DNA from: Tritonibacter mobilis
GTDB lineage: Bacteria > Pseudomonadota > Alphaproteobacteria > Rhodobacterales > Rhodobacteraceae
NCBI RefSeq assembly: GCF_001681715.1
Contig: NZ_LNWY01000016.1
Location: 1-64,000, forward strand
Direction: 5' to 3'
Length of the DNA: 64,000 nucleotides
Shown here: one piece after another, positions 1 through 64,000 of the stretch
Position numbering within the stretch: position 1 is the first letter of the stretch
Layout: the number at the start of each line of letters is the position of its first letter
Notes under the pieces: generated by a model
What the model was told of the DNA's origin: nothing
The model's input: only the letters and a program-made list of their open reading frames with translations
Database searches by the model: none
Translations under genes and position numbers: made by a program

Positions 1-44
1 ATTTGTCAACATGACCTAGACTGGGCCGGGGGTCGGACACCCTT

Positions 45-653
45 GTGCTCGCAGATGGTTCCGGCGCGGATGCGGTGCAGGGCTTTGACATGACCGATAG
101 CGGCGACGGCACGACGGTCGACCAGCTTGATGTCTCTGATCTCACCGATGCTGATGGCAATCCTGTCAATGTGTTTGATGTGACGGTCGCCGACACCAAT
201 GGCGATGGCACCGGTGATGCGATCCTGCAATTCCCCAATGGCGAGAGCCTCACGCTCGCAGGGGTGAGCCCGAGTTCGGTGAACAATCAGGCCGCGCTGA
301 TGTCGATGGGCATTCCGGGCCCTGACTACATCGTTGAGGGCACCAGCGGCGATGATCTGATCGATGTGAACTACACGGGCGACCCTGGTGGTGACATGGT
401 CGATGCGGATGACAATGCCGAGGGCGATGATGACGATTCCATCGTCGCAGGGGACGGCCACGACACCATCATGTCAGGCAGCGGGGTGGATACTGTCGAT
501 GCCGGCGAAGGCGACGACGTCGTCGACGGTGGTTCTGGCAACGATGTCATCAGCGGTGGCGCGGGTAACGACTCCCTTATGGGGGGGCAGCGGATACGAC
601 ACCATTCATGGTGGCGATGGCAACGACACGCTCGATGGCGGAGGAAACAATGA
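45..653 (+). CDS. RTX-type calcium-binding protein, N-terminal fragment (frameshifted)
   Basis: This is the upstream part of a secreted RTX protein. The GTG at 45 is only the first possible start in this frame. The preceding codons already read as protein (GSDTL, then ADGSGADAV), so the true start lies left of the window. The encoded part is acidic and rich in Asp, Gly and Asn. It carries a segment typical of Roseobacter Hint/RTX proteins (QFPNGESLTLAGV) and then GGxGxD-like calcium-binding nonapeptides from about residue 140. The frame runs out of RTX repeats right after a run of seven G at 581-587 and stops at 651-653, while the repeats continue without a gap in the +1 frame. Fragment and downstream reading frame are therefore one gene with an extra G. 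A second shift, one G missing, is likely at 28-32. Confidence 0.75.
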   Translation: MLADGSGADAVQGFDMTDSGDGTTVDQLDVSDLTDADGNPVNVFDVTVADTNGDGTGDAILQFPNGESLTLAGVSPSSVNNQAALMSMGIPGPDYIVEGTSGDDLIDVNYTGDPGGDMVDADDNAEGDDDDSIVAGDGHDTIMSGSGVDTVDAGEGDDVVDGGSGNDVISGGAGNDSLMGGQRIRHHSWWRWQRHARWRRKQ

Positions 654-2886
654 TTTCCTCTATGGCGATGCCGGAGACGATCTCATCCGTACGGGGTCGG
701 GGAACGGCTCTGTCTATGGGGGTGACGGCAACGACACCCTAGAAGGTAATGACAATGGTCAAGCCATGTCAGGCGGCGCCGGGAATGATTTTATCGATGG
801 CGGCGGCGGTGTGGATCACCTCTATGGCGACGATGGTGACGACACGATCCATGGCGGTGACGGTGGCGATTCACTTTACGGTGGTGCTGGCAGTGACGTG
901 ATTGTTGGTGGCGAAGGCGCAGATCGGATTATTGGTCTGGAAGGCGATGACAATATCGAAGCCGGCGCTGGTGATTACATTGATGCGGGTCATGGCGATG
1001 ATGTCATCACCATCGACAGCTCGCTCTCCTCCAATGGAACGATCACTGTCATTGGCGGCGAGTATGTAGAAGAAGACGTCAATGACGCCACCAATAACCC
1101 GAATGGCCGGATCGGAGACGTTCTGGACCTGCGCGGGCTGTCGGGTGTCACGATCACCTATGACGAGACCGACTCCACCTGGAATGGCGTCACCTCCGAG
1201 AGCGGAACCGCGACCTATGAAAATGACGCAGGCGAGACGGTTACCATCAACTTCTCGCAAATCGAGACAGTCTATTCGGACAACGATATCGTCGAAGGCA
1301 CCGGCGGCAACGATATGATCAACGCCGTCTACACCGGCGATCCGGACGGCGACATGGTCGACGCAAGCGATAATGCGGCTGGAAACGATGACGATTCCAT
1401 CCGCGCCGGGGATGGCGATGATACCGTTTGGGCTGGCGCTGGCAGTGACACGGTTGATGGCGGATCTGGCAAGGATTCCATTCTTGGTCAGGATGGAGAT
1501 GACACACTCAGTGGCGGTGCCGGGCAGGATACCCTTGATGGGGGCAGCGGTGACGATGTGCTCAGCGGTGGCGATGACGCGGATTATATGTCTGGCGGGA
1601 TCGGCAATGACACGCTGTCGGGAGATGCCGGTAATGACACGCTCTATGGGCAGAGCGGAAATGACAGCCTCAGCGGCGGCGATGATGACGACAGGCTGGA
1701 TGGGGGCGTTGGAGAAGACACTCTTTACGGGGATTCCGGCCACGACAGCTTGCTTGGGCAGGGCGATGACGATGCGCTCTTTGGTGGGGATGGCAATGAC
1801 ACCCTCTCCGGGGGCGACGGCAATGATGCGCTGTTTGGTGGGGCCGGGAATGACCTGATGATCGGCGGCAGCGGGGACGACCAGTTCTCCGCAGGTACCG
1901 GCAATGACACGATTTATGACTTTGGCACTGGCAACAGTGGCTCGATCAATGATGGTGACAACACCAACAATGATTTTGTCGATCTGACGCATATTTACAA
2001 TCAGACCACCTATGATCAGGCCGTTGCCGATGGGTTGATCGACCCGACAGTGATCCGAAACCCCTTGCAATGGATGCGCGCGGATCAGGCCGACGATGGT
2101 GTGCTGAATTCCTCCCATATGGGTGGCGATACGCTGACCATTCGAAATGGCGGAACTGCGGTTTCGGCAGATAAGCTCAACGCGGAAACCACCGGCGTTA
2201 TCTGCTTTACCAAGGGTACGATGATCATGACGATCACTGGCGAGCGCCCTATTGAGGAGCTAAAAACTGGTGATCTGGTGCTCACCTCTGATGCAGGGTT
2301 TCAGCCGCTCAGATGGATTGGCAACCGTCGCCTCTCAGCGGCGCAGCTGGCAGAAAGCCCTAATCTGCGCCCCATCCGTATCCGTCGCGGTGCTCTTGGC
2401 TCGGATCTGCCAACGCGCGATCTGATCCTGTCGCCACAACATCGCGTGCTGATTGCAACCCCGGCGGTTGAACGGATGTTTGGCACCTCGGAAATTCTGG
2501 TGGCGGTCAAACACCTGACGGAACTCGAAGGCATCGACGTGATCGACGACGCCCCCGGCGTGGATTACTGGCATTTCCTGATGGACCGCCATCAGGTGGT
2601 GTTCTCCAACGGGGCCAGGACAGAAACGCTTTATACGGGCAGCGAGGCGCTAAAGGCCGTCGGGCCAGACGGGCGGCTGGAAATCCTGGCGTTGTTCCCG
2701 GAACTGCGCACCGAGACGGCCATCGACCCCTCGGCCGGGTTCTCGCCAGCGCGCATGATCGCAAGTGCGGCGCGGGGTCGTCGTCTGGCGCAGCGCATCG
2801 CTCAGAACAAACAGTTCCACGGTGCTGAATCCGCTCAGTCGCAAATCTGGGATTATGAGGAGACGCAGGTGACGCGGGCCGGTTGA
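586..2886 (+). CDS. RTX repeat protein with C-terminal Hint domain (main fragment)
   Basis: This continues the broken gene upstream. About 450 residues carry tandem hemolysin-type nonapeptides (GGxGxDxLx), interrupted near nt 1020-1300 by a non-repeat segment that ends in a copy of the motif INAVYTGDPDGDMVDA seen also near nt 365. The repeats bind calcium and usually mark type I secretion substrates. After a linker comes a Hint (Hedgehog/intein) module: the presumed nucleophile Cys is at nt 2203-2205 in the context GVICFTKGT, and the SPQHRVLI block near nt 2430 holds the conserved His. Hint domains can self-cleave, so the mature repeats may be released from the C-terminus; that is inference. 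No start codon with a ribosome site fits the shifted boundary, so the frame opens by continuity with the N-terminal fragment. Substrate and role are unknown. Confidence 0.85.
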   Translation, partial: GSGYDTIHGGDGNDTLDGGGNNDFLYGDAGDDLIRTGSGNGSVYGGDGNDTLEGNDNGQAMSGGAGNDFIDGGGGVDHLYGDDGDDTIHGGDGGDSLYGGAGSDVIVGGEGADRIIGLEGDDNIEAGAGDYIDAGHGDDVITIDSSLSSNGTITVIGGEYVEEDVNDATNNPNGRIGDVLDLRGLSGVTITYDETDSTWNGVTSESGTATYENDAGETVTINFSQIETVYSDNDIVEGTGGNDMINAVYTGDPDGDMVDASDNAAGNDDDSIRAGDGDDTVWAGAGSDTVDGGSGKDSILGQDGDDTLSGGAGQDTLDGGSGDDVLSGGDDADYMSGGIGNDTLSGDAGNDTLYGQSGNDSLSGGDDDDRLDGGVGEDTLYGDSGHDSLLGQGDDDALFGGDGNDTLSGGDGNDALFGGAGNDLMIGGSGDDQFSAGTGNDTIYDFGTGNSGSINDGDNTNNDFVDLTHIYNQTTYDQAVADGLIDPTVIRNPLQWMRADQADDGVLNSSHMGGDTLTIRNGGTAVSADKLNAETTGVICFTKGTMIMTITGERPIEELKTGDLVLTSDAGFQPLRWIGNRRLSAAQLAESPNLRPIRIRRGALGSDLPTRDLILSPQHRVLIATPAVERMFGTSEILVAVKHLTELEGIDVIDDAPGVDYWHFLMDRHQVVFSNGARTETLYTGSEALKAVGPDGRLEILALFPELRTETAIDPSAGFSPARMIASAARGRRLAQRIAQNKQFHGAESAQSQIWDYEETQVTRAG

Positions 2887-3020
2887 TATCAGGAGTGAGG
2901 TGCATGGTCCGGCCTTGCTGGAGCAGGCGCGGACAGTGCATCTTTTGCGAGGGTGCGGGAATTTTATATAAACGCCCGAATTTCGGCGGCAGGCTCTCGG
3001 GGCGGCGTTAAAGTAGCGCC

Positions 3021-4085
3021 ATGATGATGTTTGACCTGCCTGATTCCCAGACCCTCTACGCCGCGCTTGTCGCGCGTGATGCCTCCTATGATGGGCGTGC
3101 CTATGTGGGGGTGTCGTCAACAGGGATTTTTTGTCGCCTGACCTGCCCCGCGCGCAAGCCGAAGTTTGAGAACTGCCAGTTCTTTCCCACACCCGGGGCC
3201 TGCATCGAGGCAGGCTTTCGCGCCTGCAAACGCTGCCACCCTCTGAGTGCGGCAGCGGGCAACGACCCGATGGTGCGCCGCCTGTTGGAGGCCCTGGAGG
3301 CACGTCCCACCTACCGCTGGCGGGAAGAGGACGTCGCGCGCATGGGAGCGGACCCTTCAACCATACGCCGCGCGTTCAAACGTCAGTTTGGCATGACCTT
3401 CCTTGAAATGGCGCGGCAACGCCGCCTGCGCGAGGGCTTTACCACGCTCCGTGCTGGCGAGGCCGTCATCTCGGCGCAACTGGAGGCAGGGTTTGACAGC
3501 CCCAGCGCATTTCGTGCGGCTTTCGCTCGGCTGGTGGGGATCGCCCCCGGCGCATTTCGCAAAGATGCGCAGCTTTTGGCGGATTGGATCGATACGCCGC
3601 TCGGTGCCATGGTGGCGGTGGCGTGCCAGCATAAACTGCATCTTCTGGAGTTTGCCGACCGAAAGGCCCTGCCGCGCGAGGTGGCAAAACTGCAAAAACG
3701 CCAGCCCGGCGGCATCGGTTTTGGCAGGCCAGCGGTGATCGATCAGGCCGCAGAGGAGCTTCAGGCCTATTTCGCGGGAAAGGCCGCGCGGTTTGAGACG
3801 CCACTGGCCTATCACGGCACCGCATTTGAGAGCGAAGTCTGGCACGCGCTGCGCGAAATCCCGGCAGGTGAGACCCGCAGCTACGGCGAATTGGCCCGCA
3901 GTCTGGGCCGTCCCGGCTCCAGCCGTGCGGTGGCGCGCGCCAATGGATCAAATCAGATCGCTGTGATGATCCCCTGTCACCGGGTGCTTGGTGCCGATGG
4001 GACGTTGACGGGATATGGTGGCGGGTTGTGGCGCAAACAGCGGCTGATTGAGATCGAGCGCGAACTAAGCGTGGCTTCGGCCTGA
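3021..4085 (+). CDS. ada: Ada: methyl-DNA repair methyltransferase and AraC-type activator
   Basis: This is the bifunctional adaptive-response protein. It removes methyl groups from DNA and, once methylated, activates its own regulon. The N-terminal Ada zinc domain shows C38, C42, C69 and C72 in the expected FCRxTCPAR and ACKRCHP contexts; C38 is the methylphosphotriester acceptor in the family. An AraC-type HTH segment follows at about residues 90-180. The C-terminal O6-alkylguanine transferase domain carries PCHRV with acceptor Cys319. The length of 354 residues matches full Ada. It stands alone, with convergent neighbours downstream. No ada box was identified with confidence. Confidence 0.95.
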   Translation: MMMFDLPDSQTLYAALVARDASYDGRAYVGVSSTGIFCRLTCPARKPKFENCQFFPTPGACIEAGFRACKRCHPLSAAAGNDPMVRRLLEALEARPTYRWREEDVARMGADPSTIRRAFKRQFGMTFLEMARQRRLREGFTTLRAGEAVISAQLEAGFDSPSAFRAAFARLVGIAPGAFRKDAQLLADWIDTPLGAMVAVACQHKLHLLEFADRKALPREVAKLQKRQPGGIGFGRPAVIDQAAEELQAYFAGKAARFETPLAYHGTAFESEVWHALREIPAGETRSYGELARSLGRPGSSRAVARANGSNQIAVMIPCHRVLGADGTLTGYGGGLWRKQRLIEIERELSVASA

Positions 4086-4136
4086 CGGCGCATTTTCCCG
4101 ACATCAGAGGTGTTTCCGGCCTGATCGGCCGGACCC

Positions 4137-4193
4137 GCGCGCGCCGGGCCTTTGGCCCGGCGCGCGCCCCTCGGCGGGCCCGTCAGGGCCCGC
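4137..4193. terminator. Two tandem GC hairpins between convergent genes
   Basis: A perfect 14-bp stem (4137-4150 with 4154-4167) closes a TTT loop. It is followed at once by a second perfect 8-bp stem (4174-4181 with 4186-4193) with a GTCA loop. They separate ada (+) from the converging minus-strand gene. Neither has a T run, so factor-independent termination would be atypical; a bidirectional transcription block or mRNA 3'-end stabiliser is the likely role. Confidence 0.6.
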
Positions 4194-4233
4194 AAACCCT
4201 CATAAAAAGACGCAAGCCTTTTGCGGGATGCGC

Positions 4234-4611
4234 TCAGGTGGTCTCCAGACAGTGGCGGCGAAAGGCGCGTTTGAGCATATCAAGCTCGGCCCGCAGCAGT
4301 TCCACTTCCGCCCGCAGATCATCTGCCAGCGGCTCACCTGCGATCAGGGTAAAATCACCCAGTTTCACATTGGCGTCTGCGTCAATGATCACAAAGCTCT
4401 GCACCCCTTCGCTCACCGCTTCGATGGGGACAGGTATTGTCAGCGCCCAACAGCCCGGCGCCTCTGCTTCCTTGAGCGTGACCCCGGTTACTTTGCGGTC
4501 CAGATAGCGCACGATGATCTGAGGGCGCGCGCCCGAGGTCGGTGCGTTTTCAATCCGGCCTTCCCATGTGCCGGAGCGAAAACGGATTTTCTGGAGGGTC
4601 AGGGCGCTCAT
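4234..4611 (-). CDS. Conserved hypothetical protein, 125 aa
   Basis: I do not recognise a named family. The start at 4611 gives MSALTLQKIRF; an upstream in-frame start at 4650 would add 13 residues of low-complexity sequence. The protein is soluble, without signal peptide or membrane segment. It begins with a beta-rich half (RSGTWEGRIE, then QIIVRYLDRKVTGV) and ends in a short Leu/Glu heptad-like helix (about residues 95-115, LRAEVELLRAELDMLKRA) that could form a coiled coil. It lies 47 bp downstream of the DUF6478 gene on the same strand and is probably co-transcribed with it. Function is unknown. Confidence 0.75.
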   Translation of the reverse strand: MSALTLQKIRFRSGTWEGRIENAPTSGARPQIIVRYLDRKVTGVTLKEAEAPGCWALTIPVPIEAVSEGVQSFVIIDADANVKLGDFTLIAGEPLADDLRAEVELLRAELDMLKRAFRRHCLETT

Positions 4612-4658
4612 GCAGGGTCTCCCATAGGTGATCGCGGGCGATGTCGTCACAGGTGTCG

Positions 4659-5420
4659 TCAGAGGTTGGCGCGGCGGAATCGCGCAAAGGTCAGATCACG
4701 CAGCACCACTTGGTTCATATCGGGCGCTTCAAAGATCAGATCGATCCATGCTTTTTCGATACGTTTTTCATTCAGCCGCGAATAGGCCAGATCATATTCC
4801 ACCGAAAACCGCGTCTCGCCCGGCGGCAGCTCACGGACCAATTGCTCGGTGTTGGGGCCATGTTTGATGTTGAGGCGGGCAAAGATCTCGATCGGCTTTT
4901 CGCTCTCAACGATGCAGTCGAGCCGCACCAGATGTTGTCGGGTCAACCCAATGGCGGCCTCTGTGGGCAGGTCGATCACCAATGACAGAAAAGAACCGTC
5001 GAATTTGAACACATCCATCCGCAGGCCATAGGGCGCAAGATCCTCTTCGCGCGCGTTGCGCAGTTGGCGCAGGGTCAGCTCAGAGATGGCACAGTCGTGA
5101 AACATCTGGATTTCACTGCCAAGGCGGGTTTTGCTCGGCACCGAGGATACACCCGCAACCGGCAGCGGGCCACGCCATAGCTCCGGGCGCCATGACCAGT
5201 CGGTGCCATGGGGGCGCGGAAAATAGGAGGATCCGATCATCGGCAAGGCCAGACGACTGTCCGCCGTATGGATCAGCTGGTCGAGGTGCATACGCAGCTT
5301 GCGGGCGTCATTGCGCTGCTGACGCAGACGGGCCAGCGGTGTTGTCGCAGCAGCACGGGCCGCAGCGCGCCAGCGCCGCATCGCTCCCGTGTTCAGCACT
5401 CGTTCCAGAAGTTTGCCCAT
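4659..5420 (-). CDS. DUF6478 family protein
   Basis: The 253-residue protein matches my memory of the DUF6478 family, which is largely confined to Rhodobacteraceae. Segments such as GTDWSWRPELWRGPL, FHDCAISELTLRQ and GPNTEQLVRELPPGE are the recognisable blocks. The N-terminus is a basic helix rich in Arg and Ala. The remainder alternates beta strands and has no catalytic motif I can name. There is no signal peptide. It is the first gene of a likely two-gene unit with the 125-residue protein downstream. Its function is not established. Confidence 0.8.
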   Translation of the reverse strand: MGKLLERVLNTGAMRRWRAAARAAATTPLARLRQQRNDARKLRMHLDQLIHTADSRLALPMIGSSYFPRPHGTDWSWRPELWRGPLPVAGVSSVPSKTRLGSEIQMFHDCAISELTLRQLRNAREEDLAPYGLRMDVFKFDGSFLSLVIDLPTEAAIGLTRQHLVRLDCIVESEKPIEIFARLNIKHGPNTEQLVRELPPGETRFSVEYDLAYSRLNEKRIEKAWIDLIFEAPDMNQVVLRDLTFARFRRANL

Positions 5421-5566
5421 CCTGCCCTCGGGTCGCGCGGTTTCGCCTGTTCTGCCGGGGCGTTCTGCCCGGATTTGTCCCTCATATTAACGAATTAGAC
5501 GGCGGGGACAAAGGTGTTTCTCGGCGCAAATGCCACGCCGCCTCGAACCTCTCTGGCCCATAGGTC

Positions 5567-6406
5567 TTATTGTTGTCGGGCAGGTGTTGCACGCGCCAAG
5601 GCAGTGCCGCCACGGGTGCGCGGGCGGGCGGTTTCCTGCGGTGCGGCCGCGCCGGGAGCCGCCGGAGGGGTGGTGGTTTCGGCCAGCAATGTGGCGTTGC
5701 GGGTGGCGCGCATGAACTCACGGATCAGCCGCGCACCACGTTCGCCAAGATAGCCACTGCCCTCAGGGGCATAAAGCGCAACCGACACCATATGACCATG
5801 CACAAGGAAGGCACCGCGCCAATGGGTGCCACTGGCGCCCTCGGCAGAGTGACCATCCATATATAGTTTGATCAGCGGCATGTCGTCGTCGCCGCGAATT
5901 TCCAGCACGCGTGCGGGATTGCGCGCGGCGGTAAAGGCCGTGCGCAGCGCATCCGCCGATGGGGCAGGGGTATCGGCTGTGACCGCGCCAACCGTGGCCG
6001 TCAGCATCGCACCATCGCCAGAGCGGAACCGGCCAAAGCTGCTCATCCGTTCACACCGCGCCAAAAGCGCAAAGCCCCCGCTGCCGGTGTGCTGTTCCAT
6101 CTGCGCGTCAAAGCAAAATCCGCTGGGGGCGGCCAAAATCAACTGACCATCGCCAAACACAGCCGTCAGCGCCCGGCCCCGGCTGCTACTGGGGCGCGAC
6201 AGATCCTCACCCGGCGGTGCAAATGCGAGCCGGTTGCCTTCCATGCATCCCGCCAACAACAGCGGTGCGAGCATCATCAGACCCAATTGGCGCAATGATG
6301 GCCCGCGCGTCACCCTGCGACGCAAACGTCCAAGAGAAGGTGTGATATCGGTCGGTGTTCGGGTCAATCTCTGCTCTCGCCCACAGGTTGCCTGTGTTCT
6401 CGGCAC
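5567..6406 (-). CDS. Putative lipoprotein of unknown function
   Basis: The sequence LMMLAPLLLAGCMEGN near the N-terminus is a signal-peptidase II lipobox, with Cys54 as the lipid-attachment site if translation starts at 6406. The 40 residues ahead of it are too long and too basic for a normal signal peptide, so a downstream start such as the GTG at 6313 is more plausible. The mature part (about 220 residues) is Ala/Gly-rich, contains two Cys (GFCFDA and LLARCER) and ends in a disordered Pro/Ala tail. I recognise no domain. The gene is transcribed away from the ABC-like gene at 6676, so the 269 bp between them should hold two divergent promoters; no clear boxes were seen. Confidence 0.7.
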   Translation of the reverse strand: MPRTQATCGREQRLTRTPTDITPSLGRLRRRVTRGPSLRQLGLMMLAPLLLAGCMEGNRLAFAPPGEDLSRPSSSRGRALTAVFGDGQLILAAPSGFCFDAQMEQHTGSGGFALLARCERMSSFGRFRSGDGAMLTATVGAVTADTPAPSADALRTAFTAARNPARVLEIRGDDDMPLIKLYMDGHSAEGASGTHWRGAFLVHGHMVSVALYAPEGSGYLGERGARLIREFMRATRNATLLAETTTPPAAPGAAAPQETARPRTRGGTALARATPARQQ

Positions 6407-6675
6407 CTCATTGAGCGCCGAATTTTCCTATCCAAAAGGTGTAGACGCAGCCATCTGTCGGAACAAGGCCTAACAAAGAGTGAATGCGCCTGCCTTGAAC
6501 TGTGGCGAATTCACGCTTACCTGACGCCCCTTCGCGGGGTGCAGCGGCAGATTGGGCAGGGTGTGACGTTATAAAAGTGGCCTGCCTGCCAGCATGGGCA
6601 GTCTGCTCCTGAGTTTAACCCCGTGTGGTCCGTTCGCCGATATGCAGCGCCCGCACCCCGAGTAAGGACAAGGCG

Positions 6676-9600
6676 GTGGAGCCGAGCCTGTTTTCCTTTA
6701 TCTGGCGCCATTCAAAACGGCAGCAGCTTGGCTTGCTGGTGCTGACCTTGCTGACGTTTCCGTTCCTCTATGCCACGCTGGAGCTGCCCAAACGGATCGT
6801 CAACGACGCCATCGGCTCGCCCAGCGAATGGATCGACCTCTGGGGCTGGCGGCTCACGTCAGAGCATTACCTCCTCGTGCTGTGCTTTGCCTTCCTCGGC
6901 GCGGTGCTGGCGTCCGGCATGATGAAAATGCGGCTCAACACGCTCAAAGGTATCCTGTCCGAACGTCTCCTGCGCCGCCTGCGCTTTCAGATGATCGCGC
7001 GGATGATGCGCTTTCCGTCGAGCCATTTTCGCACCACCAGTCAGGGCGAGATGGTCTCGCTCATCACCTCCGAGTCAGAGCCGATGGGCGGTCTGATGGG
7101 CGATGCGGTGGCGCAGCCGGTGTTTCAGGCAGGGCAGATGCTGACGATCGTGTCCTTCCTGTTCATCCAGAGCGTCTGGTTCGGGCTCGCGTCGGTGGCG
7201 CTCATTCCGCTACAGGCATGGCTCATCCCGATGCTGCAACGGCAGATCAACCTGTTGAACAAGGACCGCATTGCCGAGGTGCGCGCGCTTTCGGCAGAGA
7301 TCGGCGAGACCGCAGCGGGCCTGCAGGATCTGCGCAGCAACGGGGGCTGGCGCTATCGTCTTGCGCAGGTCTCTGACCGTCTCGGGCGGCTCTTTGAAAT
7401 TCGTCGCCGGATCTACATGAAAAAATTCTTCATGAAGTTCCTCAACAACCTGATCGGCCATCTGACTCCATTTTTCTTTTATTCCGTGGGCGGTGTGCTG
7501 GCGATCCGAGGTGAGATCACCGTAGGGGCCTTGGTGGCGGCCCTCGCGGCCTACAAAGACCTCTCCGCCCCGTGGAAAGAACTGCTGACCTATTACAATC
7601 AGGTGCAGGATATGTCGCTGCGCTGGCAGATCATGGTGGAGAAATTCGCACCTCCCGGCATGATCGACGAGACCCTGTTTGAAGGCGTGCCGCATCAGGT
7701 GCCACATCTGCGCGGCGATATCGAACTGCGCGATGTCACCGTGCGCGACGCTGAGGGCAAGCCGGTGCTCGATGGGCTGACGCTCACCATTCCCGCAGGC
7801 GCGCAGGTCGCGATCCAAAGCAGCTCTGCCGCCGAACGCGAGGCGCTGGCGCAGCTTTTGACCCGCGAGGTGCTGCCCACCCGTGGCGAGGTGATTGTCG
7901 CGGGTTATTCGCTGTCCAAACTGCATCAGGGCGTGATTGCCAGCCGCATCGGCTATGCGTTCAACGCGCCCTATCTCTTTGACGGCACCCTTGGGGACAA
8001 CGTGCTGATGCCGCTGCGCAATCAGCCCCGCGCCACTGCGGCGGAACGGCAATTGTTGCAACGGGCCGAGGCGCTGCGGGCGGGCAACAGTGCCGATCCA
8101 GTGGACGCGGATTGGGTCAATCCCGACCTCGCGGGCCTGCGCTCGGAACATGATCTGCGCGACTGGTGGTTCCAGCTCGTCGAGGCCATGGGCATCGACG
8201 GGCAGCTTTTTCACCGCACGTTGCATGCCCGCCTGCAGGATCACCACCGCGCGCTAGAGGCGCAGATTACTGCGCTCAGACCCCGCATTGAGGCCCGGCT
8301 AGAGGAACAGGGCCTGCGCGATGTGGTCTATCGTTTCCTGCCCGATAGCTACAATCCGGCGCTGCCGCTGGCGGAAAACATGATGTTCGCCTTTCCGGTC
8401 GAACCGGTGCCTACGACGCTCTTTACCGATCCCGATGGCCCCTTCCAGCGGGTCTTGCGTGCCGAAGGGCTGGAGTCGCAGACCCGTGACATCAGCCTTG
8501 CGCTGCTCGACACGTTGCAGCGCACCTTTGGGCGTGGCCAGACCTCGCACCCGCTGTTTCGCCGCCTCAATCTCGACGAGGATCTCTACGCCGAGATTGT
8601 CAAAGCCGCCGATCGCTACCGCGAGGGGCGCGGCGTGGATCAAAAAGACCGCGCGCTTCTGTGTACCCTGCCGTTCCTGCTGACCGAAGAACAGATCGGC
8701 GCGGGGCTGCCGCGCGACTACAAGCTGCGCATGATCGGCATTCGCAACCGGCGCGGTGATCTGTTGCTGTCGGATTGTGGCGGGGTGTATCGCAGGCTTC
8801 GGGCCGGAGAATATGCGCGCAAGCTCACGGTGCTGGAAAACGCGCTCTTTGGCCGGATCTCGCTGCATGCGGGCGGCAAGGCACAAGCGGTCGAGGATGT
8901 GGTGGCCGATGTGATGGCCGATCACGACCTGAAGGCCCGGCTGGCACTGATGATCTACGATCTGCCCACTGGCCTTGGCGGGGCGCTGCTGGAGCCGGTG
9001 TTTCGTGAACGCGCGGCCTTTACCCGCGCGGCGATCAAACGGCCCGATATTCTGATCCTCGATCATGTGCTGGCTAGCCATGATTCCGACAACCGCCTCA
9101 AAACCCGCAACCGGCTGCAGGCGCTCCTGCCCAAGACCACGATGATCCATCTGGAGGATCACTTTGAACACCCCTCCCGCTATGACCTCCACCTGAGCCT
9201 CAAGGACGGGCGCATCGACGGTCAGAGCGGTGTCGCGACCGCACTTCTGGATCAAGAAGAGCAGAGCGAGGATGATTTTGACCGCAAGCTGTCCCAGATC
9301 GGCGCGGTGGATCTGTTTGCCCGCCTTGATGCCCGGCACCGTCGCCTTTTGGCGTTTTCGGCCTCATGGGTGCGGGTGCCCACCGGGGCTGCCGTGTTTC
9401 GCGCGGGCGAAGAGGGCGATGCGGTCTATCTGTGCCTATCCGGCCAGGCGGCGCTGCAGTTCCCCGAGGACGGCAGCCATCTGGACATGATCGACCCCGG
9501 ACGGCTGATTGGCGATCTTGCGGTCATCACCCGCGAGCCGCGCCAACTGGATCTGGTGGCGGTCGAGGACTGCGTGTTCCTGCGCATCGGGGCTGAGGAA

Positions 9601-9729
9601 TACCGCACTGTGATCGAAAGCGACGTCACCGTGGCGCTGCAACTGCTGCAAACCGTCTCCGGGCATCTCTCCAGTGCGGCGGTTGCCCTGCAAGAAGCCA
9701 GAGCAGGCAAACCCAACCCCGAGGCGTGA
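6676..9729 (+). CDS. ABC-exporter-like protein with degenerate ATPase and C-terminal cNMP-binding domain
   Basis: I place the start at GTG 6676 because TAAGGA lies 7 nt upstream; an upstream GTG at 6625 would add 17 residues. Residues about 20-320 form an exporter-type membrane domain. The nucleotide-binding part starts with GDIELRDVTV, but where a Walker A GxxGxGKST should be it reads IQSSSAAEREALAQLL, with no Lys. The Q-loop Gln is replaced (YAFNAPYLF). About 300 residues of unrelated sequence then interrupt the domain before a Walker B-like ILILDHVLASHD, where the catalytic Glu is His. The switch His survives in MIHLEDHF. The last 150 residues are a cyclic-nucleotide-binding fold (VFRAGEEGDAVYLCLSG, then GRLIGDLAVITREPRQLDLVA). 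The family is an ABC exporter by fold, but ATP hydrolysis is doubtful. A regulatory or scaffold role at the inner membrane is inference. Confidence 0.85.
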   Translation: MEPSLFSFIWRHSKRQQLGLLVLTLLTFPFLYATLELPKRIVNDAIGSPSEWIDLWGWRLTSEHYLLVLCFAFLGAVLASGMMKMRLNTLKGILSERLLRRLRFQMIARMMRFPSSHFRTTSQGEMVSLITSESEPMGGLMGDAVAQPVFQAGQMLTIVSFLFIQSVWFGLASVALIPLQAWLIPMLQRQINLLNKDRIAEVRALSAEIGETAAGLQDLRSNGGWRYRLAQVSDRLGRLFEIRRRIYMKKFFMKFLNNLIGHLTPFFFYSVGGVLAIRGEITVGALVAALAAYKDLSAPWKELLTYYNQVQDMSLRWQIMVEKFAPPGMIDETLFEGVPHQVPHLRGDIELRDVTVRDAEGKPVLDGLTLTIPAGAQVAIQSSSAAEREALAQLLTREVLPTRGEVIVAGYSLSKLHQGVIASRIGYAFNAPYLFDGTLGDNVLMPLRNQPRATAAERQLLQRAEALRAGNSADPVDADWVNPDLAGLRSEHDLRDWWFQLVEAMGIDGQLFHRTLHARLQDHHRALEAQITALRPRIEARLEEQGLRDVVYRFLPDSYNPALPLAENMMFAFPVEPVPTTLFTDPDGPFQRVLRAEGLESQTRDISLALLDTLQRTFGRGQTSHPLFRRLNLDEDLYAEIVKAADRYREGRGVDQKDRALLCTLPFLLTEEQIGAGLPRDYKLRMIGIRNRRGDLLLSDCGGVYRRLRAGEYARKLTVLENALFGRISLHAGGKAQAVEDVVADVMADHDLKARLALMIYDLPTGLGGALLEPVFRERAAFTRAAIKRPDILILDHVLASHDSDNRLKTRNRLQALLPKTTMIHLEDHFEHPSRYDLHLSLKDGRIDGQSGVATALLDQEEQSEDDFDRKLSQIGAVDLFARLDARHRRLLAFSASWVRVPTGAAVFRAGEEGDAVYLCLSGQAALQFPEDGSHLDMIDPGRLIGDLAVITREPRQLDLVAVEDCVFLRIGAEEYRTVIESDVTVALQLLQTVSGHLSSAAVALQEARAGKPNPEA

Positions 9730-9795
9730 TCCCGCACTGGCCAGAGCGCGCTGCGGCGCATAAAACGCCACCGAAGCGAACAAGGAACGCCCCAC

Positions 9796-10677
9796 ATGAG
9801 CTACCAGCCGCATGAGATCCTCCTGCATCAGGCCCGCCCCAAAGCGGAGCTTTGGCGGCTGGCGCTGGGTGTGGTGCTGGTGGTGGTGACATGGTTCGCG
9901 CTCGGGCTGATCTCGGATATGTTCCTGCTGCCCGGTGTGTTGGCATTGACCGGCGGGGCTGATCTTTATTCCGGCAGCGATCCTGCGGGCATGGCGATCT
10001 TGCTGGGCAATTTCATCTTTGCCACCATCGCCGTCGGGCTGGTGCTGCAGATGCTGCATGGCCGCAGTCTTGACACGCTTGTTGGGCCACGGGCGCTTTT
10101 GCTGCCACAAGGGCTGCAGGTGGGGCGGATCTTGCTCCTCGTGCTGGTCGTGCTGCTGGTGCTGCCGCCTTATGATATGGGCGCGCCGCTGGTTGCAAAT
10201 CTCGCATTTGGGCAGTGGGTCGCACTCTTGCCCCTGTCGCTGGTGTTGGTGCTGATTCAGGTCAGCGCCGAGGAAATCCTGTTTCGCGGCTACCTTCAGC
10301 AAGGTCTCGCCGCCCGATTCAAAAGTCCCCTCGTGTGGCTGGTTTTGCCCTCGCTCCTGTTCGGCATGGGCCATTACATGCCGCAGGAGGCCGGGGATAA
10401 CGCATGGCTCATTGTCGCGGGCGCGACGCTTTACGGGATGTTGATGGCGGATCTGACCGCACGTTCCGGCAGCCTTGGCCCCGCAATTGCGGTACATTTC
10501 GTCAATAACGTCTGGGCGCTTCTGATCGTGTCCTCCCCCTCGAGCCTCAATGGCCTCGCGCTTTATCTGCATCCTTTTGCCATGGATGATGTCGCGGCCC
10601 TGCGCCCGTGGCTCTGGGTGGATGTGATGGTGATGCTGGTCTCATGGCTTGCGGCACGGGTCGCGATCAGGGCCTGA
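9796..10677 (+). CDS. CPBP family intramembrane metalloprotease
   Basis: This is a multi-pass membrane protein of the CPBP (CAAX protease/bacteriocin-processing, Abi) family. The three family motifs are visible: EEILFRGY (the EExxxR motif), FGMGHYMP (FxxxH) and HFVNNVW near the C-terminus. These supply the catalytic Glu and His. Around eight hydrophobic segments flank them. The gene begins 66 bp after the ABC/cNMP gene on the same strand and may be co-transcribed. Bacterial relatives process or degrade membrane-associated peptides; the substrate here is unknown. The downstream accD start lies 62 bp beyond the stop. Confidence 0.9.
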
Positions 10678-10739
10678 TTGCAATTAATGGAAACTGCCCT
10701 TATCTGGGGACGCAACGCCAATCAGGCAGAGGCCATTTG

Positions 10740-11702
10740 ATGAACTGGATCACCAACTACGTCCGCCCCACGATCAACTCGATCTTTTCGCGCCGCGAAG
10801 TGCCCGAGAATCTGTGGAAGAAATGTGACGAATGCGGCACCATGCTGTTTCACCGCGAGTTGAGCGACAATCAGAACGTCTGCACCAACTGCGGCCACCA
10901 CATGCACATCACGCCGCGCGACCGCTTCAAGGCGATGTTTGACGGGGGTGTATTTGCCGAGGTCAAAGTACCCGAACCGGTGGTTGACCCGCTGAAATTC
11001 CGCGACCAGAAACGCTATCCTGATCGCCTCAAGGCGGCGCAGAAAAACACCGGCGAAAAAGAGGCGATGCTGGTCGCTACCGGTGAAATCGGGCGCACGC
11101 CGATTGTGGCTGCGGCGCAGGATTTCTCCTTTATGGCAGGCTCCATGGGCATGTATGTCGGCAACGCCATCATCGCCGCCGCCGAAGAGGCCGTGAAACT
11201 GGGCCGCCCGCTGGTGCTGTTCTCCGCCGCAGGTGGCGCACGCATGCAAGAGGGCATCCTGTCCCTGATGCAGATGCCGCGCACCACCGTCGCGGTCGAG
11301 ATGCTCAAAGAAGCGGGCCTGCCCTATATCGTTGTGCTGACCCATCCGACCACCGGCGGTGTGACCGCATCCTATGCGATGCTGGGCGATGTGCATATCT
11401 CCGAACCCAACGCGCTCATTTGTTTTGCCGGTCCCCGCGTGATCGAGCAGACCATCCGCGAAAAACTGCCCGAGGGTTTCCAGCGCGCCGAATACCTGCT
11501 GGACCATGGCATGCTGGACCGGGTGACCCCGCGCACTGAGATGCGCGATGAGCTGATCACCATCATCCGCATGATGATGAAACTGCCGCCGCAGGTGCAT
11601 GGCGATCTGCCCGCACCAGAGCCTGAGCCGCAGGTCGAAGGGGCCGAAAAAGACGAAAAAGCGCCCGAGGATGGCGCATCGGGCGAAGACAAAAAAGCCT
11701 GA
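10740..11702 (+). CDS. accD: Acetyl-CoA carboxylase carboxyltransferase subunit beta
   Basis: AccD and AccA transfer CO2 from biotin to acetyl-CoA, making malonyl-CoA for fatty acid synthesis. The 320-residue protein starts at ATG 10740 ([10 protein letters not shown]), as usual for the family, rather than at upstream in-frame codons inside the CPBP gene. The N-terminal zinc ribbon has C29, C32, C48 and C51. The carboxyltransferase core includes GGARMQEG and [14 protein letters not shown]. The C-terminus is an acidic disordered tail. The order accD-folC is common in Proteobacteria. A hairpin at 11742-11769 separates the two here. Confidence 0.97.
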
Positions 11703-11741
11703 GTCCCTTCATTATGAGTTTTGCCTGACCGAAGGTCGGGC

Positions 11742-11769
11742 AGCGCCCGCCCCAATCGAGGCGGGCGCT
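11742..11769 (+). terminator. Hairpin between accD and folC
   Basis: A perfect 10-bp stem (11742-11751 with 11760-11769) closes an 8-nt loop, 40 bp after the accD stop. It is followed by only a weak T-rich stretch, so it may attenuate rather than end transcription into folC. Confidence 0.5.
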
Positions 11770-11851
11770 TCGCTTCCACCCCGACGGGACGGGCGCTGCC
11801 CTCATCGCATGTGGCACCGCCTGGCTCCGTGATCAGACTGGATCACGTCCG

Positions 11852-13123
11852 ATGACCGAACAGACCTCCGACGCCATTCTCGCCCGTATGATGGCGCTGC
11901 ATCCCAAGATCATCGACCTGACGCTGGATCGGGTCTGGCGTCTCTTGGCGGCGCTGGACAACCCGCAGGACAAACTGCCCCCGGTGATCCATATCGCGGG
12001 CACCAATGGCAAAGGCTCCACCCAGGCGATGATCCGCGCCGGGCTTGAGGGCTGGGGCAAATCGGTGCACGCCTATACCTCGCCGCATCTGGCCCGTTTT
12101 CACGAACGTATCCTTCTGGCGGGCGATCTGATCACTGAGGATCACCTGACGCAGGTGCTGGACGAGTGCTACAGCGCCAATGGCGGTGAGAGCATCACCT
12201 ATTTCGAGATCACCACCGTGGCGGGGCTGCTGGCGTTTTCGCGCACCTCTGCGGATTACACTCTGCTGGAGGTTGGCCTTGGCGGGCGTCTGGACGCCAC
12301 CAATGTCATCACCCCCGAGGTCTCGGTGATTACGCCGATTTCCATCGACCATGAACAATTCCTCGGCAACACGCTGGCCAAGATCGCAGGCGAGAAGGCC
12401 GGCATCATTAAACGCGGCGTGCCCGTGGTGGTCGGCCCGCAACCTGACGAGGCGATGGAGGTGATCGAGGACACCGCGATGCGCCTTGGCGCGCCGGTGA
12501 TCGCCTATGGTCAGCACTGGCACGTCCACGAGGAACGCGGCCGTCTGGTCTATCAGGACGAACGCGGCCTGCTGGACCTGCCGCTGCCCAACCTGATGGG
12601 CGCGCATCAGATCCAGAACGCAGGCGCCGCCCTTGCGGTACTGCGTCACCTCGGCGCGGATGAGGCCGCCTGCGAGGCGGCTGTTGTGGGGGCACAGTGG
12701 CCCGCCCGCATGCAACGCCTCAAAACCGGCCCGCTGGTGGAAATCGCAGGCGCGGCAGAACTGTGGCTCGATGGCGGTCACAACGCCGCCGCAGGTATTG
12801 CGCTCGCCGATGTGCTGGCCAACCTGCCCAAACGCCCGACGCATCTGATCTGCGGCATGCTCAACACCAAGGATGTCACAGGCTACCTGCGCCCGCTGGC
12901 GGCAGAGGCAACCAGCCTCACGGCGGTGTCGATCCCCGGCGAGGCGGCAACCCTCTCAGCCGAGGAAACAGAGGCCGCCGCAAAATCGGTAGACCTTCAG
13001 GCCTATACGGCAGAGAACGTCACAGAGGCGCTCAAGGCGATCCTTGCGCGCGATCCAAACAGCCGGGTGCTGATCTGTGGATCGCTCTATCTGGCGGGCG
13101 CGATCCTGCGCGAAAACGGCTAA
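11852..13123 (+). CDS. folC: Folylpolyglutamate synthase / dihydrofolate synthase
   Basis: FolC adds glutamate to dihydropteroate and to reduced folates, using ATP. The 423-residue protein has the Mur-ligase-like P-loop (HIAGTNGKGSTQAM, about residues 48-61), the GLGGRLDATN block and the C-terminal domain with LWLDGGHNAAAG. It lies downstream of accD and converges with a DeoR-type regulator, the stop codons being 6 bp apart. The length and motif order are normal for the family. Confidence 0.96.
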   Translation: MTEQTSDAILARMMALHPKIIDLTLDRVWRLLAALDNPQDKLPPVIHIAGTNGKGSTQAMIRAGLEGWGKSVHAYTSPHLARFHERILLAGDLITEDHLTQVLDECYSANGGESITYFEITTVAGLLAFSRTSADYTLLEVGLGGRLDATNVITPEVSVITPISIDHEQFLGNTLAKIAGEKAGIIKRGVPVVVGPQPDEAMEVIEDTAMRLGAPVIAYGQHWHVHEERGRLVYQDERGLLDLPLPNLMGAHQIQNAGAALAVLRHLGADEAACEAAVVGAQWPARMQRLKTGPLVEIAGAAELWLDGGHNAAAGIALADVLANLPKRPTHLICGMLNTKDVTGYLRPLAAEATSLTAVSIPGEAATLSAEETEAAAKSVDLQAYTAENVTEALKAILARDPNSRVLICGSLYLAGAILRENG

Positions 13124-13129
13124 GAACGG

Positions 13130-13882
13130 CTAGGGCGCAAGCACCAAGGCCCCCTCGCGCAATGCAGCCGTCAGCCCTTCGGGCGGCGGCGCGTTGCTCA
13201 CCACATAGTCGGGATCACTCAGCCAGCCGCCCCGTGCCGGCGCGCGGCGCAGGAATTTGACCTGATCGAGCACCAACACCGAGTGCCGCGCATGGGTTTG
13301 CATCGCGGCCCGCGCGCGGGCCTCTTCTGTGCGAAAATCCAAGAGTGCCCCGTCCTCATCAACGCCCGCGACGCCAAAGACCGCAAAATCCACGCGGTAG
13401 GCGGCAAAGAACTCCGCCGCGGCGCTGCCCGATACGCTGCGGTCGCGCACAGAGCCGCCACAGATCGACAGGTTGATCTCTTCACAGGCCCATAGATGGC
13501 TCGCCGCCACGAGGTTGTTGGTGATCACGTCCCGCGCCCCGGCCCCTGCCAACAGCCGCGCAACCTCTGCCGGGGTGCTGCCAAGGCCAATGGAAACCGA
13601 CGCCCCCGCCGGAATGAGCCGCAGCACCTCGCGCGCCAATGCGGCTTTCTCGTTTTGCTGTTCCACCGCCCGCGACGCATAGGGCCGCGCGCCATCATTG
13701 GGACGCACCCCACGATGCACCCGCATCAACAGCGCCCGGTCGCGCAGGTCGTTGACATCGCGGCGAATGGTCTGGGTGGTGACCTCGAACCGCTCCGCCA
13801 GATCCTCGATGGTGGCAAAGCCGCTTTGCTCCAGCAGACGCAGAATATCGCGCTGTCGGTCGCTCAGGTCGGTGGCATTCAT
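13130..13882 (-). CDS. DeoR/GlpR family transcriptional regulator
   Basis: Residues 5-60 form a DeoR winged helix (RQRDILRLLEQSGFATIEDLAERFEVTTQTIRRD), and the C-terminal DeoR sensor domain shows the sugar-phosphate-type phosphate loop (SIGLGSTPAEVA), a TNN motif (VITNNLVAA) and GVAGVDEDGAL. Such proteins repress carbohydrate or glycerol genes until a phosphorylated sugar binds. No sugar operon is adjacent, so the target cannot be named. The next gene upstream on the same strand is zapE, 128 bp away; this gap contains no obvious hairpin. Confidence 0.9.
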   Translation of the reverse strand: MNATDLSDRQRDILRLLEQSGFATIEDLAERFEVTTQTIRRDVNDLRDRALLMRVHRGVRPNDGARPYASRAVEQQNEKAALAREVLRLIPAGASVSIGLGSTPAEVARLLAGAGARDVITNNLVAASHLWACEEINLSICGGSVRDRSVSGSAAAEFFAAYRVDFAVFGVAGVDEDGALLDFRTEEARARAAMQTHARHSVLVLDQVKFLRRAPARGGWLSDPDYVVSNAPPPEGLTAALREGALVLAP

Positions 13883-14010
13883 CAGCGCGCTCCCCTGTTC
13901 ATACGAACATCACCTTTGTAGGGGAGGCGGGATACTATGCAAGAAAACTCTGATCCTGAGGGGGTATTAGGCTCATTTGAGGTCTTGATGCGCACTCATA
14001 TGAGCACGCC

Positions 14011-15084
14011 TTACCCCTCAATGCGGCCCCAGTCCTTGTCCTGCATCTCCCGCAGGCGCGAGGCGGTGCGCTCAAATTCAAAGGCCCCGTCGCCCTCCAT
14101 ATAGAGGAACTCCGGCTCTGCCGCCGCCGAGCAGATCAATCGCACCCGCGCCTCATAAAGCGCGTCGATCAATGTCACAAAGCGCTTGGCCTCGTTGAAG
14201 TTGTTGCGCCCCAGCGCCGGGATGTTTTCCAGCACCAGCACTTTGACCGCATCGGCCACCGCGAGATAATCGCCCGGCCCCAGCATGGTGCCGCAGAGGT
14301 CGTAAAACGTCGCCCGTGCCACCCCGTTGCGATAGGCGGGCAGGGTGACTTCGCGCCCTTTCACCGTCAGCACCAGCGGTTCTGCCGCACCGCCCGTGAG
14401 ATCGCGCCAGATCTCTTCCATCTCGGCGCGCACCTCAGCGTTGAGGGGCGTGAAATAGACCCGAGAGCCGGTCAGGCGGTCCTGCCGGTAGTCCTTTGGG
14501 CTCACCATCTCATGCACCTGCATCTTGTCTTTGATGAGGTCGATAAACGGCAAAAACAGCTGCCGGTTCAGCCCGTTTTTATAAAGGTCATCCGGCACCC
14601 GGTTCGATGTGGTGACCACCACCACACCCGCCTCAAACAGCGCCTCAAACAGACGGCCCACGATCATTGCATCGGTGATATCGGTGATCTGCATCTCGTC
14701 AAACGCCAAGAGCCGCACCGAGGCCACCACATCCGCCACCACCGGCGCCAGTGCATCCTCGGTGCCCGCCTCGCGGGCGCGGTGCATCTTGGCGTGGATT
14801 TCCTGCATGAAGGCGTGAAAATGCACCCGACGGCTGGGGATGTCATCAAGGCTCTCGACAAAGAGATCCATCAGCATCGACTTGCCGCGCCCGACACCGC
14901 CCCACAGATAAAGCCCCTTGACCTCCGGTCGCACTGCCTTGCGAAACAGGCCACGTTTCACCGGCTCCGCGCGCAAGCCATCGGCAATCCGGTCAAACTC
15001 CGGCAACACCGCCTGCTGCGCGGGGTCCGGCTGGATGTGCCCGCTGTCTACACGGGCCTGATAGAGGTCAGTTATATGTGTCAT
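14011..15084 (-). CDS. zapE: Cell division protein ZapE (AFG1-like ATPase)
   Basis: ZapE is a P-loop ATPase that acts on FtsZ in other bacteria. I start at 15084 (MTHITDLYQARV), the usual N-terminus; a longer frame reaches 15156. The Walker A motif is GGVGRGKSML, the Walker B is LLAFDEMQ, and the AFG1 block VVTTSNRVPDDLYKNGL follows. The length, 357 residues, fits the family. The gene is divergent from the MFS transporter at 15244, so the 159-bp gap must carry both promoters; it also holds a small 6-bp hairpin near 15140-15155. Confidence 0.94.
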   Translation of the reverse strand: MTHITDLYQARVDSGHIQPDPAQQAVLPEFDRIADGLRAEPVKRGLFRKAVRPEVKGLYLWGGVGRGKSMLMDLFVESLDDIPSRRVHFHAFMQEIHAKMHRAREAGTEDALAPVVADVVASVRLLAFDEMQITDITDAMIVGRLFEALFEAGVVVVTTSNRVPDDLYKNGLNRQLFLPFIDLIKDKMQVHEMVSPKDYRQDRLTGSRVYFTPLNAEVRAEMEEIWRDLTGGAAEPLVLTVKGREVTLPAYRNGVARATFYDLCGTMLGPGDYLAVADAVKVLVLENIPALGRNNFNEAKRFVTLIDALYEARVRLICSAAAEPEFLYMEGDGAFEFERTASRLREMQDKDWGRIEG

Positions 15085-15243
15085 GCCCCCAGCCATAGCC
15101 GGATGATTTTGCAAAGGAAAGCGTGGCATGCCCTGCCTCTGAACCTGATGGTTCAATTTTGCTTATGTGTGCATTCAAAACTCCTGAATTGACGCATCGG
15201 TTGCGATGGTCAAACTGGCCTTTCACCTTAGCGGAGCACCTCC

Positions 15244-16482
15244 ATGGATCGTCCCACCCCTCTGTTTACCCCCGTCCTGATGGTGGGCTGTCTGATTATC
15301 ATGGTGAGCTTTGCGGTGCGCGCCTCGTTTGGGGTGTTCCAGATCCCGATTGCCGAGGATTTTGGCTGGCTCCGGAGCGAATTTTCCCTCGCCATCGCCA
15401 TCCAGAACCTCGCGTGGGGCATTGGTCAGCCGATCTTTGGTGCCATCGCCGAGAAGATTGGCGACCGTAAGGCGATCATTATCGGCGCGGTGATCTATGC
15501 GGCGGGCCTTGTGCTAAGCGCGGGCGCGACGACCCCAACGGAAATGCAGGCCTATGAATGGCTGGTGGGCTTTGGGGTTGCGGGCACGGGCTTTGGCGTG
15601 GTGCTGGCCGTGGTGGGGCGTGCCAGCTCGGACGAGAACCGCTCCATGTCGCTGGCGATTGTCACCGCAGCCGGGTCGGCAGGGCAGATCTTTGGCGCGC
15701 CCACGGCGGAATATATGCTGGGGCTGATGTCGTGGCAGACGGTGTTTTTGGTCTTTGCTGGCGTCGTTCTGGCGCTGATCCTGTCGCTGCCCCTGATGCG
15801 CGCGCCGGTCTCTGCGGGCAAGGCAGAGCTGGAGGAAAGCCTTGGCTCAATCCTCAAGAAAGCCTTTCGCGATCCGTCTTACACGCTGATTTTCCTCGGG
15901 TTTTTCTCCTGCGGCTATCAGCTGGCCTTTGTCACCGCGCATTTTCCGGCCTTTGTCACAGAGATGTGCGGGCCGATCATGCCGGGGGGCGTTCTGCATG
16001 GTATCGGGATCACCACCACCTCGGCGCTTGGGGCGGTGTCGATCTCGCTCATTGGTCTGGCGAATGTGGCGGGCACATTGCTCGCGGGCTGGGCGGGCAA
16101 GCATTATTCCAAGAAATACCTGCTCGCAGGCATCTACACTGCGCGTACCATCGTGGCGGGAGCTTTTATCTTGCTGCCGATCACGCCGCTTTCGGTGATC
16201 CTGTTCTCGGTGGCGATGGGCTCGCTGTGGCTGGCCACCGTGCCGCTCACCTCGGGGCTGGTCGCCCATATCTACGGCTTGCGTTACATGGGGACGCTTT
16301 ATGGTATCGTGTTTCTCAGCCACCAGATCGGCGGGTTTCTGGGCGTGTGGCTTGGCGGGCGGATGTATGACATCTATGGCGACTACACGATGGTCTGGTG
16401 GATCGGCGTCGGCGTCGGTGCCTTCAGCGCCATTGTCCATCTGCCGGTGCGCGAGCGCCCCCTGCAGGCGGCAGCGGCCTGA
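15244..16482 (+). CDS. MFS transporter
   Basis: The 412-residue protein has twelve hydrophobic segments in two halves and the MFS loop 2-3 signature variant (IAEKIGDRKAIIIGA, about residues 70-85). The N-terminal half resembles monocarboxylate or oxalate/formate-type carriers (RASFGVFQIPIAEDFGW), which hints at an organic anion but does not identify it. The start is ATG 15244 after GGAG at 15234-15237. It converges with the alpha/beta hydrolase, only two bases separating the stop codons. Confidence 0.9.
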   Translation: MDRPTPLFTPVLMVGCLIIMVSFAVRASFGVFQIPIAEDFGWLRSEFSLAIAIQNLAWGIGQPIFGAIAEKIGDRKAIIIGAVIYAAGLVLSAGATTPTEMQAYEWLVGFGVAGTGFGVVLAVVGRASSDENRSMSLAIVTAAGSAGQIFGAPTAEYMLGLMSWQTVFLVFAGVVLALILSLPLMRAPVSAGKAELEESLGSILKKAFRDPSYTLIFLGFFSCGYQLAFVTAHFPAFVTEMCGPIMPGGVLHGIGITTTSALGAVSISLIGLANVAGTLLAGWAGKHYSKKYLLAGIYTARTIVAGAFILLPITPLSVILFSVAMGSLWLATVPLTSGLVAHIYGLRYMGTLYGIVFLSHQIGGFLGVWLGGRMYDIYGDYTMVWWIGVGVGAFSAIVHLPVRERPLQAAAA

Positions 16483-16484
16483 CC

Positions 16485-17417
16485 CTAAAGACCAAGCCGC
16501 TGATTTTCGTAGATAATGCGCGCAACTTCCTTGGGGTGGGTATAGACCACCTCATGGCCTGCGCCCTCAATCACATCCTGTTTGGCAGAACGGTTGATCT
16601 CTGCCAGCCGTCCGATGGTGTCGCAGGGGACGATCATGTCGTCCCGTCCCCAGATCGCCAGAACCGGCAGGCCTTGTTGGTTGAATGTCTTCTGCTCGGG
16701 CGCAAAATCCTCGCGTAGGATACCCTGCATCGCTGCCAGATTTGAGGGTGCATGCCCCTGCCTGCGGCTCTGCGCGCGTTGGGCCTTTTGCACCTCTTCC
16801 GGTGTGCGCGGATCGGCCAGCACCCGGTTCACATAGCGGCGGGCAACGATTGGATAAGACCAACGCAGCATCAGATTCTTGACCCCATGCGGACGCTTTC
16901 TGAACTGCGCCATTGGCCCACGCGGCTCGTGCAGGCCCACAGGGGTAATCAGGATCAAGCTGCGGATCCGCCAGACATTGGCGGCGGCATAGGCGGTCGC
17001 AATCGCGCCCCCCGCAGAATGCCCCACGAGGACAAAATCCTCCACGATCCCTTCAAAGGCGAGCAGATCATTCAACTGCTGCAGGAAAAACTCCCGGTCC
17101 TGAACGCCGGGCACGTAATCGGAATACCCCCGCCCATAGAGATCATAGAGCAGCACCCGATACCCCATCTCCGCCAATTGCTTGGCCAGCGGCAGGAAAC
17201 TCTCTGATGGGGTGGTGATCCCATGCACGCAGACCACCACCGGTCCGCGCAACGGCCCAATCCAGCGGTAATGCGTCTGCCCTTGCGACAGTTCGGCAAA
17301 ATCGCCCGGCGCATCCGATCGCATCGCCTCATTCAGCGGCCGCCGCAACGCTTCTTGCAATGCAGGCAGAAACAGCAGGGCGATCACAAGCAGGGCAGCG
17401 CAGAGGAACCAAATCAT
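16485..17417 (-). CDS. Alpha/beta hydrolase with N-terminal membrane anchor
   Basis: A hydrophobic segment at residues 2-22 precedes a classic alpha/beta-hydrolase domain. The nucleophile elbow is GHSAGG, the acid is probably in WGRDDMIVP, and the His is in GAGHEVVYTHP. The oxyanion region is VCVHGITTPSES. The enzyme is therefore a membrane-tethered esterase or lipase-like hydrolase of unknown substrate. Its ATG overlaps the stop of the ornithine-cyclodeaminase-like gene (ATGA), so it is the last gene of the operon that starts with the DMT transporter at 19929. Confidence 0.9.
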   Translation of the reverse strand: MIWFLCAALLVIALLFLPALQEALRRPLNEAMRSDAPGDFAELSQGQTHYRWIGPLRGPVVVCVHGITTPSESFLPLAKQLAEMGYRVLLYDLYGRGYSDYVPGVQDREFFLQQLNDLLAFEGIVEDFVLVGHSAGGAIATAYAAANVWRIRSLILITPVGLHEPRGPMAQFRKRPHGVKNLMLRWSYPIVARRYVNRVLADPRTPEEVQKAQRAQSRRQGHAPSNLAAMQGILREDFAPEQKTFNQQGLPVLAIWGRDDMIVPCDTIGRLAEINRSAKQDVIEGAGHEVVYTHPKEVARIIYENQRLGL

Positions 17418-18331
17418 GTATTACGGGTCCAAAGATCCAGAATATGACGGCTGGTCATCAGGTCCAGATGAGCGCCCCCACCGTTTTTAAACAAGGTTAT
17501 CGCCTCAGGGTTGTAGCCCGTAAATCTATCGATATTGTAAAAATCCGCCAAGACCTCCTCGCGGCGCAATGCCCCCGAGGCCAGCGGGATTTTAAACTCG
17601 CCGATATGGTCCAGCGTGGTGTCGAAACTGTCGCAATAGATCTGCGCGCGGTGGAGTGCGGCGTCATCGGCCTCGCGCATGTCCGGACGATACGCGCCAA
17701 TCATATTAAGGTGCTGCCCCGGGCGCAGCCATTCCCCCCGGATTACCGGTTCGGTCGACATGGTGCAGGTCAGGATGATGTCCGCAGCCCCGACCGCCTG
17801 CGCCAAATCGGTGGCAACAGCAACCCCTGCATACTCCTGCGCCAGCGCCTCGGCCTTGGCGGTGGTGCGGTTCCAGATCCGGATCTGAGCGTCTGGCCAC
17901 ACCGCGGAGAACGCCTCGATCAGGCTGGCCGCCACGGTGCCTGCCCCCACGATCAGGATTTCCTTGGCGTTTGGGTTGGCCAGACGGCGCGCCCCCAAGA
18001 GGCTGTCGCCTGCGGTCTTCCACTTGGTCACCAGATGGAAATCCACCAGCGCCTCAGGCTGACCGGTTGCATCGTCAAAGAGGCTCACTGCGCCGTTGAT
18101 CATCGGCACCTCTCGGGCGGGATTGTCCGGAAAGATCATCGCCGTTTTCACCGCGATCCCCAGCCCATCAATCCAGGCCGAACGCGACAGCAGCGTATCC
18201 TTGCCGCGATAGAGGAAGGTATCGCCCACCTCGGCCTTGGGGCGGCTGTGCCCCTCGGCCAGCGCATCCGTGAGCGCTACCCAATCGAGCAGCGCCTCGC
18301 CTTCGTCAAAACCGATCTGAGGCAGGCTCAT
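17414..18331 (-). CDS. Ornithine cyclodeaminase / mu-crystallin family protein
   Basis: This NAD(P)-dependent family includes ornithine cyclodeaminase, ketimine reductases and alanine dehydrogenase. The Rossmann motif is LIVGAGTVAASLIEAF (about residues 125-140). A conserved Lys (VKTAMIFPDN region) and the nucleotide-loop region IRIWNRTT are present. I start at 18331 (MSLPQIGFDEG), because its ATG overlaps the HAD stop as ATGA; a longer frame would add 17 Arg/Gly-rich residues. The protein has 305 residues. It sits between a HAD hydrolase and an alpha/beta hydrolase in an overlapping operon. The substrate cannot be told from sequence. Confidence 0.9.
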   Translation of the reverse strand: MSLPQIGFDEGEALLDWVALTDALAEGHSRPKAEVGDTFLYRGKDTLLSRSAWIDGLGIAVKTAMIFPDNPAREVPMINGAVSLFDDATGQPEALVDFHLVTKWKTAGDSLLGARRLANPNAKEILIVGAGTVAASLIEAFSAVWPDAQIRIWNRTTAKAEALAQEYAGVAVATDLAQAVGAADIILTCTMSTEPVIRGEWLRPGQHLNMIGAYRPDMREADDAALHRAQIYCDSFDTTLDHIGEFKIPLASGALRREEVLADFYNIDRFTGYNPEAITLFKNGGGAHLDLMTSRHILDLWTRNT

Positions 18332-18948
18332 CGGGCGTCCTCTTCGCTCAGCAGCCCTTCCTCCACCAGCCGCGCGGCCCATGTTTCCGGGTGGTCAAAC
18401 AGATGGGTTTTCCAGCCCCGCACCGCCGCTGCGGTGATGTTTTCGGGGCGATCATCTGTAAACAACAGCTCCTCGGGGCGGCGTCCGGTGCCCTGTTCCA
18501 GATGCGCATAAATCTCCGCATCCGGTTTGATGCAGCGCAGATGCGCCGACACAAAGGCCTGATCGAACTCGCGCAGGAACGGATAATGGGTCTGCGCAAT
18601 CACAAAGGTCTCTGCCCCGAAATTCGTCAGCGCATAGACCGGCACCCCCTTGGCCTTTAGCGCGCGCAGCAGCCGCACCGAATGGGGGATCTCGGGGCTG
18701 GCCATTTTGATCCAGCTGTCATGCCAATGGCGGATTTCCTCCGCCCACTCCGGGTGTTTTTCCGCCAGCCCATAGATCGTCTCGCGAAACGGATGGCCAC
18801 GATCCACATCAAGGTTCGCCCCGTGCAGATCCACCTCCTTAAAGAGCGCATGGCGACGCGGCTCTCCAATCAACGTGTCAAAGAAGCGCTCAGGCTCCCA
18901 TTCAATCAGAACACGACCAATATCAAAGACGACGGCGGTAACGGGCAT
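18328..18948 (-). CDS. HAD family hydrolase (subfamily IA)
   Basis: The N-terminal motif VVFDIGRVL supplies the nucleophile Asp. The second position is Gly instead of the usual Asp, as in YihX-like phosphatases. Motif II is ALTNFG, motif III Lys is in LRCIKPD, and motif IV is FTDDRPEN. These fit a small-molecule phosphatase of about 206 residues. It begins 15 bp after the DMT transporter stop and overlaps the next gene by four bases, so translational coupling is likely. Substrate unknown. Confidence 0.92.
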   Translation of the reverse strand: MPVTAVVFDIGRVLIEWEPERFFDTLIGEPRRHALFKEVDLHGANLDVDRGHPFRETIYGLAEKHPEWAEEIRHWHDSWIKMASPEIPHSVRLLRALKAKGVPVYALTNFGAETFVIAQTHYPFLREFDQAFVSAHLRCIKPDAEIYAHLEQGTGRRPEELLFTDDRPENITAAAVRGWKTHLFDHPETWAARLVEEGLLSEEDAR

Positions 18949-18963
18949 AAGTTCAGGGCCTTT

Positions 18964-19929
18964 CTAGCCGGAGGAACGGGGACGCGGGCGCGGCGGTGGG
19001 CCGGGCGTGCGGGTCTCACGCCAAAGAGAAACAAGCCCCGCGCCGATAATCAAGGCCGAGCCAAGCCAAACCGAAGGTTCTGGCCATTCCGCAAAAACCA
19101 GTACCCCCCAAACCACAGCCAGCGGCATGGCGACATATTCAAACGGCGCCACCAGCCCGGCCTCGCACATGCGGTAGGCCTGACCGACCAGATAGCCCCC
19201 GATGGCACCGGACACGCCGGCAACGGCAAAAATCGCCCACTCGATGCCTTCGGGCCAGGCCCAGGGTTTTAGTACCACATCCAGCACCGGCGTGCCCGTG
19301 GCCCAGCCACCATGGCCAAACACCACTCCCGCCAGCGCGCTGATCACCAAAAACGCAAATGTTGGATAAAACGACAGCGTCGCGGCCTTGTCCGACCCGC
19401 CCGCCCGCCGCGTCAGGATGTGCAGCGTCGCATAGCCGCAAGAGCCAAAAAACGGCAGCAAAGCATAGGGCTGAAAGGCATCCAACCCCGGCTTCACAAT
19501 CACCAAAATGCCGCTGAACCCCACCATGACCGCCCCCCAGCGCCACGGTCCGACGCGCTCCTTCAAAAACAGCACCGAAAGCAACGTCACGATCAGCGGT
19601 GTCGCAAAAGAGATCGCTATCGCCTCCGCCAGTGGCAAAACCGCAAGGCCCGAGAAAAAGCTGATATTGGCAAAAAGCACCGCAAGGCTGCGCATCAGAT
19701 GCAGGCGGATGTTCTGTGTGCGCAGGATCTTATAGCCCCCCTCTAGGGGGATAATGATCACAAAGAGCAGCGACAACGCCACCACAGAGCGGATGAACAC
19801 CATCTGATAGAGCGGATAGCCTTGGGAGAGGAACTTGAACGTGACATCAATGATGGAAAAGGACACCGCCGCACCGACAGCGGCAAGGATACCTAAAACA
19901 TTGGAATTTATCAGTGATATACGCATCAT
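18964..19929 (-). CDS. DMT/EamA family transporter
   Basis: Ten hydrophobic segments in two EamA repeats identify a drug/metabolite transporter superfamily permease. I start at 19929 because GGGGAG lies 5 nt ahead on the minus strand; a second ATG follows directly, and a longer frame to 19974 has no ribosome site. The 321-residue length is normal. The C-terminus is a Pro/Arg-rich cytoplasmic tail. It is the first gene of a four-gene operon with a HAD hydrolase, an ornithine-cyclodeaminase-like enzyme and an alpha/beta hydrolase, which suggests export or uptake of a small metabolite. Confidence 0.9.
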   Translation of the reverse strand: MMRISLINSNVLGILAAVGAAVSFSIIDVTFKFLSQGYPLYQMVFIRSVVALSLLFVIIIPLEGGYKILRTQNIRLHLMRSLAVLFANISFFSGLAVLPLAEAIAISFATPLIVTLLSVLFLKERVGPWRWGAVMVGFSGILVIVKPGLDAFQPYALLPFFGSCGYATLHILTRRAGGSDKAATLSFYPTFAFLVISALAGVVFGHGGWATGTPVLDVVLKPWAWPEGIEWAIFAVAGVSGAIGGYLVGQAYRMCEAGLVAPFEYVAMPLAVVWGVLVFAEWPEPSVWLGSALIIGAGLVSLWRETRTPGPPPRPRPRSSG

Positions 19930-20409
19930 GTGCACTCCCCGGAATGTTCTCGCGCAGGACTGCATTTGGGGCAATCAGAATGACACTGGGGTACAATTTT
20001 TACCCGATGTACCAATCCTGATTTCAGGCCCCCTCTTCTAACGCCAAATATCCCGGAGCGCGAGGCAGAGCCTCGCATCCCCGTTGCGCCCCAAGCGCAC
20101 GCTTGGCTTATGAAATCCTAAACCCGCAAGGCTATTCTGGCCTGGATCGCGATCATCCGCCGGACTTAAAACCTTCGGCATCAGGAACCGGCTTCCCTTT
20201 CAGGGGGAGCAGTGCAGAGATAACGTTGAGCACGCGGGGGGATATCCCCGGCCACCTCCGCCTTTGTGGCGGCGCCGCCATCTTTATCCAGACCCTTTCG
20301 CCTGACGATCCGGGCAGACTTCGAAAGATCATATGCCCAGAGCGAGCAAATCAGCACAAGCGCACCGGATGCCATGGGGCAGGCCGGATATGTGTCGTGC
20401 CGTCTTTAG
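19930..20409. other. Intergenic stretch with two short palindromes
   Basis: No convincing gene was found in these 480 bases. It should contain the promoter of the DMT operon and the 3' end of the P1 peptidase message. Two compact inverted repeats are visible: 20060-20066 with 20070-20076 (7 bp, AGA loop) and 20091-20097 with 20100-20106 (7 bp, CA centre). Open frames over the region have no ribosome site and no recognisable protein. Confidence 0.5.
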
Positions 20410-21432
20410 TCAGACCTCAGACCAGCACGGCAGAATGTCGCCCTCTGCCGGGGTCGCCTTGTAAACCGCGCGCGCAATCGCCCGTGCAAGACACAGCGAG
20501 CCTGCATGACACAGCGCCAGCATATCCGCCGCGGGATCATTGAACGGCTGCGCCCCGGTGGCCGCGGCAAAGACCAGATCCCCGTCATGTGGCCCGTGCG
20601 AGGGCAGAATGGCGCGCGCCATCCCGTCGTGGGCTGTGGTCGCCAAACGCTTAGCCTCAGCCTTTGTCAGCACCGCATCGGTGGCGACAATTGCAATGGT
20701 GGTGTTGGACCCCTCAGACGAGACCGCCTCGCCTGCAAGTGCGGCCATCGCCTCCATTTTGCGACTGCGCAGGCTGCGCCCGAGGCCCGCGCGGGGATCG
20801 GGGCCAAGCCCGCCAAACTCACCGTCGATCTCAAAAGGCGCTGCCCAGAAATGGCGCTCGCCCGGTGTGGTCACCGACCCGATCGGATTGACCACCACCA
20901 GCGCGCCGACCGTGTGGCCGCTCTCCAGCACCAGCGAGGCAGACCCAAGCCCGCCTTTCTGCATGCCCGTCAGCGCACCGGTGCCTGCGCCAATGCTGCC
21001 GAGGGCAAACTCCACGCCCGCATTGTCCAATGCCGCGCGTCCCAACGCCGGATAGGGGTTTTGCGTCCAGCCCTTATCGCCACCATTCAGCAGGTCAAAA
21101 ATGATGGCCCCGGGCGAGATTGGCACAATCGCTGGACCCAGGCGGAAACCGCGCCCCATGGCACGCAGCCCGTCTACCACGCCCGAGCAGGCATCCAGCC
21201 CAAAGGCAGAGCCGCCGGATAAAACCAGCGCATCCACCGCCTGCACGGTTTTGTCGGGCGCGAGCAAATCGGTTTCACGCGTGCCGGGCGCCCCCCCCAT
21301 CACATGCACCGCCGCTGTAAAGGGCTGATCCGCCGTCAGCACCGTGGTGCCGGACCTCAGCCGTGCATCCTGGGCATTGCCGACCTTCAGGCCAGCGACA
21401 TCGGTGATCAGATTACGGGGACCGGGTTTCAT
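20410..21432 (-). CDS. P1 family peptidase (autoprocessing N-terminal-nucleophile hydrolase)
   Basis: Members cleave themselves to expose an N-terminal Ser or Thr nucleophile. Here the site is probably in SEGSNTTIAIVATDA, before the second or first Thr, as in the actinobacterial type. Other family blocks are LSGGSAFGLDA and GGLGSASLVLESGHTVGALV. I start at 21432 (MKPGPRNLITDV); a longer frame to 21465 is possible. The length is 340 residues. It is unrelated in close sequence to the second P1 peptidase at 58317. It may act as an aminopeptidase or amidase; the substrate is unknown. Confidence 0.9.
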   Translation of the reverse strand: MKPGPRNLITDVAGLKVGNAQDARLRSGTTVLTADQPFTAAVHVMGGAPGTRETDLLAPDKTVQAVDALVLSGGSAFGLDACSGVVDGLRAMGRGFRLGPAIVPISPGAIIFDLLNGGDKGWTQNPYPALGRAALDNAGVEFALGSIGAGTGALTGMQKGGLGSASLVLESGHTVGALVVVNPIGSVTTPGERHFWAAPFEIDGEFGGLGPDPRAGLGRSLRSRKMEAMAALAGEAVSSEGSNTTIAIVATDAVLTKAEAKRLATTAHDGMARAILPSHGPHDGDLVFAAATGAQPFNDPAADMLALCHAGSLCLARAIARAVYKATPAEGDILPCWSEV

Positions 21433-21573
21433 GAGGGGCGTCCTGTCGTGATGAACGGTTATCAAGCGGAGCGCCCGTTCCGGGCGCGCAGGTTCAGCGC
21501 TGGCGCGCCGTTTGGCGTTTGGGGCAACTGTCCGCAGGTTGGCCCGCTAAACGCCCAGACGCAATTGCAAAAT

Positions 21574-21993
21574 TCAGTCGCCGTCCACCCGCCCACGCAT
21601 GGATTTCACCTCGGCGCGGGTTTTCTTGGCCTTGAGGCGGCGTTCAACACTGCCTCGGGTGGGTTTGGTGGCGATGCGGCGCTTGGGCTTTATCAAGGCG
21701 CGGCGGATCAGCTCGGCGAGGCGTTCGCGGATGATCTCGCGGTTGCGCGCCTGTGAGCGGGTCTCGTCACATTGCAGGATCAGCGCGCCGTCGTTGGTCC
21801 AGCGCCGCCCGGCAATGCGGCGCAGGCGGGTTTTGACCGGGCCGGGCAGATGCGGCGAGCGTTCTGCCTCAAAGCGCAGCTCGACAGCCGATGAAACCTT
21901 GTTGACGTTCTGCCCACCGGGGCCAGAAGCGCGCATGAAGCTTTCGGTCAGTTCCCAATCTTGCAGGGTAATATCGTCGTTTATGCGTAGCAT
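21574..21993 (-). CDS. arfB: Alternative ribosome-rescue factor ArfB
   Basis: ArfB hydrolyses peptidyl-tRNA on stalled ribosomes. The GPGGQNVNKV motif (about residues 25-34) is the catalytic GGQ loop. The C-terminal tail is strongly basic (KPKRRIATKPTRGSVERRLKAKK region), as needed to enter the empty mRNA channel. The start at 21993 (MLRINDDITL) matches the family; an upstream in-frame ATG at 22020 lies inside the adjacent palindromic repeat and is less likely. Length is 139 residues. Confidence 0.95.
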   Translation of the reverse strand: MLRINDDITLQDWELTESFMRASGPGGQNVNKVSSAVELRFEAERSPHLPGPVKTRLRRIAGRRWTNDGALILQCDETRSQARNREIIRERLAELIRRALIKPKRRIATKPTRGSVERRLKAKKTRAEVKSMRGRVDGD

Positions 21994-22004
21994 GGGCGGA
22001 CCAT

Positions 22005-22053
22005 AGAGCATGTCGCGCAAAAGTGGGAACCGGTTTTGCGCAATCAGACATGC
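22005..22053. repeat. Palindromic repeat copy 1, just upstream of arfB
   Basis: The element has an outer 7-bp inverted repeat (GCATGTC at 22008-22014 with GACATGC at 22047-22053) and an inner 8-bp one (GCGCAAAA with TTTTGCGC), around AACCGGTT-like symmetry. A second copy lies 59 bp further on. It looks like a dispersed intergenic repeat of Alphaproteobacteria; I recall similar sequences in other genomes but cannot confirm the family here. Confidence 0.75.
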
Positions 22054-22063
22054 GTCATCCAGA

Positions 22064-22100
22064 AGAGCATGTCGTGCAAAAGTGGGAACCGGTTTTGCAC
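22064..22100. repeat. Palindromic repeat copy 2
   Basis: This copy matches copy 1 over 37 bases with two differences. The two differences are at paired positions of the inner stem: C becomes T on the left (GTGCAAAA) and G becomes A on the right (TTTTGCAC), so pairing is kept. The right outer arm (GACATGC) is missing, and a run of eight C follows. Confidence 0.75.
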
Positions 22101-22231
22101 CCCCCCCGGATTAGCGCTATCAGGGAAAGTGCATCTGACGCGGGACTGTGACCCCACTCTGTCAGCACCGCATCGCTCCAGAGCGCGGGGGCACTCACAA
22201 TACACTGACCACGCACGGACCAGACACGGAA

Positions 22232-22259
22232 AAGGGCCGCTCCAGATGGCGCGGCCCTT
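22232..22259 (-). terminator. Hairpin terminator for the leftward transcript
   Basis: A 9-bp perfect stem (22232-22240 with 22251-22259) closes a 10-nt loop. Read on the minus strand it is followed by TTCC after CCCTT, giving a short U-rich end. It lies downstream of the tiny ORF at 22357-22413 and of the queuosine-precursor transporter. The rest of 22101-22356 shows nothing else convincing. Confidence 0.55.
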
Positions 22260-22356
22260 CCGAAAGTCTATGAGAGCAAAGGCAGGTTAGGGTGCTGTCA
22301 GCGCTGTATCAGCCTGTGCAGACCCAGCCGGTTGGCTGCTGCCAGAGAGGGCTGCC

Positions 22357-22413
22357 TCAGTGGCGGACCGCTCCGGTGGTTGCTGCTCCTTGCTCCAATC
22401 CCTTTCTTGACAC
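22357..22413 (-). CDS. Possible 18-codon ORF with near-perfect Shine-Dalgarno site
   Basis: On the minus strand AAAAGGAGGTGATCCA (22429-22414) precedes a GTG at 22413. The spacing from GGAGG to GTG is 7 nt. The match to the anti-Shine-Dalgarno end of 16S rRNA is unusually long. The ORF encodes MSRKGLEQGAATTGAVRH and stops at 22357. It lies 83 bp downstream of the queuosine-precursor transporter and upstream of a hairpin. I do not recognise the peptide. It could be a small protein, a leader peptide, or part of an RNA that binds ribosomes for another reason. Confidence 0.45.
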   Translation of the reverse strand: MSRKGLEQGAATTGAVRH

Positions 22414-22496
22414 TGGATCACCTCCTTTTCTCACTGTTTCTGTTGCCGTCAGGTTGGCACGGAAAAGGCAGATCACCAAATGAAATCCGCGCGAAA

Positions 22497-23129
22497 TCAC
22501 GCCTCGGTGAGGTGAGATTGCGTCAAACGCGCAACAATCAGGCGGAAGGGGATCAGCGCGATCAGCGCCAGCGACAGCTTTACCAACCAGTCGGCCACGG
22601 CCAGAGATACCCAAAGTGGTGCAACCGGGCCTGCGCCCAAAAGCGGCAGCATCTCACCGGCCCAAGAGACGTCATTTGCTGGCTCGATGAAGGTCAGCGC
22701 GCCGGAAAAGGCGATGGTGAAGAAGATCGCGGTGTCGAGCGACGAACCGATCAGCGTGGAGGCCAGCGGCGCACGCCACCATTTGCCACCGCGCAGGCTG
22801 GCAAAGATCGCCACGTCCGAAAGCTGCGCCAGCAGGAACGCCAGACCGGAGGCAATGGCGATCCGCAGGGTCACCAGCGGGCCAAACTCGCCCATGATCT
22901 GCGTGCCAATGAGCGAACAGATCACGCCGACAACAAAACCGGCCAGCACGACCTTGCGCGCGGGGCCTGCGCCATAGACGCGGTTGGTCACGTCGGTGAC
23001 GAGGAAGGCGATGGGATAGGTAAACGCGCCCCAGGTCAGCCAGTTGCCGAACAGGAATTGCACGAGGATGTTGGAGGCCACCACGACGGCAGCCATGGCG
23101 ATAACGCCAGGAAGATAGGTGCGGGTCAT
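22497..23129 (-). CDS. Queuosine precursor transporter (VUT/YhhQ family)
   Basis: The protein is a COG1738-type ECF-like carrier of about 210 residues with six hydrophobic segments. The motif WLTWGAFTYPIAFLVTDVTNRVYG near residues 30-53 is diagnostic. In E. coli the homologue YhhQ imports preQ0 and preQ1 for queuosine synthesis in tRNA. The assignment is reinforced by a preQ1-I riboswitch in its leader (23138-23168), only 9 nt ahead of the ATG. It lies downstream of the phytase-like esterase gene on the same strand but has its own 132-bp leader. Confidence 0.95.
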   Translation of the reverse strand: MTRTYLPGVIAMAAVVVASNILVQFLFGNWLTWGAFTYPIAFLVTDVTNRVYGAGPARKVVLAGFVVGVICSLIGTQIMGEFGPLVTLRIAIASGLAFLLAQLSDVAIFASLRGGKWWRAPLASTLIGSSLDTAIFFTIAFSGALTFIEPANDVSWAGEMLPLLGAGPVAPLWVSLAVADWLVKLSLALIALIPFRLIVARLTQSHLTEA

Positions 23130-23137
23130 GTATATTA

Positions 23138-23168
23138 CCGTTTTTTAGACAAGGTCGCGGAGACTTGT
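23138..23168 (-). promoter_or_regulatory. preQ1-I riboswitch
   Basis: On the minus strand the leader reads P1 ACAAG (23168-23164), a loop, P1' CTTGT (23053-offset: 23153-23149), then CTAAAAAA and CGG (23140-23138). The loop is TCT-CCG-C-GAC. CCG (23160-23158) can pair with CGG of the tail to form the P2 pseudoknot, and C at 23157 follows in the position of the preQ1-recognising cytosine. This is the H-type pseudoknot layout of class I preQ1 riboswitches, including the A-rich tail. P2' lies 9-11 nt before the ATG, so ligand binding would hide the ribosome site and reduce translation of the transporter. Confidence 0.85.
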
Positions 23169-23261
23169 GCGCCCCGGTCCGGAGCGCGAAAGATCGCTTC
23201 GTTTATGCAGATCCTAAGGCGAATGCAAGCGATTCCCCCTGTTTTTATGGGGCGATCCGCA

Positions 23262-24191
23262 TCAGGGGCGGTCCGGCAGGTCGTATTCGACCAGTTCCGT
23301 GCGCTGCACCCAAAAGAAATTGTCATCCGAAATCATGGTCGCCCGCAGCGTGCCGGATGCGGTGCGCCAGACACTGACGCCTTCGAGATTGTCGTGCATG
23401 GCGAGGGGCGTATTCAGCAACACCTCTCCACCGCTCAGACCCTGATCCGACAGATCGAAACGGCGCAGGCGGCTGCGGAACCCGATGGTGATGAATTTGC
23501 GCTCCAGCACATATAGCGCGCCATCCGGGCCGAAATCAGCGCCAACCGGCAAAAACCCATCGCCTTCGGGATAGGCGCCAAGGGCCTGCCAGCCGGAGGG
23601 GGCGGACCAGCGCCAGACGCGCGAGGTATCCGGGTCTCTGGGCGCACTTTCAGAGATGACAATCAGCCCGTCATCGTCGCGATAGGCCAGTGCCTCGAGA
23701 GAGGAGTTGATATAGAAATGTTTGAAATCGCGCGGTGTTTCAAGCTGGCGCACCTGCGCGCCGCGATACTCCAGCACCCGATGCGGGCTTTCGAACGACA
23801 CGAAATACCTGTCGCCACCGGTCAGCGCGAGGCCCTCGCTGTCCTCGACCTTATCGGCAATCGGCGCCCCATCCGCATCGCGCAGCCGGACATCTTCGGT
23901 CATCCGAACGCCCGTTATCGCTCCGTCAATGCGGGTGATCTCGCCTTTGACCATATGCGCGCGGTCGGTAATCGCGGTAAAGCGCTGGCCATCGTCACTC
24001 AGATCAATCCCCGAAAGCCCGCCAAACCATGCGGCGTCCTCCTGCCAGCGATAGCTGGAGACATAGGTCGCGCTATTGCTTTCGGCGTGGGTCACTTTCC
24101 AGACGGTGGATGCCGCCCATGCCGCCGCGCAGAGCGCGACGATCAGGGCAGCAGAAAGCGAGGCTAGTCGGACGAGAGAACGGCGGCGCAT
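23262..24191 (-). CDS. Esterase-like activity of phytase family protein
   Basis: The 309-residue protein has an N-terminal signal or anchor segment (residues 10-28) and then a beta-propeller of the phytase-like/esterase type: FGGLSGIDLSDDGQRF, DSEGLALTGGDRYFVSFE and NSSLEALAYRDDDGLIV are the typical blades. Relatives are periplasmic or membrane-attached. The enzymatic substrate is not defined; phosphate monoesters are suggested by the family name only. The start overlaps the end of mepA by 28 bp, so the two are in one operon. Confidence 0.88.
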   Translation of the reverse strand: MRRRSLVRLASLSAALIVALCAAAWAASTVWKVTHAESNSATYVSSYRWQEDAAWFGGLSGIDLSDDGQRFTAITDRAHMVKGEITRIDGAITGVRMTEDVRLRDADGAPIADKVEDSEGLALTGGDRYFVSFESPHRVLEYRGAQVRQLETPRDFKHFYINSSLEALAYRDDDGLIVISESAPRDPDTSRVWRWSAPSGWQALGAYPEGDGFLPVGADFGPDGALYVLERKFITIGFRSRLRRFDLSDQGLSGGEVLLNTPLAMHDNLEGVSVWRTASGTLRATMISDDNFFWVQRTELVEYDLPDRP

Positions 24192-25087
24192 TGTTGTGGA
24201 AGATCCGATAGGGTGTAGTCCCTGCGCGGTCTAGGCTTTGGCGCGTTCGGGTCAACCGGTTTTGGCGGCGGAGGGTTAAGGATGTTGGCCACCCACTCGC
24301 GGGCGTCATCACAGCCATCGCCGCGGGGAGGCGGATCCTGCTCGACGCACCCACGGGTGCCTTTGGGGCAATTGAGCCGCACATGGAAGTGATAGTGATG
24401 CCCCCACCATGGCCGAATTTTGCGCAGATAGCTGCGGTCCCCTTTCTCCGTGTCGCACAATTTGACCTTGGCGCCGGGGAAGACAAAGATCCGCGCGACA
24501 CGCGGGTCCGATGCAGCGGCTTTCAGAATGGCGTGGTGCTGGGCGCTCCAATTGGAGTTCACATAGGCCCCGCTGGCGCGCCGCAAGGAAATAGACGAGA
24601 TGTTTTCGCGGGCCTCGCGGCTCAGATCGAGCCGATCCGGCGGCAGCATCCAGATATCGGCATCCAGACCGATCTGGTGGCTGCGGTGCCCGGACAGCAT
24701 CGGCCCACCGCGCGGCTGGCTGATGTCACCGACATAGAGCCCCTTCCAGCCCGGCTGACGCGCGGCAAAACGGCTTAGATCCTGAATGAAATCAATGACC
24801 TCAGGATGCCCCCAATTGCGATTGCGGCTGAGGCGCATGGCCTGCCACGTGGGGCCGGTCTCGGGCAATTGCGCAGCACCGGCGACGCAGCCTTTGGAAT
24901 ACGATCCATAAGGCGCCGGGCGCTGGGCAGAGGCGGAGCGTTTCGCACCGAACAATTGCTTGGCAAGCGCGGTGGAGTTCACCGCCTTATTGGCGAATGT
25001 GGAAACCGATGTGGGCTGGCTTTTTTGTTCCGGGGCACATGCACCCAGCACAAAAGCCGCCAATGCTATCTGTATGAAAAACCTCAA
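24164..25087 (-). CDS. mepA: Penicillin-insensitive murein endopeptidase MepA
   Basis: MepA cleaves D-Ala-meso-DAP cross-links in peptidoglycan. A lipobox-like AAFVLGACAPEQ at the N-terminus suggests a lipoprotein, unlike the soluble E. coli enzyme. The LAS-type zinc ligands are visible in SGHRSHQIGLDADIW (His and Asp) and in HYHFHVRL (His). Several Cys are present, as in the family. The length is 307 residues. Its ATG overlaps the upstream MFS stop as ATGA, and its 3' end overlaps the phytase-like gene. Confidence 0.95.
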   Translation of the reverse strand: MRFFIQIALAAFVLGACAPEQKSQPTSVSTFANKAVNSTALAKQLFGAKRSASAQRPAPYGSYSKGCVAGAAQLPETGPTWQAMRLSRNRNWGHPEVIDFIQDLSRFAARQPGWKGLYVGDISQPRGGPMLSGHRSHQIGLDADIWMLPPDRLDLSREARENISSISLRRASGAYVNSNWSAQHHAILKAAASDPRVARIFVFPGAKVKLCDTEKGDRSYLRKIRPWWGHHYHFHVRLNCPKGTRGCVEQDPPPRGDGCDDAREWVANILNPPPPKPVDPNAPKPRPRRDYTLSDLPQQCAAVLSSD

Positions 25088-26469
25088 ACCTGATCTCCTT
25101 CACCATCGACCCGAGACAATAACAACAGACCAAGGGCAAAGAGCGCAATCACCGGTGTAATGCCAAGGCGCGCACTGCCCGTAAGTGTTGTCATAAGGCC
25201 GATCAACGCAGGCGCTAAAAACGCTGTGGCTCGGCCGGAAAGCCCATAAAGACCAAAGGCTTCGGTGGCGGTTTCCGGGGTTGTGTGACGCACCATCAGG
25301 GTGCGGCTGGTGGCCTGCAAGATTCCGCCGAAACCACCGATCAGCACGCCGCACGCAAAAAAGACCTGATCCGGCAGGCTCGATCCTTCTGCCAAAGCGA
25401 CGCCAAAGATCTGCGTGCGCGACATATTGACGACGATCAGGCAGACGAGGCTCAGCACCAGAATGGCCGTGATAATCACCGGTTTGGGGCCAAAGCGTTT
25501 GTCGGCAAGCCCACCCGCCCAGCTGAACAGCGCGGCAGAGATCGCGGCGATAATGCCGAAGATGCCGATCTGGGTGATCGACCAATCGAGCACCAACCCA
25601 GCATAGACGCCGCCAAACCCATAAAGCCCATTCAGCGCATCGCGATACAGCATCGAGGACACCAGATAGCTGGTGAGGCTCTTGCGATGTTTCAGCCCCT
25701 TGACGGAGGCGACCACCATCGACACCGCCCGACCAAGGCTTGCGCTGCCGCGTCGGGGACCGCGTGGGTCGCGTACCCATGCAAAATAGGGGATCATAAA
25801 GAGCGCAAACCAGATCGCCACAAAGGGCCCCACCGCGCGGGTGCCCTCGCGGGCGCTGGCGTCGAGGCCGAGAATGGGGTCAAGGCCGATCAGCGTCTTG
25901 CCGCTGTCCTGTTCGACGAACAACAACAGCATGATAAACAGCGCAATCACCCCGCCGAGGTAGCCAAAGGCGAACCCCGAGCCTGACACCTGTCCGACCT
26001 CTTCTTTGCTTCCGAGCGAGGGCAGCTGCGCATTGACAAAGATCAGCGCAAACTCCGCGCCGATAAAGCCCACGCCGAAACTAATGAGCATCCACCACAG
26101 GTTGCTGCCCGCCGGGTCCATGAACCACAGCCCCGCCGAGCCCGCCACATAGGCCACGGAAAATCCGATGATCCACGGCAGTTTGCGCCCGGCAATATCG
26201 GCCAGCGCCCCAAGGAAGGGCGCCGAGAGACCGATAATCAGCCCGGTGATCGTAAGGCAGAGCGACCAGCTCGATTGCGCCTGTGCGCGGGCGGCCTCGC
26301 CGCTCAGGCCCGAGGCAAGGAAATATTCGGTCGCGGTTGCCGCAAAGAACGGGCCAAAGACGAATGTCACCAGCAGCGTGTGATACGGCTGGCTGGCCCA
26401 GTCGAAAAACCACCAGCCCCAGATGCGTTTTCGCAGGGAAATGCCCTGTGCTGCCGAAAGGTCTGCCAT
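25084..26469 (-). CDS. MFS transporter, UMF1/Atg22-like family
   Basis: The protein begins IWGWWFFDWASQPYHTLLVTFVFGPFF, a block typical of UMF1-type permeases related to yeast Atg22, a vacuolar amino acid exporter. Around twelve hydrophobic segments follow. I start at 26469 (MADLSAAQGISL); a 7-residue longer start at 26490 exists. The length is 461 residues. It is the first gene of an operon with mepA and the phytase-like esterase. This pairing with a murein hydrolase might mean transport of a cell-wall turnover product, but that is speculation. Confidence 0.9.
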   Translation of the reverse strand: MADLSAAQGISLRKRIWGWWFFDWASQPYHTLLVTFVFGPFFAATATEYFLASGLSGEAARAQAQSSWSLCLTITGLIIGLSAPFLGALADIAGRKLPWIIGFSVAYVAGSAGLWFMDPAGSNLWWMLISFGVGFIGAEFALIFVNAQLPSLGSKEEVGQVSGSGFAFGYLGGVIALFIMLLLFVEQDSGKTLIGLDPILGLDASAREGTRAVGPFVAIWFALFMIPYFAWVRDPRGPRRGSASLGRAVSMVVASVKGLKHRKSLTSYLVSSMLYRDALNGLYGFGGVYAGLVLDWSITQIGIFGIIAAISAALFSWAGGLADKRFGPKPVIITAILVLSLVCLIVVNMSRTQIFGVALAEGSSLPDQVFFACGVLIGGFGGILQATSRTLMVRHTTPETATEAFGLYGLSGRATAFLAPALIGLMTTLTGSARLGITPVIALFALGLLLLSRVDGEGDQV

Positions 26470-26519
26470 AACTGCCCTCAAATGCCTCAATGCACTGTTT
26501 GGTCTAGCTATGGCAGGGG

Positions 26520-27098
26520 TCAGGAGGCGCTTGCAAGCCTCACGTCGTCTCTCCCGGCATCTTCATCCGCCATCGGCGGCCAGGGGCGTTTGTCTTCCGC
26601 ATCGCACCACGCCTGCACCCAATCGGGCAGGGTGGGGCTATTGATGTCCTGTTTCCATGCCTTGATGACACGTTCGGGTGGCACGATGCCGTTATTGTCG
26701 GTCACCACCGTGCGCAAGAGTGCGTGGTTGGCGCAGTCGCCGTTCGCCTTCCACATACCCTGTTCCACGTAGATAAAGCGCGCGTCCCAGCCGATGGCGC
26801 GGCTTTTCATCTCAAACCGTTCAAAGGCTTTGATGCGGCGGCGATAGCGGATCGAGGTGCCCGCCACAGCCACGGCCCAGCCTTCACGTTTCAACACTCC
26901 GGCAAGCCCGGTGCGCAGGGTCAGCATTGTGCGCCCCAAATCATAAAGCGTCAGCGTGCGGCCATTGTTCAGCTCCATCCAGATGTCGATATCCCACGGC
27001 CAGCAGTGATGGCGCGACACATGGGTGTCGAGCGGTGCAAGGCGCGGCTGGCGGCTGGCTATCACGGCATCTTTTAACAGGCGGACTATCGGGTACAT
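26520..27098 (-). CDS. Acyl-CoA thioesterase-like protein (hotdog fold)
   Basis: The sequence resembles small hotdog-fold thioesterases of the THEM6/FcbC-like group: HHCWPWDIDIWMELNNGRTLTLYDLGR near residues 30-56 holds the conserved D-x-N-H-type region, here with Glu-Leu-Asn-Asn. I start at 27098 (MYPIVRLLKDAV); the frame extends to 27152 without support. The 192-residue length fits. It is 50 bp upstream of the UMF1-type gene on the same strand and divergent from yggT. The substrate is unknown. Confidence 0.8.
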   Translation of the reverse strand: MYPIVRLLKDAVIASRQPRLAPLDTHVSRHHCWPWDIDIWMELNNGRTLTLYDLGRTMLTLRTGLAGVLKREGWAVAVAGTSIRYRRRIKAFERFEMKSRAIGWDARFIYVEQGMWKANGDCANHALLRTVVTDNNGIVPPERVIKAWKQDINSPTLPDWVQAWCDAEDKRPWPPMADEDAGRDDVRLASAS

Positions 27099-27231
27099 CT
27101 GAACGCTCCGGTTTACATCACCCCTACATGCCACCTGTTCACCACACGTCAACCTAAGACCTTGCGGAAGGGTTGCGAAATCTGCGCGTCACGCCTACCT
27201 GTTGTGCGGTTCGAAAGAGGAAAGTTCAAAG

Positions 27232-27519
27232 ATGCAGTCGCTGTTTCAAATTCTGATGCTGGTTCTGGACATTGTCTGGTTCTTCATCATTGCCCATGTG
27301 ATCATGAGCTGGCTGATCAATTTCCAGGTGCTGAACCTGAACCAACAGTTCGTGGCGCAGATCTGGTATGGCTTGAACCGTATTCTTGAGCCGATCTACG
27401 CGCCGGTGCGCCGCATTCTGCCTAATATGCAGGGGTTGGATCTGGCCCCGCTGGTGGTGCTGATCGGTGTCTATGCGCTGCGCATCATTTTGGTGAACAA
27501 CGCGGCGATCTTCTACTAG
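27232..27519 (+). CDS. YggT family membrane protein
   Basis: The 95-residue protein has two hydrophobic segments around a conserved amphipathic part (NRILEPIYAPVRRILPNMQGLDLAPLVV) that defines the YggT family. Members are inner-membrane proteins linked to osmotic shock tolerance and, in other phyla, to cell division. The start at 27232 (MQSLFQILML) was chosen over 27202 because it begins at the conserved hydrophobic segment, with GAGGAAAG 9-16 nt upstream. recQ begins 107 bp downstream. Confidence 0.9.
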   Translation: MQSLFQILMLVLDIVWFFIIAHVIMSWLINFQVLNLNQQFVAQIWYGLNRILEPIYAPVRRILPNMQGLDLAPLVVLIGVYALRIILVNNAAIFY

Positions 27520-27625
27520 TGCCTGCGCCAATTGACCGCTGCAGCCCGCGGCGGGTCTTGCCCCCCGATTCCAGCTGTGGGATTGTGCCGCTCATAACCT
27601 GAGCAGACCAACCCACAGGCCCCCT

Positions 27626-29665
27626 ATGCACGACGCAATCCCCCTGTTGCGCGATATCTTTGGATTCGACGGCTTTCGCCCCGGACAGGAAGAGATCGTC
27701 GACGCCGTGAGCGCAGGCGAAAACGTGCTGGCGATCATGCCCACGGGGGGCGGCAAATCCCTGTGTTTCCAACTGCCTGCGCTCAGGCGGCAGGGCATCA
27801 CAGTGGTGATTTCGCCGCTCATTGCGTTGATGCGCGATCAGGTCCGCGCCTTGCAGGAGGCCGGGGTCTGTGCCGGGGCGCTCACCTCTGGTAATACCGA
27901 GGAAGAGACCGAGGCGGTCTGGAACGCGATCGAGGCGGGCCAGCTGAAGCTGTTGTACATGGCGCCCGAGCGGCTGGCCGCAGGCAGCGCCATGGGGATG
28001 CTGCGCCGCATTGGCGTGTCGTTGATCGCGGTGGACGAGGCGCATTGCGTCAGCCAATGGGGCCATGATTTCCGCCCGGACTACCTGCGCATCGGCGAGC
28101 TGCGTCGCGCGCTGGGCGTGCCGCTGGCGGCCTTTACCGCGACGGCGGATCAGGAAACCCAGCAAGAGATCATCCAGAAGCTCTTTGATGGTGAGGCCCC
28201 GCGCGCCTTTTTGCGCGGTTTTGACCGGCCTAACATTCACCTCGCCTTTGCCGCCAAGGACAGCCCGCGCAAACAGATTTTGGAGTTTGCCGACGCGCGG
28301 CGTGGCCAGTCGGGCATTGTCTATTGCGGCACCCGCGCCAAGACCGAGGACATCGCCCGCGCGCTGGAGGCCTCGGGCCATGTGGCGTGTCACTATCACG
28401 GCGGTATGGAGGCCGAGGACCGCCGCATCGTGGAAACCCGCTTTGCGCGCGAGGACGGGCTGATCGTGGTGGCCACGGTGGCCTTTGGCATGGGGATCGA
28501 CAAGCCCGACATTCGCTGGGTGGCCCATGCGGATCTGCCCAAAAGCATCGAGGCCTATTATCAGGAAATTGGCCGCGCCGGGCGGGATGGGGCACCGGCC
28601 GAGACGATGACGCTGTTTGGTCCCGAAGACATCCGCCTGCGCCGCAACCAGATTGACGAAGGCCTTGCACCTGCGGAGCGGCGCGGCGCGGATCATGCAC
28701 GGCTCAACGCATTGCTGGGACTGGCGGAGGCGATGACCTGTCGCCGCCAGACCTTGCTGGGGTATTTCGGCGAAGAGGCGCAGCCCTGCGGCAATTGCGA
28801 TCTCTGTGATGTGCCGGTCGAGACGTTTGACGGCACCACCGCCGTGCGAAAGGCGCTCTCGGCCATTCTGCGCACCGAGGAGACTTATGGCGCGGGGCAT
28901 CTCATTGATATTCTGATCGGCAACGCCAATGACCGCGTGCGCCAGAAGGGGCATGACGATCTGTCGGTCTTTGCCTGCGGACGCGAGCATTCAAAGCCCG
29001 AGTGGCAGGCGATTTTCCGGCAGATGATGGGGCGCGATCTGGTGCGGCCGGACCCGGAGCGCCACGGGGCCCTGCGCATGACCGAACCGGCGCTGCCGAT
29101 CCTGCGCGGCGAGGACAGCATCACCCTGCGCAAGGACACCATCAAATCCGCCACCCGCCGCCCAGCGGTCAAGGCGCTGGTCTCGGATGAGGATGCGCCC
29201 CTCTTGTCGGCGCTGAAGGCCAAGCGGCGTGCCCTCGCCGAGGCGCAAAAAGTCCCGGCCTATGTGATCTTTCCCGACCGCACATTGATCGAGATGGCGG
29301 AAAAACGCCCGCAAAGCCTAGATGAGATGGCGCGCATTTCCGGCGTTGGGGCAAAGAAACTGGACCGCTACGGCGATGAATTCCTCGGGGTGATTACCGG
29401 CGAGGCCGAAGCGCTGCACCCGGCGCGGCGCAAGCTCGCTGGGCGGGCGCAGGGGTCAATTTACGATACACTTCTGGAGGTGCAGGCGCGGCTGCAACGC
29501 GGCGAATGCGGCACCCAGAAGCCGCTGACCTGTTCGGCCTCGCAACTGGCCAAGGTGGCGCAGATGCGCAGTGACGATGAGACGGGGCTGGAGCGGCTGC
29601 TGGGGGAGCGCCGCGCGCAACGCTTCGCCTCGGCGTTTCTGGATGTCTTGCGCGGCGCGGGATAG
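27626..29665 (+). CDS. recQ: ATP-dependent DNA helicase RecQ
   Basis: RecQ unwinds DNA in recombination and replication-fork repair. The 679-residue protein shows Walker A (MPTGGGKSLCFQL), DEAH box, helicase motif VI (QEIGRAGRDG), the zinc-binding Cys set (CRRQTLLGYF then CGNCDLCD), the RQC winged helix and a C-terminal HRDC domain (about residues 530-600). All parts are complete and in the normal order. Confidence 0.97.
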   Translation: MHDAIPLLRDIFGFDGFRPGQEEIVDAVSAGENVLAIMPTGGGKSLCFQLPALRRQGITVVISPLIALMRDQVRALQEAGVCAGALTSGNTEEETEAVWNAIEAGQLKLLYMAPERLAAGSAMGMLRRIGVSLIAVDEAHCVSQWGHDFRPDYLRIGELRRALGVPLAAFTATADQETQQEIIQKLFDGEAPRAFLRGFDRPNIHLAFAAKDSPRKQILEFADARRGQSGIVYCGTRAKTEDIARALEASGHVACHYHGGMEAEDRRIVETRFAREDGLIVVATVAFGMGIDKPDIRWVAHADLPKSIEAYYQEIGRAGRDGAPAETMTLFGPEDIRLRRNQIDEGLAPAERRGADHARLNALLGLAEAMTCRRQTLLGYFGEEAQPCGNCDLCDVPVETFDGTTAVRKALSAILRTEETYGAGHLIDILIGNANDRVRQKGHDDLSVFACGREHSKPEWQAIFRQMMGRDLVRPDPERHGALRMTEPALPILRGEDSITLRKDTIKSATRRPAVKALVSDEDAPLLSALKAKRRALAEAQKVPAYVIFPDRTLIEMAEKRPQSLDEMARISGVGAKKLDRYGDEFLGVITGEAEALHPARRKLAGRAQGSIYDTLLEVQARLQRGECGTQKPLTCSASQLAKVAQMRSDDETGLERLLGERRAQRFASAFLDVLRGAG

Positions 29666-29767
29666 GGCGTCGCCCAGAATTGACAGGGGCCTGCCGCAGC
29701 AGTGCTTGGCACCCGTGCGAATTGCGTTACAACTCTGTGCAAAAGCGATCCCGAAGGAGTGCAGCCG

Positions 29768-30523
29768 TTGATCATTATCGTGTCCCCCGCAAAGAAACTG
29801 AACGAAGAGCGTGCGCGTGGTCATGCGCAAACGGTGCCGCGTTTCCTTGATGAGGCGGCAGAACTGGCCGCAGTGGCCCGTGAGTGGTCCGAGGATGAGA
29901 TCGCCAAATTGATGGGGATCAGTGCGACGCTTGCCAAGCTCAATAAAGAACGGTTTCAGGCGTGGAATGGCGACGGGACCTGCGCGGCGGGGCTGATGTT
30001 TGACGGTGACGTTTACAAGGAACTGGAGCCAGCCACATTTGACGATGTGACCAAGGACGCCGCACAGCGGCGGCTGCGCATTCTTTCGGGGCTATACGGG
30101 CTGTTGCGTCCCACGGATGCTATCGAGGCCTATCGCCTTGAAATGGGGCGCAAAACACCGGGACACTCGGCCGGGACGCTCTATGGGTTCTGGGGCGATA
30201 AGATTGCTGCCGCCATCGTGGAGGATACCCGCGAACTGGGCGCGGACAGCGTTCTCAATCTCGCTTCAGAGGAATATGCCAAGGCGGTGCCTCCCAAAGC
30301 GCTGGGCGATCTGACGCTGATCAGCCCGCGCTTTGAGGAGGAGCGCGGCGGCAGCCGTAAAGTGATCGGCATTGCCGCCAAACGGGCGCGTGGCGCAATG
30401 GCGCGCTGGGTGCTGGAGAATGGCATCACTGAGGCCGATGATCTGAAGGGGTTCACGGTTGGGGGCTATGCGTTTGATGCGGATGTCTCGCAGCCGCAGC
30501 GCCCGATTTTTGTGCGGAGCTGA
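29768..30523 (+). CDS. yaaA: Peroxide stress protein YaaA (DUF328/UPF0246)
   Basis: YaaA lowers intracellular iron and protects DNA in peroxide stress in E. coli. The start is probably TTG 29768, giving LIIIVSPAKKLNEE, because AAGGAG (29754-29759) lies 8 nt upstream and the family starts exactly there; the longer frame from 29702 has no support. Conserved blocks are FDGDVYKEL, SGLYGLLRP and NLASEEYAKAV. The length is 251 residues. The Lrp-type gene follows after 3 bp. Confidence 0.93.
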   Translation: MIIIVSPAKKLNEERARGHAQTVPRFLDEAAELAAVAREWSEDEIAKLMGISATLAKLNKERFQAWNGDGTCAAGLMFDGDVYKELEPATFDDVTKDAAQRRLRILSGLYGLLRPTDAIEAYRLEMGRKTPGHSAGTLYGFWGDKIAAAIVEDTRELGADSVLNLASEEYAKAVPPKALGDLTLISPRFEEERGGSRKVIGIAAKRARGAMARWVLENGITEADDLKGFTVGGYAFDADVSQPQRPIFVRS

Positions 30524-30526
30524 TCC

Positions 30527-30955
30527 GTGGACGATCTCGACCGCCGGATCATCGCGGCCTTGCAGCACAACGCGCGTGAATCCACCACCAAACTGGCGGC
30601 AAAGCTGGGGGTGGCGCGCACCACAGTGCATGAGCGGATCACCCGGCTGGAGGAGCGCGGCATCATCGCGGGCTATACCGTGGTGCTGCGCGATCCCGAC
30701 GAGGGCAACCGGGTCATGGTGGTGGTGCTGTTGGAAGTGCAGCAAAAGGAAACCGGCCGCATTATCAAGCGGCTGGAGGCCTACCCGGAAATTCGCCAGT
30801 GCCTGTCGATCAATGGCGAATACGATCTGATGGTCTCGGCCGAGGCGCCACGGATCGAGGATCTGGACATTCTGGTCGATGAGGTGGGCCGCATTCCGGG
30901 CGTGCAGCGTACCAATACGCTGGTGGTCTTTGGCCGCCGTATTGATCGCGTTTGA
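30527..30955 (+). CDS. Lrp/AsnC family transcriptional regulator
   Basis: Residues 1-60 form the AsnC winged HTH (MDDLDRRIIAALQHNARESTTKLAAKLG), and residues 65-142 the RAM ligand-binding domain. The GTG start at 30527 is 3 bp after yaaA. The next genes on the strand encode a lysine 6-dehydrogenase-like enzyme and an ALDH7-type dehydrogenase, so lysine is the likely effector. Repeated half-sites at 30961-31000, right behind its stop, could be its operator. Confidence 0.93.
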   Translation: MDDLDRRIIAALQHNARESTTKLAAKLGVARTTVHERITRLEERGIIAGYTVVLRDPDEGNRVMVVVLLEVQQKETGRIIKRLEAYPEIRQCLSINGEYDLMVSAEAPRIEDLDILVDEVGRIPGVQRTNTLVVFGRRIDRV

Positions 30956-30960
30956 ACGAT

Positions 30961-31000
30961 ATGACGATTGATCCGTCATTTTGGCGCGATTTTACGTCAT
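30961..31000. promoter_or_regulatory. Candidate operator for the Lrp-type regulator
   Basis: ATGACG (30961-30966) and CGTCAT (30974-30979) form a 6-bp inverted repeat with a 7-bp spacer. CGTCAT recurs at 30995-31000, 21 bp further. The cluster lies 73-112 bp ahead of the lysine dehydrogenase ATG. Phased half-sites are typical of Lrp/AsnC binding, but no experimental site is known to me for this protein. Confidence 0.45.
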
Positions 31001-31072
31001 TCCGACAATCCTGACCCTACAAAACGGACAATTGAACCTGCACGCTGGTCTCAAAGAGGAGGTGCAGGTCAC

Positions 31073-32194
31073 ATGCAATGGAACATCTGTGTCGTGGGCG
31101 CGGGCAAGATCGGTCAGGCGATTGCCACGTTTCTGAAAACATCCGCCAATTATCAGGTCACGCTTGCGGATCATGATCTGAACGCGCTGAGCGCGGTTGC
31201 GGATCTGGGCGTGCCGACCCGGCAGATCGACGCCAAAGATCCGGTGGATCTGGCTAAGGGGCTTCAGGGCTTTGACGCGGTGATTTCTGCCGCGCCGTTC
31301 TTTTTGACGCCAATGATAGCTGAGGCCGCCAAAACGGCGGGCGCGCATTATTTCGACCTCACCGAGGATGTGGCCGCAACCGATGCGGTGCGCAAACTGG
31401 CCGAAGGCAGCAAGACGGTGTTCATGCCCCAAAGCGGCCTTGCGCCCGGCTTTGTGGGCATCGCGGGCGCGTCACTGGCGGCAGAATTCGACGAGCTGGA
31501 CAGCCTGCACATGCGGGTGGGCGCGCTGCCGAAGTTTCCGACCAACGCGTTGAAATATAACCTCACATGGTCCACCGACGGGCTGATCAATGAGTATTGC
31601 AACCCCTGCGATGCCATTGTGAATGGCGCGCGCACCAAGACCGCGCCGCTCGAAGATTACGAGCGTCTGAGCCTGGATGGGGTGGAGTATGAGTGCTTCA
31701 ACACCTCGGGCGGGCTTGGCACCTTGCCGGAGACGCTCGACGGGAAGGCGCGGGCGGTCTCTTATCGGTCGATCCGCTATCCCGGCCACTGCGACATCCT
31801 GAAAATGCTGCTGCATGATCTGGGGCTGGAGCGCCGCCGCGACCTGATGAAAGAGATTTTCGAGAGCGCATTGCCGCGCACCGATCAGGACGTGGTGCTG
31901 GTCTATTGCACCGCGCGGGGCCGCATCAATGGCGAGCTGCGTGAAAAGAGCCTGATCAACAAGAGCTATTCCCGTCAGATCGGCGGCAAGACATGGAGCG
32001 CGATCCAGGTGACCACCACCGCAGGCGTTCTGGGTGTGGTGGATCTGGTGCGGCGCGGCGAGCTGCCCACCAGCGGCTTTGTGCGTCAGGAGCAGGTGAA
32101 CCTTCAGGCGTTCCTTGAGACCGAATTCGGCCAGCTCTACCGGGCGGGCGACATTGATCACATGACAGATACAACAAAATTGGCAGCTGAGTGA
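31073..32194 (+). CDS. L-lysine 6-dehydrogenase-like (saccharopine dehydrogenase family)
   Basis: The N-terminal Rossmann motif [14 protein letters not shown] opens a 373-residue protein whose blocks [12 protein letters not shown] and [17 protein letters not shown] resemble bacterial L-lysine 6-dehydrogenase, a saccharopine-dehydrogenase relative that makes the semialdehyde from lysine directly. A saccharopine dehydrogenase role cannot be excluded. The start at 31073 has GAGGAGG at 31056-31062; the longer frame from 30968 crosses the putative operator. The next gene overlaps by four bases and encodes the enzyme that would oxidise its product. Confidence 0.85.
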
Positions 32195-33711
32195 TGAAAG
32201 ACATGGCACGAACAGCAGACGATATCCTGAAGAACCTCGACCTGACGGCAGCAGAGTTGAGCGGTGGCAGCCGCGCGGTGCGCTCGCCCATTGATGGCAG
32301 CACGCTGGCCGAGGTCCACGACACCCCCGCAGGCGAGATGCCCGCCATTCTGGAACGCGCGCAGTCCGCGTTTAAGGCATGGCGCGTGGTGCCAGCCCCG
32401 CGTCGTGGTGAACTGATCCGACTGCTCGGTGAAGAGCTGCGCGCGGCCAAGGATGACCTTGGCGCGCTGGTCAGCTGGGAAGCGGGCAAGATCACTTCTG
32501 AGGGCCTCGGTGAGGTGCAGGAGATGATCGACATCTGTGATTTTGCCGTGGGTCTGTCGCGCCAGCTTTATGGTCTGACGATTGCCTCGGAACGTCCCGG
32601 TCACAGCATGCGCGAGACATGGCATCCCTCGGGGCCGGTGGGCGTGATCTCGGCGTTCAACTTCCCGGTTGCGGTCTGGTCGTGGAATGCGGCGCTGGCG
32701 ATTGTCTGTGGCGATCCGGTGATCTGGAAACCGTCGGAGAAAACACCGCTGACGGCGCTGGCCTGCACCAAGATCTTTGAACGCGCGGTGAAACGCTTTG
32801 GCGAGGATGCGCCCGAGGGCCTGCTGCAGACCCTGATCGGCGATGCGGAACTGGGCAAGGTGCTGGTCGCCAGCCCATCCGTGCCGGTGATTTCCGCCAC
32901 GGGCTCGACCCGCATGGGCCGCGCGGTGGCACCTGTGGTGGCGGAGCGGTTCGGCAAGTGCATTCTCGAACTTGGCGGCAACAACGCGATGATCGTGGCG
33001 CCATCGGCGGATCTGGAAATGGCGGTGCGGGCGATTGTGTTCTCTGCCGTGGGCACCGCCGGTCAGCGCTGCACTTCGCTGCGCCGCCTGATCGTGCATA
33101 ACTCCATCCGCGAGGATCTGGTGAAACGCCTGAAGGCCGCCTACGCCGGTCTGCCGATTGGTGACCCGCAGGCCGAGGGCACGCTGGTTGGCCCTCTGGT
33201 GGACGAGGCCGCAGGGGACGCGATGACCTCGGCGCTGAAGGCGGCCGAGAGCGAGGGCGGCACCGTGCATGGTGGCGCGCGCGTCACCGAGGGCGTGCCC
33301 GCAGGTGGTGTCTATATGGCGCCCGCCATCGTTGAGATGCCCGGTCAGAGCGCGTCGGTCAAAGAAGAGACCTTTGCGCCGATCCTGTATGTCATGGGCT
33401 ATGACGATTTTGAGGACGCGGTGGAGATGCAAAACGATGTGCCGCAGGGGCTGAGCTCCTGTGTGTTCACGCTCAATATGCGCGAGGCGGAGAGCTTCCT
33501 CACGGCTGCCGGGTCCGATTGCGGCATTGCCAACGTCAACATCGGGCCTTCGGGTGCGGAAATCGGTGGTGCCTTTGGCGGTGAGAAGGAAACTGGCGGT
33601 GGGCGCGAGAGCGGCTCTGACGCGTGGAAATCCTACATGCGCCGCCAGACCAACACCGTGAATTATTCGGCGGAATTGCCGCTGGCGCAGGGTGTGAAGT
33701 TCGACATCTAA
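32191..33711 (+). CDS. Alpha-aminoadipic semialdehyde / piperideine-6-carboxylate dehydrogenase (ALDH7-type)
   Basis: The protein belongs to aldehyde dehydrogenase family 7. The catalytic Cys lies in [11 protein letters not shown], the general-base Glu in [10 protein letters not shown], and the cofactor region in [17 protein letters not shown]7 enzymes oxidise alpha-aminoadipic semialdehyde to aminoadipate, the second step of lysine breakdown. The start may be 32191 or the inner ATG at 32203. It overlaps the lysine dehydrogenase gene (ATGA). Length is 506 residues. Confidence 0.93.
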
Positions 33712-33756
33712 GGTCGGGCCAGTCCTGATTTGGCTGTCGCGCAAGCGGCAGCCGCG

Positions 33757-33787
33757 CGCCCGTCCCGGTTTTACCTCGGGGCGGGCG
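33757..33787. terminator. Hairpin between convergent genes
   Basis: An 11-bp stem (33757-33767 with 33777-33787, one G-T pair) closes a 9-nt loop rich in T. It separates the ALDH gene (+) from the DUF427-cyclase gene (-). There is no downstream T run on either strand. Confidence 0.45.
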
Positions 33788-33817
33788 TATGTCGTTCAGG
33801 GCGATGGGGAGTGCGGC

Positions 33818-35371
33818 TCAGGATGATGCCGCGATGGCAAAGCTCTCGACTGGCTGAGAGACATTGTGCAGCTTCACATGTCCCAGCGGTTTCGCTTCGG
33901 CCGTCTCCGTCAGGATGTCGCGCGACACCACGATGCGGTGGCCAATGGTCTTGCCGTAATCGCCCAGACGTGCGGCGATATTGGCGGCCTGACCGATCAC
34001 GGTGAAATCCAGCCGCTCCTGCGAGCCGATATTGCCATAGAGCACCGACCCCGAGGCAATCCCGATGGCGCAGTCCAGATTGGGCAGCGACGGGCAAGGG
34101 GTGATTTCTGCCAGCGCCGCGACAATGGCCCGTGCGGCAGCGAGCGCCTGCGCGCGGGCTTCGGCCGGGTTCTGGCCTGCCGGGAAGACCGCCAGCACCG
34201 CGTCCCCGATGAATTTCAGCACCTCGCCGCCGTTTTCATGCACGAGGCCTGAAGTGGTCTCAAAAAACCTGTTCAGCAGGTTGATGTATTTGTCGCGCGG
34301 CAGGGTTTCTTCGAGCAGGGTGGAGCCGCGCAGATCGCAGAACATGATCGCAGCGTCGATCTCATCGCCCTCACCCCGGCGGATGTTGCCTCCAAGCACC
34401 CGCGCACCGGAGCGTTTGCCCACGTAGGTTTCCAGTACGGCCTGCGCGTTTTCACGCTGCATAAAGACCTCGTAATAGCGCGCAATCACCGCAGAGCATT
34501 CAAAGATCAACCCCAGATCGGCAGTGCTGAAGCCATCGGGGGCGTCCGAGGCGACGGTCAGCACGTTGATCCGCCCGTCCGAGAACGGCAGCGGCATGGC
34601 GACATAGTCGGTCATGCCGCGGTCGCGCAGATCGCGCAGGATCGGGAAGTCCTCGGGCGGGGTCGCCCCGGTCAATCGGTAGCGCAGCCCGCCAAGCCCC
34701 TTGGACACATGGCGCAGCGGAGAGTTTTTGAACTCCGGCTTTTCGTGGATCTCGTAGGAGGGCGAAAACGTCTCCACCCCCGGTACGCCTTTTTCCCACA
34801 GGTAATGGTGGCCCGCGATCCGGGGATGCAGGGCCCAAGCGAGGATGGTCAGGCGGCTGACGGGCAGGCCTTGTTCGTGCAGTTTGGCGACGAAGGCCTG
34901 GGTGAAATCCTCGGGCGACGGCAGGAAGGCCGCCTCGCGCAGGAGCCAGTCCACCAATGGGCCGGAGATATTGCCATCATCGGGCGCTTGCAGGCGGTTT
35001 GGACCCAGATCCAGCCGGTCGAGCGCCTCGGGGATGAAGCCGATATGGCCCTTGATCTGGCGCGCCTCGGGCAGGGTTTCGTCATAGCTCCAGACCGCGC
35101 TGCACAGCTCCTTCTTGCCGGGCAGGATCAGGTCGCGGTAATGGGCGGTGCCCTTAAAGGGGCAGAAGGTGGTCTTGCTGCAGGCCTTGTCCATATCCAC
35201 CAGCAGGTCTTCCTTGGGGAAATAGACCACGGGGGAGAGGCGGGTTTCATACATCACCTTGGCGCGGCTGCTCTGCGCGAGCAGCGTGTCGCCGTGATAG
35301 GCAGCAACCGGGCCGTCCAGTTGCTCCACAAGGATACCGTAACCGCTGCGCGGTGAGACCTGAATGTTCAT
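33818..35371 (-). CDS. DUF427 domain fused to class III adenylate/guanylate cyclase
   Basis: Residues about 15-110 match DUF427 (VAAYHGDTLLAQSSRAKVM, PKEDLLVDMD, TFCPFKGTAHY, AVWSYDETLPEA). A middle region of about 220 residues follows; it resembles the input region of adenylate cyclases found in Roseobacters and Rhizobiales. Residues about 340-510 are a class III cyclase: AAIMFCDLRGSTLL with the metal Asp, EVLKFIGDAVLAVF with the second Asp and purine-contact Lys, and VIGQAANIAARL. All catalytic residues appear intact. There is no membrane segment. DUF427 has no agreed function, and the fusion suggests it may sense a ligand. The downstream gap to 33757 holds a hairpin. Confidence 0.9.
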   Translation of the reverse strand: MNIQVSPRSGYGILVEQLDGPVAAYHGDTLLAQSSRAKVMYETRLSPVVYFPKEDLLVDMDKACSKTTFCPFKGTAHYRDLILPGKKELCSAVWSYDETLPEARQIKGHIGFIPEALDRLDLGPNRLQAPDDGNISGPLVDWLLREAAFLPSPEDFTQAFVAKLHEQGLPVSRLTILAWALHPRIAGHHYLWEKGVPGVETFSPSYEIHEKPEFKNSPLRHVSKGLGGLRYRLTGATPPEDFPILRDLRDRGMTDYVAMPLPFSDGRINVLTVASDAPDGFSTADLGLIFECSAVIARYYEVFMQRENAQAVLETYVGKRSGARVLGGNIRRGEGDEIDAAIMFCDLRGSTLLEETLPRDKYINLLNRFFETTSGLVHENGGEVLKFIGDAVLAVFPAGQNPAEARAQALAAARAIVAALAEITPCPSLPNLDCAIGIASGSVLYGNIGSQERLDFTVIGQAANIAARLGDYGKTIGHRIVVSRDILTETAEAKPLGHVKLHNVSQPVESFAIAASS

Positions 35372-35603
35372 GGGGTGTATCTGTCCAAAGCTAGCCTTCC
35401 TAATATGGGAAGGTTTGCGGCAGATTTCCAGCCCCTTCGCCCGCAGCGGGGATCACATTTGAGGGATTGCGCCGTGCGCTGCGCGTCGGCGCGGCCTGCC
35501 GGGCCCAACGGGCGGATGGGAATTTTCAATTCACAGACGACGGGCGGGAGCCCCCCCGGCCTTTTGGCGTATCCGGGGTGACGGAGGTGGACCGGGGCGG
35601 GTG

Positions 35604-36305
35604 TCACACCATACGGATCACATCCTTGTTGATCGCCAGCACATAGCCGCGTTTGGCGATGTTCTTGACCAACAGCTCGCTGATCATCTGATTGCCCAGC
35701 GTGTCGCGCAGGCGTTTGATCCGCGTGGCCCCGGCGGCCTCTTCGCAGTCACTGCTGGATTTGCCGGAAATCACCGCCTCGATTTCAGCGCCCGAGAGCA
35801 CATCATCATCGAGCCGCGCCTCGGCCAGCACCGACAGCGTTTCCATCGCGGCCTTGGTGAGTTTGAAGCCCATATTGTTGAGATAGACGGTGTTTTCCTC
35901 GCGGCTGATCAGCAGCTCGGTCACCTGAATCCCGGCGCGTTCGATCTGCGCCATGCGCCGGTTCAGCATCACCAGCATCGCCAGCACCACCAGAGCCGCA
36001 ATCATCATCGCGGTGGCAAAGACCAGAAGCACAAAGATCACCATGCGGTAGCTTGCCAGCGTGTCGGCAAAGGCGGTGCCGCTCTGGGCGAGGATCTCCA
36101 GCAGTTTGACCTCGGCCTGGGTGGTGAGGTCGTTTTCCACAAAGAGCCGTTCGATCCGGGCGTTGAACGCGTTTCCATCGGGCAGGGTCAGAAGCAGCAC
36201 CGTACCCGCGACCACCAAAAGCGCCACGATGGCGCAGATCCCGAGGGCGATCACCCGGGACCCGGCGTTGCGGACCTCAGAAACGGAGAAAGTTGGATCC
36301 GGCAT
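35604..36305 (-). CDS. Membrane-anchored winged-helix regulator (C-terminal DNA-binding domain)
   Basis: Two strong hydrophobic segments (about residues 17-41 and 87-113) enclose a periplasmic loop of about 45 residues. The second is followed by positive residues (NRRMAQIER), then a cytoplasmic domain from about residue 140 with an OmpR-type winged helix (KLTKAAMETLSVLAE, ATRIKRLRDTLG, VKNIAKRGYVLAI). The start at 36305 (MPDPTFSVSEV) is preferred over 36338. Length is 233 residues. ToxR and CadC carry this domain at the N-terminus, so the order is reversed here. The gene overlaps the upstream small secreted gene by 29 bp. Confidence 0.8.
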   Translation of the reverse strand: MPDPTFSVSEVRNAGSRVIALGICAIVALLVVAGTVLLLTLPDGNAFNARIERLFVENDLTTQAEVKLLEILAQSGTAFADTLASYRMVIFVLLVFATAMMIAALVVLAMLVMLNRRMAQIERAGIQVTELLISREENTVYLNNMGFKLTKAAMETLSVLAEARLDDDVLSGAEIEAVISGKSSSDCEEAAGATRIKRLRDTLGNQMISELLVKNIAKRGYVLAINKDVIRMV

Positions 36306-36570
36306 CCGCTTTCCTTTTGTCGAGCCCCTCGGGGCCAAAAACGGACAGGACGTTCAGAAGCGTCCAGCCTGCGCGTTGCAGACGGGCGGCCACCTCATCG
36401 CGGGCGGCGGATTTGGAGCAGGCCCCAGAGAGTTCCATCACACCGTAATGGAGCTTGAGCGGCTGGTCCTGTTTTGCCTTGTAATCGGCATAGCACCCAG
36501 CCGCATGCGCGGGCTGCGCGAGGGCTGCGAGGAGCAGCAGAAGGGCGGGGATTTTGCGAATGTGTGTCAT
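36277..36570 (-). CDS. Small secreted protein, 97 aa, conserved in Rhodobacterales
   Basis: The start at 36570 gives MTHIRKIPALLLLLAALAQPAHA, a clean signal peptide with an AHA-type cleavage site. The mature 74 residues contain two Cys (AGCYADYKAKQD and SGACSKSAA), possibly a disulfide, and the block GWTLLNVLSVFGPEGL. I know of homologues in this order but no function. Its end overlaps the membrane regulator gene by 29 bp, so the two are co-transcribed and might act together in the periplasm. Confidence 0.8.
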   Translation of the reverse strand: MTHIRKIPALLLLLAALAQPAHAAGCYADYKAKQDQPLKLHYGVMELSGACSKSAARDEVAARLQRAGWTLLNVLSVFGPEGLDKRKADAGSNFLRF

Positions 36571-36737
36571 GTCATCATCATGCAGCCGGGGTCGCTGATA
36601 TTCAATGACAACAGGGTGTTGCGGCGCTGATATTTGATAACAAGCGGGCGTTATTGCCTGTCTGAAGCGCTCGGGGCGAGGCTTGGAGCATCCGGTTGAT
36701 TGCCAACCGCCACATGCATCCACATAGGAAAAACGAT

Positions 36738-37205
36738 ATGACCCGCCTCGCGTCTTCTTCCCGTAATCTCCACCGTAAATTCATTGCCGCCGTGATTGCC
36801 ACGGCCATGGCGATCACTGGATTCTCTGCCGCGCCAGCCCGCGCCGACAGTGATGATATTGCCAAGTTCATCGCAGGGGCTGCGATTCTCGGCATCATTG
36901 GCGCTGCGATCAATGACAGCAAGAAAGACCGCCGCCGCCCGCCCCATGTTGACCCGACACCACGTCCAAAGCCGTTGCCGCCGCGCGTGCGTCGCTATGA
37001 CCTGCCAGCGCAATGTCTGACCAGCATCCGGGTGCGCGGTAAGGACCGCAACCTCCTCGGCATGCGCTGCCTGCGTCGCAACTACGACTATGTGCGCGAG
37101 CTGCCGAACCGCTGCTATGCGGAGTTCGACAACCGCAACCAGAGCCGCCGTGGCTACCGTCCGGGCTGCCTGCGCAAACACGGATACCGTCTGGTGCGCC
37201 GATAA
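36738..37205 (+). CDS. Secreted or periplasmic basic protein of unknown function
   Basis: The start at 36738 ([12 protein letters not shown]) is followed by a signal peptide ending near SAAPARA. A short Gly/Ala/Ile-rich segment ([17 protein letters not shown]) comes next, then a Pro-rich basic linker and a C-terminal domain with four Cys ([30 protein letters not shown]) that could form two disulfides. The protein is strongly basic. It is divergent from the small secreted gene; the 167 bp between carry both promoters. A strong terminator follows at 37238. Confidence 0.8.
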
Positions 37206-37237
37206 GCGCCAGTGGTGAGGTTCGAGAGCAGTCAACT

Positions 37238-37262
37238 GGGGCGCATCCTGCGCCCCTTTTTT
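37238..37262 (+). terminator. Rho-independent terminator
   Basis: A perfect 8-bp GC stem (37238-37245 with 37249-37256), a TCC loop and six T (37257-37262) end the transcript of the secreted basic protein. Confidence 0.9.
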
Positions 37263-37300
37263 GTGCCGAAACCCTTGCGCGGCACGGTGAAACGGGGGCA

Positions 37301-37927
37301 GTGAAGGGCATGGATACTCCGGATTTATCATTAGAGCAGGTCGCCTTGTCGCGCGGCTATACGCGGATTGCAGGTGTCGATGAGGTCGGGCGTGGCCCAT
37401 TGGCGGGGCCAGTGACGGCGGCGGCTGTGGTGCTGGACCTTGCGGCGCTGCCAGAGGGGCTCAACGATTCCAAGAAGCTGACGCCCCGCAGGCGTGCAGC
37501 ACTTGAACCAGAAATCATGGCGCGGGCGAGTTACGCGGTGGCGCATGCCTCGGTGGAAGAGATCGATCACCACAATATCTTGCGTGCGTCGCATCTGGCG
37601 ATGGAACGCGCGGTGGCCGCCCTCGATCCACAGCCGGATTACCTGTTGATCGACGGAAATCTGATCCCGCGCAATTTGCGCATTCCGGCCGAAGCGGTGG
37701 TCAAAGGGGACGGTCGATCCTTGTCAATTGCTGCGGCGTCAATTCTGGCCAAAGAAGCACGCGATCGCATCATGGTGGATTTAGCGCAACAGTTTCCGGG
37801 ATATGGTTGGGAGCGAAATGCGGGCTATCCGTCGAAACAACACCGCGAGGCGCTCATAAAAATAGGGGTTACCCCTCACCATAGAAGGTCGTTTAAGCCG
37901 GTCCACAATATCTTGTATCAAGAGTGA
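37301..37927 (+). CDS. rnhB: Ribonuclease HII
   Basis: RNase HII removes ribonucleotides from DNA. The blocks [17 protein letters not shown] (first catalytic Asp-Glu), [19 protein letters not shown] and [21 protein letters not shown] contain the DEDD active-site residues. The GTG at 37301 follows GGGGG by a few bases; an inner ATG at 37310 is possible. The length is 208 residues. It lies just ahead of ccrM, an order that is common in Alphaproteobacteria. Confidence 0.96.
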
Positions 37928-37940
37928 ACCGTAGTCCGCT

Positions 37941-39142
<1,202 letters not shown>

Positions 39143-39219
39143 TCGGCACTTTAGCCAAATTCCGAATTTATTCGAACGCCGACAGTGCGCTGCCTCAGGG
39201 TTCAGCGCGCTGCACCTTG

Positions 39220-39244
39220 CCCCGCCGATTTGGCGGGGTTTTTT
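39220..39244 (+). terminator. Rho-independent terminator of ccrM
   Basis: A perfect 7-bp stem (39220-39226 with 39232-39238), a GATTT loop and six T (39239-39244) follow the ccrM stop by about 80 bp. Confidence 0.92.
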
Positions 39245-39341
39245 GCATGTTTTGCGACAATTGGCGCGTGTAACCTGCCCGCCATATCCCTATTTAGGGG
39301 CAAGCCGTTTCATACAATAAAAACCCCCAAGGGAGGGCCGG

Positions 39342-40736
39342 ATGGCTGAAGCCACCACCACCGCACCCGTTGCTTCTGCGCGCGCATCCAGTGATCCGAT
39401 ATTGCAAGATGACGCGCTGGAGACAAAACACATCCGCGAGGCGCTGGAGGAACACAAAAGGCGCGGCGTGGAGATGGCGGTTCTGGCGCGCTGGATCATT
39501 ATGCCCATCGTCGCGGTCTTTCTGTTTTCGGTCTATCCGCATCCCTCGCAGCTTTATTATGTCGCGCTTCTCGGGGTGCTGTGCATCAACGGGTTTTTTA
39601 TCCGCCGATTTGCGCGGGTGGGGCGGTCGAATGCGGAGGTCGGGTTGATCATGTTCGACCTTGTGCTGATGACATTCGGCATGGTGTTTCCCAATCCCTT
39701 CAGCCCCAACGAAATGCCGGTTCCGATCCTCTATCAGTATGATAACTTTATGTATTTCTTTATCATTCTGGCAGCGGGCACATTGGCCTATAGCTGGCGC
39801 ACGGTGCTGGGGATGGGGATTTGGGCCAGTGTGATCTGGCTCGGCGGATCAGGGCTGATGTGGCTGTTTGGCACCCCAAATGAAGAGATCGCGCAGCGTC
39901 TTTCGGTGGCGCTGGCGGAGTGGCCGGAGTTGCTTGAGCTTTATGATCCCAATGACGTCGGGTTTAAGTTCCGCATCCAAGAAGCGATGGTGTTCTTGAT
40001 GGTGGCGGCGATCCTTGCCCAGTCTACCCGGCGGTTTTATCTGATGCTGGATCAAAACGCCGATCTGGCGCGGGAACGGGCCAATCTGTCGCGGTATTTC
40101 TCGCCCAATGTCGTGGAGCAGCTGTCGCAAAATGACGACGCATTGAGCCAGGTGCGGACCTCGCGCATTGCGGTGCTGTTTATCGATATTATCGGCTTTA
40201 CCCGACTGGCAGAGCAGAAAGACGCGGTCGAGGTGATTGAACTGTTGCGTGGGTTTCACGGGCGTATGGAGCAGGAGGTGTTTCGCCACGGCGGCACGTT
40301 GGACAAATATCTGGGCGATGGCTTGATGGCGACCTTTGGCACGCCTGTTGTCGGAGAGCGGGATGCCTCGGACGCGCTGGCCTGCGCGCGGGCGATGTGT
40401 GTGGTGCTGGATCAGTGGAATGCGGAACGTCGCCAAGCGGGCGAGCCGGAGATCCACGCCGGGATTGGCATTCATTTTGGTGAGGCAGTTCAAGGCGATA
40501 TCGGTGCAAACCGGCTGGAATATGCGGTGATCGGCACGGCGGTGAACATCGCCTCCAGACTGGAGGCAATGACCCGTGTGATGCAGGCACGGATCGTGAT
40601 GAGCGACGCGCTGTGCAGGCAAGTGCATCAGGAGGGCGGCGCTGAGGCGCTGGTCCAGGGCTTTACCCGCGCGGATGAGCAAAGCATTCGCGGCCTGCAG
40701 GAACCGATGACGGTCTGGGCCTTGCGCGCGCTTTGA
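39342..40736 (+). CDS. Membrane-bound class III adenylate/guanylate cyclase
   Basis: The N-terminal half has about six hydrophobic segments (residues 45-230), then a short linker (LSRYFSPNVVEQLSQN) and a class III cyclase domain. Catalytic features are IAVLFIDIIGFTRL (metal Asp), LDKYLGDGLMATFG (Lys and Asp) and VIGTAVNIASRLEA. The protein is an inner-membrane cyclase with a cytoplasmic output. GGGAGG at 39330-39335 precedes the ATG. It is one of two class III cyclases within 8 kb. The globin-coupled receptor gene follows after 61 bp. Confidence 0.94.
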   Translation: MAEATTTAPVASARASSDPILQDDALETKHIREALEEHKRRGVEMAVLARWIIMPIVAVFLFSVYPHPSQLYYVALLGVLCINGFFIRRFARVGRSNAEVGLIMFDLVLMTFGMVFPNPFSPNEMPVPILYQYDNFMYFFIILAAGTLAYSWRTVLGMGIWASVIWLGGSGLMWLFGTPNEEIAQRLSVALAEWPELLELYDPNDVGFKFRIQEAMVFLMVAAILAQSTRRFYLMLDQNADLARERANLSRYFSPNVVEQLSQNDDALSQVRTSRIAVLFIDIIGFTRLAEQKDAVEVIELLRGFHGRMEQEVFRHGGTLDKYLGDGLMATFGTPVVGERDASDALACARAMCVVLDQWNAERRQAGEPEIHAGIGIHFGEAVQGDIGANRLEYAVIGTAVNIASRLEAMTRVMQARIVMSDALCRQVHQEGGAEALVQGFTRADEQSIRGLQEPMTVWALRAL

Positions 40737-40797
40737 TAAGCTATTCCTTAAGGGTCTGAGGCTATGGTCGCGACAGCATCTTTAAAAGGCTATTGTA

Positions 40798-42264
40798 ATG
40801 TCGCAGACCCATCGGGACGAACTCTTCGTCTGGTTCGGACTGGGCGAGGAAGCTCGCTCTACCATTGTCGACATGGCGTCCCTCGTGGAGCGCCATATCG
40901 ATCAAGTGCTTGATGAGTTCTATGAGCTGTGCCTCGCGCGCGCGGAAACCAAAGGGTATTTTCCCACCGAACACATTGTTGCCCATGCCAAGGCGGCGCA
41001 ACGCGCCCATTGGATAAAGCTGTTTTCCGGTCGGTTTGACGAAAGCTATATGGCCTCCGCCGATAAGGTCGGGCGGGTGCATTTTGAGGTCGATCTGCCG
41101 TTTCACCTGTTTCTCGGGGGCTATGCCACCGTGGGGGACCGCATTCTGGATGTGGTGCAGTCGCAGAAAAACGGCTGGCGCGGTGCAAAGGCGCGCAACA
41201 GTCAGGCCCGCGTGTTGCAGCGGCTGATCCTGTTTGATTGCGAACGGGTGATTGCGGGTTTTATCAATGCGCAGATGCAGGAGCGTGAAAAGGCGCTCAC
41301 GATCATGACGCAGGGCATTCAGCGGCTTGAGACAGGCGATTTGACCACTCAGATGCCGGGCGTCGAAGAGAACGGGCTGCCGGAGCGGTTCGACAATGTG
41401 CGCCTGTCCTATAACCACCTCTTGGATCATTGGTCGGGGATCTTGTCCGACGCAACCCGGCGGGCACATTCGGTGGATGCCAAGATGGCAGAAACCGCGC
41501 AGATGACCCGTGATATGGCGCATCGCTCTGGCGAGCAGGCCAGCACCTTTAATGAGACCGTGACCTCTGTGAATAGTGTGACCAGCAGCACCCGGCTGAC
41601 CAGCGAGAAGGTCGCGGATGCGGCCAAACAGATCGAGGCCAACCGCGTGGTGGCGGAAGAAGGCGGCGCGGTGGTTCGGGATGCGATCCTTGCGGTCGAA
41701 CGGATCGAGCAATCCTCCAGCCAGATCAACAAGATCGTCGATGTGATCGACGAGATCAGCTTTCAAACCACATTGCTTGCGCTCAATGCGGGCGTCGAGG
41801 CTGCGCGCGCGGGCGAAGCGGGCAGGGGCTTTGCGGTGGTCGCATCAGAGGTGCGCGCGCTTGCCAGCCGGGCCACGGATGCGGCGGATGACATTAAGAA
41901 GCTGATTGCCGGCAGTTCCGATCAGGTGCGGGAAGGGTGCGAGCTGGTGCATCAGACCGGCGAGCGGCTCAATAGTATCTGCGCGAGCGCGGACAGTGTC
42001 GCGCGGATCATGCAAGAGGTCGATGGCGTGATTTTTGAACAATCCGGCCAGCTTGAAAACATCAGCGAGCGGATGGAGCGGCTGGACCAATATATTCAAA
42101 ATAGCGCCGGGCAGGCAGGCACGGTGTCCAGCACCACCGATGCATTGGCGCAGGATTCGGCGGCACTGAAGGCCAGCATGGATGGGTTCAGGACGCGCAG
42201 CAATATCGCGTTGCGCGAGGCGACGCAGGATCAGGAGTATGAGCGTCTGGCCAACCGGCGCTAA
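40798..42264 (+). CDS. Globin-coupled methyl-accepting chemotaxis protein
   Basis: Residues about 5-165 are a protoglobin-type sensor; the haem-ligand His is likely in GRVHFEVDLPFHLFLGG. The C-terminal half is a methyl-accepting signalling domain with the conserved hairpin tip DEISFQTTLLALNAGVEAARAG. There is no membrane segment, so it is a soluble oxygen (or NO/CO) receptor like HemAT. Length is 488 residues. It lies next to alkB, an oxygen-dependent enzyme, on the other strand. No chemotaxis genes are within the window. Confidence 0.92.
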   Translation: MSQTHRDELFVWFGLGEEARSTIVDMASLVERHIDQVLDEFYELCLARAETKGYFPTEHIVAHAKAAQRAHWIKLFSGRFDESYMASADKVGRVHFEVDLPFHLFLGGYATVGDRILDVVQSQKNGWRGAKARNSQARVLQRLILFDCERVIAGFINAQMQEREKALTIMTQGIQRLETGDLTTQMPGVEENGLPERFDNVRLSYNHLLDHWSGILSDATRRAHSVDAKMAETAQMTRDMAHRSGEQASTFNETVTSVNSVTSSTRLTSEKVADAAKQIEANRVVAEEGGAVVRDAILAVERIEQSSSQINKIVDVIDEISFQTTLLALNAGVEAARAGEAGRGFAVVASEVRALASRATDAADDIKKLIAGSSDQVREGCELVHQTGERLNSICASADSVARIMQEVDGVIFEQSGQLENISERMERLDQYIQNSAGQAGTVSSTTDALAQDSAALKASMDGFRTRSNIALREATQDQEYERLANRR

Positions 42265-42296
42265 GGGCTGGACAGACCTTAGCGCGGCATCCGATG

Positions 42297-43439
42297 CTAT
42301 CGCGGCATCGGGTTTTGGTGCCGGTTATAAGGTTTCCAGTCGGTGATCTCCGGGTAGTACTGCTTGCGCCAGCGCCGGACCTTTGGGTTCATCATGCGCC
42401 GCCACAGGGGCGGGATCATCGCCGCAATGGACATCACCGGATAGCCGTAGGGCAGTTGCGGGGCGTCCGTCTCGGAATAGTTCTGCAACAGCGGAAACCG
42501 CCGGTCGGGTTTATAGTGATGATCCGAATGGCGCTGCAGATTGATCAGCAGCCAGTTTGAGGCCTTATGCGCGGCGTTCCATGAGTGATGCGGCTTGACG
42601 TGTTCATATTTGCCGTCGCCCAGATGTTTGCGCGTAAGCCCATAGTGTTCGATGTAATTGACCAGTTCCAACTGCCAGATCGCAACGCCGGCCTGCACCA
42701 AAAACAGCAATACGCCGGACACACCGCCAATCAGGAACGCCAAGAGCAGCATCACCGCCTGCAGCGCCCAGTAGCGCAGAAACGGGTTGCTGCGGTGATA
42801 CCAAGGCAGACCCTTGCGCATCAGGCGATCCGCCTCGGCGCGAAAGGCCGAATGCCAGCATTGCCAAAGCACCCTTGGGTAAAAGCGGTGAAACCCCTCG
42901 TTATAGCGCGCTGTCACCGGGTCACGGGGGGTGGCAACATAGCGGTGATGCACCAGCAGATGTTCCGAGCGAAAATGCGAGTAAAGCACCATGGCCAGGA
43001 GGATATCTGCCATCCAGCGCTCAAACCGGTTGGTCTGATGCATCAGCTCATGGCTGTAGTTGATGCCGATGGTGCCCGACACCACCCCCATGCCAAAGAA
43101 CACGCCCACTTTTTCAATGCTTCTGAGGTGGTCCGCGTCGCTCACATAGGCGATGAGGCCAAAGAGGCAGAGCACCTGCAAGGGCACCCAAGCGGTGGTG
43201 AGGCGAATGTACCATTTGAGGTCAGCCTCGGACGATTGCGGGTCGGCGTTCGCAAGCTCCAGCCCCAGAACCCCGTCGAGCGCTGCAAAGAGGTACCACG
43301 TGGCGAGTGGCGGGATCAGCACCCACCAGCTGCCATAGACGGCCCCGATCCAGACCATCGGCAGCAGTGCCAGCGAGAGCCAGAATGGCAGCGCGCGACG
43401 CCAATCGCGCAACTGGGCGGCCGGAATGAACTGGGTCAT
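42297..43439 (-). CDS. alkB: Alkane 1-monooxygenase AlkB
   Basis: AlkB hydroxylates the terminal carbon of medium-chain alkanes in the inner membrane, with two irons. The His boxes are present in order: NYSHELMHQ, SEHLLVHHRYVATPRDP, NYIEHYGL and LQRHSDHHYKPDRRF. Six hydrophobic segments surround them. I start at 43439 (MTQFIPAAQL) with GGAG 8 nt ahead; a GTG at 43451 adds four residues. Length is 380 residues. No rubredoxin or rubredoxin reductase gene is adjacent, so electron donors must be encoded elsewhere. It lies behind mutY on the same strand. Confidence 0.95.
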   Translation of the reverse strand: MTQFIPAAQLRDWRRALPFWLSLALLPMVWIGAVYGSWWVLIPPLATWYLFAALDGVLGLELANADPQSSEADLKWYIRLTTAWVPLQVLCLFGLIAYVSDADHLRSIEKVGVFFGMGVVSGTIGINYSHELMHQTNRFERWMADILLAMVLYSHFRSEHLLVHHRYVATPRDPVTARYNEGFHRFYPRVLWQCWHSAFRAEADRLMRKGLPWYHRSNPFLRYWALQAVMLLLAFLIGGVSGVLLFLVQAGVAIWQLELVNYIEHYGLTRKHLGDGKYEHVKPHHSWNAAHKASNWLLINLQRHSDHHYKPDRRFPLLQNYSETDAPQLPYGYPVMSIAAMIPPLWRRMMNPKVRRWRKQYYPEITDWKPYNRHQNPMPR

Positions 43440-43519
43440 ATGTTTCTCCACAGAGCAGGCGCGTCTGACTGAGGAGCTTAATGCTGTTGTGACTGTAGCC
43501 CAAGAGGGAAGTCGTTGAT

Positions 43520-44581
43520 TTAACGGTGCAGTAGATCAAAGGCTTTGCGCATGACCGTTGGCAGGTCCGAGGGGCGAAAGTCATGGCGTTTGATGATTTC
43601 CTGCCCGTCAGAGAGGTTGAAACCCGCGGGCAGCTCCGCCATGCGCACCTGCAAGATCAGGTGGAAATGGGTGAAGGTATGACGCACCTCTGCGCCAAGA
43701 TCCTGCCAGTTGGCCTCAAAGGGCGGTGCCTCGGTGGGGGCCTCGTTCCAGTCTGAGCCGGGCCAGCCGAGCATACCGCCCAACAGCCCCTTATCGGGGC
43801 GCCGCTCCATCAGCCAGTCGCCCTCGTGGTTGCGGGCGATATAGACAAAGCCATGCCGGGTCGGTTTGGGCTTCTTTGGGGTTTTCTTGGGCAGCTCGGC
43901 GGCGGTGCCATTGAGGCGGGCGCGGCAGGGCGTGCGCCACGGACAGATGCCGCAGGCGGGGGATTTGGGGGTGCAGATGGTGGCACCGAGGTCCATCACC
44001 GCCTGCGCATAATCACCGGGGCGCAGGGCGGGGGTCAGATGGGCGGCGTGGTCCTTGAGCACAGGTTTGACACCGGGAAGGGGGGCGTGTTCGTCGTGAA
44101 GCCGCGCCATCACCCGTTCGACATTGCCATCCAGCACGGTCTCGGGACGGTCAAAGGCAATGGCCGAGATCGCCGCCGCTGTATATGGCCCGATACCGGG
44201 GAGCGCGATCAGCCCCTCATAGGTGTCTGGAAACACGCCGCTCAGGTCATCGGCCACCACGCGGGCACATTTCAGCAAATTGCGGGCGCGGGCGTAATAT
44301 CCAAGCCCGGCCCATTCAGCCATAACATCGGCGTCGGCAGCGGCGGCGAGGTCGCTCACCGTGGGCCAGCGCCGGGTGAAGCGTTCAAAATAGTCTTTGA
44401 CGGCGGCCACGGTGGTTTGTTGCAGCATCACCTCGCTGAGCCAGATCCGGTAGGGATCGGGCCGCACGCCAGCGGCGCGCGCCTCTGGACCAACGCGCCA
44501 TGGCATTTGGCGGGCGTGTCTGTCATACCATTCCAGCAGATCCTGGCTGAGTATCTCGGGATACACGGCGTGGTCACGCAT
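43520..44581 (-). CDS. mutY: A/G-specific adenine glycosylase MutY
   Basis: MutY removes adenine mispaired with 8-oxoguanine. The helix-hairpin-helix (LPGIGPYTAAAISAIAFD) ends in the catalytic Asp, the Glu of the active site lies in WLSEVMLQQTT, and the [4Fe-4S] ligands are in CTPKSPACGICPWRTPC. A Nudix-like C-terminal domain recognises 8-oxoG. Length is 353 residues. It is divergent from the DUF721 gene, 84 bp away. Confidence 0.97.
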   Translation of the reverse strand: MRDHAVYPEILSQDLLEWYDRHARQMPWRVGPEARAAGVRPDPYRIWLSEVMLQQTTVAAVKDYFERFTRRWPTVSDLAAAADADVMAEWAGLGYYARARNLLKCARVVADDLSGVFPDTYEGLIALPGIGPYTAAAISAIAFDRPETVLDGNVERVMARLHDEHAPLPGVKPVLKDHAAHLTPALRPGDYAQAVMDLGATICTPKSPACGICPWRTPCRARLNGTAAELPKKTPKKPKPTRHGFVYIARNHEGDWLMERRPDKGLLGGMLGWPGSDWNEAPTEAPPFEANWQDLGAEVRHTFTHFHLILQVRMAELPAGFNLSDGQEIIKRHDFRPSDLPTVMRKAFDLLHR

Positions 44582-44665
44582 TCTTTATCCTTTGCCCTAT
44601 GGTTTGGCTGGTCTCTTGCTTCCGGCCCTTTACAATAGGGCGAACACACACGCAAAACCACCGGC

Positions 44666-45193
44666 ATGGCATATAGGCATTCTTCCACACGCGGTTTTAA
44701 ACGCACAGGCTCGTTGCTGAACGACCAGATCCGTAAGGCGGGCGAAAGCCGTGGCTTTGCGGTGTCGCGGCTGCTCACCCATTGGGAAGAGATCGTCGGC
44801 CCGGAGCTGGCGGCGATGGCGCGGCCCGTCAAGGTCGGCTATGGGCGCGGCGGCTTTGGCGCGACGCTGACGGTGCTGACCACCGGTGCGATGGCCCCGA
44901 TGCTGGAGATGCAGAAGGCAGCCCTGCGTGAGAAAGTGAACGCAGTTTACGGATATAACGCGATCTCCAAACTGCATATCACGCAGACCGCACCCATTGG
45001 TTTTGCGGATGGCCAGGTTGATTTTCGCTATGCGCCCAAGGTGCGCAAGGCGGCGGAACCCGCGCCGGAGGATGTGGCATCCGCCAAGGAGACAGCCACC
45101 GGCGTTGAGAATGACGAATTGCGCGCAGCACTCGAGCGGCTTGGGCGCAATGTACTGACACGACAAAAATCATTGAGAAAGGGGTATAAATGA
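44666..45193 (+). CDS. DUF721 (DciA-like) protein
   Basis: The N-terminal 100 residues match DUF721, the fold shared with DciA, which helps load the replicative helicase in bacteria without DnaC. The typical part is LLTHWEEIVGPELAAMARPVKV. The C-terminal half is Ala/Glu-rich and disordered. Whether this copy acts in helicase loading is not known. Its stop overlaps the start of the DsbA-like gene (ATGA). Confidence 0.88.
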   Translation: MAYRHSSTRGFKRTGSLLNDQIRKAGESRGFAVSRLLTHWEEIVGPELAAMARPVKVGYGRGGFGATLTVLTTGAMAPMLEMQKAALREKVNAVYGYNAISKLHITQTAPIGFADGQVDFRYAPKVRKAAEPAPEDVASAKETATGVENDELRAALERLGRNVLTRQKSLRKGYK

Positions 45194-45882
45194 CCCGCAT
45201 CATGACAGGTATCTGCGCGGCTGTTGCCGTGGCAGCGGGCGTATATGCGATCGACAACTTCACAGGCCGTCAGGGTGACACCAGCCTGCTGGACATTCAG
45301 TTGATCGGAAGCGCAAGCGCACAGGAAAGCGCCGAGGCCGCAGAGGTCGATACCTCCACGATCATCGAGATGGTGCAAGGGGCCGAGGATGCGCCGGTCA
45401 CTTTGATCGAATACGCGTCTTATACCTGCCCGCATTGCGCGAACTTCCATGAAGGTGCCTATAAGAAGCTGAAGGCAGAATATATCGACACCGGCAAAGT
45501 GAAGTTCATCTACCGCGAGGTCTATTTCGACCGCTTTGGTCTGTGGGCGTCGATGGTGGCGCGCTGTGGCGGTGAAGAGAAATTCTTTGGCATCACCGAT
45601 CTGATCTTTAAGCAGCAGTCCGAGTGGACCCGCGCAGGCGGTCCCGCCGAGATGGTGGACGCGCTGAAGAAAATCGGTCGTGTGGCCGGGATCGACAACG
45701 AGCAGTTGGAAGCCTGCATGCAGGATGCCACCAAAGCGCAGACGCTGGTGACTTGGTATCAGGAAAACGCCACCAAGGATGAGGTGGAATCGACCCCGTC
45801 GTTCATCCTGAATGGCACCAAGGTTTCAAACCAGCCGTATGAAGATCTAAAAGCCCTGATCGACGCAGAGCTTGAAGAATAA
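45190..45882 (+). CDS. DsbA-family periplasmic thioredoxin-like oxidoreductase
   Basis: A signal or anchor segment (residues 5-22) precedes a DsbA-type domain. The redox motif is CPHC in YASYTCPHCANFH, and the cis-proline is in VESTPSFILNG. The length is 230 residues. Such proteins form or reshuffle disulfides in secreted proteins. Coupling to the DUF721 gene by an ATGA overlap, with mutY divergent, is conserved in many Rhodobacterales as far as I recall. Confidence 0.92.
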   Translation: MTRIMTGICAAVAVAAGVYAIDNFTGRQGDTSLLDIQLIGSASAQESAEAAEVDTSTIIEMVQGAEDAPVTLIEYASYTCPHCANFHEGAYKKLKAEYIDTGKVKFIYREVYFDRFGLWASMVARCGGEEKFFGITDLIFKQQSEWTRAGGPAEMVDALKKIGRVAGIDNEQLEACMQDATKAQTLVTWYQENATKDEVESTPSFILNGTKVSNQPYEDLKALIDAELEE

Positions 45883-45918
45883 GCCCCCGCGTCAGTGACG
45901 TTTAAACGCGCCGCTTCC

Positions 45919-46920
45919 TTATGCAGGGGGCGGCGCGATGTCTTTGAGGCGGGCGAGAAATGCCTCATGTTGCGACACCTGCAAGCGCACGGGCAGGGTG
46001 ATGACCTTGTGGCGAAAGCTGAGCGGCAGGCGCACCGCATCCTTTTCGGTGGTCACAAGCTGCGCCCCCAAGAGCCGGGATTCCTGTTCCAGCCGGGTGA
46101 GGAGTGCAGGCGCGAGCGATTGGTGATCTTCCAGCGCTTCGGCGCGGCGGATGTCAGCGCCAAGACCACGCAGGGTGGCAAAGAATTTCTCCGGATGACC
46201 GATACCGGCAAAGGCCAGAACCTTGGTGCCCTGCCATGGCATGCCGGTGGGCAGCGGGGCCACATGGCCGGTCAAGTGAGGGATCGTGATCTGCGGCCCC
46301 CATGTGGATTGAAACGCGTCCTGCGCGGCCTCATCGCCCAGCGACAGCACCAGATCGGCGCGGCTGAGGCCGGTGTCGACGGGTTCGCGCAACGGCCCGG
46401 CGGGCAGGCAGCGGCCATTGCCAAAGCCACGTTTGGCGTCCACCACGATGATAGAGAAATCCTTGGCCACCGAAGGGTTCTGAAACCCGTCGTCCATCAA
46501 AATAACGCTGGCCCCGGCTGCGGCGGCCTGCGTAACCCCCTTGCCACGATCCTTGGCGACCCAGACCTCGCCAAAGGCGGCCATCAGCAGAGGCTCATCG
46601 CCGACGTCCTGGGCGCTGTGGCTGCGCGGGTCGACCTGAACCGGGCCCTGAAGCTGACCACCGTAGCCGCGTGACACCACATGCACCCGGTGCCCGGCTG
46701 CGCCCAGTTGTTCCATCAGCCAGATCACGGTGGGGGTTTTGCCGGTGCCACCTGCGTTGAGGTTGCCGACACAGATCACCGGCACCGATGCTTTGACTGG
46801 GGTGCCCTTTTTCAGCCGTGCAGCCGTGCCACGGGCATAGAGCGCGCCGAGCGGCGACAGCAGGCAGGCGCGCAGATCAAAGGCGGCGGGAGGTTTGTTC
46901 CAGAACTCAGGCGGGCGCAT
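45919..46920 (-). CDS. lpxK: Tetraacyldisaccharide 4'-kinase LpxK
   Basis: LpxK phosphorylates the lipid A precursor at the inner membrane. The P-loop is [17 protein letters not shown] (about residues 52-68), followed by VSRGYGG and the DDGFQNPS block with catalytic Asp. An N-terminal hydrophobic segment anchors it. The ATG lies 14 bp inside the end of waaA, making it the last gene of the pmbA-cysQ-waaA-lpxK operon. Length is 333 residues. Confidence 0.96.
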
Positions 46921-48103
46921 GATTGATTTCGCTTTGATCCAGCAAATCCTGAATCCGGTCGAGGAGATTGTCTGTCATGACCGCACCTTCTGTTACCACC
47001 TGCCAGCCTGCAAGGGCCATCTCTGCCGCGCGGTCCGGTGACGAGAGGCGATAGACCGCATCCGAAAGCTCTTCTTCGCCGTGGATGCGCTCTGCCGCGC
47101 CGAGGGCTGCAAGCCGCTGATAGGCCTGCGCATGGGCGACCACGCCGGGGCCATGCAGGATCGCAGAGCCAAGCGCTGCGGCATCCAGCGGATTGGTGCC
47201 TTGCGCGCCCCGAATGAGGCTGTTGCCCAGAAAACAAAGCGGGCAGAGCCGATACCAAAGGCCAAGGTTCTCGGTCAGGCCAATCGCCACCTGCGTGTGG
47301 TCTTCGGGGTCTTCGCCCATGTCCCAATCGGCAAAGGCCAGCCCCTCTTTTTTCAAAAGACTGCGCGCGGCGTCCAGATCCTCAAAGGTTTCAACCGTGA
47401 GCACCAAAAGCAGCCGGTGCAGCGAGCGCAGGGCGGTCCGATGTGCTTTTACCACCGCTTGCAACTCCGAGAGGGAGACATGCGCGGCGAGCCAGATCGG
47501 GCGGCTGCCAAATTGCTTTTGCATCTGCGTCAATTCATCGTCGTTGCAGCTGGGCGGGGTGCTGGATTGAAACAGACGCCCGGAGGGGCGGATGCGTTCA
47601 GGGGGCACGCCTGCGCGTTTCAGCCGCTCGGACACCTCTGTGCCGGGTACGAGAATTTCGGCAAAACCATTGAGCAGCCGGTGGCGCTGATCCGGCAGCC
47701 AACGCGAGGCACGGCCGGGGAGTTCTTCGGCGTCGATATCGCACAAAAGCGCGGGCATGTTGCGTTCGCGGATCTGCCGCATCAACAGACGACGCAGCCG
47801 GCCCCCGGCCCAGACGCAGAGATCGGGGGACCAGTTCTCAAGAAAGCTGCGAATGTCATTGGGCTGCTCGACCGTCAGCGGCCCCAGTGCGATGTCGCAG
47901 CCATCGGGCAGCAGCGAGGGGCGCATGTCCTCTTCCCATGTGAGCATCATCGACAGATCCGGGCGCATCATCTTGAGCCGGTTGCCCACGTCACACAGGC
48001 CCAAGAGCCGCTCTTGGGTGGTCGCATGCGCCCAGACCAACTCACCTTCGGGGCGGGTCAGTCGGGCGGCGTCAGCGATATGTCCACCGCCGGGGCCAAA
48101 CAT
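46907..48103 (-). CDS. waaA: 3-deoxy-D-manno-octulosonate transferase (KdtA/WaaA-like), divergent
   Basis: The protein fits the two-domain GT-B fold of Kdo transferase. The acceptor domain includes [11 protein letters not shown], where a HAxSxGE motif is expected, and the donor domain has [28 protein letters not shown]. The block CFLGNSL replaces the usual FVGGSL. The start ATG shares a base with the cysQ stop (TGATG). The 398-residue form lacks the usual N-terminal membrane anchor of about 30 residues. It sits between cysQ and lpxK, which supports the lipid A/Kdo role. Confidence 0.85.
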
Positions 48104-48903
48104 CAGGTTTTGCGACCCTTAGACGTGTAGATCAGCCGTGACAGCAGCGCGCGGTGCATCTTGCGCCCCCCCGCCACAACGCCGTTTTGCAAGGCATCTG
48201 GGCGATTGAACGTGAGCGCAGCGCCGCTGCGGTCAGTGGCGAGGCCGCCGGATTCCTGCACGATCAACACCCCTGCGGCGATGTCCCATTCCCACGTGGG
48301 GCGCAGGGTGAGCATGGCGTCATAGGTGCCATCCGCAACCCGCGACATGCGATAGGCCAGCGAGGGGCGGTGGCTGCGCCGAAAGGCGGGCGGGGTGCCC
48401 GCGTGCCAGTGTTTGGCGTCCAGTGTCGGCTTGGCGCTCAGGATATGGGCGGTGTCGACGTTTTGCGCGGTGCTGGCCGCAATGGGGACGGCATTGCAGG
48501 TCGCGCCCTCGCCTGCGGCGGCGGCAAAGAGCAGGTCGCGCTGCGGCAGGTAGACCACTGCGGCGACGGGTTTTCCCGCCTCCACGATGGCCAGCGAATG
48601 CGCCCATGTGCGTGAGCCATCCGCAAAGCTGCGGGTGCCATCGATTGGGTCGATCACAAAGACGCGCTCGCAGGATTGGCGCAACGGGTCATTTTCGCTT
48701 TCCTCAGAGAGCCAGCCATAGTCGGGGCGTGCACCGCGCAGGTGGTCCTCCAGATAGCTGTTCACCGCAAGGTCGGCCTCGGTTACCGGGCCTGCGCCGT
48801 CGGGTTTGTCCCATTTCTGCGCCTCGGTGCCAGTGAACTGCCCCGCGATCTCGCCTGCCTTTTGGGCGGCGGTGATGAGGAGGGACAGGTCATTCTCCGG
48901 CAA
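48103..48903 (-). CDS. cysQ: 3'(2'),5'-bisphosphate nucleotidase / inositol monophosphatase family (CysQ-like)
   Basis: The enzyme belongs to the lithium-sensitive phosphatase family. Metal-binding motifs are LSEESEND (Glu), DPIDGTRSF and EWDIAAG. CysQ removes the 3'-phosphate of PAP made in sulfate assimilation, but an inositol or other sugar phosphatase activity cannot be excluded. The start at 48903 is a TTG that overlaps the pmbA end by 14 bp. Length is 266 residues. Confidence 0.88.
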   Translation of the reverse strand: MPENDLSLLITAAQKAGEIAGQFTGTEAQKWDKPDGAGPVTEADLAVNSYLEDHLRGARPDYGWLSEESENDPLRQSCERVFVIDPIDGTRSFADGSRTWAHSLAIVEAGKPVAAVVYLPQRDLLFAAAAGEGATCNAVPIAASTAQNVDTAHILSAKPTLDAKHWHAGTPPAFRRSHRPSLAYRMSRVADGTYDAMLTLRPTWEWDIAAGVLIVQESGGLATDRSGAALTFNRPDALQNGVVAGGRKMHRALLSRLIYTSKGRKT

Positions 48904-50236
48904 GGGTCATTCCCTCAACAAGGAGCGAGGGCACCACCCGCGACAGATGCCCGCGTGCGTCATTGGCGGGCACCAGCGTTTTCAGCATATCAAGGAGGTT
49001 TCCAGCGATGGTGACCTCATTCACAGGATACTGGATTTCGCCGTTTTCCACCCAGAAGCCGGACGCGCCACGCGAATAATCCCCGGTGTTGGGGTTGATG
49101 GTGGAGCCGATCATCGACGTCACCAGCAGCCCGGTGCCCATGTCGCGCAACAGGTCCGCGCGGGTTTTGTCACCCTCAGTCAGCGCAATATTCCAGTTCG
49201 ACGGCGAGGGCACCGACCCGATGCCGCGCGCGGCGTTGCCGGTGCTGTGCAGGCCCAGCTTGCGGGCGGAGGCAAGGTCCATGGTCCAGCCGGTGAGCAC
49301 GCCGTTTTCCACAATCGCGCGCTTCTGGGTGGGCAGGCCCTCGCCATCAAAGGGGCGCGAGCCGGACACACGGGGGCGGAAGGGGTCCTCGATGACCGAG
49401 AGGGTTTCGGGCAGGATCTGCGCGCCCAAGCGATCCTTGAGCCACGAAGAGCCGCGCGCCACCGCCGCGCCATTGGCGGCACCCAGAAGATGGCCGATCA
49501 GCGAGGAGGAGATGCGTTCGTCAAAGAGAACCGGATAGGCTCCGGTCTTGGGGCGACGGGCGTTCAGGCGCTCGATCGCGCGGGTGCCTGCGGTGTGACC
49601 GATTTCATCGGCACTGCGCAGATCGCTTTGATAGGTGCGGGTGTCGCCATCATAATCGCGTTCCATCCCGGTGCCGGTGCCCGCGATCCCCACGCAGGAA
49701 ATCGAACGGCTGGTGCGGGCGTAGCCGCCGGAAAATCCGTTGCTGGCGGCCATGTGGATGTCATGACGCCCATAGCCTGCGGCGGCGGATTGGACCTGCG
49801 TGATGCCCTCAATGGCGGCGCAGGCCGCCTCGGCGGCGAGGGCGTCCTGTTGCAGCTGGTCGGGGGCAGGCTCGGCGCTTGGGTCGGCCATCTGAAGCGC
49901 GGCCAGATCCCAGTTCTGCGCCAGCTGATCCGCATCTGCCAGCCCGGCATAAGGGTCTTCGGGTGCTTCTTTGGCCATGGCGACGGCGCGTTCTGCCATG
50001 GCGGTCAGCGTCTCGGCGCGGGTGTCAGACGAGGAAACCTGCGCCTGTCGTTGCCCGACAAAGACCCGAAGCCCGATGTCGACCCCTTCTGAGCGTTCCG
50101 CATGTTCCAACGTGCCGTCGCGCACCTCGATAGAGAGGGAGCTGCCCTCGGCAGCCATGGCATCGGCAGAATCGGCCCCGGCCTTTCGGGCGGCGTCGAG
50201 CAGGGCGTGGCAGAGCGTTTCAGGAGTGTGTGTCAT
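48890..50236 (-). CDS. pmbA: TldE/PmbA family metalloprotease regulator
   Basis: The 448-residue protein matches PmbA (TldE), the partner of TldD in the processing of peptides such as microcin B17. It has no HExxxH zinc motif, as expected for the non-catalytic subunit. Typical blocks are RPKTGAYPVLFDERIS, GSRPFDGEGLPTQKR and TGDYSRGASGFWVENGEI. I start at ATG 50236 with AAGG ahead; a GTG at 50242 adds two residues. It heads the operon with cysQ, waaA and lpxK. Confidence 0.93.
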   Translation of the reverse strand: MTHTPETLCHALLDAARKAGADSADAMAAEGSSLSIEVRDGTLEHAERSEGVDIGLRVFVGQRQAQVSSSDTRAETLTAMAERAVAMAKEAPEDPYAGLADADQLAQNWDLAALQMADPSAEPAPDQLQQDALAAEAACAAIEGITQVQSAAAGYGRHDIHMAASNGFSGGYARTSRSISCVGIAGTGTGMERDYDGDTRTYQSDLRSADEIGHTAGTRAIERLNARRPKTGAYPVLFDERISSSLIGHLLGAANGAAVARGSSWLKDRLGAQILPETLSVIEDPFRPRVSGSRPFDGEGLPTQKRAIVENGVLTGWTMDLASARKLGLHSTGNAARGIGSVPSPSNWNIALTEGDKTRADLLRDMGTGLLVTSMIGSTINPNTGDYSRGASGFWVENGEIQYPVNEVTIAGNLLDMLKTLVPANDARGHLSRVVPSLLVEGMTLAGE

Positions 50237-50311
50237 GGGCACCTTCGCAAATGGGTGGCATTGCTACAGAGCTAGCCAGACCGCCGCCCTACCGCAAGGC
50301 CTGTGCGCCAT

Positions 50312-50344
50312 AAAAACGGGCCGCCCCCGGAAAAGGAGCGGCCC
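50312..50344 (-). terminator. Rho-independent terminator of the DUF2125 gene
   Basis: A 7-bp GC stem (50318-50324 with 50338-50344) with a 13-nt loop that can pair further is followed, on the minus strand, by G and five T (50317-50312). It is 34 bp after the DUF2125 stop. Confidence 0.8.
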
Positions 50345-50377
50345 CATCACATACCGGGCGTGGCCCGGAATTGGATA

Positions 50378-51892
50378 TTACTTCAGGCGCTGGCCGTTGG
50401 CGAGCACGTGACCTTCGTCGTTCACTTCGATCTTCGAGGTCACGGTATCGTCACCCGCAGAAACCGTGAACATGCCCATCATCATGCGCGCGCCCATGGC
50501 GTCATCCTCGGACACAAGACCCATGCCGATCAGCTTGTCGATCAGGGCGTTTGCGCCGACCAGTTTCAGGTTTGCTTCGCCTTCGGGGGCGGGCATACCG
50601 TCAAAGCTCTCCAGATCGGTGTTGTCGAAGGTGAAAGCACCGTCACCGGTCAGTTCCGCACCCGCAACGGAGAGCAGGATCTGGTTGATGCTGAGGGAGT
50701 TCACCTCACCCGGTGCTTCGTCGCCTTTTTCTACGGCTGCCATTTGTTCCTCGTCCACGAGGTCAAAGAACAGCTTGCCCTTGCCGGAGAGGTCGACAAC
50801 GAGGTTTGCAGGATCGCGCGGCAGCTCTTCGTTCGGGTCGATCAGACCCCAGAGCATGTCCGGAACCGCAAATTCACGCAGCGACACGCCGAGAGCGAAG
50901 TCCTGCTCTTCATCGGATTTGGTCAGCGGCATCGCGAAGTTGGTGCCCATCTCTTTCATGCTGAGAGAGATCGGGAACGGGATGTCGGAGCCCATCATGT
51001 TCAGGGTGGTGTCAACCTGCGTCACATCATAGGTCAGCCCCTCTGGGCTCAGGCCGATGTTGAATTCGCCGCCCTTGGAAGAGGTCTGAACCTCAAAGGT
51101 GTCGGAGCCGTCGGCGCCCTTGATGTTGGTGTTGCCGGACTCGAAGGTGAATTTGCCGACATAGGCCATGCCCGCCTTGAGCATCGCCGCCACATCAGAG
51201 GGATCTTCGACCTTTGGCACGGTCATGTCGCCGGAGAAGTCGAGGCCCTGAAGGGTGCCGTTAAAGGCCGCGTTGTCGCTGCCTTCTGGCTCATTGAACA
51301 TGAAGTCATAGGCCATGGTGGCGACAGTCATGCTCTGGGTGTAGGAGCGGACATCACCGATTTTCATCAGGGTGTTGCTGGCCAGATCGGTCATGTTGAC
51401 GGTGAGGGCCGCAACATCCGTCGGCACCGCTTCGCCTTCGATTTCGAGATCCTTCAGGGTGAGGCCTGCGGTCGCGGCGGAGTAGCTGTACTCCATCTCG
51501 GAGGTGTCACCGCTGACAACCATCGGGCTGCCGTCATGGGTGTAGATCAGGCTGCCGGAGATGGCGTCGCCGTCGGCATTGAAGTCAAAGGCCATCGGGT
51601 ATTCGGCAGGCATCACCATGTTCACGGTGCCATCGCCGTTTTCGATGAATTCCAGCGTGCCCATGGTCATGGAGAAGGCGTCGCCTTCGATGTCCATCGA
51701 CATGGTGATGTCGGAGACGGTGAGCTTGCCGCTGCTTTCGGTTTCGGAAGCGGTGACCTCGTAACCGGTGCTGGACATATAGTCCTTCCAGTCGGACCAG
51801 ACATCCTGTGCGCTGAGATCAGCGTGCGCGGCCTGAGCAATCAGCAAAATCGGGGCGACAGCACCCATGCCACGAAAAAAAGAAACAGACAT
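50378..51892 (-). CDS. DUF2125 domain protein, periplasmic
   Basis: A signal peptide (MSVSFFRGMGAVAPILLIAQAAHA) starts a 504-residue protein rich in Asp, Thr and Met. The sequence repeats beta-strand patterns with few charges, in line with DUF2125, a family limited mainly to Alphaproteobacteria. There are no recognised catalytic residues and no Cys. It probably resides in the periplasm or on the outer membrane; function is unknown. It is a single gene with its own terminator and a 134-bp gap to the divergent SDR gene. Confidence 0.85.
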   Translation of the reverse strand: MSVSFFRGMGAVAPILLIAQAAHADLSAQDVWSDWKDYMSSTGYEVTASETESSGKLTVSDITMSMDIEGDAFSMTMGTLEFIENGDGTVNMVMPAEYPMAFDFNADGDAISGSLIYTHDGSPMVVSGDTSEMEYSYSAATAGLTLKDLEIEGEAVPTDVAALTVNMTDLASNTLMKIGDVRSYTQSMTVATMAYDFMFNEPEGSDNAAFNGTLQGLDFSGDMTVPKVEDPSDVAAMLKAGMAYVGKFTFESGNTNIKGADGSDTFEVQTSSKGGEFNIGLSPEGLTYDVTQVDTTLNMMGSDIPFPISLSMKEMGTNFAMPLTKSDEEQDFALGVSLREFAVPDMLWGLIDPNEELPRDPANLVVDLSGKGKLFFDLVDEEQMAAVEKGDEAPGEVNSLSINQILLSVAGAELTGDGAFTFDNTDLESFDGMPAPEGEANLKLVGANALIDKLIGMGLVSEDDAMGARMMMGMFTVSAGDDTVTSKIEVNDEGHVLANGQRLK

Positions 51893-52026
51893 AAGAAGAA
51901 CCTTTCCTAGCGAAGAGTTGGGGCGAACCTCTCCGCTTGTGCGGGCATGGTCAAGGGAGCCAATGACTGGACCGTTCCCCCCAAGTCAGATTAACACATA
52001 TGAACACGTCGGTTGGGAGACAAGTT

Positions 52027-52776
52027 ATGAAATTCGCGAATAAAACGATCGTCATTTCCGGTGCAAGCCGTGGCATCGGGGCCAGCGCTGCAAGGGAATT
52101 CGCGAGTCAGGGGGCCAATGTCGTGCTGTTGGCGCGCAGTACAGAGGCGCTGGAGACGCTTGCGGATGAGATCGGCGAAAAAGCGCTGGCACTGGCCTGT
52201 GATGTGGCTGATTACGCGGCAGTCGAGGCTGCATTTCAGCGCGCCAGCACGCATTTTGGCAGTCTCGATGTGCTGATTTGCAACGCGGGTATGATTGAAC
52301 CCATCGCGCGGCTGGAACATGCCAAGCCTGCCGATTGGGCGCAGCTGATCAATGTGAATATCACTGGCGTTTTCAATATGATGCGCGCGGGCCTGCCACA
52401 TCTGAAGGCCGCAGGCGGTGGCGCGGTTCTGACCATCGGGTCGGGGGCCTCGCAGCGCCCGCTGGAAGGCTGGAGCGCCTATTGCACCTCAAAGGCGGGG
52501 GCCGCGATGCTGACACAGGCGCTGCATCTTGAAGAGGGCGAGAACGGCATCCGCGTGATGGGGCTGTCACCGGGTACGGTGGCCACGCAGATGCAGCGTG
52601 AGATCAAGGTCAGCGGCATCAACCCGGTGAGCCAGCTTGCATGGGAAGATCACATCCCCGCCGAGTGGCCCGCCCGCACGCTTTTGTGGATGCTCAGCGC
52701 GGATGCGGATGAATTTATCGGCACTGAGGTGTCCTTGCGCGATGAAAATATCCGCAAACGGGTGGGGCTGATATGA
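52027..52776 (+). CDS. SDR family oxidoreductase
   Basis: The Rossmann motif VISGASRGIGASAAREF, the NAG motif (LICNAGMIEP), catalytic Ser in IGSGASQ and YCTSKAG with Tyr and Lys define a classical short-chain dehydrogenase. I start at 52027 (MKFANKTIVIS) because GGGAG is 7 nt ahead; a start at 52000 would add nine residues. Length is 249 residues. The ATGA overlap with an enoyl-CoA hydratase gene suggests a role in acyl-CoA or aromatic acid metabolism. Confidence 0.92.
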   Translation: MKFANKTIVISGASRGIGASAAREFASQGANVVLLARSTEALETLADEIGEKALALACDVADYAAVEAAFQRASTHFGSLDVLICNAGMIEPIARLEHAKPADWAQLINVNITGVFNMMRAGLPHLKAAGGGAVLTIGSGASQRPLEGWSAYCTSKAGAAMLTQALHLEEGENGIRVMGLSPGTVATQMQREIKVSGINPVSQLAWEDHIPAEWPARTLLWMLSADADEFIGTEVSLRDENIRKRVGLI

Positions 52777-53402
52777 TCGAACATCATCAGGATTCGCGGG
52801 GGCTGCTGACCCTGCGGCTGAACCGTCCGGACAAGGCCAATGCGCTGACGCCCGAGATGCTGGAACAGCTGATCGAGATTGTGCAGGGTGCCCGTGCGGC
52901 GCGGGCGCTGATCCTGACGGGCACCGGCAAAGTGTTCAGCGCCGGTGCGGATCTGGATGCGGCGAAGGCGGGGCTTGCGACGTCGCCCCTGTGGGAAGAG
53001 CTCTCCGCTGCCTTGGCGGGATTGCCGTGCCTGAAGGTTGCTGCGCTCAATGGAACATTGGCGGGAGGGGCAAACGGCATGGCGCTGGCCTGCGATATCC
53101 GCATCGCGGTGCCCACGGCCAAGGTGTTTTATCCGGTGATGCAGCTTGGCTATTTGCCGCAGCCCTCTGATGCGGCGCGGATGCGCGCGCTTATTGGCCC
53201 TGCCCGTACCAAGATGATCTTGGTGGCGGGCCAGAAAATCACAGCGCAACAGGCCTATGAATTCGGATTGATCGACAGGATCGTCGCGCCGGAGGACCTG
53301 ATGGCGGAGGCCGAGGCGCTGGTTGGCCCGTCGCTTGCGGCCCAGCCTGATATTGCGCGGGCAATCCTTCGGGCCGCTGCCGGGGACCCTCAGGAGAAAT
53401 AG
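52773..53402 (+). CDS. Enoyl-CoA hydratase/isomerase family protein
   Basis: The 209-residue crotonase-fold protein has the CoA-binding block FSAGADLDAA and the oxyanion-hole region LNGTLAGGANGMALACD. The usual second catalytic Glu position is not obvious, so the exact reaction is open. It is shorter than typical (about 260), ending soon after the core helices. It is coupled to the SDR gene. Its last 13 bp overlap the 3' end of the RpiR gene on the other strand. Confidence 0.88.
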   Translation: MIEHHQDSRGLLTLRLNRPDKANALTPEMLEQLIEIVQGARAARALILTGTGKVFSAGADLDAAKAGLATSPLWEELSAALAGLPCLKVAALNGTLAGGANGMALACDIRIAVPTAKVFYPVMQLGYLPQPSDAARMRALIGPARTKMILVAGQKITAQQAYEFGLIDRIVAPEDLMAEAEALVGPSLAAQPDIARAILRAAAGDPQEK

Positions 53403-54262
53403 AGCTTGAGTTCCGAAAGGTAGCTTTGCCATTCGGCGCGACGGTGCTGGGTGCGCCCGGGGTCTTTTTGCGCCACCGCATGTACAATGAAGTTCTGCAA
53501 CGTCACCAAGGGCGCGGTTGTTTCCAGAAACAGCCCGGTCTTGGTGCGCCCGTGAAAGACATAGTCGGTGTAGTCATAGGCCCAGTTGTTGAACTCATCG
53601 GTGATGACCACAACCGTCATGCCGGTTTTCTGGGCGAGGCGGGAAATCTGGATCGCCTCGCGCGCGAAGGGCACAATGTCGACGACGATCAGCACGTCCT
53701 GACTGTAGTCATCGCGGCCTGCGTCCACCCATTCCACCAGACCGCCGGAGTTTGCTGAAACGAAGTGCACGGAACTGCGCACGATATTGAGCCGTTTTGC
53801 AAAATCTTCTGCCACGCCGCTAACGGTCTGAAATCCCGTGACATAGACCCGGCGCGCCTGATCGAGTGTGGCGATCATCCGGGTCCAGTTCTCCGTCTCC
53901 ATCTGTTGTGCAAGCGCCAGAAGCGACTCCGCCTCTGAGGTCAAAAAGCCGCTGAGAGAGCCTTCTTTCAGGCGTTCGCTGCGCAGGGAGGGTTCCAGCA
54001 AGGCGCTGGTCATTTCGGTGCGCAATGCTTCCTTGAGGCCGGAGATTCCCTTGTAGCCGAGTCGCTTGAGAAAGCGGGAGACGGTGATCTCGCTCACGCC
54101 CGCTTTGGCCGCGACAGAGGCGCCCGTTTCCAATCCGAGCTGTGCTTCGTTGAGCAACAGGTAGCGGGCAATCTTTGCCTCAGATTTGGTCAGCTCAGGC
54201 AATATCTTTTGAATTTTCAAAGACATCTCGCTTTCGGTTCCGGCTTGGGTCTTCTCGCTCAA
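53390..54262 (-). CDS. MurR/RpiR family transcriptional regulator
   Basis: An N-terminal RpiR HTH (LTKSEAKIARYLLLNEAQLG, then KAGVSEITVSRFLKRLGY) is followed by a SIS sugar-phosphate-type domain (about residues 125-260). The strong AAGGAGG site is 6 nt ahead of a TTG at 54262, so I start there; the ATG two codons earlier (54268) has no spacing, and an inner ATG at 54226 is also possible. It is divergent from the polyamine-type ABC operon and is its likely regulator. RpiR proteins also regulate iol genes in rhizobia, so a role for the nearby iol cluster is an alternative. Confidence 0.92.
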   Translation of the reverse strand: MSEKTQAGTESEMSLKIQKILPELTKSEAKIARYLLLNEAQLGLETGASVAAKAGVSEITVSRFLKRLGYKGISGLKEALRTEMTSALLEPSLRSERLKEGSLSGFLTSEAESLLALAQQMETENWTRMIATLDQARRVYVTGFQTVSGVAEDFAKRLNIVRSSVHFVSANSGGLVEWVDAGRDDYSQDVLIVVDIVPFAREAIQISRLAQKTGMTVVVITDEFNNWAYDYTDYVFHGRTKTGLFLETTAPLVTLQNFIVHAVAQKDPGRTQHRRAEWQSYLSELKLYFS

Positions 54263-54288
54263 CGGCATCCTCCTTAGATGTGCAATGC

Positions 54289-54307
54289 ATCATTTTTAAA
54301 AAATGAT
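54289..54307. promoter_or_regulatory. 19-bp palindrome between rpiR-type gene and ABC operon
   Basis: ATCATTTTT at 54289-54297 and its exact complement AAAAATGAT at 54299-54307 flank a single A. It lies 27 bp from the regulator's TTG start and 96 bp from the ABC operon start, the right place for an RpiR operator acting on both promoters. The AT-rich core contrasts with the GC-rich surroundings. Confidence 0.6.
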
Positions 54308-54402
54308 AGACTTATGTCATTTCACCTACCATGATCCAGACAGGAATACAGAGTTCGCATCAAAAATCGAACCTAACAAATCTGATCCACAGGGAGATCA
54401 TC

Positions 54403-55434
54403 ATGAATATGCTAGCCAAATTCGGGTGCGCCGGTGTCATGGCCGTTTCTTTTGCCGGTGCTGTGCAGGCTGAGGGGGGGCTGAACCTTTATAACTGGGG
54501 GGATTACATCAACCCCGGTATCCTCAAGAAATTTACCGAAGAAACCGGTATTGAGGTGAACCTCGACACCTATTCCTCCAACGAGGAAATGCTGGCCAAA
54601 TTGCAGGCCGGCGCGACCGGCTATGATATCGTGTTCCCATCGGTCCACATGCAGGACATCATGTCAAAGCTCGACCTGTTGTTGCAGACCGACATCAACC
54701 AGAGCGCGGGATTTGCCAATATCGACCCGCTGTCATTGCGCGCCAAGAGCGACCCGGAGGGGGTGTTCTGCCTGCCTTATGCCTTTGGGACCGTGGGGAT
54801 TTACTACAAGCCCGAGATCACCGGCGAGATCACCGGCTGGGAAGATTTCTTTGCGATCCCCGAAAAAACTGGTGGCCGCATCACCCTGCTCGATGACATG
54901 CGCGAAGTGCTGGCGATCGGGCATGTGATGAACGGCACCTCGGTAAACAGTGTCGACCCGGCAGAGATCACTGCGGCGCAGGACTATGTTCTAAAGCAGC
55001 GCCCGAATGTGTCGGCCTTTACCTATGACGTGCCGGGGCTGATCGCCACGGATGACATTGCCGCAGCACAGTATTTTATCGGTATGCATGTGCTCACCAG
55101 CAACATGGAAAATGTGAAATACGTGATCCCGAAAGAGGGCGGCACGCTTTATCAGGAAAACATGTGCGTGCTGAAATCCGCGCCGAATGCCGAAAATGCC
55201 AAGGCGTTCATGGAGTTCTACCTGCGCCCGGAGATCGCGGCGATGAATGTGGAACAGCAGTTCAACGGCACGCCCAATATTCCCGCGCGTGATCTGGCCT
55301 CGTATTATATCCGCAACAACACCAACATCACGCTCCCTGACGAGACTTACGAGCGGTTACAGACCTTTGAGGATCTGGGCCGGGGGCTGCGCCTTTATGA
55401 CCGCGCGTGGAACACCATCCGCACCGCACAATAA
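54403..55434 (+). CDS. Polyamine-type ABC transporter substrate-binding protein
   Basis: The start at 54403 (MNMLAKFGCAGV) has GGGAG ahead and gives a signal peptide ending near AVQA. The sequence LNLYNWGDYINPGILKKF and LAKLQAGATGYDIVFPS match PotD/PotF periplasmic proteins that bind putrescine or spermidine. The length of 343 residues is normal. Homologous proteins also bind other cationic compounds, so the substrate is not proven. It heads an operon with ATPase, two permeases and a P1 peptidase. Confidence 0.9.
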   Translation: MNMLAKFGCAGVMAVSFAGAVQAEGGLNLYNWGDYINPGILKKFTEETGIEVNLDTYSSNEEMLAKLQAGATGYDIVFPSVHMQDIMSKLDLLLQTDINQSAGFANIDPLSLRAKSDPEGVFCLPYAFGTVGIYYKPEITGEITGWEDFFAIPEKTGGRITLLDDMREVLAIGHVMNGTSVNSVDPAEITAAQDYVLKQRPNVSAFTYDVPGLIATDDIAAAQYFIGMHVLTSNMENVKYVIPKEGGTLYQENMCVLKSAPNAENAKAFMEFYLRPEIAAMNVEQQFNGTPNIPARDLASYYIRNNTNITLPDETYERLQTFEDLGRGLRLYDRAWNTIRTAQ

Positions 55435-55490
55435 TCAGCTTTTGCACAGGCGGGCGGCGCACAACGTGCCGTCCGGCAGCGGAGAAACAT

Positions 55491-56576
55491 ATGACACAGA
55501 TACTAGAGGTGCGCGGCGCTCGCCGTGTGTTCAAGACCCCCGAAGGCGGCACGGTGGCCGCATTGGACGGTGTGGATCTTGATGTGGGGCAGAATGAATT
55601 TGTGACCCTGCTGGGGCCGTCGGGATGTGGCAAGACCACGCTCTTGCGCTCGATCAGCGGGTTTGAGCAACTCGACAGCGGGGCGCTGATGCTGGAAGGC
55701 AAGGACATCGGCAGAATGCCCGCCTTTCGGCGTCCGGTGAACACGGTGTTTCAAAGCTATGCGCTGTTCTCGCATATGACCGTCGAGCGCAACGTGGCCT
55801 ATAGTCTTGAGGTTGCGGGCGCGTCCAAGCAGGAGCAGAAAATCCTCGCGGGTGAAGCGCTGGAGATGGTGGGGTTGTCGGGGACGGGCAGCCGGATGCC
55901 GTCGCAACTGTCGGGCGGGCAGCGCCAGCGGGTGGCCTTGGCGCGGGCAATCGTTGCTCGGCCCAAGCTGTTGCTATTGGATGAGCCGCTGTCGGCGCTG
56001 GATCGGCGTCTGCGCCAGAAAATGCAGATTGAGCTGAAGGCGCTGCAATCGGAACTGGGCATCGCCTTTGTCTTTGTTACCCACGATCAGGAAGAGGCGC
56101 TGACCATGTCCGACCGGATCGTGGTGATGCGTGGCGGGCAGATCGAACAATGCGGTGCGCCGCGCGACATCTTTCGCAAGCCCCGCACAAAATTCGTGGC
56201 GGAGTTCATCGGTGATACCAACCTGTTTGAAACCACCATCGAGTGCGTGCATGGCGGGCGCATTCTGGCGCTGACCCGTGAGGGAACCAAGATCTGGCTC
56301 TCGGAAGAGACCAAGCTGGCCAAGGGCGATGCGGCGACGGTGGTCATTCGGCCCACGGATCTGCAAGTGCAAGACGCGCACAGCTCCTGCGGGTTTCGAG
56401 GCAAAATCACGCGGGTGATCTATCTGGGCACCGACCTGCATTATTATGTCCAGCCTGCGGTGGGCGGGCAGGAATTGCTGGTGGTGTCGCGCACCGATGG
56501 CAGCCGCCGCGCACCGGGGGATGAGGTCACGCTGACCTATCGGCCAGAGCGCGCCCATGTGGTGGAGGACTGCTGA
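55491..56576 (+). CDS. ABC transporter ATP-binding protein (PotA-type)
   Basis: Walker A is GPSGCGKTTLLRSI, the signature is LSGGQRQRVALARAI and Walker B is LLLLDEPLSALD. A C-terminal TOBE domain of about 90 residues is typical of PotA and related importers. The start at 55491 (MTQILEVRGAR) follows GGAGAAAC. Length is 361 residues. It is the energy subunit of the transporter encoded by the surrounding genes. Confidence 0.95.
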   Translation: MTQILEVRGARRVFKTPEGGTVAALDGVDLDVGQNEFVTLLGPSGCGKTTLLRSISGFEQLDSGALMLEGKDIGRMPAFRRPVNTVFQSYALFSHMTVERNVAYSLEVAGASKQEQKILAGEALEMVGLSGTGSRMPSQLSGGQRQRVALARAIVARPKLLLLDEPLSALDRRLRQKMQIELKALQSELGIAFVFVTHDQEEALTMSDRIVVMRGGQIEQCGAPRDIFRKPRTKFVAEFIGDTNLFETTIECVHGGRILALTREGTKIWLSEETKLAKGDAATVVIRPTDLQVQDAHSSCGFRGKITRVIYLGTDLHYYVQPAVGGQELLVVSRTDGSRRAPGDEVTLTYRPERAHVVEDC

Positions 56577-57466
56577 TGGCCACGCCACATACCCGCGAAC
56601 GTCTGTTTCTATTTGGGTTGCTGACCCCTGTAACCCTGCTTCTGGGCATCTTCTTTTTGCTGCCGCTGGCGGTTATCGTCATCTACTCATGGCTGATGCC
56701 GGGCCTTTATGGCGGCGTCGAGTGGGAGTTCTATCACTGGAACTACGGACGTCTCTTTGGCTGGGCGGACGGGGTGATGGAGATCTACGAGCCGATCTAT
56801 CTGAAGATCCTGCTGCGCTCGCTCAGCCTCGCGATCCTGACGGTGCTGTTGACGCTGGTGCTGTGCTACCCGGTGGCATTCTGGATTTCCCGGCTGTCGC
56901 CCCGCTGGCAGGTGGTGTTCCTGTTTCTTATTACCTTGCCGTTTTTCACCAGTCTGGTGGTGCGCCTTTATGCGTGGCTGCTGATCCTGAAGCCCTCGGG
57001 CGTGTTGAACAGCACCCTGTTGGGGATGGGTCTTATCAGCGAGCCGCTGGAGATCCTGTTCACCCGGACTGCAGTGGTGATCGGCATGGCCTATGTGATG
57101 ATCCCTTTTATGTTCATGCCGCTGTTTGCGAGCATCGGAAATCTGGACCGTTCGCTGCTGGAGGCCAGCAGTGATCTGGGTGCTGGGCGGGTGCAGACCT
57201 TTTTCAAGGTGATGCTGCCGCAGACCATGCCCGGCGTGATTGGTGGATCGGTCATCGTGTTCATCCCGTCGGTTGGCAATTTCGTGGTGCCCGATGTGCT
57301 GGGCGGCGCGAAGGGGCTGATGATCGGTAATCTGGTCGAGCAGCAGTTCCTGTCGGCGCGCAACTGGCCGTTTGGCTCGGCATTGTCGGTGGTGATTATG
57401 GCCGTCGTGCTGGGGGTGATGCTGATCTATGTGACGCGACTGGTGCGCGAAGGGAGGGCGTCGTGA
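56576..57466 (+). CDS. ABC transporter permease (PotB-type)
   Basis: The six-segment permease carries the EAA loop (EASSDLGAGRVQTFFKVMLPQTMPG), which contacts the ATPase. Its N-terminus matches PotB-type subunits. The start overlaps the ATPase stop by one base (TGATG). Length is 296 residues. It pairs with the PotC-type permease that follows. Confidence 0.95.
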   Translation: MATPHTRERLFLFGLLTPVTLLLGIFFLLPLAVIVIYSWLMPGLYGGVEWEFYHWNYGRLFGWADGVMEIYEPIYLKILLRSLSLAILTVLLTLVLCYPVAFWISRLSPRWQVVFLFLITLPFFTSLVVRLYAWLLILKPSGVLNSTLLGMGLISEPLEILFTRTAVVIGMAYVMIPFMFMPLFASIGNLDRSLLEASSDLGAGRVQTFFKVMLPQTMPGVIGGSVIVFIPSVGNFVVPDVLGGAKGLMIGNLVEQQFLSARNWPFGSALSVVIMAVVLGVMLIYVTRLVREGRAS

Positions 57467-58317
57467 TGAAATACCTTCGTCGTTTGCCGCTCTCGGCTAT
57501 GCTGCTGACGTTTTACAGCCTGTTGTTCTTTGCCTTCATCTATGCGCCGCTGGCGTTGATCGTGACCTATTCGTTCAACGCCAACCCGGTGAACATGATG
57601 GTCTGGGACGGATTTACGCTGGATTGGTACCGGATCATCCTCGGTCTGAAAGATCGCCCGGTCGATATTGTGAACAGCTCCTCCGCCTATCTCGATTCCA
57701 CCGATCAGTTGCTGGAGGCACTGCGCAACAGTCTGATCATCGCCACCTCGACCACCACGATCTCGACGGTGATTGGCACCAGTGCGGCGATTGCGCTGGC
57801 GCGGTTCCGGTTTCGGATGCGCGGGTTTTATCGCGGGCTGATGATGATGCCGATGACGATGCCGGACATCGTGCTTGGGATCGGGTTGCTGATCTTTTTT
57901 GTCAGCGCGGGCGCAAAGCTCGGGCTCACCACGATCATCATTGGCCACTGCACGTTTCTGACCTCTTATGTCTTTATCATCGTGCAGGCGCGGATGGCGG
58001 GGCTTGATCCGGCACTTGAGGAGGCCTCGGCCGATCTGGGGGCAAATGAGTGGCTGACCTTTCGCAAGGTGCTGTTGCCACAGTTGATGCCGGGGATCGC
58101 GGGGGGCGCCATGCTCGCCTTCATCATCTCGATGGATGATCTGGTCATCACCTATTTCATCTCGGGCACCGATAGCACCACCTTGCCGGTCTTTATCTTC
58201 TCGATGGTGCGGCGTGGGGTGAAGCCTGAGATCAACGCCATCGCAACCCTCATCATACTGGTTTCGATCATTATTGCGGCAGTCGGCCTATGGCTGCGCG
58301 CCCGTAGGAAAGACTAA
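57463..58317 (+). CDS. ABC transporter permease (PotC-type)
   Basis: The second permease has six hydrophobic segments, FAFIYAPLALIVTYSFNA near the N-terminus, and the EAA loop EEASADLGANEWLTFRKVLL. Length is 284 residues. The ATG overlaps the PotB-type stop, and its own stop overlaps the P1 peptidase start (TAATG), so the whole operon is translationally coupled. Confidence 0.95.
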   Translation: MMKYLRRLPLSAMLLTFYSLLFFAFIYAPLALIVTYSFNANPVNMMVWDGFTLDWYRIILGLKDRPVDIVNSSSAYLDSTDQLLEALRNSLIIATSTTTISTVIGTSAAIALARFRFRMRGFYRGLMMMPMTMPDIVLGIGLLIFFVSAGAKLGLTTIIIGHCTFLTSYVFIIVQARMAGLDPALEEASADLGANEWLTFRKVLLPQLMPGIAGGAMLAFIISMDDLVITYFISGTDSTTLPVFIFSMVRRGVKPEINAIATLIILVSIIIAAVGLWLRARRKD

Positions 58318-59417
58318 TGCAAGACAAGACTTCTGATAAACCACGCGCCCGTGATCTGGGGCTGCCGTTGCCGGGCACGCCGGGGGTTTTTAACGCGATC
58401 ACCGATGTGCCGGGGGTTGCTGTCGGGTTCAGGACGCTGACCGATCCTGTGCGGCGGATGCGCACCGGGGTGACGGCGATTGTGCCCCGGCAGGATGCGG
58501 ATGACCCGCAACCGGTCTGGGCCGGGCAGTATGCACTCAATGGGAATGGCGAGATGACCGGGACCCATTGGATCAATGATGCGGGGTATTTCCTCGGGCC
58601 GATCTGCATCACCAACACCCATGGTGTGGGCATGGTGCACCATGGCGCGACGCGCTGGATGATCGACCGCTACCCCACCCATTTCAGGCAGGGGCACGCC
58701 TGGGCCATGCCGGTGGTGGCCGAGACTTATGATGGCGTGTTGAACGACATCAACGCGCTGCATGTCAGCGCTGCCGATGCTGTCAAAGCACTGGAAACCG
58801 CGCGGTTTGGCCCCGTTGCCGAAGGCTCTGTCGGGGGTGGCAATGGGATGATTTGCTACGAATATAAGGGCGGTACAGGCACGTCCTCGCGGCTGGTTCA
58901 GATTGGCGACAAGACCTACACTGTGGCAGCACTTGTGCAGGCCAACCACGGGCTGCGTCCTTGGCTTAACATCTGCGGCGAGCCGGTGGGGCAGGCGTGG
59001 GACGAGAACCGGCTGCTGGATGCGGAAACCGGCTCGATCATCGTGATCCTTGCAACCGATGCGCCGCTTGGCCCCCTTGCGCTGCGGCATCTGGCCAAAC
59101 GCGCGGCGATCGGGATTGGCCGGGGTGGCACGCCGGGGGGGAATAATTCGGGCGATATCTTCCTTGCGTTCTCGGTCGCCAATCCGCAGCCGATGCCGCA
59201 ATCTGCGGGCCCCGAGACCACGAGGGTGGAACTCAACGGGGAATACATCGACCCGCTCTATCTGGCGGCGGTGGAGGCGGTGGAGGAATCCGTCCTGAAC
59301 GCCATGGTGGCGGGGGAGGATGTCCCGACCGTAAAGCCCCCGAACAAGACCTGCAGCGCGCTCCCTGTGGAGCGGTTGCGCGCGCATTTCTCCCCGAGGC
59401 AGGACGCAGCGCAATAG
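58317..59417 (+). CDS. P1 family peptidase, DmpA/BapA type
   Basis: The 366-residue protein resembles D-aminopeptidase DmpA and beta-peptidyl aminopeptidases. Autocleavage would occur before Ser in GGTPGGNNSGDIFLAFS. The blocks PLPGTPGVFNAITDVPGV at the N-terminus and EGSVGGGNGMICYEYKGG in the middle are characteristic. No signal peptide is visible, so it acts in the cytoplasm. Because it is the last gene of a coupled ABC transporter operon, the imported compound probably carries an amide or peptide bond that it cleaves. Confidence 0.9.
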   Translation: MQDKTSDKPRARDLGLPLPGTPGVFNAITDVPGVAVGFRTLTDPVRRMRTGVTAIVPRQDADDPQPVWAGQYALNGNGEMTGTHWINDAGYFLGPICITNTHGVGMVHHGATRWMIDRYPTHFRQGHAWAMPVVAETYDGVLNDINALHVSAADAVKALETARFGPVAEGSVGGGNGMICYEYKGGTGTSSRLVQIGDKTYTVAALVQANHGLRPWLNICGEPVGQAWDENRLLDAETGSIIVILATDAPLGPLALRHLAKRAAIGIGRGGTPGGNNSGDIFLAFSVANPQPMPQSAGPETTRVELNGEYIDPLYLAAVEAVEESVLNAMVAGEDVPTVKPPNKTCSALPVERLRAHFSPRQDAAQ

Positions 59418-59441
59418 AGTTGCGATAGATACAGGCAAGAG

Positions 59442-59472
59442 AAAAGGCGGCGCATTCCCTGCGCCGCCTTTT
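59442..59472. terminator. Bidirectional terminator between ABC and iol operons
   Basis: A perfect 13-bp stem (59442-59454 with 59460-59472) closes a TTCCC loop. The arms start with AAAA and end with TTTT, so it can act as a rho-independent terminator in both directions between the converging operons. Confidence 0.9.
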
Positions 59473-59499
59473 GATTGTGTATCAATGCCTTACTGCGGA

Positions 59500-60306
59500 T
59501 CAGGCGTCGCGCTCCATGATCCATTCGACCTCTGGCGCGGCGACAAAGCGCCATTTGCGCAAGGGGCCTGCCATGACGTTGAGGTAATACATCTCAAACC
59601 CGTAGGGCGCGCCGCAGGGGTGGTGGCCGCGCGGCACCAAGACCACATCGCCATCCGCGACCGCCATGGTTTCATCCAGCTGCCCGTCATCGGTATAGAC
59701 GCGCTGGATGCCAAAGCCGCTGGCCGGGTTCAGGCGGTGATAATAGGTCTCCTCCAGATAGGTGATCCGGGGGAAGTCATCCTCGTCGTGGCGGTGGCTG
59801 GGGAAGGACGACCAATGGCCGGCAGGGGTGAAGACCTCGGTGACCAGCAGGCTGTCGCAATAATCCTCGTTTTCCATCGCGATATTGTTGATGTAGCGGG
59901 TGTTGGTGCCCTTGCCGCGCTCTGTGAGGGTGATGCCCTCGGGGCCGATCCGGCGCGCCGCATGGCCGCCCTTGCCCGGTGCGGAGCAGACCGCGATGGT
60001 GCAATCGGTGGTGGCCTCGGCCTGCCAGTCGCTGCCATTGGGCATATAAAGACAATGGGGCGGGGTTTTCTCAAACACCGACATGCGCGCGCCCAACTCG
60101 CCCCAGTCCTGGCCTGCGCCGGTCAGGTTGGCTTTGCCTTCCACCATCACGAGGATCACCTCGCGGTCGCCGGTGACGTCCGCCACCCTCTCGCCCGCGC
60201 GCAGACGGTGCAGGGCGAAGCCCACGTAGCGCCAGCCTGCACTTTCGGGGGTGATGCGGTGCACCTCGCCATGGGTGCCAAAGGGTTTTCGCAGCAGATC
60301 GCTCAT
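59500..60306 (-). CDS. iolB: 5-deoxy-glucuronate isomerase IolB
   Basis: IolB isomerises 5-deoxy-D-glucuronate to 5-dehydro-2-deoxy-D-gluconate in inositol breakdown. The cupin-like sequence has the metal-binding blocks SFPSHRHDEDDFP, LEETYYHRLN and LVPRGHHPCGAPYG. Length is 268 residues. It is the last gene of the cluster before the terminator. Confidence 0.95.
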   Translation of the reverse strand: MSDLLRKPFGTHGEVHRITPESAGWRYVGFALHRLRAGERVADVTGDREVILVMVEGKANLTGAGQDWGELGARMSVFEKTPPHCLYMPNGSDWQAEATTDCTIAVCSAPGKGGHAARRIGPEGITLTERGKGTNTRYINNIAMENEDYCDSLLVTEVFTPAGHWSSFPSHRHDEDDFPRITYLEETYYHRLNPASGFGIQRVYTDDGQLDETMAVADGDVVLVPRGHHPCGAPYGFEMYYLNVMAGPLRKWRFVAAPEVEWIMERDA

Positions 60307-60338
60307 GGGTCTTGCCTCCTGTTGTTGGGGTGCGGGGA

Positions 60339-61244
60339 TTAACCCGCAACCTCTAGCCCATAGCGCGCGCAGAGGTCGCGAATGGTCTGATAGCCCAGTT
60401 TTGAGGCCGCATAGGGCGCAACCTTGGCGGGGTCTTGCTCGGCCTCGACCACGATCCAGCCCTGATAGCCCATCTTGGCCAGACGTTCGGTCACGGCCGC
60501 AAAATCGATGGACCCTTCGGCATCCCCCGGCACGGTAAAGGCCCCGGCGATCACCGCATCCAGAAAGGACCAGCTCTCAGTGCGGGCTTGCGCGGCGATA
60601 TTGGCGCGCAGATCCTTATAGTGGACGTGGTGGATGCGGTCGCCCCATTTGTCGAGCGTGCCCAGCAGATCGCCGCCGCCAAAGACCAGATGGCCGGTGT
60701 CATAAAGCAACGTCACCTCGGGGCTGCTGGCCTCCATTAGCCAGTCGATATCCTCCTGATCCTCGATGAAGGCGCCCATGTGGTGGTGATAGGCGAGAGG
60801 CAGGCCCTTGTCGGTCATCCACTTGGCCAGTTCAGAGAGCTTGGCCGCATAGGCGCGCACCTCGTCCCGCGCAAGCTTGGGGCGGTTGTTCACCGGGGTC
60901 GTGCGGTCGCCCTGCACGGTGTTGGAGCATTCCGCATAGACCAGACAGGGCGCGCCCAAAGCGGCGAATTGTGCGACCTGCTCTGCGATGGCGGCCTTTT
61001 CGGTCTCGACGTCATTCACCAACAGGTTGCCCGAGCACCAGCCTCCACAAAGCGAAATATCGTATTCGTTCAGATACTTGCGCAGACCTTCGGTGTCCTG
61101 GGGCATGCGGCGGCCACGTTCGACCCCGGTATAGCCGATCTCGCGCGCTTCGCTCAGGGCCTGTTCCATCGTGTAGGCGGCGGTGAGGTCGGGCAGGTCG
61201 TCGTTCTGCCATGCGATGGGGGAGATGCCGATCTTGACGCTCAT
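60339..61244 (-). CDS. iolE: Myo-inosose-2 dehydratase IolE
   Basis: IolE dehydrates scyllo-inosose, the product of inositol dehydrogenase. It has a xylose-isomerase-like TIM barrel with metal-binding residues in YHHHMGAFIED, LLYDTGHLVFGGGD and HVHYKDLR. I start at 61244 (MSVKIGISPIAW); an upstream frame to 61340 has no support. Length is 301 residues. A 101-bp gap with a hairpin separates it from iolD. Confidence 0.95.
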   Translation of the reverse strand: MSVKIGISPIAWQNDDLPDLTAAYTMEQALSEAREIGYTGVERGRRMPQDTEGLRKYLNEYDISLCGGWCSGNLLVNDVETEKAAIAEQVAQFAALGAPCLVYAECSNTVQGDRTTPVNNRPKLARDEVRAYAAKLSELAKWMTDKGLPLAYHHHMGAFIEDQEDIDWLMEASSPEVTLLYDTGHLVFGGGDLLGTLDKWGDRIHHVHYKDLRANIAAQARTESWSFLDAVIAGAFTVPGDAEGSIDFAAVTERLAKMGYQGWIVVEAEQDPAKVAPYAASKLGYQTIRDLCARYGLEVAG

Positions 61245-61295
61245 GGGCGGTGTCTTTCGTTGAGGGCGCATGTCCGCGCCTGATCCAAAATTGGG

Positions 61296-61333
61296 GCCTT
61301 TCCGGCGCGCGGGAGGACGCACCCCGGAAAGGC
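61296..61333. repeat. Hairpin between iolD and iolE
   Basis: GCCTTTCCGG (61296-61305) and its exact complement (61324-61333) form a 10-bp stem with an 18-nt loop. It lies within the operon, so it may set relative message levels rather than end transcription. Confidence 0.5.
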
Positions 61334-61345
61334 AGGCCACGGGCG

Positions 61346-63175
61346 TCAGTTGAGCGCGCGGGCCTTGATCTGTTTTTCATATTCGGCGCGTTTGGCGCGC
61401 ACCTCGGCCCGCTCGGACACTTCGGGCACCGCCACGTCCCACCAATGGCCGCCATCGGGCGTCGAGGGGTAGGGGTCGGTGTCGATCACCACCACAAACG
61501 GCCCTTTGGCGGATTTGGCGCGGCTCAGGGCCTCTTCCAGTTCCGCGATGCTGCTGACATGAACGGCCGCCGCCCCCATGGACGCGGCATGGGCGGCAAA
61601 GTCGATGTTGGACGGCGTCACGTGATGGGCATGGTCGAGGAGGTTGTTAAACTCTGCCCCGCCGGTGCCCATTTGCAGCCGGTTGATGCAGCCGTAGCCG
61701 CGATTGTCGGTGATCACCACGGTCATGTCGATGCCCAGCATCGCCGCCGTCGCCAGTTCCGAGTTGGCCATCATATAGCTGCCGTCGCCGATCATGCAGA
61801 TCACATCGCGGTCTGGCTGCGCCATCTTGATGCCCATGGCGCCGGCGATCTCATACCCCATGCAGGAATAGCCGTATTCCATGTGATAGGCACCGGGGCG
61901 CGGGGCTTTCCACAGCTTATGCAGCTCACCCGGCATGGTGCCCGCCGCGCACATCACCACCGTGTCGGGACCAGAGGCCCGTTGCACCGCGCCGATCACC
62001 TGCTGGTCAGTCGGCAGTTGGATGTCCTCGCGCGGGGCGGCGGTGAGCGGGTCAACGGCGCTGAACCACGCCTCCTTGAGGGTGGCGGAGGGGGCGGCGA
62101 ATTGCAGATCGCCAAGCGCCGCGTCCAGCAGCTCCAGCCCGACGCGGGCATCGCAGCAGAGCGGCTCAGCGCCATGTTTCATTGCGTCATAGGCAGCAAC
62201 ATTGAGGGAAACGAGCGTGCGAGCCGGGTTCTGGAACAGGTTCCACGAGCCGGTGGTGAAATCCTGAAATCTTGTGCCAACACCGAGAACCAGATCGGCC
62301 CCGGCGCAGATCTCATTGGCAGAGCCCGCACCGGTCACGCCTACGGGGCCGAGGTTCAGCGGGTGATCCCATGCAAGGGCGGATTTGCCCGCCTGGCTTT
62401 CGACAACCGGGATCTGATGCGCCTCGGCAAAACTTTGCAGCGCGGCGCAGGCGTCCGCGTAATGCACGCCCCCCCCGGCCACGATCACTGGAGATTTTGC
62501 GGCTTTCAGCAGGTCGGCCACCCGCGCCAGCTCGCCCTCATCGGGGCGGGGACGGCGGGTTTGCCAGACGCGCGGCGCAAAGAAGGCCTCGGGCCAGTCA
62601 TAGGCCTCGGCCTGCACGTCCTGACAGAAGGACAGGCAGACCGGACCGCAGTCTGCCGGATCGGTCATGGTGCGAAAGGCGCGCGGCAGGGCGGTCAGCA
62701 GCTGTTCAGGGCGCGTGATGCGGTCGAAATAGCGCGTGACCGGTTTGAAGCAATCATTGGCGCTGGTGGTGCCATCGCCGAAATCCTCGATCTGCTGCAA
62801 CACCGGGTCGGGGCCCCGGTTGGCAAAGACATCGCCGGGGATCAGCAACAGCGGCAGCCGGTTCACATGCGCCAGCGCCGCCGCCGTCACCATATTGGTG
62901 GCACCGGGGCCGATGGAGGAGGTGACCGCCATCGCTCGTTTGCGCGCGGACTGCTTGGCATAGGCAATCGCTGCATGGGCCATGGTTTGCTCGTTATGGC
63001 CGCGATAGGTGCGAAATTCGTCGCGCGCGCCATGTAACGCCTCGCCCAGACCGGCCACATTGCCATGGCCAAAGATCGCCCAGATCCCGGCTAGGAAGGG
63101 TTCGCCCTCCTCGTTCAGTTGTGCGGCGATATATTTCACCATCGCCTGCGCTGCAGTTAGCCGGATCGTGCTCAT
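61346..63175 (-). CDS. iolD: 3D-(3,5/4)-trihydroxycyclohexane-1,2-dione hydrolase IolD
   Basis: IolD opens the ring of the diketone intermediate, using thiamine diphosphate. The N-terminal ThDP domain contains GIWAIFGHGNVAGLGEAL, and the C-terminal one has MIGDGSYMMANSELATAA with the metal-binding Asp and Asn. Length is 609 residues. I start at 63175 (MSTIRLTAAQ); an upstream frame to 63223 lies in iolC. The ATG overlaps the iolC stop (ATGA). Confidence 0.96.
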   Translation of the reverse strand: MSTIRLTAAQAMVKYIAAQLNEEGEPFLAGIWAIFGHGNVAGLGEALHGARDEFRTYRGHNEQTMAHAAIAYAKQSARKRAMAVTSSIGPGATNMVTAAALAHVNRLPLLLIPGDVFANRGPDPVLQQIEDFGDGTTSANDCFKPVTRYFDRITRPEQLLTALPRAFRTMTDPADCGPVCLSFCQDVQAEAYDWPEAFFAPRVWQTRRPRPDEGELARVADLLKAAKSPVIVAGGGVHYADACAALQSFAEAHQIPVVESQAGKSALAWDHPLNLGPVGVTGAGSANEICAGADLVLGVGTRFQDFTTGSWNLFQNPARTLVSLNVAAYDAMKHGAEPLCCDARVGLELLDAALGDLQFAAPSATLKEAWFSAVDPLTAAPREDIQLPTDQQVIGAVQRASGPDTVVMCAAGTMPGELHKLWKAPRPGAYHMEYGYSCMGYEIAGAMGIKMAQPDRDVICMIGDGSYMMANSELATAAMLGIDMTVVITDNRGYGCINRLQMGTGGAEFNNLLDHAHHVTPSNIDFAAHAASMGAAAVHVSSIAELEEALSRAKSAKGPFVVVIDTDPYPSTPDGGHWWDVAVPEVSERAEVRAKRAEYEKQIKARALN

Positions 63176-64000
63176 TGTGCCGCCTCCATCGTGCGTGCGC
63201 GTGCCTGCGCCCAGATATCGCAAAGCCGGGCGTAATTTTCTGTCATGCGCGCCACGGCGCTGTCGTCGTCAATGCGGCCTGCAAACCAGTCGCGGGCCAC
63301 ATCGCCAAAGATCGTCCGCCCCACGGCAAACCCCTTGACCAGCGGGAAGCGCACGGCGAGGGCAAAGCTCTCGCGCAGCTGGTCCTCCGGGGCGTCCAGA
63401 CCGAGCACCACGATACCACGGGTGCGTTTGTCGTTGCGCTCGATCGCATCGCAGCTTGCGGCCCATGCGGCCTCGGAGCGGAAGGGTTCAAGCTTCCACC
63501 AATCAGGGTAGATGCCCGCATCGTAAACGCGCTGGATGACATCTGGCGTGGTTTTATCGTCAAAGGGGCCGACCTTGGAGGGGATCACCTCCAGCAGGAA
63601 TTCAAGCCCGTTGCGGCGGCAGGACTGGAACACGCGCGTAATGGTGGCGATCTGGTCGGCCCACATCGCGTCATCATCGTCGGGATGCGGGAAGCACAGG
63701 CATTTGACCACATGTTCGCCGGGCCATTCCTTCAGCCCGCCCGCATCCTCGCCCACCTGCGGTTCCAGCCGCAAGGGGCGCGAGCCGGGCCATTCCACCG
63801 GGCGGCCGATCCACAGACCCTGACCCGCTGCCGCATAGAGCGCGCGCGCGCCAAGGCGACCGTCGCAGAGGATGCCGTGACCGGGGCGGCCAGCGGCCTG
63901 TGTAACAGCGGCCCTGAGGCAGAGCTCCTTGAACGCGCCGATGCGCTCGGGCGTGGCGCCGTCCATCTCTTCCATCTGCATGCGGTGATCAAAGGCAAAG
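63172..64000 (-). CDS. iolC: IolC C-terminal part (DUF2090 domain), truncated by window edge
   Basis: The readable part is the DUF2090 domain that follows the 5-dehydro-2-deoxygluconokinase in many alphaproteobacterial IolC proteins. Its sequence FAFDHRMQMEEMDGA continues open to base 64000, so the gene extends beyond the window and the apparent ATG at 63981 is internal. Blocks such as EVIPSKVGPFDDKTTP and GLDAPEDQLRESFALA resemble an aldolase-like barrel. The domain may act as the phosphogluconate aldolase of the pathway. The kinase half is not visible. Confidence 0.9.
   Translation of the reverse strand, partial: FAFDHRMQMEEMDGATPERIGAFKELCLRAAVTQAAGRPGHGILCDGRLGARALYAAAGQGLWIGRPVEWPGSRPLRLEPQVGEDAGGLKEWPGEHVVKCLCFPHPDDDDAMWADQIATITRVFQSCRRNGLEFLLEVIPSKVGPFDDKTTPDVIQRVYDAGIYPDWWKLEPFRSEAAWAASCDAIERNDKRTRGIVVLGLDAPEDQLRESFALAVRFPLVKGFAVGRTIFGDVARDWFAGRIDDDSAVARMTENYARLCDIWAQARARTMEAAQ

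Follow-up and report, generated by a model that had tools for sequence, protein, structure and literature searches.

A putative type II-like preQ1-I riboswitch in the leaders of queuosine-precursor transporter genes of Rhodobacteraceae

Introduction

In a 64-kb stretch of Tritonibacter mobilis DNA (the whole stretch analysed, hereafter the window), a vut/yhhQ-family gene is preceded by a short leader that a preliminary description, made from the sequence alone, had read as a preQ1-I riboswitch controlling a queuosine-precursor transporter. Is this leader indeed a metabolite sensor and, if so, to which of the known types does it belong, how widely is it kept, and which compound does the transporter carry? 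The riboswitch reading emerged as the best supported one, on the strength of conservation, covariation, a covariance model built from relatives (R1) and the family of the downstream gene. We consider it very probable that the vut leader is a translational preQ1-I riboswitch resembling type II, in which preQ1 binding would close the P2 helix and hide the Shine-Dalgarno (SD) sequence.

Control of yhhQ genes by preQ1 riboswitches is already known from the accessible texts of PMC5372724 and PMC10622847. A survey that covered 15 Rhodobacterales genomes and listed the Rfam PreQ1 family RF00522 assigns preQ1 riboswitches, in its accessible part, mostly to Firmicutes and to one or two proteobacterial lineages (PMC3766115), while the words riboswitch, Rhodobacter and Alphaproteobacteria are absent from the accessible text of a 2024 paper on salvage transporters (PMC11130926). 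Our literature search, which leaves most subscription papers outside its reach, returned nothing on a vut-leader element in Rhodobacteraceae among the matches listed.

Results

The vut gene and its leader. Members of the preQ1-I class stand before queuosine synthesis or salvage genes, and vut is such a gene. Its product passes both the Pfam model Vut_1 (PF02592; 100.8 bits, cut-off 27.2) and TIGR00697, 'queuosine precursor transporter' (95.6 bits, cut-off 50.95), which together place it in the YhhQ/QPTR family (COG1738); the narrower model PRK11212 stayed below its cut-off for this protein (110.4 of 252). Directly upstream of vut lies an esterase-like phytase-domain gene (PF13449; 23262-24191, minus strand), the end of which, judged by eye, apparently also precedes vut in three relatives (L224, L231 and L232), and this arrangement suggests that the gene order PF13449-vut is conserved. 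Between the upstream gene and the candidate vut promoter there is an inverted repeat (CCCCAUAAAAACAGGGG, 23235-23252, minus strand) that was not called as a terminator by the terminator scan.

The preQ1-I-like core comprises 31 bases, 23168-23138 on the minus strand, and 8 nt separate its CGG from the vut ATG, which starts at 23129 (Table 1). Read 5' to 3' from 23187 to 23127, the leader runs through P0, A-CAAG, UCUCCGCGAC, CUUG-U, CUAAAAAA, CGGU, AAUAUAC and AUG. The pseudoknot pairs are those of C23160, C23159 and G23158 with G23138, G23139 and C23140, respectively; a fourth P2 pair is absent from the window copy, where U23161 and U23137 form a mismatch, leaving three P2 pairs only. The A-run of L3 covers 23146-23141. 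The P1 helix, CCG/CGG pseudoknot and A-rich tail of the preliminary description were all recovered, each on the minus strand. A recognition cytosine is likewise present, but not at the position given for it: alignment to the Tte aptamer, as shown in the accessible text of PMC10639078, points to C23154, and C23157, which had been proposed for mutation, corresponds to Tte position 12. The ribosome site said to precede the VUT-family gene is found at the SD position, but in the window it consists only of CGGU, a weak SD, where 99 of the 110 leaders analysed below have CGGA or CGGG. Single-sequence folding of the core was no better than that of shuffles (z 0.01) and P1 was absent from nested folds of four relatives; pseudoknots lie beyond what such folds can model.

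Table 1. Features of the vut locus in the window, and the second preQ1-I-like element of the same genome.
Feature	Position	Strand	Basis
vut/yhhQ-family gene, 210 aa, queuosine-precursor transporter	22497..23129	-	Pfam PF02592 + TIGR00697
P2 3' strand CGG, at Shine-Dalgarno position	23138..23140	-	sequence; 8 nt to ATG
L3 linker CUAAAAAA, A-rich tail	23141..23148	-	AAAA directly before CGG in 110/110
P1 3' strand CUUG + U23149 (C23153-U23152-U23151-G23150-U23149)	23149..23153	-	pairs with 23164-23168
Predicted preQ1-reading base C23154, equivalent to Tte C15	23154	-	C in 110/110; Tte alignment, accessible text of PMC10639078
Loop UCUCCGCGAC	23163-23154	-	sequence
P2 5' strand CCG (anti-Shine-Dalgarno)	23158..23160	-	pairs with 23138-23140
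P1 5' strand ACAAG (A23168-C23167-A23166-A23165-G23164)	23164..23168	-	sequence
P0 extra hairpin GCGCUCCG-GAC-CGGGGCGC, abuts P1 5' side	23169..23187	-	8 bp
Predicted -10 TAAACG	23200..23205	-	TA(A) 17 nt after TTG hexamer in aligned relatives
Predicted -35 TTGCAT	23223..23228	-	TTG pattern of relatives; window's TTG 61 nt before aptamer
Tte-like preQ1-I element before queC	G000:C17:27204-27238 (L217 2205-2239)		sequence

The core is conserved and covaries across the family. Leaders were drawn from two sources: 149 family genomes, 143 of which had a vut match and from which 30 loci were kept, including the window's own, and further genomes, from which 80 of 558 confirmed vut loci were kept. 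The resulting 110 leaders overlap in part and contain 61 distinct cores and 106 distinct 40-nt upstream segments. The core was found in all 110, with no misses, by a parser whose requirements were P1 pairing, a loop that opens with U and contains CCG, a run of three or more A, and CGG. Two further features are equally universal: the loop ends in C in every leader, which the parser did not require and which supplies the invariant cytosine that the class carries just before the P1 3' strand, and a fourth A, where the parser required at least three, precedes CGG in 110 of 110, so that the A-rich L3 typical of the class reads AAAA-CGG throughout. P1 occurs as CAAG/CTTG (104 leaders), CGAG/CTTG (3) and the compensatory CATG/CATG (3). 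The pair flanking CCG/CGG is U-A in 42 leaders, C-G in 21, G-U in 9 and U-G in 1, and is unpaired in the remaining 37 (G-G in 19, G-A in 16 and U-U, as in the window, in 2). Spacing from CGG to the ATG is 7-10 nt in 104 of the 110.

Covariation was computed on an alignment (A2) of 37 distinct gap-free cores with a 10-nt loop and a 6-nt linker, representing 64 of the 110 leaders; the restriction was made because sets with linkers of different lengths were aligned wrongly at the 3' end by MAFFT. In this alignment 95.3% of cells are paired, against about 50% or less in slid versions, and the covariation score of 0.071 (0.029 in shuffles) was reached by none of 500 shuffles. One P1 pair switches from A-U to U-A, and the fourth P2 pair is U-A in 15 cores, C-G in 8 and unpaired in 14; an H-type pseudoknot, in which the P1 loop pairs with the 3' tail, is thus marked by both-side change in one pair of each helix. 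Six of the eight pairs are invariant, and neither the number of pairs changed on both sides (2; reached by 25 of 500 shuffles) nor that of further pair types (2; reached by 500 of 500) exceeds the shuffles in these 37 cores.

Most vut-bearing Rhodobacteraceae keep the element. The covariance model R1 was built from 37 distinct cores of relatives, with the window absent and with no core that has the window's 9-nt linker. Applied to the 64-kb window, it ranked the element first (24.1 bits, E 2.6e-5; next best 10.8 bits), and in the 4.7-Mb genome, where stricter filters were used, the element was the only place listed at E<=0.1. R1 recovered all 85 sources given; besides the window these were 84 of the 109 remaining leaders, and its training set had included many of them. 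Class-wide R1 matches outside the family were set aside: the best, in genome G428, falls inside a gene that is presumably dxs, and the others are weak.

A second model, R2, made from those 85 sources with the window included, matches 125 of the 149 family genomes, each of them with one match 6-51 nt before vut, and 5 of its 130 matches lie elsewhere. The element is therefore kept by most vut-bearing members of Rhodobacteraceae. The 24 genomes without an R2 match divide into 6 that lack a vut match and 18 that have one, the vut genes being weak or partial in two of these (G054 and G122) and near-full-length in 16. Inspection by eye of the leaders of these 16 revealed two diverged versions, one degenerate-looking version and 13 without the element; when the leader of G054 is added, no element is visible in 14 of 17, L223 and L228 are the diverged versions and L231 is the degenerate-looking one. 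The best three of the 17 under unfiltered R2 were these same three leaders, with top scores of only 9.7, 8.9 and 6.6 bits. The P1 helices of the diverged aptamers, which R2 scores weakly, read AGAAG/CUUCU in L228 and CGAG/UUCG in L223.

We also used a generic preQ1-I descriptor, which requires a contiguous P2 and misses both Tte and the queC leader described below. It recovers E. coli yhhQ and each of the 110 family leaders, and only L223 among the 17 leaders just mentioned. On vut leaders from other alphaproteobacterial families it gave 1 match in 40, where shuffles gave 0.8 per 40, and then 0 in 30. Because the descriptor misses Tte-like elements, R2 and R3 (the model of the queC-leader element) were run on the same 70 loci, chosen among the 146 class genomes, out of 289, that have Vut_1; the best scores there were 12.3 bits (E 0.34) for R3 and 11.2 bits (E 0.95) for R2. 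The vut version of the element thus looks confined to Rhodobacteraceae in this sample.

Rfam models miss the element and a published riboswitch alike. The preliminary description had named RF00522 as a check, and this check was negative: no Rfam family reached its gathering score anywhere in the 64-kb window, and RF00522 gave no match in short window stretches at thresholds up to E 10, in the window's genome at E 0.001 or in 20 short leaders from relatives, its gathering score of 39 bits not being reached by the vut-leader element. With RF00522 taken as the model, this outcome corresponds to one of the two refuting observations named in the preliminary description, the lack of a covariance-model match. 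The yhhQ leader of E. coli K-12, scanned as a control, had no Rfam match at E<=10 either, and for this riboswitch binding and structure are published (accessible text of PMC10622847). Since Rfam misses a published riboswitch, the negative RF00522 result has little weight; the failure reflects how far the Rfam model reaches and does not bear on what defines the preQ1-I class. RF00522 was consequently dropped as a decisive test, and the family-specific covariance model and the covariation analysis were used in its place. A match to the algC RNA (12 bits against a cut-off of 33.8; E 9.4 and 3 in two scans) was treated as chance.

The vut element resembles type II rather than type III. Division of the preQ1-I class into three types reportedly originates with McCown et al. 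in 2014. Type III was first expected from the shared target gene and was ruled out by sequence: it has UU beside P1 and an AAGG tail (accessible text of PMC11625349), where the vut leaders have UC beside the P1 5' strand (102 of 110) and CGG. In the same source, types I and II are told apart by the two bases that precede the P1 3' strand, UC in type I and AC in type II. AC or CC is found at this place, with AC in the window and in 96 of the 110 leaders and CC in 14, which agrees with type II and not with type I. A further mark of type II is the pocket ceiling of Tte, a C7-G11-C30 triple over preQ1 (section 4 of PMC11625349, as accessible), for which C7 is kept in 95 and G11 in 98 of 98 leaders; the G of CCG and the C of CGG are parser-required in this comparison, and no leader failed it. 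These 98 leaders are the ones with a 10-nt loop, in which U6 (98, parser-required), A14 (89) and C15 (98) are kept as well, and C9, which like G11 lies inside the parser-required CCG, occurs in 98 of 98. The tail reads AAAAC in 110 of 110.

With Tte, whose loop is UCGCAGUAAC in the accessible text of PMC10639078, the vut leaders share a 10-nt loop with U6, C7, C9, G11, A14 and C15, an AC that precedes the P1 3' strand, AAAAC where L3 meets P2, and an SD that lies partly in P2. They differ from it in a P1 of 4 pairs (5 in the window), in having vut as the target, in a 5' P0 that abuts P1 and in a P2 that is contiguous Watson-Crick CCG/CGG with a variable fourth pair, CGG(A/G/U) standing against the CAAGG of Tte. 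With the E. coli yhhQ riboswitch (type III; accessible text of PMC10622847) the element shares the target gene family, the SD inside P2 and the class, but in the E. coli riboswitch UU adjoins the P1 5' strand, the loop is rich in pyrimidines and the tail reads AAGG; the same text describes type III as almost exclusively gamma-proteobacterial. By its sequence the window element fits a type II-like (Tte) assignment, not type III of E. coli yhhQ, and we regard the vut element as a Rhodobacteraceae variant of the known class preQ1-I. Five of the 14 leaders with CC before the P1 3' strand (L039, L041, L051, L053 and similar ones) have a 9-nt loop, and the pocket details of this subgroup may differ.

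A second preQ1-I-like element precedes queCDEF in the same genome. Contig C17 of the window's genome carries queC-queD-queE-queF, with QueC and QueF passing Pfam models and QueD, QueE and QueF passing NCBIfam equivalog models. The leader of queC contains UCCGG-UCGCAGCCUAC-CCGGA-CAUCAAAACAAGGG, which is nearly Tte (Table 1), and RF00522 is the best-scoring family at this place, although its score stays well below the cut-off (15.5 of 39 bits, E 0.23). Nine of 14 queC or queC-like leaders of relatives have the element; the five without it belong to three weaker QueC-like matches, to L265, with a contig end nearby, and to L257, with no clear copy. Across ten sequences (the window's genome and these nine), the fifth P1 pair is A-U in 3, C-G in 2, G-C in 2, U-A in 2 and a mismatch in 1, and the covariation score of 0.267 (0.040 in shuffles) was reached by 0 of 500 shuffles; the other four pairs are invariant, and the changed-pair and pair-type counts of the ten are not above shuffles.

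R3 gave one strong match in the window's genome (60.7 bits; next 17.1) and matched 8 of 260 class genomes at E 0.01, this genome among them. Three strong matches (43-49 bits) in other alphaproteobacterial families precede QueC genes that pass TIGR00364, a weaker match (L273, 26.7 bits) lies before an ORF that by eye resembles QueC, and the last three are weak (24-25 bits). The queC element shares class, organism and pathway with the vut element, and its loop starts UCGCAG as in Tte; it differs from the vut element in its P1 (NCCGG/CCGGN), an 11-nt loop, a AAAACAAGG tail and the lack of a consistent P0, a stem of at least 5 pairs occurring at the P0 place in only 4 of 10 queC leaders. That one genome has two differently built type II-like elements, one before preQ1 synthesis and one before import genes, argues strongly for preQ1 as the ligand.

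A conserved hairpin abuts P1 near the predicted transcription start. Upstream of the vut core, a P0 stem of at least 6 pairs is present in 80 of the 106 distinct leaders, against a mean of 12.8 (maximum 20) in 50 shuffles and 9-14 P0-like stems in displaced windows. In 76 of 101 stems of at least 5 pairs there is no gap between P0 and P1. Swapping P0 arms between leaders lowered the number of stems from 78 to a mean of 23 (maximum 35), which shows that the two arms covary.

A sigma-70 consensus scan called no promoter at the window's vut leader, and we therefore relied on a conserved TTG/TA(A) pattern. Of the 110 leaders, 99 have a TTG 48-58 nt upstream of the aptamer, and alignment on it reveals C-TTG-C and TA(A) hexamers 17 nt apart. 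The other 11 leaders, the window included, have no TTG in this range; the window's candidate, TTGCAT-17-TAAACG (23228-23200), falls just outside the range of its relatives. At the commonest offsets, with initiation about 7 nt after the -10, transcription is predicted to begin at the P0 5' arm. P0 itself may stack on P1. The conserved P0 hairpin, abutting P1 near this predicted mRNA start, appears to be the new feature of the system. We tentatively propose, at rather less than even confidence, that it marks a distinct Rhodobacteraceae subtype in which a 5'-terminal P0 coaxially stacks on and props the 4-5-pair P1, making the whole leader a compact two-hairpin preQ1 sensor in a family that mostly imports preQ1.

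Discussion

Queuosine pathway genes and alternative readings. Of the enzymes that use preQ1, TGT and QueA are each present in 147 of the 149 family genomes. Of those that make it, QueF is above its cut-off in 26, and QueC exceeds a low 22-bit cut-off in 54, with full-length matches (at least 180 bits) in 12 and weaker full-length matches (112-116 bits) in 3; the remainder are partial matches under 40 bits, presumably other ATPases. Both full-length QueC and QueF are missing from 105 of the 125 element-bearing genomes (102 when the weaker three are counted as QueC), a count of absences that draft-genome gaps may inflate, and the window's genome is an exception with the full pathway. TGT is found in 124 and QueA in all of the same 125. 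Since the preQ1-using enzymes are kept while the preQ1-making ones are absent, and preQ0 is useless for queuosine without QueF, preQ1 is the likeliest cargo of vut. The preliminary description had left preQ1 and preQ0 side by side as the transported compound; this gene pattern favours the first over the second, and it makes it likely that most sampled Rhodobacteraceae depend on imported preQ1.

The same pseudoknot fold might instead be tuned mainly to preQ0 or queuine. For E. coli YhhQ a higher efficiency towards preQ0 has been reported, COG1738 is described as a heterogeneous family (accessible text of PMC5372724), and the window's genome could use preQ0 because QueF is present. Yet free preQ0 would be useless for queuosine in the 105 element-bearing genomes counted above, queuine would not need the QueA that every element-bearing genome keeps, and the type II pocket bases are kept in the vut leaders, so that we hold such tuning to be improbable. 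It is still less probable, and in our view very unlikely, that the conserved leader is bound by a protein or a small RNA and senses no metabolite. P0 could serve as a protein or RNase-protection site, but the conserved bases of the core coincide with the pocket bases of Tte as given in the accessible text, and a second, differently built preQ1-I element stands before the queCDEF genes of the same genome. A purely fortuitous resemblance in a GC-rich leader, which the shortness of the CGG/CCG pairs and the three P2 pairs of the window copy might invite, has a negligible probability, being already refuted by a core conserved in every one of the 110 leaders, by the low yield of shuffled leaders of other families under the descriptor, by the R1 E-value at the window site and by a covariation score that beats 500 of 500 shuffles.

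Proposed mechanism and significance. Under the preQ1-I riboswitch reading, the mRNA would start at or just before P0, which would stack against the short P1. When preQ1 is plentiful, it would be read by C23154 between P1 and P2, and the bound state would lock the CCG/CGG pseudoknot, burying the Shine-Dalgarno bases and lowering the output of transporter. At low preQ1 the pseudoknot would open, the ribosome could bind and the importer would be produced.

The finding predicts preQ1-sensing translational control of a queuosine-salvage transporter in most of Rhodobacteraceae, where Rfam shows nothing. Through the element, the cargo of Vut/YhhQ proteins becomes open to direct testing, and its very small natural aptamer comes with an accessory hairpin whose contribution to folding is measurable. 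For Rhodobacteraceae, a large and ecologically important family, the analysis suggests that most members depend on imported preQ1.
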